From an uncultured bacterium (GTDB lineage Bacteria > Verrucomicrobiota > Kiritimatiellia > CAIKKV01 > CAIJXV01): 46,694 bases of DNA. Position 1 is the first letter of the stretch. Each line of letters begins with the position of its first letter. Below, piece after piece: positions 1 to 46,694 of the stretch. Location: the NCBI GenBank assembly GCA_903824675.1, contig CAIJXV010000006.1:1-46694 (forward strand), given 5' to 3'. The translations under genes and the position numbers were made by a program. The notes under the pieces were generated by a model. That model saw only the letters and a list, made by a program, of their open reading frames with translations, was not told the origin of the DNA and searched no databases.

Positions 1-49
1 GCTCTATTCTAAGCAATCTTATCGGCATCATGGATATGACATGCCAAAT

Positions 50-132
50 CTTCGGTAACATTGATTCTGGCGCAGCCGACTATTCCCCCTCCCTATAGGC
101 AGATTTCCTTCGGTAACATTTAATGTGGCGCA
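50..132. repeat. Pair of 25-bp direct repeats upstream of the SGNH hydrolase gene
   Basis: Two copies at 50-74 and 108-132 match at 22 of 25 positions; both begin CTTCGGTAACATT and end TGGCGCA. Copies start 58 bp apart. The second ends 28 bp upstream of the predicted promoter of the SGNH gene, so an operator role is possible. Copy 1 can also be read as the tail of a frame that is open from the window edge to a TAG at 96-98, so it could belong to the 3' end of an upstream gene and copy 2 to a partial duplication of it. Confidence 0.55.
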
Positions 133-159
133 ATTCGTTGATCTTTTGCGTCCGCTTTA

Positions 160-188
160 TTGATTGCGGGTGCCTTTCGCGATATAGT
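160..188 (+). promoter_or_regulatory. Predicted sigma-70-type promoter of the SGNH hydrolase gene
   Basis: A -35 box TTGATT (160-165) lies 17 bp before a -10 box TATAGT (183-188). Transcription would start near 195, giving a leader of about 68 nt. A GGGAG Shine-Dalgarno sequence follows just before the ATG at 263. This is a motif match only. Confidence 0.45.
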
Positions 189-262
189 AAATTAAACCCT
201 TGGCAAGAACTGTTATGCGGTTGACGGAACTTAGGCGGGTGTGGCTTTAATTGGGAGAACTA

Positions 263-1828
263 ATGATGACTCGATCCCTTGGATTGCGGTGTTTTTTGAT
301 TTGGGGCCTGATGACCTCCTGCGCTTGGGCGCGATTGATCGGGGGGCAAGCCTGCAATTTCGATGGTACGAATGCAGACGGACGTGCGAGGGCTGATCTG
401 GGTGTGTTCGATCCAAACACCGCCAATTGGTTTATTTTCAGCAATAGCAACGGGCCTGCACTGGCTTTCCCGGCGCAATGGGGTTTTCCTGGAGCCGCAC
501 CGGCTCCGGGCGATTACGATGGAGATCGGGTGGGGGATCTGTCCGTGTATCATCGGGATTCAGGGAACTGGTATATCCGGTCGATGAAAGGGACCGTGCT
601 GGCGTTCCCCGCCAATTGGGGCTGGTCGGAAGCGGATGCTTTTCCGGCGGATTATGACGGTGATGGCCGGACCGATTTGGGTGTTTACAACCGGACGACC
701 GGAATGTGGTTTGTGCGTTCTCTGGCCGGCGCGGTATTGACGTTTGGAAAAAATTGGGGTTGGACCGAATCGGTGCCGGTGCCGGCGGATTATGACGGGG
801 ATGGGAGAGCTAATCTGGCCGTGTACCATCGGCGATCCGGTACGTGGTATATCGATTCTCCAACCGGGACTGTGGCCTTTGCCCGGGCTTGGGGATGGAA
901 TGGCGCTTGGGCGGTTCCGGGCGATTACGATGGCGATGGAATTGCGGACTTGGCGGTGTATGATCGGGCCGGGGGGAAGTGGTATATTCAGACCCTGGCG
1001 GGGTCGAATCTGGCTTGGGGTGTGAATTGGGGTTGGGCTGAGGCGACTCCCGTGCCCGCCGATTACGATGGGGACGGACGGACGGATTTGGCGGTTTACG
1101 ATCGGAAATCCGGCCTTTGGTATATTCAAACTTTGGACGGAACAACGCTGGCTTGGGGCGTGAATTGGGGTTGGAAAGGGGCTGTGCCGATTCAGACGTA
1201 TGCCTTGCGGTCGAGTGAAGGCCTGGTCCTGACGGCGTTTGGCGATAGCATCACGTATGGGGAAGGGAGTCTTTCGGGTGGACCGACAACTGCGTATCCC
1301 GTGATGTTGGAAAAGAAACTGAATTTTCAGTTGGGAGGCTATTTCATCACGGTTAATAAAGGTAAATCGGGCGAATATACCTGGAAGGGCAAATTGCGCC
1401 TGCCTTCGGTGCTGGATGAGATGGTTCCCGATATGTTGCTCCTGATGGAAGGGGTCAACGATGCCTTGTACGATTATATGTTCGATGCGACGGAATTCAA
1501 TCTGGGTGAAATGATCGCCCAGGCTCAGGCGCGTGGTGCTAAAGCGATTCTGGCCACCGTGCCCCCGACCATTAAATCCGATTATGCCGACCGTTCGATT
1601 CAGGCCGGGCGAATCCGGGCTTTTAACCCTTATGTTTACACTATTGGCGAAAAATACAATATCCCGATTGCCGAAGTGTATGATTACATAACCTCCCGTC
1701 CCGACTGGGAACAGACGATGATGGATCAGGAGACCGCCAACCATCCCAGTCCGGCCGGGCATTTAAAAGTCCGCGATGCTTTCTACGATGCGTTCATGAC
1801 CCGATTTTATGAGGGTTCCTATTATTGA
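263..1828 (+). CDS. Secreted SGNH/GDSL-family hydrolase with six N-terminal DYDGDG repeats
   Basis: Predicted exported esterase of 521 aa. The ATG at 263 is preferred over an upstream in-frame TTG because GGGAG sits just before it. A signal peptide (about residues 1-23, ending CAWA) is followed by six tandem repeats of about 46 residues. Each contains D-Y-D-G-D-x-x-x-[DN]-L and a conserved W-Y-I and N-W-G-W; these resemble calcium-binding VCBS/FG-GAP beta-propeller blades and probably bind carbohydrate or the cell surface. The C-terminal SGNH domain has block I GDSITYGE (nucleophile Ser329), block III EGVND (Asn399) and block V NHPSPAGH (His494). The Asp usually found three residues before the His is Thr491, so the triad may be a Ser-His dyad or use Glu490. 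The substrate is unknown; deacetylation of a polysaccharide is a reasonable guess. An SDR gene follows after 39 bp. Confidence 0.85.
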   Translation: MMTRSLGLRCFLIWGLMTSCAWARLIGGQACNFDGTNADGRARADLGVFDPNTANWFIFSNSNGPALAFPAQWGFPGAAPAPGDYDGDRVGDLSVYHRDSGNWYIRSMKGTVLAFPANWGWSEADAFPADYDGDGRTDLGVYNRTTGMWFVRSLAGAVLTFGKNWGWTESVPVPADYDGDGRANLAVYHRRSGTWYIDSPTGTVAFARAWGWNGAWAVPGDYDGDGIADLAVYDRAGGKWYIQTLAGSNLAWGVNWGWAEATPVPADYDGDGRTDLAVYDRKSGLWYIQTLDGTTLAWGVNWGWKGAVPIQTYALRSSEGLVLTAFGDSITYGEGSLSGGPTTAYPVMLEKKLNFQLGGYFITVNKGKSGEYTWKGKLRLPSVLDEMVPDMLLLMEGVNDALYDYMFDATEFNLGEMIAQAQARGAKAILATVPPTIKSDYADRSIQAGRIRAFNPYVYTIGEKYNIPIAEVYDYITSRPDWEQTMMDQETANHPSPAGHLKVRDAFYDAFMTRFYEGSYY

Positions 1829-1867
1829 CGAACCGGCAGGATCGGCCACCGGTTATGAACGAGCACT

Positions 1868-2644
1868 ATGAATACGTTATGGAACGAATTGTTTGATTTA
1901 ACCGGTCGGACGGCTCTGGTGACCGGTGGCACGAAGGGTTTGGGGCGCGAAGTGGCCTTGACTCTGGCGATGGCTGGCGCTGATGTGGCCGTGTGTAGCC
2001 GGAATGGCGCTGAAGCGGCGGCTGTGGCCGAAGAGATCGCCGACCGGACCGGGCGACGGACCTGGGGGACGGCCGCGGATGTGACCTCGGAGGCTGAGGT
2101 GATCCGTTTGGTGGAGCGGATGGGGGACGAACTGGCTCCGCCGGACATTCTCGTAGCCTGTGCGGGGATCAATATCCGCAAGGGCAGCGATGAACTGACT
2201 GGTGACGAATGGGATTCGATCCTGGCGATCAACGTCAAAGGCAGTTTCCTATGTGCCCGTCAGGTTCTACCCGGGATGCGGAAACGCCGGTTTGGCCGGG
2301 TGGTTTTTTTAGGGTCGATGCTCTCCTTTATTTCGATTCCCGGCCGGGCGGCATATGCTTCGAGCAAGGCGGCTCTGCTGGGATTAACCCGGACGCTGTC
2401 ACTGGAATATGCCCCGGACGGCATTTGTGTCAACGCCCTATGTCCGGGACCGTTCGAGACACCAATGAACCTGCCATTATTGCAGGACAAGGCTAAATAT
2501 GAGGCCTTCATTGCCCGGTTGCCCATTGGACGCTGGGCGCAACCACGCGAAATTCGCGGTATCATTTTGTATCTGTGTTCGTCGGCCTGTAGTTTTATGA
2601 CCGGATCAAGCCTGGTCATTGATGGAGGATGGACTGCCCAATGA
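1868..2644 (+). CDS. Short-chain dehydrogenase/reductase (classical SDR)
   Basis: Cytoplasmic NAD(P)-dependent oxidoreductase of 258 aa, the usual SDR length. Visible motifs are the nucleotide-binding TGGTKGLG (residues 19-26), the structural CAG near the end of beta-4, the catalytic Y163-x3-K167 in AYASSKAA, and the PG motif after beta-6 (LCPGPFETP). The C-terminal GxxxxIDGGW ending resembles gluconate 5-dehydrogenase and FabG-like enzymes. The substrate cannot be read from sequence. Because the GH42 beta-galactosidase start overlaps its stop (ATGA), a sugar, sugar acid or polyol is more likely than a fatty-acid intermediate. The Shine-Dalgarno sequence is weak. Confidence 0.9.
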   Translation: MNTLWNELFDLTGRTALVTGGTKGLGREVALTLAMAGADVAVCSRNGAEAAAVAEEIADRTGRRTWGTAADVTSEAEVIRLVERMGDELAPPDILVACAGINIRKGSDELTGDEWDSILAINVKGSFLCARQVLPGMRKRRFGRVVFLGSMLSFISIPGRAAYASSKAALLGLTRTLSLEYAPDGICVNALCPGPFETPMNLPLLQDKAKYEAFIARLPIGRWAQPREIRGIILYLCSSACSFMTGSSLVIDGGWTAQ

Positions 2645-4650
2645 AAAAGAAAACACCCGCTCTGACATCCGGAACTGTTCCTCAATATATCGGTGTGGAT
2701 TACTATCCCGAGCATTGGACTCGCGAACGTTGGCCTCTTGATGCGCGGCTGATGAAAGAGGCGGGATTCAATGTTGTTCGCCTGGCTGAATTCGCTTGGA
2801 CCTTTATGGAGCCGGAGGAAGGGTGTTTTGATTTTGCCTGGTTGGACGAGGCGATTACGCATCTGTATAAAAATGGGATCTCGGTGATTTTAGGCACCCC
2901 GACGGCGACCATGCCGGCCTGGCTCTGCCGCAAGTATCCCGAGGTGATGCGAGTTCTGGAATCCGGTCACCGGGAGATTTGGGGGACCCGCAAAAATAAC
3001 TGTCCAACCAATGGGACCTACCGTCTATTGTCCGAACGGATTACCCGGGCCATGGCGGCGCATTACACGGCAAATCCGGCGGTGATCGGTTGGCAGACGG
3101 ACAACGAATTTGGCGGGCAACCCTGTTACTGTGATACCTGCAAGGTTCAATTTCAGGAATGGTTGCGGGCCAAATACGGGACCTTGGACAACCTGAACAA
3201 GACGTGGGGAACCCATTTCTGGAGCCACAGTTTCCGGGAATGGGCCGAGATCATGATTCCCGGGGAACTCCATAATCCCGGGATGTGGCTGGATTATAAA
3301 CGGTTTGTGACCTGGCAGGAGGTGCGATTCCAGCACGAACAGATCGCCCTCGTACGCGCCGGGTGCCCGGAGCATTTTATTACGCATAACTGTATGGGGT
3401 TGTATCAAAACCTCAATTATTACCAGTTGGCCGAGGAGTTGGATTTCGTGTCTTGGGACAATTATCCGGTTTGGGGCGCCCCCGATATTCCCTACGATGC
3501 CGCGATGGCCGCCGATCTGATGCGGGGTTTGAAACGGCGTAACTTCTGGATCATGGAGCAGTCGGCCGGGCCCGGCGGTTGGAACACCATGGGCCGCAAC
3601 GTCCGGCCCGGTGAACTGCGCAAAGTCGTTTACCAGCAACTGGCGCATGGCGCCGACAGCATTGTCTGGTTCCGGTGGCGCACCTGCACGGCGGGACGGG
3701 AGCAGTACTGGCACGGATTGCTGGGTCACGACGGGGTTCCTTTGCGCCGTTACCAGGAAGCGCGAACGACGGCACAGGAATTTCATAAGATCAAGACGCA
3801 TCTGGCCGGCACCACGGTTTGCCCCTCCGTGGGAATCCTCTACGATTACGATTCGCTTTGGGCGGTCAGCAACCAGCCCGGTTTCACCGGTAACCAATAT
3901 GTGGCCAACGTCCGACGTTATTATCAGGCGCTCCTCCGGGCGGGCGTGAATGTCGACCTGATCCGGCCGGGTTCCGATTTGAATGCCTACCGGTTGGTGA
4001 TAATGCCCCAGCAGTTCGTCCTGCCGGATACGCTGGCTGACCAGGTTATCGCCTATGTGGCCCAGGGGGGGGTCTTGTTGACCGATTTTCGGACCGGGGT
4101 CAAGGATGAGGGCGGGTTGTGTTACGAGCGAACGCTTCCCGGAAAACTCACGGATCTGCTGGGGATCGTCATCGAGGAATATGAGGCGTTGGATGACCAG
4201 ATGAAATATGCGGCAGATGGCGTTGAAGGGTTCCCCAAAGCCTTGACCGCGATTAAATTTGCCGATTGGATTACCGCCGGGGACGCGGAAGTGCTGGTCA
4301 AGTATCTCCCCTGGCACATGCAAGACTTTGCGGCTCTGACCCGGAAACAACACCGGAAAGGGTGTGCCTATTATCTGGGGACGGTTTTCAAAGAAGAGTC
4401 CTTTTATGATGCCCTGATCGGGACGCTTTTGAAGTCGGCCCGGATCACCCCGCTATTGACTCCTCCCCCAGGGGTGGAAGTGAGCTTGAGAGAAGGGAAG
4501 ACGGGTCGCCTTCTTTTCCTGTTGAATCACACCGAGGAAATTCAACGCATTGGAATCCCCTTCGCCGCTCAGGATTTGCTGACTCGCAAGAAAATCGTTG
4601 AACGGATCGAATTGGAGCCCTATGGGGTTGCGTTATTGAAGATGGGATAG
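2641..4650 (+). CDS. GH42 beta-galactosidase
   Basis: Intracellular-type beta-galactosidase of 669 aa (GH42 members are usually 650-700 aa); no signal peptide is seen. The N-terminal TIM barrel starts with GVDYYPEHW. The acid/base Glu156 lies in WQTDNEFGG and the nucleophile Glu306 in IMEQSAGP. A CYCDTC cluster just after the acid/base matches the zinc site of many GH42 enzymes. The trimerisation domain (around residues 390-600) and a small C-terminal beta domain follow. The start at 2641 overlaps the SDR stop (ATGA), with GGAGG 12 nt upstream; an ATG at 2629 directly abuts that GGAGG and is less likely. It would release galactose, or arabinose in some family members, from short oligosaccharides imported by the cell. 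Confidence 0.95.
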   Translation: MKKKTPALTSGTVPQYIGVDYYPEHWTRERWPLDARLMKEAGFNVVRLAEFAWTFMEPEEGCFDFAWLDEAITHLYKNGISVILGTPTATMPAWLCRKYPEVMRVLESGHREIWGTRKNNCPTNGTYRLLSERITRAMAAHYTANPAVIGWQTDNEFGGQPCYCDTCKVQFQEWLRAKYGTLDNLNKTWGTHFWSHSFREWAEIMIPGELHNPGMWLDYKRFVTWQEVRFQHEQIALVRAGCPEHFITHNCMGLYQNLNYYQLAEELDFVSWDNYPVWGAPDIPYDAAMAADLMRGLKRRNFWIMEQSAGPGGWNTMGRNVRPGELRKVVYQQLAHGADSIVWFRWRTCTAGREQYWHGLLGHDGVPLRRYQEARTTAQEFHKIKTHLAGTTVCPSVGILYDYDSLWAVSNQPGFTGNQYVANVRRYYQALLRAGVNVDLIRPGSDLNAYRLVIMPQQFVLPDTLADQVIAYVAQGGVLLTDFRTGVKDEGGLCYERTLPGKLTDLLGIVIEEYEALDDQMKYAADGVEGFPKALTAIKFADWITAGDAEVLVKYLPWHMQDFAALTRKQHRKGCAYYLGTVFKEESFYDALIGTLLKSARITPLLTPPPGVEVSLREGKTGRLLFLLNHTEEIQRIGIPFAAQDLLTRKKIVERIELEPYGVALLKMG

Positions 4651-4784
4651 GGAACGGGTGATGCCTGATCGCCTTGATGATTACATTGCCGACTTGAGGG
4701 TGTCCGCCATCGGCGAAGACTCTGGGTGTTGTATCCCTCGAAGCCGTTTATTAGCCGTAGGTGGGGTGATGAGATCCCGGGGGA

Positions 4785-5849
4785 TTAGAATTTGTAAGAA
4801 CACTGAGCCGTGACGCGCGAGATCCAGTAGTCGGTCGTCTCCCCATAAAGAAAACCACCCGCACCAATTTCCCAGTTGTGTTGGAATTTGCGGGTATATT
4901 CCAAGACGAGATGCAAACCCATTTCGACCGTTTCACTGTCAGAGGTGACATCCCCATTCTCAAAAAGAAACACGGGATTGATTTCGAATTCGAGCCGATT
5001 AACCTGATCCTTGCGGATGGTGTGCGCCGCAAGTCCCAGGGCGACGAAGGAGTCGGGACTGTAGTAGGCGGGGGTGGAATCGGCGAAATGTTCAAAATAA
5101 ATATTGGGCCGCAAAATGGTCCATTTCCCGGCCTCACTGTCGAGGATGGGAAGCTGGTAATGGGCGTAGGCGAAAAATTGCTCGTTGTCATCCTGCTGGT
5201 AATCCGCGCCGCCCACCTGTAGCCGAAGCTGTTGTTCAGACACCGGCACCCAATCGGCCGTTGCCCAGATGCGGTTGATACGAGCATTCTGATCGATCAA
5301 TTCCAAATCGTTAACCCGGGGATATTGGCGGGGATTAAGGACATCATGGATTGTCCAAAAAGATTCCGAAGCCGCCTGCAGAGACCAGACGGAACGGTTT
5401 TCCTGTTGGAAGTGAGCGCCCAGTTGTCCCCCGATCAGTTCGTCGTCGTCAAAAAATTCACCGGATAACCGGCCGGAAATCCATGCCTGTGGCTGGATTC
5501 TGTATTCGTCCAGGAACACATGAAGGGCCGTGCGTTCAAAGTCATTGGACCCTGCGGTTGTCCCCTGATCCTGTGAAAAATCGCCCCACAGGGCCTGGAG
5601 CCGCAGAGGCAGGGCAGGATCGGGCCAGAAAGCCACTTGAACTCCGCCCTGAACCACTTGAATATCATTAGCGTCACGCAAAGCGTTGAAAATCAATCCC
5701 ACCGAGGGCTGGGTTTCAGCCTCCAAGCTCTGTTGGGCGGCTTGAATGGCCTTTGGATCGTCTTCAACGGCCGCATTCAGGGAGAGCACCATTGCTCCGC
5801 CCAGGAAGCCCATCGCCAGTCTGTGCCCACATTTGTTTAATTGCGTCAT
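4785..5849 (-). CDS. Outer-membrane beta-barrel, BcsC C-terminal-like exopolysaccharide exporter
   Basis: Predicted outer-membrane porin of 354 aa. Evidence: a signal peptide (about residues 1-26), many alternating amphipathic beta strands, and a C-terminal SYKF, the terminal-Phe signature used for barrel assembly. A segment reading YYSPDSFVAL closely resembles the Y-[FW]-S-P-Q segment of the BcsC barrel through which cellulose leaves the cell. A GGAGG sequence lies 8 nt before the ATG. It is the last gene of a three-gene operon, 36 bp after a large TPR protein. In canonical BcsC the TPR scaffold and barrel form one chain; here they are separate genes. The specific exported polymer is unknown. 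An unrelated porin remains possible, though less likely in this context. Confidence 0.75.
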   Translation of the reverse strand: MTQLNKCGHRLAMGFLGGAMVLSLNAAVEDDPKAIQAAQQSLEAETQPSVGLIFNALRDANDIQVVQGGVQVAFWPDPALPLRLQALWGDFSQDQGTTAGSNDFERTALHVFLDEYRIQPQAWISGRLSGEFFDDDELIGGQLGAHFQQENRSVWSLQAASESFWTIHDVLNPRQYPRVNDLELIDQNARINRIWATADWVPVSEQQLRLQVGGADYQQDDNEQFFAYAHYQLPILDSEAGKWTILRPNIYFEHFADSTPAYYSPDSFVALGLAAHTIRKDQVNRLEFEINPVFLFENGDVTSDSETVEMGLHLVLEYTRKFQHNWEIGAGGFLYGETTDYWISRVTAQCSYKF

Positions 5850-5885
5850 GTGGAAGTCCTCCCCATCAACGTCGTCGGCTCCGGT

Positions 5886-8663
5886 TTATTTATCGCCGGC
5901 CTTGCGGATTTGGTCCAATTGCCGATCCGCCGCCGCTTCTTCGACTTTCAGGTCGTCGGCGACTTTTGTTGGGAAATCGGCGGCTTTTTTGTAACTCTCG
6001 CTTGCGGCTTTACGATCGCCCATGGCTTGGGCGGCTCGACCCCGCCAGATCCAATATCGCCGTTGGGCGGTTTTGGGATCTTTGACCAGCCCGTCAAAAA
6101 TCCGGAAGGCTTCCAGCTGCCGGTCCCGCGCCATGGCCACCAATCCCAGCCATTCCAGGCCTTCTTCTTGGTGGGAAATGGAATCCTTATGTTGCTCCAG
6201 AATTTTAGCGGCCTCGCTGGTTTTGCCCTGGAGATGGAGCGCCTGTACCAAACCCAATTGCGCGTGCCAATCCTGTTGGTCCTGATCCAGACGGGCCCGG
6301 GCCCATTTTTCAGCCTCCGGGAACACATTGGCCGCCAGCGCCGCCCGCATCAGTTCGATCGCCTGGCCATCCCAACTCTTGACCGCGGCCACATTGGTAT
6401 AAAGGACATAGGCATCCGATTCCCGGCGCACGTTAATGAAAAAGCGGGCGGCTTCCAGCCGGACCTCGGGAATTTTCCCCAACGGGCTGCCCAGCAACTC
6501 ATCGTAAAACTTTAGGGCCAAGATGACATTCCCAGCGCTGTCCCGAGCCGCCCGGGCCATTTTGAGAACCAAGTCCCGGTCCTGCTCTGCTCCACCGATC
6601 CGTTGATAAGCAATCAATGCACCGGCCATATCGCCGGCATCAACACTCAAATCACCCCAGGCTTCCAAAATTGTTCGATCGGCAGCCGGGTCTTGGGCGA
6701 GTTCCCGATACAAGGCCCGGGATTTATCTTTCCGACCTGCTTTTCGATCCTGGCCTGCCAGCCAGATTTGTTCCTCACGGGTCAGTGGCCGCATTCCCGC
6801 CAACTGATCGAGGAGATCCGCGGTTTGGCCCGCATCTCCCATCATCGACGCGGCCCGCGCTGCCGTGAGTAAATGGTCCTGCGACACCGGCTTGAGCGCC
6901 AATAAGGGGGTTAGTGCCTCCAGCGCTTCGCGGCCCTGACCCAGTTCCAAACTCGCCTGGGCTACCCCCTGGCGGGCGGAGGCCATCGAAGCTTCGGGGC
7001 CGGGCCCGGCGAGCACTTGGCGATAGGATTTTACAGCATCTTCGTTGTTCCCGTTCCACCGTTGGAGATCGGCCAGTCGCAGGGTTAAGGCGGTTGAATT
7101 ACCCCATTTACGTGTCTCTAGTTCCACCACCAGTGGAATCGCTTTCGCATACTGCTTATTGATCTCATAGACGTTCGCCAGATCATTCAGTATGCGTGGA
7201 TCATTTTGCGGATCAGAGGGTGATTTCACAAGCGCCAGAAGTAGTGGTTCGGCTTCGGCATAACGATGGAGTTCCATGGCCAACTCTGCTCGGGCTTGAA
7301 GATTGTCGGGCGCTGCATCGCGTCCATAAGCTGCATACGCTTCTTGGGTCTGCCCCGCCGCCCACAGGGCAGCGGCGGCGGCCAGACGGGCTGTGCGTGC
7401 GGACACCTCGTCCTTTTCTGCCAGGGACAACTTGAGATACCATCGGGCAGAGGGTTCATGTCGGTTTAAGACCCCGTTCATTTCTGCGAGTTTGCGGAAA
7501 AGTTCACGTTCCAAATCGGGAGCGGGATGATTCGCCAAAAGCAGTTCGGCTTCCCGGATGGCCGCGTCAGCCGCCCCGGCTGACGTCAGAATTCGTAGGC
7601 GCTCCAGCCGCTGTCCGGCGTTCAATTGTTCGTCCGGAATGGCCGAAACCAAATCTATGGCCCGATCCGAATTACCGGCGGTGCGGAATTGCCCCGCCTG
7701 CAAGAGTTGTTCCGGGACGGTCAAGGGGCGAAGCGTTGCCAGTTGGTCAAAAGCGGCAACGGCGTCGGTGGCCGCGCCCGCCTGCATAAAGGCCCGTAGG
7801 GCAAGATTCAGAACATCAGGGTTGACGGGGTTGTCAGCGACCAATATTCGCGCCCACGGCAGAGAGGACTGGGGATCGGCTGTCTCAATTCCGGCCGCCG
7901 TCAGTCCCCACACCACCGCATTGGAGGTCGTGTTGTCAATGGGATGAGTGAACGACTTGCGATACCAAACCACAGCCACATCCGGTCGGCCGGCCCAGTG
8001 ATACAACTGGCCGATCCGGGCACATAAATCCGCAGTTTCTCCTTTTGTCCGGACGATCGCTTCGTAGCGTCCGGCCGCCGCGGCGTGCTGTTGGATGGCT
8101 TCTTCCTGGATCGCCGTTTCGCGCAACACGTTCACATCATCTGGTCGCTGGCTCAATAATTTGTGCAAATCAGCCAACGATTCCGAATACTGCTGGTATT
8201 GTGCCAGAATTTTCGCCCGGCGTAACCGGTTGGCGGGCGTCAGTCGATCCGGTTTCAGACGGAGGATCAAGTTGACGGCTTTACCCGGGTTCCCCATGCG
8301 ATCGTGAATTTGTGCCAATGCAAACCAAGCTTCAGGGTTTGAGGTGTCGGCATTAAAGGCTTCGGTGTAGGCCTCCAGAGCCTCATCGAAATTGCCCAGA
8401 GCGGTTTCGATGTCCCCTTTAAGAATCAGGTAACCTCCAGTTCCCGGACTTGAGTTGAGGGCGCGTTCCACCTCGGGTTTTGCTTCGGCCCATCGATGGG
8501 CCGCAACCAAGCGCTCGGCTTCCCGGAAGTGATCCACAGCATCCTTCCAATATTCGGGTTGGCGTTGCTGGGCATAAAACAACACCCCCACGAGCCAGAG
8601 GGCCACGAAAATTTTGGTGGGCCAATAATGATGATTAGGATTCTTTGATTCCATAGAATTCAT
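5886..8663 (-). CDS. Large membrane-anchored TPR-repeat protein (BcsC/PelB-like periplasmic scaffold)
   Basis: A 925-aa protein with one N-terminal membrane segment (about residues 13-28, IFVALWLVGVLFYA) and then almost only tetratricopeptide repeats, recognisable by A-x-x-x-W/Y...A...P spacing such as EAYTEAFNADTSNPEAWFAL. No enzymatic domain is visible. The start at 8663 has AAGGAG upstream; a longer frame reaching 8756 would run deep into the synthase gene and is rejected. It overlaps the 3' end of the GT2 synthase gene by 29 bp and is followed by the barrel gene. By analogy with BcsC, AlgK and PelB TPR domains, it probably links the inner-membrane synthase to the outer-membrane pore and shields the growing glycan. 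This role is inferred from context. Confidence 0.8.
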   Translation of the reverse strand: MNSMESKNPNHHYWPTKIFVALWLVGVLFYAQQRQPEYWKDAVDHFREAERLVAAHRWAEAKPEVERALNSSPGTGGYLILKGDIETALGNFDEALEAYTEAFNADTSNPEAWFALAQIHDRMGNPGKAVNLILRLKPDRLTPANRLRRAKILAQYQQYSESLADLHKLLSQRPDDVNVLRETAIQEEAIQQHAAAAGRYEAIVRTKGETADLCARIGQLYHWAGRPDVAVVWYRKSFTHPIDNTTSNAVVWGLTAAGIETADPQSSLPWARILVADNPVNPDVLNLALRAFMQAGAATDAVAAFDQLATLRPLTVPEQLLQAGQFRTAGNSDRAIDLVSAIPDEQLNAGQRLERLRILTSAGAADAAIREAELLLANHPAPDLERELFRKLAEMNGVLNRHEPSARWYLKLSLAEKDEVSARTARLAAAAALWAAGQTQEAYAAYGRDAAPDNLQARAELAMELHRYAEAEPLLLALVKSPSDPQNDPRILNDLANVYEINKQYAKAIPLVVELETRKWGNSTALTLRLADLQRWNGNNEDAVKSYRQVLAGPGPEASMASARQGVAQASLELGQGREALEALTPLLALKPVSQDHLLTAARAASMMGDAGQTADLLDQLAGMRPLTREEQIWLAGQDRKAGRKDKSRALYRELAQDPAADRTILEAWGDLSVDAGDMAGALIAYQRIGGAEQDRDLVLKMARAARDSAGNVILALKFYDELLGSPLGKIPEVRLEAARFFINVRRESDAYVLYTNVAAVKSWDGQAIELMRAALAANVFPEAEKWARARLDQDQQDWHAQLGLVQALHLQGKTSEAAKILEQHKDSISHQEEGLEWLGLVAMARDRQLEAFRIFDGLVKDPKTAQRRYWIWRGRAAQAMGDRKAASESYKKAADFPTKVADDLKVEEAAADRQLDQIRKAGDK

Positions 8664-10221
8664 ATGGCGATTCTCCTTCCGCCCAACGTTTGCGGCGAAT
8701 TGCCGCCGAAATAATATGAAACAGTGTCCAGATCGTGAAGGCCGACAGAAATGCATTACCGGTAATCAGTCGCACCGGGCAGGTTTCAGCCCAGAGGGCA
8801 TAAACCGGCGCAATCACGTTTGCCCCCACCAGTAAAATCTGGGGCAAAACCGCGAGAATGGCCGGTCGGTTCCGGAAGGTCTGACTGGCTGGGCCCACAT
8901 TATTGGAGTGATATCCGGGTTTCTTTTTTCCCTTCGGATAAAACAACGCCCGAATCACGTTGATGAAATGGACGGGAAACAGTCCGGCCAAATGCCGGAA
9001 TTGGTTGCCCGCCTGCCCGCCCAGGCACATATAATGGATCGATAATACCATCAAGAAGAAATAGAGGCCCCGGAGCACCAGGTAATGCCCGATGTTTTGT
9101 GAGAAGATCGCATTGCCGGTCAGGCAGGTCCACACGGGAAGCAGGAAAAAAAAGGGGAGCATGAACCCGGAAAAAATATAGGATTGGGCCACGGTTAAAT
9201 AATGAATTTTATTTTTGAACGACAATCCCTTTTTAAAGAGCGGATTGTCGAAAAAAAAGATCCGCATCGTGTCCAGCGCCCATTGGCCGCGTTGCTGGTA
9301 GACCCCCCAGATCGTGGTTGGCGACAAGCCCCGGCTGAGCGGATGATTGAAGTAGAACGAGCGCCATCCCCGTGCATGCAGTTCGTAGGACGTGGTTAAA
9401 TCCTCCACCAGATTCCAGGTGACAAACCCCCCGATGTCGTCCAGTGCGGCGCGCCGGTAAATCACCCCCGTGCCGCAGGCCATGGCGGTATCCATGTTGT
9501 CCATTGCCAATTGCACGACTCCGTAAAAAACCTCCGATTTGTTATAAAACGGGTCGTCGTCATAAACGAAATACCGCTGTTGTGATTGAACAAAAGCCAC
9601 TCGTTCAAATTTCATGTAGCCGGCGAGTTTTTCGATGATATCCGCGTCCGGAACCTGGTCGGCATCCATCGTTAAAATCAGTTCGCCGGATGAATGGGCC
9701 AGTCCGAAATTTAAGTTCCCGGCCTTGGCGTCGACCTGGGGAACTTCAGCGCGTTTGCGTGACAGGTAGTGGAAGCCCAAGCGTTGCGCCAAGGACTGGA
9801 CTTCATCCGAGGCCCCATCATCCAGGACATACACTTGAAGCGGACCCTTCCATCGGACCGATTTAATGGCTGATAACGTCTTGGAAATCACTTCTATCGG
9901 TTCGTGGTAAGTCGGCACAAAAATATCCACCGAATAATCCTTGGTGGGGGTCAAACTCATGTCTGGTTTGAAACGCAGGCGCCAGAGTCCGCCCATGGAA
10001 AGGATAAAGAGCCACAGGCAGAATGCCTCAAAGAAAATATAGAACCACGCGATGACCGGGTGTGAATGATTGTGATAGTAGACGGCCCAAATCAGGTAAC
10101 ACAGGCCCACCCCGATGGTTAAAATGGCGGTTATCTGAAATTTCAGGCGCCGGGGCGCGTCCTCCCGGTCATGGTAGCGCCGGTCACGGGGCGAACTCGA
10201 AACGGTTGGATCAGTTTTCAT
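8635..10221 (-). CDS. Membrane GT2 processive beta-glycan synthase (cellulose-synthase-like)
   Basis: A 528-aa inner-membrane glycosyltransferase family 2 synthase. Two N-terminal membrane helices (about residues 30-83) precede a cytosolic GT-A domain with D134-D135 (DDGAS), D186-x-D188 (DADQ) and the general-base Asp274 (VED). Four or five membrane helices follow. The Q-x-x-R-W processivity motif reads QRGQW (residues 310-314), with Gln where Arg is normal. There is no C-terminal PilZ domain, so it is shorter than BcsA (700-870 aa) and not obviously controlled by c-di-GMP. The start at 10221 is preferred because of an AAGGGG Shine-Dalgarno; an upstream GTG at 10314 is possible. It probably polymerises a UDP-sugar into a beta-glycan exported by the next two genes. 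Cellulose, curdlan-like and mixed-linkage glucans are all possible. Confidence 0.88.
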   Translation of the reverse strand: MKTDPTVSSSPRDRRYHDREDAPRRLKFQITAILTIGVGLCYLIWAVYYHNHSHPVIAWFYIFFEAFCLWLFILSMGGLWRLRFKPDMSLTPTKDYSVDIFVPTYHEPIEVISKTLSAIKSVRWKGPLQVYVLDDGASDEVQSLAQRLGFHYLSRKRAEVPQVDAKAGNLNFGLAHSSGELILTMDADQVPDADIIEKLAGYMKFERVAFVQSQQRYFVYDDDPFYNKSEVFYGVVQLAMDNMDTAMACGTGVIYRRAALDDIGGFVTWNLVEDLTTSYELHARGWRSFYFNHPLSRGLSPTTIWGVYQQRGQWALDTMRIFFFDNPLFKKGLSFKNKIHYLTVAQSYIFSGFMLPFFFLLPVWTCLTGNAIFSQNIGHYLVLRGLYFFLMVLSIHYMCLGGQAGNQFRHLAGLFPVHFINVIRALFYPKGKKKPGYHSNNVGPASQTFRNRPAILAVLPQILLVGANVIAPVYALWAETCPVRLITGNAFLSAFTIWTLFHIISAAIRRKRWAEGESPYEFYGIKES

Positions 10222-10611
10222 GTTGGACCACCCCTTGGGAAAGTCACTTGAAGTTACACCTATTATCGTGCTGTCTTGAGGGCCGCCGCCGGAGACCACG
10301 GGTTCCCTTTTCACTCGTAGCGTACACCAATGCAGGGTGAAGGGTAGTCCAGTTTGTCCGAAAAAAGTGTAGGTTATGGGGGAAGGACAGCTATCGGTGT
10401 TTGTCCTACAGAAAAGAAAGACAATACCCTTGTCCCAAAGACCGCCCAGCCAGTGTGGAATGGGAGTGATTGATCAAATGCACATGGGGGCGGCAGAACA
10501 CCCTATCCGGATGAATTTAAATTCAATCCGTCAGGTTCTTTTTCTGCACTCTCACGCGTTCGTGCCCGGCGCGACGCCCACCATTGCTACCCCGCATAGA
10601 AGTGACGGAGA
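10222..10611 (-). promoter_or_regulatory. 390-bp leader of the polysaccharide operon with repeated GGACAA motifs
   Basis: No credible gene is seen in this stretch. It should hold the promoter of the synthase operon and the end of the trpB transcript. The minus strand carries GGACAA three times (at 10354-10359, 10401-10406 and 10430-10435). One copy forms an inverted repeat AGGACA...TGTCCT (10384-10407, 12-nt spacer). A separate palindrome lies at 10508-10530. A stretch near the synthase start (about 10280-10310) superficially resembles part of a cobalamin riboswitch, but the core does not fit. Confidence 0.35.
10508..10530. promoter_or_regulatory. AT-rich palindrome, possible operator
   Basis: A perfect 14-bp palindrome TGAATTTAAATTCA (10512-10525) is extended by CGGA on the left and TCCG on the right, with one extra base breaking the symmetry. 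Such a dyad in a gene-free leader suits a dimeric regulator. It lies between trpB and the synthase operon, so its target is uncertain. Confidence 0.35.
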
Positions 10612-11982
10612 TCACAGGGCGGGGGGTACCGGCAATCCTTTAAGGGCCGCCAGCGAGCGTTGGAGTTCTTCTTCCGGCAGGCTGTAATTAACTAGTTTGC
10701 CGTCGAAGTACGCCTGATATCCGCTCAAATCCATGAGCCCATGGCCGGACCAATTGATGAGGATGACCTTTTCCTTGCCTTCTTCGCGGGCCGTGTTGGC
10801 TTCCTCGATGGCGCAGGCGATGGCATGTGCGGTTTCAGGCGCCGGGATGAAGCCTTCGGTGCGAGCCCAGAGCACGGCGGCCTTGTAGCAGTCCAATTGC
10901 ATCATGGCGCGGGCTTCGATCAAGCCTTCGCGCATGGCATGGCTGACGAGGGGGGCCATGCCATGATAGCGCAGACCGCCGGCATGGATGGGCGGCGGAA
11001 TGAACGTATGGCCGATGGTGTGCATGGCGAGGAGAGGGGTCATCATGGCGACATCGCCGGAATCATAGAGGTAGGGGGCGCGAGTCATCCGAGGACAGGC
11101 GGCGGGTTCAGCGGCAATAGCGCGAACTTCCCGTCCGTTGATTTTATCCAGCAGGAAGGGGAAACTAATACCTGCGAAATTTGATCCGCCCCCGGCGCAA
11201 CCGATGACGATGTCGGGGTAAAGATTGATTTTCTGGAATTGCTTGCGCGCTTCCAATCCGATGATGGTCTGGTGCAGGCAGACATGATTGAGCACGCTAC
11301 CGAGGCAGTAACGGGTATCTTTTGAAGTGACGCAATCCTCGATGGCTTCGCTGATGGCGATGCCGAGGCTTCCGGGCGTATCCGGTTGTTCGGCGAGAAT
11401 CTTCCGGCCGATCTGGGTGCTGGGGTTGGGGCTCGGAACGCATTCGGCTCCCCAGGTTTGCATCATTATTTTTCGGAAGGGTTTTTGCTCGAAGCTGATG
11501 CGGACCATATAGACTTTGCACTCAAGTCCCATGAGTTTGCAACCGAGTGCGATTGCACTGCCCCACTGGCCGGCACCGGTTTCGCTGGTGAGCCGTTTGA
11601 TTCCGAATTCCCGGTTATAATAGGCCTGGGCGATGGCGGTATTGGTCTTGTGGCTGCCGGCGGGGGAGACGCCTTCGTTTTTGTAGAAAATCTTGGCTGG
11701 GGTTTTGAGCGCTTTTTCGAGGCCGACGGCGCGGATGAGGGGGGAGGGGCGCCATTTGGTAAGAATGGCAAGGATTTCCTCCGGAATGGGAATCCAGCGC
11801 TGGGTGGAGACTTCCTGCTCAATCAGGTTCATGGGAAAGACGGGAGCGAGGTCGCCCGGGCCGACGGGCTTGCCGTCTTTACCCAAGGGCGGAGGGACGG
11901 AGTGGGGGAAATCGGCTTGGATATTGTACCATTCGCGAGGGATCTCATGGTCTTCGAGAACAACTTTGACAGGTTCGAACAT
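10612..11982 (-). CDS. trpB: Tryptophan synthase beta chain, TrpB2 type
   Basis: PLP-dependent enzyme of 456 aa that condenses indole and serine to tryptophan. The N-terminal extension (residues 1-75, starting MFEPVKVVLED) and the overall length are typical of the TrpB2 subgroup rather than the approximately 400-aa TrpB1. The PLP lysine lies in SPAGSHKTNTA; the phosphate-binding glycine loop is CAGGGSNFAG, and ETGAGQWG is the COMM-domain neighbourhood. AAAGGA precedes the ATG at 11982; a longer frame to 12078 is rejected because a good promoter lies inside it. No trpA or other trp genes are nearby. TrpB2 proteins often work alone on free indole, and some use O-phosphoserine, so the physiological role may be indole salvage. 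Confidence 0.93.
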   Translation of the reverse strand: MFEPVKVVLEDHEIPREWYNIQADFPHSVPPPLGKDGKPVGPGDLAPVFPMNLIEQEVSTQRWIPIPEEILAILTKWRPSPLIRAVGLEKALKTPAKIFYKNEGVSPAGSHKTNTAIAQAYYNREFGIKRLTSETGAGQWGSAIALGCKLMGLECKVYMVRISFEQKPFRKIMMQTWGAECVPSPNPSTQIGRKILAEQPDTPGSLGIAISEAIEDCVTSKDTRYCLGSVLNHVCLHQTIIGLEARKQFQKINLYPDIVIGCAGGGSNFAGISFPFLLDKINGREVRAIAAEPAACPRMTRAPYLYDSGDVAMMTPLLAMHTIGHTFIPPPIHAGGLRYHGMAPLVSHAMREGLIEARAMMQLDCYKAAVLWARTEGFIPAPETAHAIACAIEEANTAREEGKEKVILINWSGHGLMDLSGYQAYFDGKLVNYSLPEEELQRSLAALKGLPVPPAL

Positions 11983-12029
11983 GGTGATTCCTTTCCATAG
12001 GCGGATATAGAGTCCAACGGAACGGAAGA

Positions 12030-12057
12030 AATATACGTTAACTGTTTCTGTTTGCAA
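12030..12057 (-). promoter_or_regulatory. Predicted sigma-70-type promoter of trpB
   Basis: On the minus strand TTGCAA (12052-12057) is followed after 16 bp by TATATT (12030-12035). Transcription would start near 12023, about 40 nt before the trpB ATG at 11982. A TATAAT at 12094-12099 on the plus strand may serve the divergent lyase gene, but its -35 box is poor. Confidence 0.5.
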
Positions 12058-12162
12058 GAACAAAACAGATGAAGACAACGTAATGTTGCGCTATATAATA
12101 GAACAAAACAAAAAGATAAAGAAGACAGGATCGGTTTGTACTGGAAGGATGGGTGGAAGATT

Positions 12163-14145
12163 ATGGCGGAAGAGTCGACGATTGAATGGGTCTGCACCCA
12201 GTACCGGGAGCGGGTCAAGGCTTTATTCGAAATGCTTGATCTCGAACGCGATGGCCTGCAGGCTGTGAAGGCGGCGGTTGCGGGGGACGACCCCATCGGG
12301 GCGTGTACGGCGTTGCTGGCATACTACCGCCAAGGTCATTCGGGAACGTGGTTGCGTTGGCCTGCGGTCCGCCCAGGGTTTACCCGGGACAAGTCGGCCG
12401 ATGCCATCCTCAACGATAAGTTTTCGTTTTATGGACAGACGGACCGCGTCCCCCGCACACCCGGCGGCGGCCTGGAGTGGACGCATCCGGGACCGTCTGA
12501 CGATTGGGAATGGACGCTTGCGCTCAACCGTCATTTTCACTTGGGGCAATTACTCGATGCGTATCGGGTCACGGGCAACAGCGAATATGTCCTGCGGATT
12601 GACGAACATATTCGCGACTGGATAAGCGCCAGTCTGCCGTATCCCGCGCGCAGTAACGCAACGGCCATCTGGAGAGGGCTTGAAATTAGTTTCCGGGCAA
12701 AAATATGGGCACAGGTTTTTTTCGGTTTGCAGCAAGACGCGTTGTTTACCCCCGCGGCACGGTTGCTCATGCTCACCAGCCTTCCTGAACATGCCCATCA
12801 CCTGCGACACTTCCATAATCCCAGCAGTAATTGGACCACCATGGAGCTTTCTGCGCTGGGGATGATTGCCGCTGCCTGGCCGGAATATCGAGAGTCTCCG
12901 GCCTGGCTTAATTATGCTTCCGCTACGCTCACTCGCGAATTGGCGAAACAGGTTTACCCCGACGGTGCGCAGCATGAGCTGACGAGTCATTACCATTGGG
13001 TCGCCTTGAGCAACTTTGAACAGTTTGCCGATATCTGCCGGGGCGCGGGACTTTCCTTGCCGGATGAATATGGTGCCCGGCTGGAGAGCATGTGGCAGTA
13101 TCTTGCATTCACCCTGCGCCCCGATGGTCACGGGTTGCTCAACAACGATTCCGATCTCGACGACAATCGCGACCGTGTACTCAAGGCGGCGAAAATATAC
13201 AATCGTCCAGATTGGGCTTATATCGCCAGTCATGGCGCCAAAGGGGACCTGCCGGAAGGCGGCCCCTCGTTCATATTTCCCTGGGCCGGCCAACTCGTCT
13301 TTCGAAGCGGGTGGGAGACGGACGCCCTTTGGGCTTTTTTTGACTTGGGCCCGTTTGGAACGGCGCACCAGCACAATGACAAACTACACCTTTCGGTTTC
13401 GGCCTTTGGTCGCGATCTGATCGTCGATTCGGGCCGCTTTACCTACTCCGGAAAAGATGTGCACTTCCGGAATCATTATGCCTTGGTCTCGCGGGCGCAT
13501 AATGTGATTCTCCTCGACGGCAAGGGCCAAGGGCCGGGTCCCTTATGTGCCCAGGCGCCGATTGCCGAGAATGATTATTCCATCTCCTCTGGGATGACGT
13601 TCGCGAGGGGGACGTGTGACCATTTTGATGCCCTGCTCGGGCAGGCCGTTCACACCCGTGTCGTTATTTGTCACTCAAACAATTTTATCATCGTAGCCGA
13701 CCGAATTGAGACCGATCGGGCTCGCTCCCTTGAAACGCTATGGCACTGGCATCCGCGGTGTACGGTGGTGATGGACGGCCAGACGGTCCTTTCGACCGAC
13801 GAAGGCTTGGGAAATCTGCGGATTGTCCCGGTGGCCGGGTTTTCTTGGAATAGTAGGGTACTGAAGGGGCAGGAGGATCCGCACCTGCAGGGCTGGTACA
13901 GCGAGCGGTACAATAAATGGGAACCCAATCCCACCGCGGTTTTGACCGCCGATATTGATGGAACCACGTCGTTCGCCTGGCTGCTGCTGCCAGCGCGGGG
14001 AAAGGTGCGAATGGTCCGGGGTGAGATTCTCGATACTACCGCGGATGCCCTACGCTTGAGGATCCAAATTCAGGGTGAAGCGGCGTTGACCTTCAGTGTC
14101 CCGTGGCGGAATCGCGTGCCGGTGGTGGAATTGGATGGTCCCTGA
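12163..14145 (+). CDS. Heparinase II/III family polysaccharide lyase-like protein
   Basis: A 660-aa protein with the two-part architecture of the family. An N-terminal alpha/alpha-toroid (about residues 60-350) contains the helix-pair segment SSNWTTMELSALG and the HYHW motif, usual sites of the catalytic Asn/His/Tyr residues. A C-terminal beta-sandwich begins near residue 380 with the hallmark GPFGTAHQHNDKLHL, whose histidines bind metal or substrate. The family cleaves acidic polysaccharides such as heparin, heparan and alginate by beta-elimination. No signal peptide is visible, so it may act on imported oligosaccharides. ATG at 12163 is chosen because GGAAG precedes it; an in-frame TTG at 12136 is less likely. 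The substrate is unknown. Confidence 0.85.
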   Translation: MAEESTIEWVCTQYRERVKALFEMLDLERDGLQAVKAAVAGDDPIGACTALLAYYRQGHSGTWLRWPAVRPGFTRDKSADAILNDKFSFYGQTDRVPRTPGGGLEWTHPGPSDDWEWTLALNRHFHLGQLLDAYRVTGNSEYVLRIDEHIRDWISASLPYPARSNATAIWRGLEISFRAKIWAQVFFGLQQDALFTPAARLLMLTSLPEHAHHLRHFHNPSSNWTTMELSALGMIAAAWPEYRESPAWLNYASATLTRELAKQVYPDGAQHELTSHYHWVALSNFEQFADICRGAGLSLPDEYGARLESMWQYLAFTLRPDGHGLLNNDSDLDDNRDRVLKAAKIYNRPDWAYIASHGAKGDLPEGGPSFIFPWAGQLVFRSGWETDALWAFFDLGPFGTAHQHNDKLHLSVSAFGRDLIVDSGRFTYSGKDVHFRNHYALVSRAHNVILLDGKGQGPGPLCAQAPIAENDYSISSGMTFARGTCDHFDALLGQAVHTRVVICHSNNFIIVADRIETDRARSLETLWHWHPRCTVVMDGQTVLSTDEGLGNLRIVPVAGFSWNSRVLKGQEDPHLQGWYSERYNKWEPNPTAVLTADIDGTTSFAWLLLPARGKVRMVRGEILDTTADALRLRIQIQGEAALTFSVPWRNRVPVVELDGP

Positions 14146-14243
14146 CAAGCCTCCGGCAAGTAGCGGGTTCCTAACTCGTCGGCTCACCTATTCCTCATCC
14201 GTGGGAACCGAGAGTTCTTTAGACCATCTCCTACGCGCTTATC

Positions 14244-17200
14244 CTAAAGGTACCCTTTTTCGCGCAGGGCGGTATCCAGGGCCATGTTGAGTTCACCCAG
14301 AATGGCACTTGTTTTTTCGGGGGTCTCGGTCCAGGCGAGGATTTCGATGGAAAGATTGGCGGACGTGACCGTGCGGACCTCGACGGTTGGCGCGGGGGCC
14401 GAGACGATAAGCGGGTTTTTACGGACAATACCGCCCACGAGTTCGGAAACATCAGCGAGATTGGCGGTGCGGAGGATGACGAGGGGAATATGCAGACGGG
14501 TACGCCGGGAAGGGTTGGTCCAATTGACGATATTGGCGGTGACGAAGGAGCCGTTGGGCACGAGGACGGTGATGCCGTCATCGGTATTAATGACGGTATT
14601 GCGGAATCCGATTTCCCGGACCGTGCCTCGTTGGCCGCCGACATCGATATAATCTCCGACGCGAATGGTCCGCCCAAAATGAATGAGGAGGCTGCTGACG
14701 AAGTTATTGATGATATTCTGGAGTCCGAAGCCGAGACCGACGGTGATGGCGCCGGCGAGGAGGGCGAGATTCTGGAGTGAGGAGCCGGCGACATTCAGTC
14801 CGACGACGAAACCCAGCAGGATGATGAGATACCCGAGAATGGATCCGAAAGTGGCGCGGGTCGTGGCATCCATGGGCGTCCGGCTCAGGACTTTTTCCAG
14901 AAAAAGGGATTTGAGCCGGCGTGAAAGCCAGATAAAGAAGAGGAAGACGAGGATCCCGCGGGTCAGGCTGCCGACGGTCATGCCTCCGAAGATCCCGTGG
15001 TGCCAGATGGCGCAAAGGGCCTGGAGTCCGATCAGAAAGATGTGGACGACGTGCTGGACGGGGGCAGGGGTATTGGGGGCGAGGAGGAATCGATTGATCA
15101 GTTGCCACCCGAGGAGGCTGATGAGGGTGAGTCCGACCCCGGCGAGGAGGAATTGGGCGGCGCGGAGGATCAGGGATCGCCAGACGCCGGCCGACATTTT
15201 ACGGGTGAGTCCCCAATGGAGGACGGCATTCCCCACGAGATTGATCGCCAGCCAGAGGAAGGCCATGCCGGTGAAGCGGCCGATAGACTGGGCAAAGGCG
15301 TCGAGGCTGGCGAGGCGAGGGAGGATGGCCAGGGTGCAAACGCCGATGCAGATCCAGGCGATGGATCCTCCGGTCAACCGGAGCAGAATATGATTGGAAT
15401 GCCGGCTGAGGAACCGGCCGAGTAGCGTGGGGTGAAAGAGGAGACGGAAGAAAGCAAAACAAATTCCCAACAGGGCCAGTCGCGCGAGCAGGGTTTGGAG
15501 GGTCCAGGCGTTGATCGCCGGGGCGGCGGCGAAATACAAGGGTGCGATCAGGGCTAGAATCAAAGAGGCGGTGTTCAGGGCACAGAACAAGGCGCCGCGC
15601 AGGGAGGCGGAGGGAGGCGGCTGAAAATTCGCAGCCCCTGCGAGGGCGGCGGAGCGGATGAGGATCCAAACGAAGAAAACCGGCCCGGTATATCCCAGAA
15701 TTTGGAGCCCGGGATTGAAGGGGAAAACCGCGGCAACGGAAAGGCCGATGAGTGTCCAGGGCAGGGCTTGAAGGATTTCAGCGATCAGGAATCGTCCGGG
15801 CGCCGAAGCATGTCCCCGGCGCAGGCGCTTGGCTCCGAGCCGGGCAATGAAGAGCAGGACCAGTCCGGCAAGACCGCCGAGCAGCAGGATACTGAGCGAA
15901 GGATATTCGGTGATATGAGCCGCCTGATTGGCATAGACCTGGGTGGCGAAAACGAGATCCGCTCCTGCGCGGCAGACAAAATCGCCGAGTTGGGCGAGCG
16001 ACATCCATTCCAGGCGCGAATCCGATTGACGCCAAAGAAGCGCGGTCGTTTGGCGGTCCAGTTCGGCGAGGGTGGTGCGACCATGGGTGAGCCAGTCCCG
16101 GGCGAGTTGTAGACGGTCTGCGAGTAGCGCCCGTTGAAAGGTCAGATAGAGCAATTCGGTGGCGGAGGCATCCTCAGAAGGGGTTGGCATGAGCTCGGAC
16201 CAGAAGGTCGCGAGATCAGGTTCAATCTGGTGGGGAGGCGGCAGGGACTCGCCGGCCGGGCGTTGAATTCGACCGGTCAGGCTTGTGAGCAAGCGGGATG
16301 CTTTTGAGTGTTCGATGGTCCGGGAGGCCCGCGCCGTTTCGATCTGGCGATCAGTCTTTTCGAGCAAGGCTTTCAGGCTGAAGACATATTCGTCAGAAGT
16401 TTTGAGGCTGTCGCGGAGGAGCCGTTCTTCTTGTTCGATGACCTTGGGTGAGCCAGCCTTGGCGGAAGCGTCGAGGCGATCGGCCTGTTCATGGGCGAAA
16501 GCGGCAATGGCTTTTTGCAGGGCGAGAAACTCATCCCAGGCGGCGGCTTCGGCTTCCCATCGGGCCCCGATTCGTTGTTGCCTGGTATAGTCGCCCTGGA
16601 GCACGGGTATGTTTTCGGCCGACGCATCGCTGCTGATCCGATGGAGCAGGGCTTCCGCCGCCTGTGCGGCCGCTGCGGCCGACTGGTTGGCGGTCTTGAT
16701 CCGGGCTTTGACTTCAGTCCGAAAAGCGGCGAGATCGGTGTCGGCCTGTTGGGCTCGGAGTTGGGCGGCTTCGGCCCGTTGCGCGAGATCTTTGATTCGC
16801 AGGGCTTCGGAAAAAACGCGGAGGATCTGGAAATCGGATCGGGCGAAAGCGAGATTGCGCCCCGCGTTGCGTTCGAGGGAATGGTTGAAGACGGCCCATT
16901 CCCGTTGGATTTCGATACGCCGGAGGAGCAGAGACTGGCGATTTTCAAGGGTTTTTTTCAGGGCCGCGTCAGGGGTGCCGGCCGCAGTGGCTTTGAGCGC
17001 CGATCGCACTTCCTGGAGGTCGTGGTCGATACGCTCGATTTCGGCGAAGGCGTTTTCGCGGCGAGCGCGGTATTTACGGATTTGGGACCGCTGTTGATCG
17101 ATTTCCTTCAGGGCCTCCCCGACGCGGGAATCGCGATTGGCGATATTTTCCGGCGTTGCGAGCAGAACCTTCAGGTCCAGGCGTAACGCCAGATCGAGTG

Positions 17201-17681
17201 ATTCGGCGCGATGCTGCCAGGTTCCGGCCTCGCGCTCATATTCCTGACTGCGTTTCTGGAGCAAGGCCAGGTGGTCTTCCGAAACATCGATGCGGTCCTG
17301 GATCGCGGCCGATTCGGTTCGGATGCGACGGATGGCAGGGGAGTCGTCGCGGACCAACTGGGCGACCCATTCCTTTTGGACGAGGGCCAGATTGGATCGG
17401 CCGGTTTGAATTTCGGTTTCCAGCCGTTGGATCTCGGCCGATTGATTCGAGCGGGTTTGGCCGGCGATATGCTTGGTGGTATCGGCCAGTTGACGGGCCT
17501 GATCCCGTTCCGCCGAATAATGGGATTCCTGCGCAGGGGTAAGCGCGGCCCGGGCGGGGAAGGCGAGGAGGCCGGCCGCCAGAATCGAAAGGCAGAACGC
17601 AAAACGCGGTCGGGGGTTCAGTGTTCGGGGTTCGGGAAAACTAAAAACTTTTGACTGCGGTTCCGTGGAGTTTCTGTTCAT
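14244..17681 (-). CDS. Giant MscS/MscK-family mechanosensitive channel
   Basis: An 1145-aa inner-membrane channel with the architecture of E. coli MscK. A signal peptide (cleavage near residue 45, FPARA) precedes a long periplasmic coiled-coil region rich in Ala, Glu and Arg (about 46-550), then several hydrophobic segments (about 580-1000). The MscS core near the C-terminus contains GLGFGLQNIINNFVSS, the pore helix and beta-domain entry, and the VGDYIDVGGQRGTVREIG stretch. It would release small solutes on hypo-osmotic shock. The start has AGGA 6 nt upstream. The first 35 residues are unusual (Arg/Pro-rich PEPRTLNPRPR) and are encoded by a GGTTC-type intergenic repeat that has extended into the gene. 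It lies 59 bp downstream of the GH31 gene on the same strand. Confidence 0.9.
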   Translation of the reverse strand: MNRNSTEPQSKVFSFPEPRTLNPRPRFAFCLSILAAGLLAFPARAALTPAQESHYSAERDQARQLADTTKHIAGQTRSNQSAEIQRLETEIQTGRSNLALVQKEWVAQLVRDDSPAIRRIRTESAAIQDRIDVSEDHLALLQKRSQEYEREAGTWQHRAESLDLALRLDLKVLLATPENIANRDSRVGEALKEIDQQRSQIRKYRARRENAFAEIERIDHDLQEVRSALKATAAGTPDAALKKTLENRQSLLLRRIEIQREWAVFNHSLERNAGRNLAFARSDFQILRVFSEALRIKDLAQRAEAAQLRAQQADTDLAAFRTEVKARIKTANQSAAAAAQAAEALLHRISSDASAENIPVLQGDYTRQQRIGARWEAEAAAWDEFLALQKAIAAFAHEQADRLDASAKAGSPKVIEQEERLLRDSLKTSDEYVFSLKALLEKTDRQIETARASRTIEHSKASRLLTSLTGRIQRPAGESLPPPHQIEPDLATFWSELMPTPSEDASATELLYLTFQRALLADRLQLARDWLTHGRTTLAELDRQTTALLWRQSDSRLEWMSLAQLGDFVCRAGADLVFATQVYANQAAHITEYPSLSILLLGGLAGLVLLFIARLGAKRLRRGHASAPGRFLIAEILQALPWTLIGLSVAAVFPFNPGLQILGYTGPVFFVWILIRSAALAGAANFQPPPSASLRGALFCALNTASLILALIAPLYFAAAPAINAWTLQTLLARLALLGICFAFFRLLFHPTLLGRFLSRHSNHILLRLTGGSIAWICIGVCTLAILPRLASLDAFAQSIGRFTGMAFLWLAINLVGNAVLHWGLTRKMSAGVWRSLILRAAQFLLAGVGLTLISLLGWQLINRFLLAPNTPAPVQHVVHIFLIGLQALCAIWHHGIFGGMTVGSLTRGILVFLFFIWLSRRLKSLFLEKVLSRTPMDATTRATFGSILGYLIILLGFVVGLNVAGSSLQNLALLAGAITVGLGFGLQNIINNFVSSLLIHFGRTIRVGDYIDVGGQRGTVREIGFRNTVINTDDGITVLVPNGSFVTANIVNWTNPSRRTRLHIPLVILRTANLADVSELVGGIVRKNPLIVSAPAPTVEVRTVTSANLSIEILAWTETPEKTSAILGELNMALDTALREKGYL

Positions 17682-17712
17682 ATATCATTCCTAAATATCC
17701 TGAACCCGGAAC
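17623..17712 (-). promoter_or_regulatory. GGTTC-type inverted repeat around the channel gene start
   Basis: GTTCGGGGTTC (17623-17633, inside the gene) and GAACCCGGAAC (17702-17712, upstream of it) are inverted copies matching at 10 of 11 positions. They flank the Shine-Dalgarno sequence and ATG at 17681. In the mRNA they could pair and form a long hairpin with the ribosome-binding site in its loop. Both arms lie within larger degenerate GGGTTC/GGTTC tracts. Confidence 0.35.
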
Positions 17713-17740
17713 CCTGATCCCCGATTCCTTCCCCCCGTTC

Positions 17741-20023
17741 TTAGGTCAACCCGATCATCGGTCCGATCGGCGAACGGGCCAGACCCTGGTAGGTATTATC
17801 CATGACGAGGGTGATGGTTCGGGATAAATCCATTTCATCGGTGCAAAGCACAGCGTCCGGATACACAGGGATGCGGGCATTTTTTCGGACAAAGACGGGA
17901 ATGCGGCCCGGGGTGCTGGCGAGGTTGTTAATCCAACGCGGGCCCTGGAACTGTTCCCCGGTCCAGAAATCGACCCACTCACCTTTGGGAAGGTAGACAG
18001 ATCGGACTCCGGAGTCGTTCAGAACGGGGGCAATGAGGAGGTCGTTCCCGCACAGGAACTGGTCGTCGAGGGTCCAGCACAGCGGATCCGAGGGATCATG
18101 GAAGAAGAGAGCGCGCATGATGGGGAAGCCGGATTGGCTGGACTGGCGACCCGCTTCGATCAGATAAGGAATGAGCGCATACCGGAGACGCCACCATTTA
18201 CGGACCAGGTCGGCGATCCGGGGATACTCGTAAGGTTCGCGGGGTTGGGCGCCATGGTAGCGGATGTGGGAGAGGAAGATGGCGGTCTGGGTCCAACGGA
18301 GGTAGACATTGTCCGACGGCCAACTTCGGGAGAAATCGGGGACGCCGTGGAAACCGGGAACATCACAGGTCCAATGCGCAAAACCGGAGGCTCCGAAATG
18401 AAGTCCGCCACGCAGACTGCCGGCGAGGCCATCCCAGGAGCAGGCGCAGTCGCCGCCCCAATGGAGGGGGTACCGCTGGGAACCGGCCCAACCGGTTCGG
18501 GCGAAAATCACGGGCTTGTCGGAAAATTCACGAGAGGCCTCAAATATGGCCCGCTGATAGAGCAGGCCAAATAGGTTTTGGAGCCGTTTGCCGCTCATGG
18601 TGTGATAATCGAGGTTGATATGGATATGCTCGCCAAAATCGGTTTTCAAGGAGGCGACACCCATCTTGAGCAGGGGACGCAACCGGTTTTTATACCATTC
18701 GACCGCCTCGGGGTTGGTCATATCGATCGTGGCGACAAATTCGAGGCCACTGAAGATGCTGTCGGAAATTTTGCCGGTCGCTTCATCGAAGCGGGCCAGC
18801 CCTTTATCCATCACTTCCCGGTAGAGTTTGCTCACCTTGGCAACGTGGGGTAACTGCCAGAGGCTGATGCGAAATCCCTTTTTGCGGAGGTTGGCGATCC
18901 ATTTTTGGGGGTTGGGGAACCGGGTGGAATCGAATTCCCAGTCGCATACCCATTCTTCGGCAAACCAGCCGACATCGACATGCAGCACATCGCAGGGAAA
19001 TTTTTCATCGCGGAGTCGTGTGGCGATTTGATTGACCTGTTCCTCCGAGGAATAGGTCATGCGGCTCATCCAGGTTCCGAGCGACCAGACGGGGACTTCG
19101 GGCGGGAACCCGGTGATCCGGCGGTAATTGTGGAGGATGCGTTCGGGGTGTCCGCCGCCGATAAAAAACAGGTCGACCGCCGGGCTTTCGACGACGGCCT
19201 GGGCGGCACGCGTGGAAACATCAGCCAAGGAGAGGCGCTGGTGATCGTGACTATGGATGAATAGGCCATAGGGGCGGCTGGAGAGGTAGAAGGGAATATT
19301 TTTATAACAGCGCCGGTTATTGACGCCGAGCCCGTCGGCGTTTTCGAGGATCAGGGTGCGGCCTGAGAGGTCGAGATGGGCGAATCGTTCCCCGGTGCCG
19401 GCATACCTTTCGTTGGTGTCGGCGTGAAGCGAGAACGTATGGCGGTCGATCCGGCCCTTGCGTTCGATGAAAGCGAGCGGGAAGGATTCACTGCACATGG
19501 GGAAAAAGGTGTCGGGACATTGGAACGGGATGGGCGTAACGCCATCGGGCAGAACAGTGATCGCGAACGGCTCCTGAGGGAGCGCCATCGTATCGTTCTT
19601 CTGCCAGGGCTCAAGGACGGGGTTGGACGTAATGATGCGGACCCGGACCCGGCCGCGTTGGTCGAGGGCTTCCCAGCCATCGGGGCGGACGACACAGGAT
19701 AGCGGAACCGGGCGGAGATCGGAGGCCCATTCGAGCATGGGGCTGTCGGGCAGGGGAGTGGCCTCGGAATCAAAGGCGGAGAAAAAGCGGACGATATCAT
19801 CGCCATAGGCGCGGAACACGAGGCGTGCGGATCGACGGGGGACGGCTGGGTCCGGGAGGGTTTTAAATCCCCGGAGGAGGGCCTCGAAGGGGACGGAGAG
19901 GTGGAGATCGCCATCGACGATCTGGGCGGCGGTTGGACAAGCCACGCGCCAGATGCGGTCTTCGGCGGCCTGGGGTTGTTCGAGGTCGAGGAGATCGCGG
20001 AGGAATTGATTGGATGGTTTCAT
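17741..20023 (-). CDS. GH31 alpha-glycosidase (alpha-xylosidase/alpha-glucosidase)
   Basis: A 760-aa retaining alpha-glycosidase, normal length for GH31. An N-terminal beta-sandwich includes TGERFAHLDLSGR (mutarotase-like domain); the catalytic barrel begins near residue 310 (PVWSLGTWMSRMTY). The nucleophile is the Asp in SLKTDFGEHI, and the acid/base Asp lies in WGGDCACSWDGL. The KTDFGE form of the nucleophile motif is typical of the YicI-like alpha-xylosidase branch, so isoprimeverose-type or other alpha-xylosyl substrates are plausible, though alpha-glucosidase cannot be excluded. There is no signal peptide and no clear Shine-Dalgarno. It follows the M55 peptidase gene by 25 bp, so the two are probably cotranscribed. 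Confidence 0.92.
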   Translation of the reverse strand: MKPSNQFLRDLLDLEQPQAAEDRIWRVACPTAAQIVDGDLHLSVPFEALLRGFKTLPDPAVPRRSARLVFRAYGDDIVRFFSAFDSEATPLPDSPMLEWASDLRPVPLSCVVRPDGWEALDQRGRVRVRIITSNPVLEPWQKNDTMALPQEPFAITVLPDGVTPIPFQCPDTFFPMCSESFPLAFIERKGRIDRHTFSLHADTNERYAGTGERFAHLDLSGRTLILENADGLGVNNRRCYKNIPFYLSSRPYGLFIHSHDHQRLSLADVSTRAAQAVVESPAVDLFFIGGGHPERILHNYRRITGFPPEVPVWSLGTWMSRMTYSSEEQVNQIATRLRDEKFPCDVLHVDVGWFAEEWVCDWEFDSTRFPNPQKWIANLRKKGFRISLWQLPHVAKVSKLYREVMDKGLARFDEATGKISDSIFSGLEFVATIDMTNPEAVEWYKNRLRPLLKMGVASLKTDFGEHIHINLDYHTMSGKRLQNLFGLLYQRAIFEASREFSDKPVIFARTGWAGSQRYPLHWGGDCACSWDGLAGSLRGGLHFGASGFAHWTCDVPGFHGVPDFSRSWPSDNVYLRWTQTAIFLSHIRYHGAQPREPYEYPRIADLVRKWWRLRYALIPYLIEAGRQSSQSGFPIMRALFFHDPSDPLCWTLDDQFLCGNDLLIAPVLNDSGVRSVYLPKGEWVDFWTGEQFQGPRWINNLASTPGRIPVFVRKNARIPVYPDAVLCTDEMDLSRTITLVMDNTYQGLARSPIGPMIGLT

Positions 20024-20048
20024 TTTATTGGGGTGGGGTTGTTAGCGA

Positions 20049-20867
20049 TCAGCGTTTAAGATAGGGGGTATTCATGAGACCAATGAAGCTGTCAGGATGC
20101 TCGTAGCGATCCGTGCGGGCTGGCTGTTTGGCATCGGCCCGCAGGCGGGTGGTTCGAACGTAAGGCGGCTGAATGGACACATAGCGAAAGGACGCGGGTT
20201 GGGTTTTCAGTCGCTGGAGGGCCTGGGCGGCGCCGGTCTGGAGCAAGCGACAGGCCTCGGTATGGGAGAGATGGATGGCGCTGAGTTTGGCCGCCCGATA
20301 TTCATCGGTGGTCAGGTGATCCAGCCCGTCCTTTTTAAGGCCGCGTTTGACGGCGACCGTGACGGCGCCGGGCGTGAGCGCCTCGACTTCCGCGGCCAGG
20401 GCCGCTTCGCCGCCCGCGAAAATGGAAGGAATCCCCAATTCCCGGGCACACAGAGCGACCGCGCCATATTCACCGATGGAGTGGCCATTAACGGAGTCAT
20501 CGATGCAATTGAACCAGCCGGTATGAGTGATGTGCGAATAATCGGTGCCCGCCTTGGCGTGTTGGCCGACCCAGGCGACGGCGTCGAAGGAGGGATCGAG
20601 GCCGAGCGGATAGATGCAGTCCGGCCAGCCGCGGAGGAGTTCGGCGCGCGGATCGAGCAGGAGGGGGTCGATGCCGCCGGCGCCATGTCCGTCGGCGACG
20701 AGCACCCGGGTAGCCCCGGAATCGAAGAAACCGGAGATGACGGCATTGGCCTCTTCAGTAAGAATCTGGCGGCCTTTATCGTAATAGCGACCGGCGGGAA
20801 GAACCCAGTCGTCATGATTCAGCATTCCGGCACAGCCTTCCATGTCGGTCATCAAATAGATATTCAT
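20049..20867 (-). CDS. M55 family D-aminopeptidase (DppA-like)
   Basis: A 272-aa zinc peptidase of the DppA fold, which removes N-terminal D-amino acids from short peptides. The metal motif D-x-E-G is in MTDMEGCAG (residues 7-15). DGHGAGG and GQHAKAGT carry the next two zinc histidines, and the nucleophile His is in SHITHTGW. The ATG at 20867 is chosen because GAGGA lies 6 nt upstream; an ATG at 20879 is the alternative. It is the promoter-proximal gene of a unit with the GH31 glycosidase. Peptidoglycan peptide recycling is the textbook role, but M55 proteins often sit in carbohydrate operons of this kind of organism and their real substrate there is unclear. Confidence 0.9.
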   Translation of the reverse strand: MNIYLMTDMEGCAGMLNHDDWVLPAGRYYDKGRQILTEEANAVISGFFDSGATRVLVADGHGAGGIDPLLLDPRAELLRGWPDCIYPLGLDPSFDAVAWVGQHAKAGTDYSHITHTGWFNCIDDSVNGHSIGEYGAVALCARELGIPSIFAGGEAALAAEVEALTPGAVTVAVKRGLKKDGLDHLTTDEYRAAKLSAIHLSHTEACRLLQTGAAQALQRLKTQPASFRYVSIQPPYVRTTRLRADAKQPARTDRYEHPDSFIGLMNTPYLKR

Positions 20868-20919
20868 CGCATTCCTCATCCGTTGGGCGGGTGGAATTGA
20901 ATCTTATTAAAGAGGCGTA

Positions 20920-20948
20920 AGAATAGCGTCCAGAGCACTGGGTTTCAA
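20920..20948 (-). promoter_or_regulatory. Predicted sigma-70-type promoter of the M55-GH31 unit
   Basis: On the minus strand TTGAAA (20943-20948) and TATTCT (20920-20925) are separated by 17 bp. The start would be near 20913, about 46 nt before the M55 ATG. Confidence 0.45.
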
Positions 20949-21206
20949 TGGAAAATAATTAGTTTTTGCGGGGTCAGTGACGGGGGGGCGCCCCTCATTC
21001 CCGGCTTACGTCAATCCAGTATTTGGACTATTAACGTTCCATCCTCATCGGCGATCATGGCTGGTCATTCCAGGCGAAGCTGCGGAACATCGCGGACGGC
21101 ATCCTTCAACGGCAGAACAACAAGCAGGCGAGCCTTCCCTCTGCTCTGAAGTGATTGCAGAACAGTACAACCAAGTGCTGATCGATGTGTCCCACGGGCA
21201 GAAAGA
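20949..21206. other. Gene-free spacer, possible decayed sequence
   Basis: No intact gene is recognised. A perfect GGGGCGCCCC palindrome lies at 20985-20994. On the plus strand a short frame between stops (21035-21154, containing DHGWSFQAKLRNI) looks protein-like but lacks a start codon and a known domain. The part nearest 21206 continues into the last codons of the PP-loop gene and may be a dispersed repeat. Confidence 0.3.
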
Positions 21207-22301
21207 TTACAAGTGCGGCAAAGCCTTGCTCCCGCGATGGAGGGCGAGCGCCCGTAATTCGTCCACATAGGTTTCTTCCTGCGCGTAGCGGGAAAGGTCG
21301 AGTGGAGCGAAACATTTAGATTCAATTTCTTTCCACGGTGGAAGCGGAGGAAAGACCGGAAATTGATCGAGACTGCCGGTGACCTTGAGCGGTAACATCG
21401 TCTTCAGACATTTGATGCATCGTCCACAGTTACGAGGGCCGGGGATATTTTGCCAGCAGACACGCAAATGGTTCCTGGCTTCTGAACGGTGTTCGATGGC
21501 GAGGATCTTTTGAATCCGCGATTGGTGACTGCCGTGGTGAACAATATCGAGCGATTCTGTTCCAAACATCGGGTCGGTCACGGGGTTTGAACCACACGGC
21601 GCAAAAAGTGTGGAGTGGCGGTTGGTGGAAGGAATGATAAAGGTGCGCGTCCCCCCTGCGAGCAGTAACGCGGAGGCCGCGAGGCAGGCGCCATGTGAAT
21701 TAACCCAAGGAATCAGGGGATCAAGGATTGAACGGACATTCGTTGAGAGGCCGATGAATCCGAGGTTCCATCCTTTCGCAAGCTCCGCCAACTCGGCGGC
21801 CAGTTCATCAGAGAGGGGATCACCCAGAGGAACGTCAAACCCGTGTGCATAGAAAAGGTGCGAGAGTTTGAAGTCAGCATTCGGCGCGGCGGCGCCCAGA
21901 TGTTCGTAGAGCGTGTAGAAGGAATCGACACCACCGGAAAAGCAACTGACCACGGCCCGGGCATCGGGCTGAACCATGGGTGAAAACGACGGTGGACGAA
22001 GGCGAACTTCCAATAATTCACTCGGCAACCACAGGTGGAAATGCGCTGAAAACTGCAGCAGTCCATAGTGAAAACGGGGTGAGAGTGGCTGCGACACTTC
22101 AATATCCTCCCCAAGTGACATCGCGGACATCGCCAGCGCAGCAACCGCCGGCGCGGGGCCGGTGTGAAGAAAATCGCGATACCGGGAATCGATACGGAAC
22201 CAGAGTTCCCCAGACCGTTGTGGCTGTGATAGCGTGTCAAACCGGTAGCGTACCGTGATTCTACCGTCCTGCTCCTCAACGGTCGCCGGATAAATTTTCA
22301 T
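21207..22301 (-). CDS. PP-loop ATP pyrophosphatase with QueC-like four-cysteine motif
   Basis: A 364-aa protein of unknown specific function. The PP-loop SGGVDS (residues 122-127) binds and adenylates with ATP, as in the N-type ATP pyrophosphatase family (QueC, TilS, MnmA, asparagine synthetase). A C-terminal pattern C282-x9-C292-x2-C295-x2-C298 (NCGRCIKC) closely resembles the zinc site of QueC. The approximately 120-residue N-terminal domain, rich in beta strands, is not found in QueC (about 220-240 aa). The last residues (LHRGSKALPHL) may be encoded by a repeat that replaced the original end. ATG at 22301 is preferred over a GTG at 22421, although its Shine-Dalgarno is poor. No other queuosine genes are nearby, so a tailoring or unknown adenylation role is open. 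Confidence 0.75.
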   Translation of the reverse strand: MKIYPATVEEQDGRITVRYRFDTLSQPQRSGELWFRIDSRYRDFLHTGPAPAVAALAMSAMSLGEDIEVSQPLSPRFHYGLLQFSAHFHLWLPSELLEVRLRPPSFSPMVQPDARAVVSCFSGGVDSFYTLYEHLGAAAPNADFKLSHLFYAHGFDVPLGDPLSDELAAELAELAKGWNLGFIGLSTNVRSILDPLIPWVNSHGACLAASALLLAGGTRTFIIPSTNRHSTLFAPCGSNPVTDPMFGTESLDIVHHGSHQSRIQKILAIEHRSEARNHLRVCWQNIPGPRNCGRCIKCLKTMLPLKVTGSLDQFPVFPPLPPWKEIESKCFAPLDLSRYAQEETYVDELRALALHRGSKALPHL

Positions 22302-22436
22302 TCGTGACGGGATTTCATTATTTTCCTTAAATATATCGGAATCCACATGGAAACGCAAGCGCTCGCACCGTGAGCATAGGGGACTGTTCGGGGCGCTTAT
22401 TGGCGATGGTTCGGCGGCCACCCGCCCCGTAAGGCC

Positions 22437-23093
22437 TCAACTTCCATGAAGTTGGCCAAAGGGGAACCGCTGGACCAGTTCTTCGAAGGAGTTCACGCGG
22501 GCATCAGGTGTTTCTGTGCCCGGATGGCCTATTCCCCAGGTGACGAAAATCCGCCGGACGCCGGCACGGCGACCGGATTCAAGATCGGTATGATGGTCGC
22601 CAATTACCCAGGCGGCTTCCGGCGGGGTCCCTGTCAGGCGGAGGGTTTCAAGGATTCCGGCGGGGTGGGGCTTCAAGGTGGGGGCGTTGCCATCGCCGAT
22701 GACGACCTGAAATAGATCCCGGACATTGAAATGGACGAGGAGACTTTCGGTGAATTCCAAAAGTTTATTGGTCACGACCGAGAGCGAGTGGCCGCGATGA
22801 TGGAGGGTTCGCAATCCCGCTTCAACGCCGGGATACAGCGTTGAAGTATCGAATAAATGAGCGCGATAGAGGCGGCGTTGAACGACGAGGGCTTCCTCGA
22901 GATCTACCGCGGTCCCCTGGATGGCTCTCTCGACCAGTTTTTTGACGCCATCGCCCACGTAGCCGGCGATGACGTCCTCTGCCAGGAGCGGCAGATGGTA
23001 GAACCGGCGCATTTCGTTGACCGCGATCACGATATCCCGACGGGTATCGATGAGCGTTCCATCCAGATCAAAGATCAGGGCCTGACGCAACAT
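22437..23093 (-). CDS. HAD-superfamily phosphatase (phosphoglycolate phosphatase-like)
   Basis: A 218-aa cytoplasmic phosphatase. Motif I is DLDGT (nucleophile Asp in FDLDGTLIDT), motif II is VVTNK, the motif III lysine is in LKPHPAG, and motif IV is GDHHTDLESG. A helical C1 cap lies between motifs I and II. Sequence and length fit Gph/PpaX-type enzymes acting on phosphoglycolate or pyrophosphate, but HAD specificity is hard to predict. The ATG at 23093 is only 7 nt after the EF-G stop, so it is the second gene of that transcript; a longer frame overlapping fusA is rejected. A 135-bp gap follows before the PP-loop gene on the same strand. Confidence 0.88.
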   Translation of the reverse strand: MLRQALIFDLDGTLIDTRRDIVIAVNEMRRFYHLPLLAEDVIAGYVGDGVKKLVERAIQGTAVDLEEALVVQRRLYRAHLFDTSTLYPGVEAGLRTLHHRGHSLSVVTNKLLEFTESLLVHFNVRDLFQVVIGDGNAPTLKPHPAGILETLRLTGTPPEAAWVIGDHHTDLESGRRAGVRRIFVTWGIGHPGTETPDARVNSFEELVQRFPFGQLHGS

Positions 23094-23100
23094 ATCCGGA

Positions 23101-25212
23101 TTAGCGGATTTTGTTGGCTTCGCGCCGTTTCTTGATGATTTCCTCGGCCAGTGTGAACGGCACGGCTTCGTAATGTTCAAAATGCATGGTGAAGGATGCC
23201 CGGCCCTGAGTGAGGGTTCGGATGGTATTGGAATATCCGAACATTTCGCTCAAGGGAACCAGTCCGCGAATAACCTTGTAATCGCCCTGCTCATCCATGG
23301 ATTCGATCCGACCCCGCCGCTGACAGATGGAGCCCGAGGCCGCGCCCAGGAAATCTTCCGGGGTGACGACTTCAACCGACATGATCGGTTCCAGCAGTTC
23401 GGGATGACCGGCCATGAAGAGTTGGCGGAAACAGACCCGGGCGGCTTCGCGGAAGGCGAAATCGCTTGAATCGACGTCATGTGACGAACCGTCGGTCAAG
23501 GAGACACGCATATCGACGACCGGATAGCCGGCGAAGGGCCCGTGCTCCATGGCCTTGATGACACCCTTTTCGCAAGACGGAATATATTCAGAAGGAACAT
23601 GGCCGCCCTTGACGTCATTGACGAACTCAAACCCGGCGCCGGGATCGAGCGGTTCGAGGGACATGCAGACGTGGGCGTACTGACCGCGTCCACCCGACTG
23701 CTTGACATGTTTGTACTGACCGTCGGAATTGACCGTTGCGGTTTCCCGATAGGCAACCTCAGGACGTCCGATTTGGGCGATGACGTTGAATTCCCGACGG
23801 AGCCGGTCAACGAGGATTTCCAAATGCAATTCGCCCATGCCCGAAATGATGGTTTCCCGGGTTTCCTCGTCGAAGCTGACGATAAAGGTCGGATCCTCAT
23901 CAGCCAGAGTATGGAGGGCCTGTCCCATCTTCTCATCGTCGCCCCGGCTTTCCGGTTTAACGCTGATGGACATGACCGGGGAGGGGAATTCGATGGATTC
24001 GAGCAGGATGGGGTTGTCTTCGGAACAGATCGTATCCCCGGTTTTGGTCTTGTTCAGGCCGACGACGGCGACGATGTCACCACAGCGGGCGAGGGGAATG
24101 GCTTCCTGCCGGTTGGCATGCATGCGAAGAACCCGGCCGATTCGCTGGGTCTGGTCGCGACTGCTGTTCAAAACGGTGGTCCCGGATTCGAGGGTGCCCG
24201 AATAAATTCGGATATAGGTCAACTTGCCCATATGCTTGTCGGCCATGATCTTGAAGGCCAGGGCCGAAAAAGGTTCCGTATCGCGGGGAAGCCGCTCGAA
24301 CGTCTCATCGGAATCGGGTTTTTTCCCGATGATCGGAGGAACATCGCAGGGAGAGGGGAGAAAATCGACGATGCCGTCGAGCAGGGCTTGGACGCCCTTG
24401 TTTTTGAAGGCCGATCCGCAAAAAACGGGGATGACCCGGCGGGCGATGGTGGCCTTGCGGATGATGCTCCGGATTTCGTCTTCGGACAAATCTCCGGTGG
24501 TCAGAAATTTTTCAAGCAATTCGTCGCACTGTTCTGCGCATTTTTCGACCAGATTGGCGCGCCATTTCCGGGCCTTCTGTAGCTTGTCTTCCGGGATATC
24601 GGCATAGCTAAAGGTTTCGCCATGGTCCTTTTCATCATAATAGATGGCCTTCATGCGGATCAGGTCGATCAGTCCGGAGAATTTTTCCTCGCTGCCGATC
24701 GGGACCACCACAGGCACGGCATTGGCGCCCAGGATGCTTTGGATTTCATCCACCACCCCGAAAAAGTCCGCACCCGTCCGGTCCATCTTATTGATAAAGG
24801 CCAGTTTGGGCACGCTGTATTTTTCGCTCTGGCGCCAGACCTGCTCGGATTGGGGTTGAACGCCGCCGACGGCACAGAAAAGTGCGATGGCCCCATCGAG
24901 GACGCGGAGACTGCGTTCGACTTCCGCCGTGAAATCGACATGTCCTGGGGTATCGATCAGATTGATGGAATGGTCTCGCCATGAGGTATTGGTTGCGGCG
25001 GACGTGATGGTGATGCCGCGCTCTTGTTCCTGAGGCATCCAGTCCATAACGGCCGCTCCGTCATGAACTTCGCCGATTTTGTGGGTTTTCCCGGAATAAT
25101 AAAGAATCCGTTCACTGACGGTGGTCTTGCCGGCATCAATATGGGCCATAATTCCGATGTTGCGGATTGTTGCCAGATGTTCGAGTCCCGCCACAGTAGT
25201 GTCGTCAGCCAT
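23101..25212 (-). CDS. fusA: Translation elongation factor G
   Basis: Ribosomal translocase of 703 aa, full length. G1 is [10 protein letters not shown]2 is [11 protein letters not shown]3 is DTPGHVDFT and G4 is NKMD. Domains II-V are present, including domain IV ([19 protein letters not shown]) and the C-terminal EFEHYEAVP-like segment. It sits outside the usual str operon: there is no rpsL, rpsG or tuf, and a HAD phosphatase follows after 7 nt. An AAGGA sequence 9 nt upstream supports the ATG. The sequence looks like a canonical EF-G rather than a tetracycline-protection or EF-G2 paralogue, but whether a second copy exists elsewhere cannot be told from this window. Confidence 0.98.
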
Positions 25213-25237
25213 AGTTTTGAATCCTTATTTCACCTGC

Positions 25238-25252
25238 GACCCAGAAAGGGTC
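25238..25252 (-). promoter_or_regulatory. Small hairpin in the fusA leader
   Basis: GACCC and GGGTC pair around a 5-nt loop (AGAAA on the plus strand), midway between the predicted start of transcription and the fusA Shine-Dalgarno. It may stabilise the leader or affect translation; no T-tract follows. Confidence 0.35.
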
Positions 25253-25274
25253 TGATCTCACAAAAAGAGCGGTT

Positions 25275-25303
25275 ATGCTATCAGGCTTATGGCCCGGTGA
25301 CAA
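25275..25303 (-). promoter_or_regulatory. Predicted sigma-70-type promoter of fusA
   Basis: On the minus strand TTGTCA (25298-25303) and TAGCAT (25275-25280) are 17 bp apart. Transcription would begin near 25268, giving a leader of about 55 nt. Confidence 0.55.
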
Positions 25304-25387
25304 GCTTTTGTTCATTTTTCTTTGGGTTTTGGTCCCAATACGCTAGATTGACGCCACGGGATGCAAACCAACCGGAAGGCAGGCGCG

Positions 25388-27154
25388 ATGGTGGCACAGA
25401 CGAAATGGCGGGTGGGGTTGATTCTCGCGTCCGTCCTGGTCATGGGCCTGGGGCTGATCGGCGGGGCGCGGGCGGTGCCTGAATTGAATCTCCCCCTGGT
25501 GGATTCGGCCGCCTATCATCGCCAGGCGACTGAATGGGCTACAGGGCAATCGTCCGCGACCGGTCCATTTTGGCAGCCCCCGCTTTATCCTGCGCTTCTA
25601 ACAGCTCTTTACCGGGTGGCCGGACCCCGGCCGATCATGGCCCGTGGCGTTCAGGTGCTCCTCCTGGCGCTGGGTGTGGGGTTGACCTACCTGCTCGCCC
25701 GCCGCTGGTTCAATTTTCGGGGTGCCGCCATTGCAGCCGGTCTGACCGCCCTTTGTGGTCCGCTCTGGTTCTATACCCTCCAGTTGATGCCCGTGATCCT
25801 GTTCATGATCCTGAGTCTGGCGGCCCTGTTGATGACGTTGCGATTCAGCGATGATCCCCGCCGTCGTTTTGCGGTCGGAGCGGGCCTTCTGTGGGGACTG
25901 GCGACATTGACGATTCCCACCGTTTTGGTGGCGGTAGGAGCCTTGTTGTTGGTGCTTGTTCTCCGCCCAACCGAGCCGTCCCGGCCGGTGCCCTGGTTGC
26001 GGATCGGAGGATTGGCCTTGGGGGTGATGTTGGTGATCCTACCGGTGACCCTGCGCAACCGATGGGTCGGTGACGACTGGGTTTTGATTTCCGCCAATAG
26101 CGGCATTAATTTTTATATCGGCAACAATGCCCGGACCGATGTGACGCTGGCCACCCGGCCTGGCCTTGATTGGGAACGGTTGGAGCGCCTGCCGTATCTG
26201 GCCGGCGCGCGAACGGCGGCTGAAGCCGATCGGTATTTCCGGCGCGAGGCCTGGGATTGGATTCGGAGTCACCCCCGGGCCTTTATGCTCAATGAGCTCC
26301 GCAAAATTCGCGATTTTTTTCAGGCCCGCGAGATTCCGCGCAATCTGGACTTGGCGACGATGCGGGAGTATTCGCCGGGACTACGCCTTTTGACGGGTGA
26401 ATGCCTGGGTATTCATTGGCCGGGTGGGATATTGATTCCATTGGCCGGGTTGGGATGGATTGGATTGATGCGGCGGGGCGGGGCGGGGCGTTTGGTGGGG
26501 ATTTATGGGTTGGCGTTTGCGGTCGGGGTGATTATCTTTTTCCCTGCCGGTCGATATCGGGCGCCGCTCTGGCCGCTGATGGCCATTGGCGCGGTGGCGG
26601 CGATGGATCAGGCGATATCGGCCTGGCGTACAAGGCGATGGCTGCCCTTGGCGGCCGGGTGCGTGTGCTTCCTGGTTTTGGCGGCGGCGGTCAATATTCC
26701 CTGGGCGCATCCCAGCGAGGGGGTGGCTTTCAAGGCGGAACTGGAGCGGGCGGTGGGGGCGGCCTTGGAAGTGCGGGGGGATGTCAAAGCCGCGGAAGCG
26801 CGGTATCGCCAGGCGCTGACGCTGGATCCGGAAAGTGCCGATGCCCACTATCTGTTGGGCAATCTTTGTAGGGCGCAACATCGTCCGGACGAAGCGCTGT
26901 TGCATTTTCTTGAAGCCTTGCGCCTGAGACCTGATCACGATTCAGCCCGTGGCAATCTAGGTTTCCTGCTTTATGAGCGGGGCGAAATCGGTCCGGCCTT
27001 GAAGGAGTTGGAACTGGCGGTTCGACTGAATCCCTTGAATGCGGCGGTGCATCACAATTTGGGCGTGGTTTTGCAGGCCGTCGGACGCAAGATCGAGGGC
27101 GAAAACCATTTCAAAAAAGCCCGGGCCATTCGGGAATTATTCGCGAGTTATTGA
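25388..27154 (+). CDS. PMT/ArnT-type membrane glycosyltransferase with C-terminal TPR repeats
   Basis: A 588-aa inner-membrane protein. Around ten hydrophobic helices (residues about 10-440) carry the GT-C features of the PMT_2 family: an early loop acidic residue in LVDSAAYH, a conserved P-P-L-Y-P in FWQPPLYPALL, and a periplasmic region. These enzymes move a sugar from a polyprenyl-phosphate carrier to protein, lipid A or another polymer. The last 130 residues (about 455-588) are three to four TPR motifs, such as ADAHYLLGNLCRAQHRPDEA. ATG at 25388 follows GGAAGG; an ATG at 25361 is the alternative. The acceptor is unknown. The stop overlaps the rlmN start. Confidence 0.85.
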   Translation: MVAQTKWRVGLILASVLVMGLGLIGGARAVPELNLPLVDSAAYHRQATEWATGQSSATGPFWQPPLYPALLTALYRVAGPRPIMARGVQVLLLALGVGLTYLLARRWFNFRGAAIAAGLTALCGPLWFYTLQLMPVILFMILSLAALLMTLRFSDDPRRRFAVGAGLLWGLATLTIPTVLVAVGALLLVLVLRPTEPSRPVPWLRIGGLALGVMLVILPVTLRNRWVGDDWVLISANSGINFYIGNNARTDVTLATRPGLDWERLERLPYLAGARTAAEADRYFRREAWDWIRSHPRAFMLNELRKIRDFFQAREIPRNLDLATMREYSPGLRLLTGECLGIHWPGGILIPLAGLGWIGLMRRGGAGRLVGIYGLAFAVGVIIFFPAGRYRAPLWPLMAIGAVAAMDQAISAWRTRRWLPLAAGCVCFLVLAAAVNIPWAHPSEGVAFKAELERAVGAALEVRGDVKAAEARYRQALTLDPESADAHYLLGNLCRAQHRPDEALLHFLEALRLRPDHDSARGNLGFLLYERGEIGPALKELELAVRLNPLNAAVHHNLGVVLQAVGRKIEGENHFKKARAIRELFASY

Positions 27155-28173
27155 TGATCCTGTCTCTGACCCATGATGCGGCGGTGGCTGAATTACGACG
27201 CCGGGGGGTGACCGTTCCACGGGCCACGGCGCTCTATCGCGCTTTTTTTCAGAACGGCAGTTTCGATTTCTCGAATCTTTCCGAGTTCGCCGGTGAGGCC
27301 GGCGAAGCGGCGCGCTGTTCTGCGCTGGTGGCTCGCCCGTCCGGGCAAATCGTGGATCAGCGCGAGGCCGGAGGGGTTCTGAAATTCGTTACGGCATTGG
27401 AAGATGGCGCCCGTATTGAGTCGGTGTTGATCCCGGGGCCCGGCCGGGATACGCTGTGTATTTCCTCGCAGGTCGGTTGCCGGCGGGCCTGTCGATTTTG
27501 CGCTACGGGCCAGATGGGTTGGGTGCGCGATCTTCGGGTGGATGAAATGGTTGGGCAGGCCTTTTTCGCCCGGTTTGACTTGGGGCGGCCGGTGAAGAAC
27601 GTGGTATTCATGGGAATGGGGGAGCCGCTGGATAATCTGGATGCCGTTCTACAGGCGATTGCAGTGCTAACGGATCAACGCGGGCTGAATATTGCGCGCG
27701 GGCGGATTACACTGTCAACCGCCGGTCAGGCTGAAGGGCTCCGTCGGCTGGCCTCCCGTCATCCGGGGAACCTGGGTCTGGCAGTGTCCCTGAATACGGC
27801 GAGCGACGCCTTGCGCAATGAGCTGATGCCGATCAACCGGGAGTTTCCCTTGTCCCGTTTGAAAACGGAACTGAAGGCCTATCCGCTGGGGCCCAAGGGC
27901 GTTTTTTTTATCGAATATGTTTTATTGGCGGGGGTTAACGATTCGCCACAGGCGGCCCGTCAGGTGGTCGAGTTTCTGGAGGGATTGCCGGTGCGAATCA
28001 ATTTGATCGCCTACAATCCGGGCGGATCGGCGCCGTTTGCGACGCCGACGCCGGCCGTTGTCCGCCGATTTCGCGACGAACTGGCGTTGGGCGGATTGTT
28101 TGTGCGCCTGCGGCCCGCGCGCGGGGGTGATCTGCAGGCGGCCTGCGGGCAGTTAGGCGGCGGGAGGGTGTGA
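27154..28173 (+). CDS. rlmN: Dual-specificity 23S rRNA/tRNA adenine C2-methyltransferase RlmN
   Basis: Radical-SAM methyltransferase of 339 aa that methylates A2503 of 23S rRNA and A37 of some tRNAs. The Fe-S motif is C109-x3-C113-x2-C116 (CRRACRFC). The catalytic cysteines are seen as C102 in CISSQVGC and C331 in AACGQL; GMGEPLDN is the GGE-like SAM-binding motif. RlmN is favoured over Cfr because of the C-terminal ARGGDLQAACGQL. It is slightly shorter than the E. coli protein (384 aa), mostly at the N-terminus. Its ATG overlaps the upstream stop (TGATG), suggesting translational coupling. Confidence 0.95.
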   Translation: MILSLTHDAAVAELRRRGVTVPRATALYRAFFQNGSFDFSNLSEFAGEAGEAARCSALVARPSGQIVDQREAGGVLKFVTALEDGARIESVLIPGPGRDTLCISSQVGCRRACRFCATGQMGWVRDLRVDEMVGQAFFARFDLGRPVKNVVFMGMGEPLDNLDAVLQAIAVLTDQRGLNIARGRITLSTAGQAEGLRRLASRHPGNLGLAVSLNTASDALRNELMPINREFPLSRLKTELKAYPLGPKGVFFIEYVLLAGVNDSPQAARQVVEFLEGLPVRINLIAYNPGGSAPFATPTPAVVRRFRDELALGGLFVRLRPARGGDLQAACGQLGGGRV

Positions 28174-28179
28174 GCGACA

Positions 28180-28207
28180 GAGAGCAGGGAGCGGAGGGCA
28201 GAGGGTG
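28180..28207. repeat. Purine-rich CAGAGNGCAG-type degenerate repeat
   Basis: The gap between rlmN and the enolase-superfamily gene holds imperfect repeats of GAGCAGGGAG / GGAGGGCAGAGG units on the plus strand. No function is seen. It probably belongs to the same class of dispersed intergenic repeats as the GGTTC tracts at 17.6-17.7 kb. Confidence 0.35.
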
Positions 28208-28247
28208 TGAATGGGGATGAAGGCTGAATCGCGACAGGAGATAAAAC

Positions 28248-29459
28248 ATGCATATTGAAAAAATCATCGGGCACATCGTTGAGGTCAAGATTGGGTTCCA
28301 GTATGCAATGGGTAACCTGGAGGCGGCTCAATCCATCATTTGGGAAATTGTGGCCGGCCGGTTTCGCGGCTATGGCGAAGGCGCCTGGTCGGGAAAGGTT
28401 TCCAATTCTCCCGCCCATTATCGGACCTTGAAGGATGGGATGGCCTCCACCATCACCGCGCATGGCGATACGCGGGGAATCCTGTCTGCGGCCGAAAAAA
28501 AACTGATCGAGTCGATGACCCGCCCTCTGGTGGGAGAAGATCCTCTGCGCCGGGAGGCGCTCTTGCCGGATCTGCCGGCGACCTTTAACGCTTCTGCCTG
28601 GATGGTGCGGGAGGGACTGAGCATTGCACTCAATGATCTGGCGGGTAAAATTTCTGGCGTTCCGGTTCATACCTTGCTGGGCGGGAAGCGACGAGACCAG
28701 GCGCCCGGTATGCCGGTGATCCATGTCGGTCCGCCCGAGGTGATGGCCCGGCGTGCGAAGAAATGGGCGGCGGCCGGCTATCGGTTCATCAAGGTCAAGC
28801 TGCGCGGAAATCGCCAGGAAGATCTCGTCGCCCTGAAAGCCATTCGCCAGGTGGTGGGCCAACGAATCCGGATCCAGGTGGATGCCAATGACGGTTATAC
28901 CCGACTGGCGGAGGCGTTGGCGGCGACCCGGGATTTACAACGGCTCGGGATTGAATTATTCGAGGATATTCTGGACGCGCCGTTGGCGCAAATCGCCGTC
29001 CTGCGCAAAAAATCCGGTGTCCGGATCATGGTGGATAAACAGTCCTACTGGCCGAATGTGCGCGAAGTGGTCAAATGCGGTGCCGCAGATGTTATTAATC
29101 ATCATCCCAATTTGCGCGGCGGACTGGATTTGGCGCTGAAAATCGATGCGGTGGCGTCTGCCTGGGGAATTCCTACTGCGGTGGGATCCAGCGGCGTTTT
29201 TGGGATTCAAGATGCCGCCTTTCAGTCGCTCGGCGCAGTGGTGGGCCTGTCGCGGCCCTGCGAAGACATCGGCCTGCAACCCTATTATAGCGGACCAACC
29301 CGGGGTGAATATGATTTTGACCGCGATCCCGATCTTCTGCGACGACCGTATCCAATCGTGAGGGGCATGATCCAGATTCCCGATCGGCCCGGGTTGGGAG
29401 TGGAACCGGATCCGCGAAAACTGGCGCGGGCCACCCTGGGCGGATTCTGCATCGCCTGA
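28248..29459 (+). CDS. Mandelate racemase/muconate-lactonizing-type enolase superfamily enzyme
   Basis: A 403-aa enzyme with an N-terminal capping domain and a TIM barrel. Catalytic and metal residues are K182-V-K184 (KxK), Asp212 in QVDAND, Glu239 in LFEDIL and Asp263 in VDKQ. This K-x-K plus D/E/D pattern is that of the MR/MLE group, which abstracts an alpha proton next to a carboxylate. It could be a sugar-acid dehydratase, a dipeptide epimerase or a racemase. With sugar genes on either side of the window a sugar-acid substrate is plausible but not shown. AGGAG lies 7 nt upstream of the ATG. It is the last gene of a plus-strand run with the glycosyltransferase and rlmN. Confidence 0.88.
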   Translation: MHIEKIIGHIVEVKIGFQYAMGNLEAAQSIIWEIVAGRFRGYGEGAWSGKVSNSPAHYRTLKDGMASTITAHGDTRGILSAAEKKLIESMTRPLVGEDPLRREALLPDLPATFNASAWMVREGLSIALNDLAGKISGVPVHTLLGGKRRDQAPGMPVIHVGPPEVMARRAKKWAAAGYRFIKVKLRGNRQEDLVALKAIRQVVGQRIRIQVDANDGYTRLAEALAATRDLQRLGIELFEDILDAPLAQIAVLRKKSGVRIMVDKQSYWPNVREVVKCGAADVINHHPNLRGGLDLALKIDAVASAWGIPTAVGSSGVFGIQDAAFQSLGAVVGLSRPCEDIGLQPYYSGPTRGEYDFDRDPDLLRRPYPIVRGMIQIPDRPGLGVEPDPRKLARATLGGFCIA

Positions 29460-29610
29460 TTGTCGGGTTTATTTTGTCTTTAGAAGTTGTTGGCGCCAGG
29501 TCAAAGCGCACGAGCCTGCGATCGGTCACCCGCCGCCCGCCACGACACTGGAGGTGATCCTCTCCTGACAGGAATTCTGTGGCGTGGAGAAAGATTGGAC
29601 CGTTCCCAAG

Positions 29611-29843
29611 GGCGCATCTGCGATTCGGTGCAAATTCGTTTATTTCCGTGATAAACCGCTCCAGGTGGGGCATCGCCCACAACCCGATTCCCCGTTGTTG
29701 TAGGCCGGGCCTCTGCGCCCGGCATCCGCTAATCCACCCCCTCCATCTCCAGGCGCCCGCCACAGGGCGGGCCGACATCGATTGAAAACGGTTGGGGTAC
29801 CACCTTTAGGGCGTGTTTCTGTGCACCGAATCGCAGATGCGCC
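29611..29843. repeat. Perfect 22-bp inverted repeat bracketing 189 bp
   Basis: The 22 bases at 29611-29632 (beginning GGCGCATCTGCG) occur as the exact reverse complement at 29822-29843. The 189 bp between contain two GC-rich hairpins and no gene. The whole lies in a 478-bp gap between the enolase-superfamily gene and tRNA-Ala. A MITE-like element, a fused pair of repeat copies or an invertible segment are all possible. Confidence 0.85.
29704..29772. repeat. Two REP-like GC-rich hairpins
   Basis: GCCGGGC (29704-29710) pairs with GCCCGGC (29717-29723) across a 6-nt loop. GCCCGCC (29755-29761) pairs with GGCGGGC (29766-29772) across ACAG. No T-tract follows either, so they are not typical terminators; they look like bacterial REP/BIME palindromes. 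Confidence 0.6.
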
Positions 29844-29871
29844 GGTTCTCAATCGGAGTGGATTCTTTTGG

Positions 29872-29932
29872 TTGACAGCGGAAGGATTTTCGGGGAGACT
29901 ATTCAACCAATTCTTCGACGGGCTTGTCGAAG
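29872..29932 (+). promoter_or_regulatory. tRNA-Ala promoter and leader hairpin
   Basis: A perfect TTGACA (29872-29877) is followed after 17 bp by a weak -10 GAGACT (29895-29900). A 7-bp hairpin CTTCGAC/GTCGAAG (29913-29919 and 29926-29932) then sits 5 nt before the mature tRNA 5' end. Confidence 0.45.
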
Positions 29933-29937
29933 CGAAT

Positions 29938-30014
29938 GGGGGATTAGCTCAGTTTGGTAGAGCGCTTGAATGGCATTCAAGAGGTCGTGGGTTCGACTCC
30001 CATATCCTCCACCA
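29938..30014 (+). tRNA. tRNA-Ala (anticodon GGC) with encoded CCA
   Basis: A full cloverleaf is visible. The acceptor stem is GGGGGAT/ATCCTCC, the D-stem GCTC/GAGC, the anticodon stem CTTGA/TCAAG with loop ATGGCAT, and the T-loop TTCGACT. The third acceptor pair is G3-U70, the identity element of alanine tRNAs, in agreement with anticodon GGC (reads GCC and GCU). Discriminator A and CCA are encoded at 30011-30014, and a run of T residues follows. Confidence 0.97.
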
Positions 30015-30095
30015 TTTTTTTGACGAAACGGTGAGTCGTCTTTTTTTAAACCGGCGGATCAGGGGTAAGACCGGATTTTTTGAGGATCAAAACCC

Positions 30096-31019
30096 ATGCG
30101 GATCGGTTATCCCTGTTTGAATCGTTCCTTGCCCTGTACCGCGGGGAGTACCTTTCGACTGAAATCGTTCTCCCGGGAGCGGTTGGAGGCCTCCGTAGCG
30201 GCCAATCTGGCCTGCCTGGAAGCGATTCTCGACTACAATTTGGCTCGGGGGTTTCTCTATTTTAGGATTAGTTCGGACTTGGTTCCTTTTGCATCCCATC
30301 CGGTTTGCGACGTGGATTGGCACCAGACCTTCAATGCTGATTTTCGGGCGATAGGTCGCCGAATGCGGGTGGGGGGGATGCGCATCGCTATGCATCCCGA
30401 TCAATTTACCCTGCTCAACTCTCCGACGCCGGATATTCGCAAGCGGAGTGTCGCCGAACTGGACTATCATGCGCAGGTATTGGATGCGATGGAATTGGCT
30501 TCCGACGCGAAGATCCAGATCCATATCGGGGGAGTTTATGGTCAGCGCTCGGAAGCACTGGCTCGTTTTATCGAGGGGTATCAGGGTTTATCAGAGCCGG
30601 TGCGTCGCCGACTGGTGATTGAGAATGATGACCGGCAATATTGTCTGCGCGAGGCTCTTGACTTACATGCCCGGTGTGGCGTTCCCGTACTTTTCGATGT
30701 TCTTCATGACCAGATTCTTCCGTCCGGCTTTTCGATATCTGAGGCGTTGCGCCGGACTGAGGCTACTTGGGCGCGAAAAGACGGATTGCCCTTGATGGAT
30801 TACAGCCAGCAACGCACTGGCGGGCGGGTGGGTGCCCATGCAGAGCACCTGCGACCGGCACCTTTTAGGCGATTTCTCGACGATTCGCAGGGTTTTGATT
30901 TCGATTTGATGCTGGAAATCAAAGATAAAGAACGAAGTGCCGCATTAGCGCTAAAATGCGCCCATAATGACCCGCGTCTTATCGTTAAACGCCACCTGTT
31001 GCATGACGCAACACAATGA
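30096..31019 (+). CDS. uvsE: UV damage endonuclease (UvsE/UVDE)
   Basis: A 307-aa TIM-barrel repair nuclease that nicks DNA 5' of UV photoproducts and some other lesions, independently of UvrABC. The sequence follows the family closely: MRIGYPCLN at the start, YFRISSDLVPFASHP, MRIAMHPDQF (metal His), IHIGGVYG (metal His), IENDD (metal Glu/Asp), VPVLFDVLHDQ, MDYSQQR and AHAEH near the end. Length is typical. GAGGAT lies about 9 nt before the ATG. It stands alone between tRNA-Ala and a small-RNA-like unit. UvsE is scattered among bacteria, so its presence fits either vertical descent or transfer. Confidence 0.95.
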   Translation: MRIGYPCLNRSLPCTAGSTFRLKSFSRERLEASVAANLACLEAILDYNLARGFLYFRISSDLVPFASHPVCDVDWHQTFNADFRAIGRRMRVGGMRIAMHPDQFTLLNSPTPDIRKRSVAELDYHAQVLDAMELASDAKIQIHIGGVYGQRSEALARFIEGYQGLSEPVRRRLVIENDDRQYCLREALDLHARCGVPVLFDVLHDQILPSGFSISEALRRTEATWARKDGLPLMDYSQQRTGGRVGAHAEHLRPAPFRRFLDDSQGFDFDLMLEIKDKERSAALALKCAHNDPRLIVKRHLLHDATQ

Positions 31020-31151
31020 GACATTTTGAGGCACATGGTCGAATGGATCCCGACGGATCTTGTCAAGGAATGGTCAAGGACATGTTTTGGCAGGGACAAG
31101 ACTCTCTGTTAACCTGAGCATCCGAATCCCTTGGACCGACGCGCTGATATT

Positions 31152-31179
31152 TTGGCATGGCACCTGCTATAGATACAAT
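31152..31179 (+). promoter_or_regulatory. Strong predicted promoter with overlapping sigma-54-like element
   Basis: TTGGCA (31152-31157) and TACAAT (31174-31179) are separated by 16 bp and each differs by one base from the sigma-70 consensus. The same DNA (31152-31168, with GG at 31154 and GC at 31166) also matches the sigma-54 -24/-12 pattern at most positions with the required 10-bp spacing. No ORF follows; an intrinsic terminator lies about 110 bp downstream. Confidence 0.55.
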
Positions 31180-31185
31180 TGTCCC

Positions 31186-31310
31186 GAGATTGGTTGGATA
31201 ACACGGCATAGGTCAAAAGCCTTTTCAACCGTGCCTTCTGGTCAAAGGGAGTGCCTTCAGGGTAGGCAAATATATCCTGTAATACAAGAGGCCGGCTCAG
31301 CCGGCCTTTT
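31186..31310 (+). ncRNA. Candidate small non-coding RNA of about 125 nt
   Basis: This unit is bounded by a good promoter and an intrinsic terminator and has no start codon with a Shine-Dalgarno sequence. The transcript could fold with CACGG/CCGTG near its 5' part and the terminator hairpin at its end. GTGCCTTC occurs twice, about 22 nt apart. It does not match tmRNA, 6S, SRP or RNase P features that I can recognise. Transcription and exact ends are inferred. Confidence 0.45.
31289..31310 (+). terminator. Rho-independent terminator
   Basis: AGGCCGGC and GCCGGCCT form an 8-bp GC-rich stem with a TCA loop, followed by TTTTGTGTTTT. It lies 270 bp downstream of uvsE, too far to be only its terminator, and points toward the convergent kinase-like gene. 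Confidence 0.85.
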
Positions 31311-31372
31311 GTGTTTTCAAGGAGAATGCTAGCCCGGCTGAGGGCAGGCGATGCAGAAGGTAGAATGCCGGT

Positions 31373-32092
31373 TTACGACTTTGATTGGGTTATTTGGGCC
31401 CGATTTCGAATCATATCGATGATGGCATGAGAAATCTCGGGAAGATCGACCGTACCGGTGTTCCAGACAATGTCATAGGTTAAGGGATCGTCAATTGCCC
31501 GGTTGAAATAGTTTTTTAATAATTTGGTTCGGTCGGCATCTTGCTTTTCGATGGTCGTACGTGCTTGTTGTTTGGAGAGTTTAAACCGTTTCATCATCCA
31601 GAGAATTCTTTTTTCCTCGGAAGCGACGAGGCGAATATGAATGCCCCCCTTGAGGTCCTGGGTGGTGCAACAGCCAGCGCGGCCGACGATAATGGTTTTT
31701 CCGGCCATCGCCAACATTCGCACAACTTTGAACGTTTGTTTGATGGCTTGGTATTTTGTCGAATTTCCAGTGAAAAGGGTGTCCATGAAATCCTTGAAAT
31801 CGGATTTGTAGTTTTCAGAGAGAAGTTCACCCATGGATTTTTCGAGGCGCTGGTTGCGGGCAACCAGTTCGCATAATTCCTTGTCGAAGACGTGCCAGCC
31901 GTTGAAGAGAGGTTCGTTTTTGAAATGGATAAAATCGGTCAGCAGGACATAGGACAAGAGATGCCCGCCCGCACCGGCCTGGCGTGAGATGGTGATGAAG
32001 GGCAACCCGGACGGCTTAATGTCGTCAAGATCGCGGTGCTCGGCGAGCCATTCGGTGACTTGAGAGGTGGAATCCGGATTGGTCGTATTCAT
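31373..32092 (-). CDS. Cytidylate kinase-like family protein
   Basis: A 239-aa P-loop NTPase-fold protein resembling the cytidylate kinase-like family (Pfam PF13189). A modified phosphate-binding loop FITISRQAGAGG lies near residues 31-42, and GRAGCC sits in the middle. A lid-like basic region (ASEEKRILWMMKRF) and a DPLTYDIVWNT strand near the end also match. The first Walker Lys is replaced (GAGGHL), as is common in this family, so true nucleotide kinase activity is uncertain. ATG at 32092 is preferred because a likely promoter (-10 TAATAT at 32133-32138, minus strand) overlaps the alternative ATG at 32134. It is divergent from atpI/Z. Confidence 0.82.
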   Translation of the reverse strand: MNTTNPDSTSQVTEWLAEHRDLDDIKPSGLPFITISRQAGAGGHLLSYVLLTDFIHFKNEPLFNGWHVFDKELCELVARNQRLEKSMGELLSENYKSDFKDFMDTLFTGNSTKYQAIKQTFKVVRMLAMAGKTIIVGRAGCCTTQDLKGGIHIRLVASEEKRILWMMKRFKLSKQQARTTIEKQDADRTKLLKNYFNRAIDDPLTYDIVWNTGTVDLPEISHAIIDMIRNRAQITQSKS

Positions 32093-32151
32093 CGTTTCAT
32101 CTTTTTGTACTGGCAACCCTTGATTTGATTTCATATTATCGATTTTGGATA

Positions 32152-32457
32152 ATGACTACAAGTAAAACACAACGTGATCGGGAGTCGATACCGACGTTTC
32201 TTCAGGGAACGGTTCCGGGGGGTGGTTTGAATATCACGTTAGGGATACAACTGGCCTTTTCCTGGGTTGTTTTGATTGGCGGCGGGGTGTGGTTGGATCG
32301 GCGGCAGGGCGGCGGATGGACGTTTACCTTTTTGGGCCTTTTATTGGGATTGGCATTTCTCGCCTATGAATTATGGAAAATCGTTCGAAAGGTTCCAGCA
32401 CCCCCCCCTCCCAGGACAGATAGTGGGAACCCAACCCAAACGGAGGGTTTCCGGTGA
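32152..32457 (+). CDS. AtpI/AtpZ-like small membrane protein (ATP synthase gene 1)
   Basis: A 101-aa protein with two hydrophobic helices (about residues 24-43, LGIQLAFSWVVLIGGGVWLD, and 51-70). The WLD motif, followed by a second helix and a basic loop (YELWKIVRK), is typical of the ATPase_gene1 family, which assists assembly of the c-ring or magnesium uptake. A proline-rich tail ends the protein. Position directly upstream of atpB supports the call. ATG at 32152 is chosen over upstream codons inside the divergent promoter. The stop overlaps the atpB GTG. Confidence 0.82.
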   Translation: MTTSKTQRDRESIPTFLQGTVPGGGLNITLGIQLAFSWVVLIGGGVWLDRRQGGGWTFTFLGLLLGLAFLAYELWKIVRKVPAPPPPRTDSGNPTQTEGFR

Positions 32458-33251
32458 CGAATAGTGTGCCGATTCCGATAGGCGTCGATCTGACGGCGGC
32501 GGTTCAAGCCTATATTATCCGTCATATGGCCGATTCCCAGCAGTACCATTTGATTCCCGGTCTGACTTTTGAATTACCCCAGTGGATCAGTCTGCACGGC
32601 GTGATGGTCGTTTTGGGCTCAGTCCTGCTCCTTTTAATGGCGTGGATTTCCCGTCGACGCAATTCGGAGGTGCCGCGAGGATTTGCCAATCTCCTGGAGG
32701 CTTTTGTCGCTTTTATCCGTGATCAGGTGGCGGTGCCATTTCTTGGGCGGGACGACGGGGTGCGGATGACCCCGCTTTTCTGCAGTTTTTTTATCTTTAT
32801 TCTGATCTTGAACACGATCGGTTTGGTTCCTGTTTTCTATACCGCAACCGCGAACATTAATGTGACGGGTGCCTTGGCCTTGATCGTATTGGGTTTCATG
32901 GTGGTGGGGTCAATGGTCCGGCTTGGACCGGTGGGGTTCATGCGCAGTTTTTGTGTGCCGGGAGTGCCTTGGCCGATTCAGGTTATCTTGGTTCCACTGG
33001 AAATCATCGGTTTATTGATCAAAGCGCTCGCCCTGATGATTCGGTTATTTGCCAATGAGTTGGGCGGCCATATCGTGTTGTTTTCGTTGATCGGCTTGTT
33101 GGTGATTTATGGCTGGATGGCCCTGCCGTCCCTGTTAATGGCGGTCATGATTTATCTGTTAGAAATCGGTGTGGCCTTTTTGCAGGCCTATATTTTTACC
33201 CTGCTGTCCGCGATCTTTATCGGTCAGCGATACCACCCCTCCCACGGGTGA
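32454..33251 (+). CDS. atpB: F1Fo ATP synthase subunit a
   Basis: A 265-aa Fo subunit a with five to six membrane helices. The essential stator arginine is in IRLFANELGGH, and the LEIGVAFLQAYIFTLLSAIFIG helix supplies the partner residues, including the Glu and Gln of the proton path. Start is GTG, overlapping the upstream stop (GTGA), with GGAGGG 6 nt before. No subunit c, b, delta, alpha, gamma, beta or epsilon gene follows: the next gene is a convergent HD protein 23 bp away. The ATP synthase genes must therefore be split in this genome. A 7-bp hairpin CCCACGG/CCGTGGG (33241-33271) spans the convergent gap and may limit read-through. Confidence 0.95.
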   Translation: MTNSVPIPIGVDLTAAVQAYIIRHMADSQQYHLIPGLTFELPQWISLHGVMVVLGSVLLLLMAWISRRRNSEVPRGFANLLEAFVAFIRDQVAVPFLGRDDGVRMTPLFCSFFIFILILNTIGLVPVFYTATANINVTGALALIVLGFMVVGSMVRLGPVGFMRSFCVPGVPWPIQVILVPLEIIGLLIKALALMIRLFANELGGHIVLFSLIGLLVIYGWMALPSLLMAVMIYLLEIGVAFLQAYIFTLLSAIFIGQRYHPSHG

Positions 33252-33274
33252 TGCCGGGGGAAAGCCGTGGGTCA

Positions 33275-33874
33275 TCAGGGATTGGGTTTCGGCTCCAGAT
33301 AGCCCTTTTCGACCGCGGATCGGATCATCTTTTCGGCATATTCCCAGAGGGCGGGAGCCCCCTCCGCCATGTGGCGGTTGCGGGCCAGGACCCGGTCACA
33401 GGTGATCCCATGTTTCTGCCAGATCACACCCTGGGTGGCATAATTATGGAGCAGGGGCTGAAGCCGGTCCAGTGCGGCGCCGAAGCGTGCTTCGGGGGTC
33501 TGGCGGGCCTCGAATTCCTCCCACAGGGACCGGATTTCGGTGGCTTGATCGGCCGGTAGGAGGGCGAAAATCCGGTCGGCTGCGGCCTGTTCGCGGCGGG
33601 CTTTGTCTTCATACCCTTTTTCATCATACACATAGGTATCGCCCGCATCGATTTCAACCAGATCATGAATGAGGAGCATCTTGATCGTATGCAATAAATC
33701 AGGTTTTGCCGGGGCGGCATATTCCACGAGGATCAGGGCCATCAGTGCCAGATGCCAGGAATGCTCGGCATCGTTTTCGTAGAGGCGGCCATCCATGTGG
33801 AGGGTTTGACGCAGGATGCCCTTTAATCGGTCGACTTCAATAATAAACCCGATTTGTTGTTCGAGTCGGTTCAT
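33275..33874 (-). CDS. HD-domain nucleotidase-like protein (YfbR/HDDC2 type)
   Basis: A 199-aa metal-dependent phosphohydrolase. HD motif residues are seen as His in [10 protein letters not shown], the His-Asp pair in [13 protein letters not shown] and a C-terminal Asp. EHSW...HDLVE is typical of the YfbR/HDDC2 branch, which acts as 5'-deoxyribonucleotidase on dNMPs. Last gene of a five-gene operon: its start overlaps the coaB stop by 4 bp (ATGA) and lacks a Shine-Dalgarno, so it is translationally coupled. A role in dNMP turnover fits the thymidylate synthase family gene two positions upstream. Confidence 0.87.
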
Positions 33875-34524
33875 GAGGGGGGGAGCCGAAATTCGATAAA
33901 GGCGATGAGGTCGCGGGCCAGTTTGCGCTTGGTCATCGTGGGCCAGGCATGAAGGGTATGGGCGGTTAACAGCGTCACCCGATTGGTATCCACCTCAAAT
34001 CCGGCGTCGGGTCGGGAAACATCGTTGGCGACGATCAGATCCAGATTTTTGGCCAGCAATTTGCGACGGGCCTCCGGGAGCGGGTTGCCGGTTTCGGCGG
34101 CGAATCCGACCACGAATCGCCGGCCTTTCCGGCGGGCGAGGGTGGCGAGGAGGTCGGGGGTGGGGACCAAGTCCAGCGTCCATGAGGTTCGCCCGGCTTT
34201 TTTTTGTTTTCGGGGGGCGATGCGGCGAGGACGCCAATCGGCCACGGCTGCCGCCATAATCAGGACATCGGATGCCGGCAACTCGCGCTTTAGGGCGGTC
34301 AGCATATCGGACGCCGAAATTACGGGATGCACCTGGACACCGCGGGGCGGGATGAGCGCGACCGGCCCACTGACGAGAATGACCCGGTGTCCGGCGGCGC
34401 GGGCGGCTTCGGCCAGGGCATAGCCCATTTTGCCCGAGGAACGGTTGGAAAGATAGCGAACCGGATCGATGGCTTCGCGGGTCGGACCGGCTGAAATCAG
34501 AAACGTCAGGGGGCGTTTTTTCAT
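33871..34524 (-). CDS. coaB: Stand-alone phosphopantothenoylcysteine synthetase (CoaB)
   Basis: A 217-aa enzyme that joins 4'-phosphopantothenate and cysteine for CoA synthesis. The signature [29 protein letters not shown] is split here into its key parts: SAGPTxE at the start, DPVR, and [17 protein letters not shown] and the C-terminal GFAAET and LIVANDV motifs are also present. In most bacteria CoaB is fused behind the decarboxylase CoaC; here the N-terminal CoaC flavodoxin domain is missing, so coaC must be elsewhere. Its start overlaps the upstream stop by 4 bp and its stop overlaps the HD gene by 4 bp. Confidence 0.93.
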
Positions 34525-35414
34525 TGGGGGTGGGTACGGTCGAACTCGGCGATTTTGGCGCGGATGGCAGCCTCGGATTCATCGTAAATTTCGCTGATCA
34601 TGGGGTCATCCATGCGGTAGACCCGGTCTTCGAAGGTGGTGGTATCGAGGCGGTCAAACATCCGTTGCCGGGCGGGAGCGATATCCTTGCCGTAGATATG
34701 GAAGGAATCCGCCTGCCAGTTCATCCGTCCCAGTTTGACGGTTTTGCCGCTTTTCAGGGCCACTTCGGCCGCGATTACGTCCCGGTTAAACAGGGTGAAT
34801 CCAAACATATTCATGAAATTGGCGCCCCAGGCGTCGTTGCTGCGGAAGCGGATATTACAATTGAGCCAAGCGACCCCCTGTTCGTCTTCAACCAGTCGAT
34901 ACCAGATGGATTGAAGGCAGGGAGGATCGTAGCAGGTGAGATCGATGTTGGGCATCCAGGTGATCATTTGGGCCTGGCGGGTATACGGTTCCTTGACCAG
35001 TTTGGCGATGACCGCCTGGATCTGGTCCACTTGGAAAGGCCCGGCCGTAACCGAGCGCCCCTCCCGGGATTCGCGCCAGCTGCCATAAGCGGCCAGACGT
35101 CCATGGTAGGTGTATTCCCAGCGGGTATCCGCCGGTTCGTTCATGTTTTTGACCCAGTGGTCCTTGATGCCCTGAACTTCGAGCACATATTCGCGCAGGT
35201 CTTCAATGCCGCCGGGGAAAGCCTTGTGAATCATCGGATCGGCCAGGGGATCGAGCACGGTGATATTCATGGTCGAATCCAGGCTGGGGGGATCACCGGG
35301 TTTGTCGTATTGGGTTCGGAATGGAATGCCGTTTCGGTAGAGGGCGAGAAGGGCGCGTTCGTAGGCCTGGGCCAAGCTGTCGCCTTCAACGTGGAGAACG
35401 GGGATATTGCGCAT
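34521..35414 (-). CDS. Thymidylate synthase family protein, divergent
   Basis: A 297-aa protein of the thymidylate synthase fold. The nucleophile is Cys166 in DPPCLQS. Arg191, Asp194 and Asn202 lie in [13 protein letters not shown], equivalent to the dUMP-binding R-S-x-D...N of ThyA. His239 and Tyr241 in FHIYGKD match the HLYSNH region. The Asn (rather than Asp) at 202 predicts dUMP over dCMP. The N-terminal folate loop differs from classical ThyA (RTQYDKPGD in place of DRTGTGT), and His after the catalytic Cys is Leu. AAAGGA precedes the ATG. It is embedded in an operon with an SDR (19 bp upstream) and coaB (4-bp overlap). A true dTMP synthase is most likely; another C5-pyrimidine methylase or hydroxymethylase is possible. 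Confidence 0.8.
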
Positions 35415-35433
35415 GGATCATTTCCTTTCGCGG

Positions 35434-36198
35434 TTACTCGAGATAAATCATTTTTCGGGTCATGCCGCCGTCGACAATGAAATTCTGGCCAGTGATGAAT
35501 CCGGAGCGGGAATCGGCCAGAAACAGCACCAGTTCGGCCACATCCACCGGTTTGCCGACCCGGCCGACGGGTTGCTGAAGGTGATCGGTCGGTCGCAATT
35601 TCGGTCGGTGCCCCGGGGGGCGGGTATCGATCCAACCCGGGCTGATGGCGTGAACGCGAATGGCGGGTCCCAGGCTGATCGCCAGGGCATGGGTAAGGGC
35701 GACGAGCCCGCCCTTGGAGGCGGCATAGGCTTCCGCATTCGGCTCGGATTGAAGCGCACGGGTGGAGGCGATATTAACGATGACTCCGCGGGTTTTTCGC
35801 AACCAGGGAACCGCGCGTCGGGTGCAAAGAAATGCGCCGGTGAGGTTGACGCCGAGGGTCCGGTTCCATTCCGCGGGAGAGAGTTTCTCCACCGGTTTTC
35901 CGAATCCGCCCATGCCGGCGTTATTCACCAGTAAATCCAGGCGCCTGAATTTCCGGGCCAACTCGGCGAACAGCCGGTCGACATCCGCGTCATCCGCCAC
36001 ATCGGTGGGCTGGAAGACAACGTCGCCTTTTGGCGAAAGCCGGCGGACGGCCGTTGCGCCAGCCCGGGCATCACAATCGGCCAGTAGGACCCGATAACCG
36101 GATTGGAGAAGGTGGAGGGCGATGGAATAACCGATCCCCCGGGCACCGCCGGTAACGAGGGCTGTTTTCAGGTTTGAGACGAGGTGGGGTCGGCGCAT
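35434..36198 (-). CDS. Short-chain dehydrogenase/reductase in the thymidylate synthase operon
   Basis: A 254-aa classical SDR. Motifs are TGGARGIG (residues 16-23), NNAG, the catalytic Ser in IASTRA, Y-x3-K in AYAASKGG and a terminal IVDGGMT. An Asp after beta-2 (LADCDAR) favours NAD(H) over NADP(H). Its placement directly before a thymidylate synthase raises the idea of a folate or pteridine reductase, but the TGxxxRxG loop of FolM/PTR1 is absent (G instead of R), so this is weak. No Shine-Dalgarno is seen. The MDR gene ends 30 bp upstream on the same strand. Confidence 0.88.
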   Translation of the reverse strand: MRRPHLVSNLKTALVTGGARGIGYSIALHLLQSGYRVLLADCDARAGATAVRRLSPKGDVVFQPTDVADDADVDRLFAELARKFRRLDLLVNNAGMGGFGKPVEKLSPAEWNRTLGVNLTGAFLCTRRAVPWLRKTRGVIVNIASTRALQSEPNAEAYAASKGGLVALTHALAISLGPAIRVHAISPGWIDTRPPGHRPKLRPTDHLQQPVGRVGKPVDVAELVLFLADSRSGFITGQNFIVDGGMTRKMIYLE

Positions 36199-36228
36199 GC
36201 CAAAACTCTACTGGAAGGACACAGAACG

Positions 36229-37260
36229 TCAATCCGTTAGTTTGATCAGGGCTTTGACCGTTTTGCGCGCCCGGACGTCAGCAAAAGCGGCCTGGATTTC
36301 ATCCAGAGGATAGCTCCGGGTTGAATCGTACCATAAATCGGGTTTGAGTCGGCCTTGAAGAACGAAATCGACCACGGTTTGGTGGGCTTCTCCTTCGTGA
36401 TATCCGCCGGCCCAATAGGTGAAGGTGCCGGGGCCTTTGGAGGGGGATAGTGTGACTTGGCCGAAATCATCAATTCCATATAGCGCCACTTTGCCGCCGG
36501 TCTTGAGGCACTGGAAAACCCGGTCGATCTGTCCTTTTTGTCCGACCGAGTCAAGAATGATATCGAACTTGTCGGGATTAGCTTTCAGGAGTTCGGCGGA
36601 CGGATCCTCCTGATGATAATCGAGGAAATGGTGAACCCCCAGTGTTTTGGCTTTATCGGCCATATAGGGGGCGCCGATCATGGCGACCTGAGCGACGCCG
36701 AGATTCAAGGCATGGGCTGCGAATGAAAGCCCGTTCCCGCCGGATCCCAGGACCAGGATTCGGGTGGCGGGGGTGACTCCCATGCGCCGCAAATAGGAGA
36801 AGGTTTCCCGCCAGGTGATCAGTAGCGGGGCGGTTTCCGGAGGGATCGACGGGGGGACCACCTGATTCCAGTGGTGCGGGGTCCATTGGGCGGGCGGCAG
36901 GCCATCGTTGCACATGGCCCAATGATCCCGGGCGACGCCGAATTGGGCAAATCCACCCCAGGTGACGGAGATATTTTTCGAGGCGATCGGGAGCGCTCCA
37001 ACGCGGGTGACCAGATCTCCGATGCGGTAATTGCGGACTTTAGCGCCGAGCTTGACGACCCGGCCAACACTTTCATGGCCCAGAATGGTGGGCCAGGGAG
37101 AGGTCCAGGGGAAGACGCCGCTGATGATATGACTGTCCGTGCCTGAACAGGTTGCGCCGAAGAGCAATTCACAGAGCGCTTCGTAATCTCCGATTTCGGG
37201 TTGAGGCAGGTTGTTCCAGACTTTTAGAACATTGCTTTTTTCGACTACAGCGGCTTTCAT
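36229..37260 (-). CDS. Zinc-type medium-chain alcohol dehydrogenase
   Basis: A 343-aa MDR-family oxidoreductase. The catalytic zinc ligands are Cys in ATCSGTD and His-Glu in GHES; the Rossmann motif is LVLGSGGNG. The four-cysteine structural zinc lobe of classical ADHs is not visible, so it is closer to sugar-alcohol or threonine-dehydrogenase-like MDRs. ATG at 37260 has CGGAG upstream; a longer frame to 37512 is rejected because it runs into the divergent gene's leader. First gene of a minus-strand operon that continues into SDR, thymidylate synthase, coaB and HD genes. The substrate is unknown. Confidence 0.88.
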   Translation of the reverse strand: MKAAVVEKSNVLKVWNNLPQPEIGDYEALCELLFGATCSGTDSHIISGVFPWTSPWPTILGHESVGRVVKLGAKVRNYRIGDLVTRVGALPIASKNISVTWGGFAQFGVARDHWAMCNDGLPPAQWTPHHWNQVVPPSIPPETAPLLITWRETFSYLRRMGVTPATRILVLGSGGNGLSFAAHALNLGVAQVAMIGAPYMADKAKTLGVHHFLDYHQEDPSAELLKANPDKFDIILDSVGQKGQIDRVFQCLKTGGKVALYGIDDFGQVTLSPSKGPGTFTYWAGGYHEGEAHQTVVDFVLQGRLKPDLWYDSTRSYPLDEIQAAFADVRARKTVKALIKLTD

Positions 37261-37488
37261 CAATAAAACTCCGGGGCCTTTATATTCATTCGATTGAACT
37301 GCAACAAAGTCACGGAGCAAAGTCAAGAGCAGGTTTGGGTTCCGTGTGGGACCGCATGCATCGGTTTCACTTCCGGGTTCGCGACTTTGGTGCGCCATTG
37401 CACTCGACAAAAAAGGCAAGACAGGTGCCGGACGAATTGATACGTTTGATGGGGTCGAACAATGGCCGATCGATACGGGGTTGAAAAG

Positions 37489-38379
37489 ATGTTTATTGAT
37501 GCCCATCTTCACATGGTTCGCCGCAAGGGTTTGCCGCGCAATGCGGCCGGGGCGAATTTTGCGACGCCTGAAGAATTGATCCGGATTATGGATAGAACGG
37601 GTGTGGACAAAGGCATTCTCCTGCCGGTTGCCAGTCCGGAATGTAATTTCCAGGGGGCCTCCTGCGAGGATGTTCTGGAAGCCTGCGAGACGTATCCGGA
37701 TCGTTTTTATCCCTTCTGCAATGTGGATCCTCGGGAGGGTTCAAATTCGCCCGATGCCGACCTTTCTTTTCATCTGAATTATTACAAAGGACGCGGTTGT
37801 TTGGGGGTGGGTGAGATCACCGCGAACCTCGCCTTTGGGGATCCCCTGGTACAAAACCTTTTCCGGCACTGCGAACGATGTGAATTGCCCGTGATTTTCC
37901 ACATCGCACCGAAACACCATGGATGCTACGGACTGGTTGACGCCCTTGGATTGCCCGGGTTGGAGGCGTCGTTGGCAACCTTTCCACGATTGGTCTTTAT
38001 TGGGCATTCCCAACCCTTCTGGGCGGAGATCAGCGGAGATCTGACGGACGAGAATCGCAATACCTATCCTCAGGGACCGGTGGTTCCTGGCGGAGCCATT
38101 CCCCGGCTGATGAAGACGTATCCAAACCTGTATTGCGGTTGGGATGCGGGAAGTGGCTATAATGCTCTCACCCGTGATCCTGAATTCGGCTGGGCTTTTA
38201 TGGAACATTTCAGCGAGCGGATTTTATTTGGCACCGACCTCTGTGATCCGTCCGATAACCATCGGCATGCGGAATACCTCCGCACTTCGCAGGCTGAAGG
38301 ACGGCTGTCTCCGGGCGCCTTCGAGAACATCAGCGGGGGGACTGCGAACCGGCTGTTCGGTCTCGGAATTCACAGTTAA
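37489..38379 (+). CDS. Metal-dependent amidohydrolase/decarboxylase (Amidohydrolase_2 family)
   Basis: A 296-aa TIM-barrel hydrolase. The N-terminal metal motif is IDAHLHM (His-x-His); His in FHIAPKHHG, a [10 protein letters not shown] motif and a C-terminal Asp in [11 protein letters not shown] complete the site. This fold includes gamma-resorcylate and ACMSD-type decarboxylases, lactonases and many uncharacterised hydrolases. ATG at 37489 is chosen because the domain begins there; an in-frame ATG at 37462 is possible. It is divergent from the MDR gene with 228 bp between them and ends just before an intrinsic terminator, so it is probably monocistronic. Confidence 0.85.
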
Positions 38380-38390
38380 GTTCAGCCTCT

Positions 38391-38419
38391 CCCAGCCCTT
38401 GGCGGGGTTCTCTTTTTTT
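38391..38419 (+). terminator. Likely intrinsic terminator of the amidohydrolase gene
   Basis: CCC-A-GCC (38391-38397) and GGC-GGG (38401-38406) form a stem with one bulge and a CTT loop. A T-rich tract ending in seven Ts (38413-38419) follows. It lies 11 bp after the stop codon. Confidence 0.55.
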
Positions 38420-38489
38420 AATAAAGACTCGATTTTGCGGTTCGTTCCGTTACTGTTTGTCTGAATGGATTCGGTTCTCAGGAGTTCCA

Positions 38490-40907
38490 ATGACGAAACG
38501 CGATCGGGCGGAGGGTGAGATGGAAAATAGTCTTTGGTTTGATTCTCCGGCGATGTCTTTTCTGCAATCCTGTCCACTCGGCAATGGCCGCCTCGGGGCC
38601 ATGGTGCTGGGCGGGGTTGAGGAGGAGCGGATTGTTTTGAATGAGAGTTCGGTCTGGTCCGGATCGCGCCAGGATGCGGATCGGCCGGATGCTGCCCACT
38701 ATCTTCCGGAGATTCGCCGGCTTCTGCTGGAGGGGAAAAATGTCGATGCGACGGATCTGATGAATCAACATTTCACCTGTCAGGGACCGGGATCGGGGAA
38801 TGGGCAAGGCGCGCGGACGGCTTTTGGTTGTTACCAAGTGCTGGGTAACCTCTGGATCCGTTTTCAGTATCCCGACGGAGCGGGGCCTGTCCATCACTAT
38901 CGGCGCGAATTGGATCTCTCACAGGCTTTGGTTCGGGTAACCTACGAAAAAGGCGGAACCCGTTACACCCGCGAGGTGATCGCCAGTTATCCCGATCCGG
39001 TGTCTTCCGGCGTGGATTGCATTGCCCTGCGGTTGACGGCTCATCGGCGGGGACAGCTTTCGTTGGAGATCGCCTTGGATCGTCCGGAACAATTTCAAAC
39101 GGTGGCTGAGGGATCGAACCAATTGCTCATGACCGGTCAACTCGACAACGGGGTGAACGGGAAGGGCTTGAAATATGCCTGTCGACTGCAGGTGATGGCG
39201 CGCGGGGGGAAAACCCGAGCGACGGGAAATCGGTTAAGGGTTGAAGAGGCCGATGAGGTGCGGATTGGCGTGGTCGCGGCCACCGATATGAAGACCTTTG
39301 CCGGGCGCAATCTGTCCGACCCCGTGGCCGCCACGGCGGTGGATTTGCGGCGGGCGTTTCGTCCTTCCTGGCCTGCGTTGATGGCCCGGCATCGCCGGGC
39401 CTTTGGCCGGCTTTATGATCGGGTTCGGCTGACGCTGGGCGGGAAGGGGAAGGGGAACCCACGGACCACGCCGAAACGATTGCGCCATGCGGCTGGCGAT
39501 CCCGGTCTGGCGGCGTTGTATTTCAATTATGGGCGATATTTGTTGATTTCCTCTTCTCGGCCCGGGGGGTTGCCGGCCAATTTGCAGGGGATCTGGGCGG
39601 AAGAGATTCAGACGCCCTGGAATGGCGATTGGCACCTGGATATCAATGTGCAAATGAACTATTTCCCGGCTGAAACCTGCAATTTATCCGAATTGCACCA
39701 GCCGCTGATGCAATTGATTGCCTCATTACAAAAGCCAGGGTCCCGCACGGCCCGGAAATATTATGGAGCCCGAGGCTGGGTCGCGCATGTGATTACCAAT
39801 CCCTGGGGATTCACCTCGCCCGGTGAACTGGCCTCTTGGGGCGCCACTACGACGGGATCCGCCTGGATTTGCCAGCACATTCGGGAGCACTACCTTTTTA
39901 CGCAGGACCGGCGGTTTCTTCGGTGGGCCTATCCTTTGCTCAAGGGGTCTGCACGATTTTATGCCGATATCCTGGTCGAAGAACCGCGACGGGGCTGGTG
40001 GGTTACGATCCCCTCCAATTCCCCTGAAAACACGTTCGAACTTCCCGACGGTCGGACGACCCAGATCTGCATGGGATCCACGTATGACCAGCAGTTGGTG
40101 CGGGAGTTATTTGGGGCCTGCATCGAGGCGTCCCGTAGCCTGGGCGTCGATGCGAAATTCCGCGCTGAACTCGAGGCCAAACTCGCCCGCCTTGCGCCCA
40201 ACCAGATTGGATCGGATGGGCGGCTGCTGGAGTGGCTCGAGGAATATCGGGAGGCTGAACCCCATCACCGGCATGTTTCCCACCTCTGGGGAGTCTATTC
40301 CGGGAATGAGATTACGCCGCACAAAACGCCGGCTCTGGCGGAGGCCGCCCGGCGGGCGCTGACTGCGCGCGGCGACACCAGTACTGGCTGGTCCACGGCG
40401 TTCAAGATGGCCCTGTGGGCCCGGTTGGGCGCCGGCGATCGCGCGCATGCGTTGATGATGAATCTTTTCAAGCCGATTCAGGAGACCGGTTTCAATATGA
40501 CCAATGGCGGCGGTTCCTATGACAACCTGTTTTGCGCCCATCCCCCATTTCAAATCGATGGTAATTTCGGCGGGACGGCAGCTATCGCTGAAATGCTGTT
40601 GCAAAGTCATGACGTGCAGGTGGAATTCCGCGGACGACGAGACCTTTTATGCCCGGTTCTGGATCTCCTGCCGGCGCTGCCGAAACAATGGGCCACGGGT
40701 CGGATTTCAGGATTGCGCGCCCGGGGAGGTTTTGAAGTGGATCTGAAATGGGGAAGGGGGCGGCTGATCCGGGCGACCATCCGTTCCCTGTTGGGAAATC
40801 CATGCCAGGTTCGTTACCGGGAGCGGAAGGTGGCCTTGGTGCTCAAGCGGGGAGACGAATTGATTTTAGAGGGCTCGTATTTCCGGGTGGGCGCCACTCG
40901 CCCATAA
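38490..40907 (+). CDS. GH95 alpha-L-fucosidase family glycosidase
   Basis: An 805-aa inverting glycosidase, typical length. The N-terminal beta domain carries [12 protein letters not shown]-like [10 protein letters not shown] and NESSVWSG; the alpha/alpha barrel has [16 protein letters not shown] (general-base Asn386 region), [14 protein letters not shown] (near the acid Glu) and FQIDGNFGG (the activating Asp). These are the hallmark blocks of GH95, which hydrolyses Fuc-alpha-1,2-Gal linkages; some members act on alpha-L-galactosides. The residue two before the base Asn is Asp (DIN) where the Bifidobacterium enzyme has Asn. No signal peptide is seen. Two ATGs have good Shine-Dalgarno sequences (38490 with CAGGAG, 38520 with GGAGG); the first is used here. 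First gene of the terminal sugar locus. Confidence 0.93.
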
Positions 40908-40925
40908 AATATCAGGGAGACCGAT

Positions 40926-43019
40926 ATGCCAACCTCGACGGTAACCGCAACCCTCCAACCTTACCCGTTGCCCGGCGTCCGGTTGGGACCCGAAAATCCT
41001 CTGCCTTATTTTCGGCCGGCCAATCCGCATGCGTCTGTCCCGATGTTGGATTCCATTCGTCCAGACCAACGGGAAACCTATGGAAAAAATATCGCCTTCC
41101 GCATATTGCCCTATCGTAATCAGGATGACTATACACGGCAAAAAGACCTCACCACCTTTCAGTCCGTGGTTCTTGAGAATGAACATCTCAAGGCGACGTT
41201 TTTACCCGAAGCGGGAGGGCGGTTGGTTTCGCTCTTCGACAAGCCCCATCAACGGGAGTTGCTTTCGCGTAATCCTGTTTTTCAACCCGCCAATCTAGCC
41301 ATTCGCAACGCCTGGTTCTCCGGGGGTATCGAATGGAATATGGGCCATGTCGGGCATTCGGTGTTTACCTGTGCGCCCTTATTTGCCGGTTTCCTGAAAG
41401 CCCCGGATGGCATGCCAGGCGTCCGGTTTTATGAATATGAACGGATGCATGGGCTGTTTTGGCATATCGATTTCTGGCTTCCTCCGAATTCACCTTTTCT
41501 ATTTTTGTATATGCGGGTCGTCAATCCCCATGTCGACGAACGGCCGATGTATTGGTGGACGAATATCGCGGTTCCTGAAATACCGGATTTGAGGGTGTTG
41601 GCTCCGGCAACAGAAGTCATTTATATCGATTTTGGCCCAAAGGGGGCACAGTTCGGAATGAGCGAGATGCCCTATCTGTCGTCCATTCCCGATCAGCTTA
41701 AACGCGAAGGGCGGGTCCCAAAGCATTTTCCCGGTTGTCCGGGGACTTATAACGATGCCTCGTATCCGGTTAATTTCTCATTTGCCAGCGAATACTTTTT
41801 CCAGTGCGAGGGAGTCTCCCGCCCCTGGGAGGCGGCCTTGGATGGTCAGGGAACCGGTTTCATCGATTGTTCGACGGCTCGTCTGGCCTATCGCAAAATG
41901 TTTTGCTGGGGGATACATCCCGGCGGGCGGCATTGGCAACAATTTCTGGCGGACGCCGACACTTGTTACGTCGAAATTCAAGGCGGCCTGGCGCCAACTC
42001 AGGGGCATGGATTGACCCTGCCGGCAAAGACCGCCTGGGATTGGACTCAGGCTTTTGGGTATTTTGAGGCCGACCCCAAAGCGATTCACAGTCCGGATTG
42101 GTCGGTGGCCGTGTCGGAAGTTGACCGCCAACTGGATCGCCGATTGAGTTCAGCGCAGTTGCAGGCGCTCGAAAAGCAATTCCGGCTTTGGTCGGATCAG
42201 CGGATGCAAGCCCACGTGGTGTTGGGCAGTGGTTGGGGAGCCTTGGAGCGAAAACGATTACAGCAGGATTTTCCAGAATGCGATCTACCGGCCGCGTTTG
42301 AATTCCCGGAGGCCTCGATGGGGAATGAACAGGATCCCTGGTTGGCGCTATTGCAAACCGGCTGCTTTCCCAAAAAAGAGATGCCCGGCGAGTGGATGGT
42401 TCAGACCGAGTGGATGCAGCGACTCGAGGCCGGGCTTCAGGATGAAAAAAACAGGAATTGGTTGGCCTGCCTGCATCTGGGGAATATGCGGTTGGAGCAT
42501 TTGGATGAAGCGGGGGCGGAACAGTCCTGGAACCTCTCCCTTTCACTCCAGCCGTCGGTTTGGGCCTACCGTAATTTGAGTGTTTTAGCCCGGCGGCGGA
42601 ATCGGCCGGATGACCGGATGCGATTTTACCGGCAGGCTTGGGCATTACATCAGGACCAGCCCACGCGTGCCGTTGCTGAAGAATGGGTGGAATTATTGCT
42701 GGAATCCAAGCTTGTGGATGAAGCGCGAAAAGTTCTTCAAGGATTGCCGGAGTCGATCCGGAACCATGATCGATTGCGGATCGCCGCGGCCCGGATCGCT
42801 CTGGCGGAGGGGGAGTTTGACGAGGTGGAGCGGTTGATCGATCATGATTTCGCCGTGATTCGCGAGGGGGAGACGGCATTGACCGATCTATGGCGTGAAG
42901 TGAAAGCCCGCCGGTTGGCGGCAGAGCGGGGTGTGCCCTATACGGCTGAATTGATTCCAGAAGCGATGAAACGGTATCCTCCGTCGAGTCGGATAGATTT
43001 TCGATTGGTGAATCACTAG
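40926..43019 (+). CDS. DUF5107 protein with galactose-mutarotase-like fold and TPR-like tail
   Basis: A 697-aa protein. The middle (about residues 75-400) resembles DUF5107: ENEHLKATFLPEAGGRLVSL at its start is the usual mutarotase-like strand, then GGIEWNMGHVGH, WHIDFWLP and WWTNIAVPE. The C-terminal third (about 440-690) is helical with TPR-like repeats. Proteins of this type are common in polysaccharide-utilisation regions of PVC and Bacteroidota genomes and have no established reaction. GGGAG precedes the ATG; the GH95 gene ends 18 bp upstream. The fold suggests binding or epimerisation of a sugar, possibly as a scaffold for oligosaccharide handling. Confidence 0.8.
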   Translation: MPTSTVTATLQPYPLPGVRLGPENPLPYFRPANPHASVPMLDSIRPDQRETYGKNIAFRILPYRNQDDYTRQKDLTTFQSVVLENEHLKATFLPEAGGRLVSLFDKPHQRELLSRNPVFQPANLAIRNAWFSGGIEWNMGHVGHSVFTCAPLFAGFLKAPDGMPGVRFYEYERMHGLFWHIDFWLPPNSPFLFLYMRVVNPHVDERPMYWWTNIAVPEIPDLRVLAPATEVIYIDFGPKGAQFGMSEMPYLSSIPDQLKREGRVPKHFPGCPGTYNDASYPVNFSFASEYFFQCEGVSRPWEAALDGQGTGFIDCSTARLAYRKMFCWGIHPGGRHWQQFLADADTCYVEIQGGLAPTQGHGLTLPAKTAWDWTQAFGYFEADPKAIHSPDWSVAVSEVDRQLDRRLSSAQLQALEKQFRLWSDQRMQAHVVLGSGWGALERKRLQQDFPECDLPAAFEFPEASMGNEQDPWLALLQTGCFPKKEMPGEWMVQTEWMQRLEAGLQDEKNRNWLACLHLGNMRLEHLDEAGAEQSWNLSLSLQPSVWAYRNLSVLARRRNRPDDRMRFYRQAWALHQDQPTRAVAEEWVELLLESKLVDEARKVLQGLPESIRNHDRLRIAAARIALAEGEFDEVERLIDHDFAVIREGETALTDLWREVKARRLAAERGVPYTAELIPEAMKRYPPSSRIDFRLVNH

Positions 43020-43122
43020 AGCTCGGGCCATTCGTAACGGGAAGGGTTGGAAGAATCGGGTTTCGGATTGACGGACAGGCGTTGCAGGCTATCATAACGC
43101 ATCACTGCAAGGAAACGGGCAT

Positions 43123-43797
43123 ATGGCACAATTAAAAGCGGCTATTTTCGATCTGGATGGGGTTATTGTCAGTACGGATCACTATCACCGTTTGGGATGG
43201 GCGCGTCTGGCCGGTGAACTGGGTATTCCTTTCACCGAGGATCAGGCGCGCCGCACCCGCGGCGTCGACCGGATGGCCAGTTTGAAAGTCGTACTCGGTC
43301 CCGATCACCGGTTTTCCCCGGCTGAAATGAACGAGTTGGCCGCCCGTAAAAACGCCTACTATACCGAGTTGATCCGCCAGATTACCCCGGCGGATCTGCT
43401 GCCGGGTGCGGTGGAGCTGTTGACGGAATTGGAGGCGCATGCCATTCCCCGGGCGATCGGCAGTGCAAGTAAAAACGCGGCCCCGGTTTTGGAGTTGTTG
43501 GGGATTGCCCACCGATTTGACGCCGTGGTGACCGGGCACGATTTTGAACGGGGTAAACCGGCCCCCGATGTGTTTCTAACCGCCGCCCGGCGATTGCGCG
43601 TGCCGCCCGCCAACTGCCTGGTTTTTGAAGATGCGGAGGCGGGAATCCAGGCGGCCCATGCCGGGGGGATGAAAGCGGTCGGCATCGGTCGTCCCGAGAC
43701 CGTGCCGGATGCGGAGCGGATTGTGTCCTCGCTCGCTGAAATCCATTACGCCGATTTGATTGCCCTGATGATGAATTCCAACGGAGAAAAACCATGA
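43123..43797 (+). CDS. pgmB: Beta-phosphoglucomutase
   Basis: A 224-aa HAD-superfamily mutase that converts beta-D-glucose-1-phosphate to glucose-6-phosphate. The phosphorylated Asp and acid/base Asp lie in FDLDGVIVSTD. The cap loop TRGVDRMASL carries the substrate Arg; SASKNA is motif II, and RGKPAPDVFL (Lys) and FEDAEAGIQAA are motifs III and IV. The sequence is a good match to the PgmB family. AAGGAA precedes the ATG. The stop overlaps the GH65 start (ATGA), the classic partnership in which GH65 phosphorolysis produces the mutase substrate. Confidence 0.95.
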   Translation: MAQLKAAIFDLDGVIVSTDHYHRLGWARLAGELGIPFTEDQARRTRGVDRMASLKVVLGPDHRFSPAEMNELAARKNAYYTELIRQITPADLLPGAVELLTELEAHAIPRAIGSASKNAAPVLELLGIAHRFDAVVTGHDFERGKPAPDVFLTAARRLRVPPANCLVFEDAEAGIQAAHAGGMKAVGIGRPETVPDAERIVSSLAEIHYADLIALMMNSNGEKP

Positions 43798-46067
43798 TCG
43801 ATTCCTGGACGCTGAGTGAAACCCCCTGTGCTTTTGATCGTCGATTGGGAACGGACGCCCTTTTTACCCTGGGCAACGGCTATCTGGGCTGCCGGGGATT
43901 TTTTGAGGAGGAGCAGGAGGGGGTGGAGGCGCTGGGCGGCATTTACATGGCCGGAGTTTTTGGAAAAGGCGATCTGAAGGCCTGGAAAGGCATGCATCGG
44001 GAATTGGTCAATACGCCGAATTTTTTGTGGATGTCAATCCGGGTGGATGGTGAACCCGTTTTAGCCCGGCCGCGGCGGATCAGCTCCTATAAACGCCTGC
44101 TGAATATGCGCACCGGAACGATGACCCGCTCCTTTATCTGGAAGAGTGCCCGGGGAATTCAGGTTCGGTTTGAATTTGAGCGGTTTATGAGTGTGGCGGA
44201 TTTGCATGTTGCGGGGCAGCGCCTGCGGATCACTCCTCTCAACGGGAAGCCCCGGATTGAACTCGTCAGCGGGATCAATGCAAATGTCAAACAGCATAAT
44301 TTGGTTACGACGATTCCCCTGCCGATTCAGCCGGGCCGGCCGCATCTGCGGACCCTTAAAGCGGCGGGAAATGTGATTGAAACCCAGGTGGAGACCCTTC
44401 CGGATGGCGTGAAGATTGTTGAAGGGCAGCGGATTGCGGTGGAGGGTCCGGCCGGTCGGATACGCGGAGTTCCCGCCCCGGCGCCGGGATTGGTGGCGGA
44501 ACGGTTTGTCTTTAACGGTCGCGTGAATGAGACCGTGCAACTGACCAAAACCATCCATTATTTCACTTCGCGCGATGGTCAGGCGATGACGCTGTTGAAA
44601 AAGAGCATGGCCCGCGCAAAGGACTACGATCGCCTGCTCCAGGCCCATCAGCGGGCGTGGGTGAATAAATGGCGCGAGATCGACATCGAAATCGACGGGG
44701 CGATGGATGATCAGCAGGCCGTACGGTTCAACCTGTTCCAACTGGTTCAGGCCTGTCCCGAACACGATTCACGGGTGAGCCTGGGTGCCCGCGGGTTGAG
44801 CGGGGAGATGCATGAAGGCTCTGTTTTCTGGGACAACGAAATCTTTAAACTGCCATTTTTTACCTTTGCCCATCCTCCCGCGACGCGCTCCATGCTGAGG
44901 TTTCGCCACCGCACCCTGCCCGAAGCCCGCCGCCATGCAAAGGATCTCTGGTTTGAAGGTGCCATGTATGCCTGGAAATCCGGGGATGATGGCGTCGAGG
45001 AAACCGAGATGGGGGTGGGGGCTTATTATGCGATCCACATTATTGCCGACATCGCCTATGCCCTGCGGCAGTACTGGGAGGCGACCGGGGATGACGATTT
45101 CCTCTTCCGTTATGGAACGGAGATTTTAATCGAGACGGCGCGATTCTGGAAGAGCCGGATCCATTACGATCCGATCCGGAAGACTCATAACATCCTGGCG
45201 GTGCGCGGACCCAATGAATACGATGTCATCGTCAATAATAACTGCTTCACCAATATGATGGTTCAGGAGAATATGCGCTATGCGGGGGAGGCCGTCGCTT
45301 TCATACAGAAAACGGATCCTTCCGCCTGGCGAAAATTGGCGGCCCGATTGAAGCTCAAACCCCGGGAGATAGACGCCTGGAAAACCTGTGCCAAGGGGTT
45401 GGTGATAAGTTATGATAAACAACGGGACCTGTATGCTGAGGACGACATGTACCTGCACCGCGTTCCCTTCGATATGAAGCGCGGCAAGCCGGACGCCCGA
45501 CGCGTCATCGACAGCACGCTGCCGTATGAGGCCATGGCGTATTACCAGATCACCAAACAGTCCGATGTGGTGACCCTCATGAATCTTCTGCCCTGGAAAT
45601 TCACCCCTCGGCAGAAAAAGTTGGCCTATGAGTTTTATGAGCCCAAGACAGCGCATGACAGTTCGCTGAGTTTTACCCCCCACGCGGTGATGGCGGCGCG
45701 GTTGGGAATGAAGAAAGAGGCTTATCGGTATTTTCGCGAATGCGCCTATCTGGACATCGCCGATCGCCAACTGAATACGATCAGCGGCTTGCATTTTGCC
45801 AATCTCGGCGGAACCTGGCAGGCGGTGATCCAGGGTTTTGCGGGTCTCTATCAGCACGATAACCGGTTGTATTTGGCGCCGCATTTGCCGTCGGCGTGGC
45901 AGGCTCTGCGATTTCGGGTGAACTACCGGGGTGCCCTGCTTCAGGTGGAAATGCGCGGGTGCAAGACGACCGTTACCCTGGAACGGGCGGGCACCCAGCC
46001 GATATCCTTAAACCTGGACGGCCGCTCCGTGCGCCTGATCCGGGTGGGGCAGATGGTGAGTGTATGA
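43794..46067 (+). CDS. GH65 disaccharide phosphorylase
   Basis: A 757-aa inverting phosphorylase of the maltose/trehalose/kojibiose/nigerose group. The N-terminal domain has TLGNGYLGCRG and a beta-sandwich; the alpha/alpha barrel carries GEMHEGSVFWDNEIF, PEARRHAKDLWFEGAMYAWKS split around residue 380, and the general acid Glu475 in VRGPNEYD. A C-terminal SSLSFTPHA-like segment (DSSLSFTPHA) holds phosphate-binding residues. It would cleave an alpha-glucobiose with phosphate to beta-glucose-1-phosphate and a sugar. The exact disaccharide cannot be assigned. It overlaps pgmB (ATGA) and the next flavoprotein gene (ATGA), so the three are translationally coupled. Confidence 0.95.
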   Translation: MIDSWTLSETPCAFDRRLGTDALFTLGNGYLGCRGFFEEEQEGVEALGGIYMAGVFGKGDLKAWKGMHRELVNTPNFLWMSIRVDGEPVLARPRRISSYKRLLNMRTGTMTRSFIWKSARGIQVRFEFERFMSVADLHVAGQRLRITPLNGKPRIELVSGINANVKQHNLVTTIPLPIQPGRPHLRTLKAAGNVIETQVETLPDGVKIVEGQRIAVEGPAGRIRGVPAPAPGLVAERFVFNGRVNETVQLTKTIHYFTSRDGQAMTLLKKSMARAKDYDRLLQAHQRAWVNKWREIDIEIDGAMDDQQAVRFNLFQLVQACPEHDSRVSLGARGLSGEMHEGSVFWDNEIFKLPFFTFAHPPATRSMLRFRHRTLPEARRHAKDLWFEGAMYAWKSGDDGVEETEMGVGAYYAIHIIADIAYALRQYWEATGDDDFLFRYGTEILIETARFWKSRIHYDPIRKTHNILAVRGPNEYDVIVNNNCFTNMMVQENMRYAGEAVAFIQKTDPSAWRKLAARLKLKPREIDAWKTCAKGLVISYDKQRDLYAEDDMYLHRVPFDMKRGKPDARRVIDSTLPYEAMAYYQITKQSDVVTLMNLLPWKFTPRQKKLAYEFYEPKTAHDSSLSFTPHAVMAARLGMKKEAYRYFRECAYLDIADRQLNTISGLHFANLGGTWQAVIQGFAGLYQHDNRLYLAPHLPSAWQALRFRVNYRGALLQVEMRGCKTTVTLERAGTQPISLNLDGRSVRLIRVGQMVSV

Positions 46068-46694
46068 AAATCATAGGTCTGGTAGCGAGTCCCCATGGTG
46101 AACAAAGTTCGACGCGTCGGTTGGTGTCCGCCATTTTGGATGGCGCACAAAAGGCCGGGGCACAAGTCGAGTTGGTGGATTTGGCGAAGGCCCGCATCGG
46201 GTATTGCGTCGCTTGTGGCACCTGTTACAAAACAGGGGTATGCCCCATTCCGGATGAATTTAATGGGATATATGCCCGGGTGAAGGCGGCCGATGGCGTG
46301 GTGTGGGGGTCGCCGGATTACTTTCAGACGGTCTCAGCGCAAATGAAGGCCTATATCGATCGCCAGGCCGATGGTATTCATTGCCAGATGATGGATGGGA
46401 AATACGGTTGTGCGGTGTCCGTGGCCGGCGGGCCGTCTTTTCAGGAAGTGGTGGACTATCTTAATGGCGTATTCGTGGCCATGGGTGGGAGTGTCGTGGG
46501 TGGAGTCGGAGCCTCGGCATCCAATCCCGGTTCAATGGATACCGCCGAAATCAAGGCCCGCGATCTGGGCCGTGAATTGGTGAAATCCATCGCCGAGCGT
46601 CGGGTTTATCCGGACCAGGAACCGGTGCATTGTGCGATGCGAGAGCGATTCCGTCATCTGGTCAATCTGAACAAGGATGTCTGGGCCCACGAAT
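46064..46694 (+). CDS. Iron-sulfur flavoprotein/NADPH-dependent FMN reductase, 3' end outside window
   Basis: The first 210 codons of a flavodoxin-fold protein; no stop is reached. It begins MKIIGLVASPHGEQSSTRRL, where the loop SPHGEQSST binds FMN phosphate. The compact cysteine motif CVACGTCYKTGVC (C-x2-C-x2-C-x5-C) can hold a 4Fe-4S cluster, as in archaeal and bacterial iron-sulfur flavoproteins. WGSPDYF and the GG-rich VAGGPS segments are family-typical. Its ATG overlaps the GH65 stop by 4 bp (ATGA). Why an electron-transfer flavoprotein is coupled to a sugar phosphorylase is unclear. Confidence 0.85.
   Translation, partial: MKIIGLVASPHGEQSSTRRLVSAILDGAQKAGAQVELVDLAKARIGYCVACGTCYKTGVCPIPDEFNGIYARVKAADGVVWGSPDYFQTVSAQMKAYIDRQADGIHCQMMDGKYGCAVSVAGGPSFQEVVDYLNGVFVAMGGSVVGGVGASASNPGSMDTAEIKARDLGRELVKSIAERRVYPDQEPVHCAMRERFRHLVNLNKDVWAHE

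Follow-up and report, generated by a model that had tools for sequence, protein, structure and literature searches.

Does the three-gene locus on the minus strand of the window (the whole stretch of 46,694 nucleotides analysed here) encode a cellulose (Bcs) apparatus whose exporter has been broken in two, or a machine of another kind? The initial annotation had read it as a beta-glycan synthesis and export operon with a split BcsC. We favour, at a probability of about 0.74, a synthase-dependent exopolysaccharide machine whose outer-membrane exporter is split into two proteins. Judged by its sequences, this system would work like a Bcs- or Pel-type exporter and is not a member of Bcs.

The genes for a PilZ-less GT2 synthase, a TPR protein and a barrel protein adjoin in that order (Table 1). 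All three ORFs are in place with the tight spacing that had been proposed: the TPR gene begins with an ATG at 8663, preceded by AAGGAG 9 nt upstream, and overlaps the end of the synthase (GT) gene by ~27 nt, and the barrel gene begins with an ATG at 5849, preceded by GGAGG 8 nt upstream, after a gap of 36 nt from the TPR stop. The locus is flanked by a GH42 gene on the opposite strand and by a PALP-family gene 391 bp upstream; no GH8, BcsB or PilZ gene adjoins this copy. Glycan-degrading genes are abundant in the window (251-4650; 12136-46067), including a GDSL lipase with FG-GAP, GH42, heparinase II/III-like, GH31, GH95 and GH65, and a further protein (25361-27154) combines a PMT_2 glycosyltransferase domain with C-terminal TPRs.

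Table 1. Features of the three-gene locus, in positions of the window
Feature	Position	Strand	Basis
PilZ-less GT2 polysaccharide synthase, 528 aa	8635..10221	-	Pfam, PDB, TIGR03030
WNLVED, catalytic-base motif (TED in BcsA; Thr to Val, Asp kept)	9400..9417	-	Alignment, 21 clade + 6 outgroup synthases
QRGQW in place of QxxRW	9280..9294	-	Alignment, 21 clade + 6 outgroup synthases
Clade-specific D317	9271-9273	-	D in 21/21 clade members vs G in 6/6 outgroup
R320	9262-9264	-	Alignment
YHSNNV at the place of the FxVTxK gating loop	8896..8913	-	Alignment
Shine-Dalgarno-like AAGGAG of TPR gene	8673..8678	-	Sequence
TPR protein, 925 aa, putative periplasm-spanning helper	5886..8663	-	Pfam TPR; homologous to TPR part of ORFs in L072 and L126
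N-terminal hydrophobic segment of TPR protein, probable inner-membrane anchor	8571..8612	-	Alignment of 12 N-termini
TPR-gene patch, codons 721-840, low synonymous divergence to second copy	6144..6503	-	pS comparison
Shine-Dalgarno-like GGAGG of barrel gene	5858..5862	-	Sequence
Outer-membrane 16-stranded beta-barrel exporter (predicted), 354 aa	4785..5849	-	AlphaFold2, Foldseek
Probable signal peptide of barrel, residues 1-26	5772..5849	-	Sequence; junction alignment
YYSPDSF motif of barrel	5046..5066	-	Alignment of 12 homologues

Pfam assigned Glycos_transf_2 / Cellulose_synt to the first gene, without PilZ, and TPR families to the second, and found no family in the third. The barrel was judged by its fold, since its sequence profile had no genuine match in the PDB; profile alignments to E. 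coli BcsC, PgaA and NfrA were weak (PgaA best, probability 26%). An AlphaFold2 model computed from the alignment of 12 homologues (pLDDT 84.8, pTM 0.81) has an N-terminal helix and 16 strands, and Foldseek against the PDB placed PgaA (4y25), BcsC (9b8a, 9b8h, 6tzk) and PelB (9h80) at the top, with TMq of 0.68/0.75, 0.75-0.76 and 0.66, respectively, ahead of OmpG at 0.45. The similarity to BcsC-type exporters thus appeared in the model, and domains, model and fold search agree on the annotated set of glycan synthase, TPR protein and barrel exporter. The YYSPDSF segment and the terminal Phe noted earlier are both present; Y-x-S-P is invariant in the 12 homologous barrels, and the E. coli BcsC barrel has YYSPQEY. 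The mature barrel (4788-5771) is strongly acidic, with a net charge of -27. A search by sequence through 58 relatives and through 388 genomes of the phylum found no homologue of the barrel outside the window's own genome. Pfam BCSC_C (PF05420) had no match across that whole genome at E 1e-3 in a search in which the E. coli control gave a match, and for this reason the exporter lies outside the BcsC family: of the annotated "split BcsC", the split stands and the BcsC membership falls. By its modelled fold it belongs, in split form, to a distinct TPR-barrel family resembling PgaA, BcsC and PelB.

The split is meant literally, because homologues carry the TPRs and the barrel in one ORF. On the Longimicrobiales contig (L072) a single such ORF lies between the GT, which it directly follows, and a GH8 gene, and in eight genomes from the phylum of the Desulfobacterales MAG (L112, L113, L114, L116, L117, L119, L121, L122) one TPR-barrel ORF of 1384-1484 aa comes next after the GT, 24 nt away or overlapping it. 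Two of the fused ORFs from this phylum, scanned with Pfam, gave TPRs and a weak PgaA_barrel match below the cut-off, and the next ORF encoded an M48 peptidase in the five cases tested. In the genome with the nearest GT (G893) the barrel is in frame with the last stretch of the TPR part, which has a frame break further up; its TPR-barrel gene accordingly spans two frames (L111:9467-12171), by assembly error or a real break. GH8 lies beside the locus in L072 and L111, and in G893 a GGDEF/HD-GYP protein lies beside GH8. The split form was found in one genome only, in both of its copies, with a signal peptide at the junction, where the fused homologues have TPR or linker sequence in the junction alignment. 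The fused form is thus apparently the rule and the split form a derived exception. That the split is a frameshift or assembly artefact of a fused gene, which the frame break of L111 (itself a possible error) might bring to mind, is very improbable: the split falls at the same position in the two copies, which lie on different contigs and have a dS above 1, and the barrel has a signal peptide and a Shine-Dalgarno-like site of its own that the fused homologues lack. We rejected it on these grounds. A different arrangement, possibly another split exporter, was seen in G805 (L125:1765-9473), where a different GT2 (QKLRW, TED) is followed by a 220-aa ORF, a 779-aa TPR ORF and a 782-aa ORF with weak TPR similarity that ends in F, and then by GH8.

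The initial annotation gave the TPR protein one membrane anchor. Its hydrophobic run of 14 residues is present and is followed by a conserved juxtamembrane FW/YW motif; that the run stays uncleaved is probable from the alignment of 12 N-termini of TPR or TPR-barrel proteins, in which a hydrophobic run of 11-22 residues ends in FW/YW (FY in two) and no signal-peptidase site is conserved, most members lacking one. In some members the run could instead be a signal peptide, as suggested by VYA at a possible cleavage point in the second copy. The fused homologues carry the same hydrophobic anchor, which in them would tie the inner to the outer membrane in a single chain, by analogy with the tie proposed for PelB (PMC12141448).

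The same three genes recur in the same order on contig 13 of the genome (60610-66044), with 81% (GT), 75% (TPR) and 78% (barrel) identity to the window copy; the barrel of this copy has a net charge of -26. A search for the gene order thus succeeded within this genome, and relatives elsewhere carry the fused TPR-barrel. Omega between the copies is 0.087 for the GT, 0.153 for the TPR gene and 0.105 for the barrel gene, at dS of 1.0-1.3, which indicates purifying selection on all three genes; since the set is repeated in the same order under such selection, it is not a chance assembly. Within the GT, conservation between the copies peaks at codons 301-360 (97% identical), the stretch that includes QRGQW. 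In TPR codons 721-840, pS to the second copy falls to 0.17-0.31 from about 0.6 elsewhere, a pattern that likely reflects gene conversion of this patch between the loci. Of the two loci, the one in the window is shorter. The fuller locus runs on into GH8, a response-regulator/GGDEF/HD-GYP protein, VTC, DUF4956, HlyD and an outer-membrane efflux protein; a pair of polyphosphate polymerase and DUF4956 also occurs next to pel clusters of Gram-positive bacteria (PMC7112168). This GH8, the only one found in the genome, retains the Glu and Asp matching E55 and D243 of E. coli BcsZ. The reported absence of PilZ and BcsB was borne out by the lack of PilZ in the synthase and of BcsB in a search of the whole genome, which has two small stand-alone PilZ proteins; with neither BcsB nor a BCSC_C barrel in the genome, no canonical bcs locus was found elsewhere in it.

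The strongest sign of something new is one that the initial annotation missed, the altered motifs of the synthase. In the PDB the window GT is closest to BcsA (E 2e-46), and it scores 221 bits against NCBIfam TIGR03030, below the cut-off of 699; against the PgaC model it reaches 64 bits (cut-off 422) and is not PgaC-like. We compared 21 members of its clade with 6 outgroup synthases. The Arg of QxxRW, present in 6/6 outgroup sequences, is replaced by Gln in 17/21 clade members, by Thr in 3/21 and by Gly in 1/21 (L123, a divergent row). The third residue after the Trp is Asp in all 21 and Gly in all 6, so that WxxG becomes WxxD, and the sixth is Arg in 21/21 clade members vs 1/6 of the outgroup. 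The Thr of TED is Val, Ile or Leu in 20/21 (VED is usual), and FxVTxK is degraded, with Phe replaced by Tyr in 20/21 and Thr by Asn in 14/21. The catalytic Asp residues (D, D, ED) are kept in 21/21. Both copies in the genome have QRGQW, and their gating-loop sequences are YHSNNV and YRTNNS. The window synthase therefore lacks defining features of BcsA (QxxRW, FxVTxK, PilZ with BcsB, a TIGR03030 score above the cut-off) and, as far as sequence can tell, is not a BcsA.

The altered positions are ones of known importance. Across the BcsA, CrdS and BgsA subfamilies, conservation of the QxxRW Arg and the FxVTxK loop is reported as >99%, and that of the Thr of TED as incomplete (PMC6821405). Both the Arg and the loop are essential in BcsA and CesA8; the Arg of BcsA, R382, forms a bridge to the diphosphate of the donor and a stack with the gating-loop residue F503. 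R382A abolishes activity, R382F leaves ~16% of it, and the T506A and K508A/R mutants show a severe or complete loss (PMC10592267). In the clade the equivalents of R382 and F503, mutual contact partners, have both been replaced together. From the changes of QxxRW to QxxQW/TW, of FxVTxK to Y-x-x-N and of WxxG to WxxD, the clade probably differs from BcsA in how it holds the diphosphate of the donor, and given the behaviour of the R382 mutants, a natural Gln or Thr at this place could mean a very different reaction. A literature search of partial coverage for QxxRW variants found no description of QxxQW or QxxTW forms.

The clade extends well beyond this genome. The nearest GT relative is that of G893 (50% identity), and a genome-wide scan found others in MAGs labelled Gemmatimonadales (46%), Longimicrobiales (43%), Woesearchaeota (42%), Desulfobacterales (37%), Anaerolineales (33%) and Woesebacteria (29%); other synthases of the window genome's phylum are at most 36% identical to the window GT. 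In the tree the window copy, the second copy and G893 form one group (support 99/94), which the Gemmatimonadota members join next (100/98); support is 99/99 for the QxxQW group and 99/98 for the QxxQW and QRGTW groups together. A profile search gave matches at E 1e-80 in two phyla: in that of the Desulfobacterales MAG they came from 13/247 genomes, 12 of which have the clade motif, and in that of the Longimicrobiales MAG from 16/395 genomes, where the three best alone reach scores like those of the clade. The Woesearchaeota-labelled contig (L074; JACQNB010000075.1) carries a QRGTW synthase and may come from a genuine archaeon or from a binning error. The Anaerolineales and Woesebacteria loci gave no match to the TPR part or the barrel, as is expected if these organisms have no outer membrane. 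A sub-branch of the QxxQW group with VEDVHTS (L115, L118, L120) has no TPR-barrel ORF adjoining the GT.

From the parts, their homologies, the modelled barrel fold and the selection on the genes, we infer a route, localisation and regulation as follows. The GT would polymerise a beta-linked glycan, most likely a beta-glucan, and extrude the chain through the inner membrane; next to the synthase, the TPR solenoid would be held in that membrane by its anchor, carry or shield the chain on its way through the periplasm and dock non-covalently on the barrel, which would serve as the exit. The GH8 of the sister locus may trim or release chains for both copies, and c-di-GMP may act through the GGDEF/HD-GYP protein of that locus and not through a PilZ domain on the synthase. 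The product is probably a beta-glucan and possibly new, as had been suggested; the GH8 endoglucanase at the fuller locus points to a beta-1,4-type glucan.

What the synthase makes is where the readings part. The locus may be an ordinary cellulose locus that has diverged, making plain beta-1,4-glucan from UDP-glucose, with the motif changes as compensated drift. A BcsZ-type GH8 beside the sister copy, in L072 and in L111, BcsA as the closest solved structure and the retention of every catalytic Asp are all consistent with this; we nevertheless consider it unlikely, given the genome without BcsB or a BCSC_C barrel, the TIGR03030 score of less than a third of its cut-off, and the change throughout the clade of residues that BcsA, CrdS and BgsA all but invariably keep. 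We lean, at somewhat less than even odds, to a non-cellulosic beta-glycan (of other linkage or sugar) made through an altered donor site, with GH8 acting on it. The GH8 family also holds chitosanases, xylanases and lichenases. The coherent exchange of two residues in contact in BcsA (PMC10592267) argues for such a product, as does the acidity of the split-lineage barrel, which is unusual both against the E. coli BcsC part compared (-27 vs -9) and against the other homologues (-10 to +9). Another contact to the diphosphate does not have to mean another sugar, however, and the acidity may reflect the organism.

The loss of activity in R382A and its strong reduction in R382F (PMC10592267) would also fit a synthase that is catalytically weak or non-processive, in a system that moves glycan made by other enzymes. 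We hold this to be improbable, as the strong purifying selection is centred on the QRGQW segment itself, the motif is conserved clade-wide over several phyla, and exporter genes adjoin. Our broader proposal is made tentatively, and we put it at somewhat less than even odds: the QxxQW/QxxTW synthases may form an undescribed, widespread BcsA-like subfamily with a remodelled donor site and a non-cellulose glycan, served in diderms by its own family of anchored TPR-barrel exporters, which is split in the window lineage.

If so, the window lineage offers a trans-envelope conduit that nature has divided into two parts. The clade is monophyletic, occurs in several phyla, has both motifs changed, lies beside export genes and is under purifying selection, and as such is a natural test case in which one can ask how synthases hold their donor and choose linkage and sugar. 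Because TPR part and barrel are separate proteins here, two functions that BcsC, PgaA or PelB make hard to dissect can be studied apart: one can ask directly which of the two contacts the synthase and whether a single-chain exporter is needed.

Among known systems, Bcs shares with this locus a BcsA-like GT2, an exporter of TPRs and a 16-stranded barrel with YYSP, and, at the sister copy, a BcsZ-type GH8; it differs in having PilZ and BcsB, a one-piece exporter matched by BCSC_C and unaltered QxxRW, TED and FxVTxK, and here the TPR part is probably anchored in the inner membrane. The absence of PilZ and BcsB alone is not new, as E. coli NfrAB and S. meliloti BgsBA also lack them. NfrAB, which makes the NGR glycan of E. 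coli, pairs a BcsA-like GT2 without PilZ or BcsB with a TPR-barrel exporter encoded beside it (PMC8669472), but NfrB has MshEN and QKSRW/TED and NfrA is fused; we rejected membership, as NfrA_C (PF13283) is absent from the genome and phmmer of the window GT against E. coli NfrB gave no match. BgsA/BgsB, the machinery for a mixed-linkage glucan, resemble the locus in a BcsA-like GT2 without PilZ and in an associated HlyD, as at the sister copy, whereas the BgsA-like synthases examined keep QxxRW, TED and FxVTxK and have no adjoining TPR-barrel pair. In alginate export, AlgK and AlgE are a TPR protein and a barrel on separate polypeptides; AlgK is a lipoprotein. AlgE, however, has 18 strands, and the alginate synthase and modification genes differ from those of this locus. 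PgaA is among the best fold matches and is itself fused; the PgaB deacetylase of the PNAG system does not adjoin this locus, and the synthase is unlike PgaC. PelB provides the precedent for an inner-membrane-anchored TPR exporter, with a TPR scaffold, an N-terminal hydrophobic segment without a cleavage site and a 16-stranded barrel (PMC12141448). The Pel system uses PelF/PelG and a PelC ring, and no PelC, PelA, PelF or PelG gene was found among the genes adjoining either copy. PelB is one polypeptide, whereas here the same three features, the anchor as a probable one and the barrel by fold match, are spread over two proteins.
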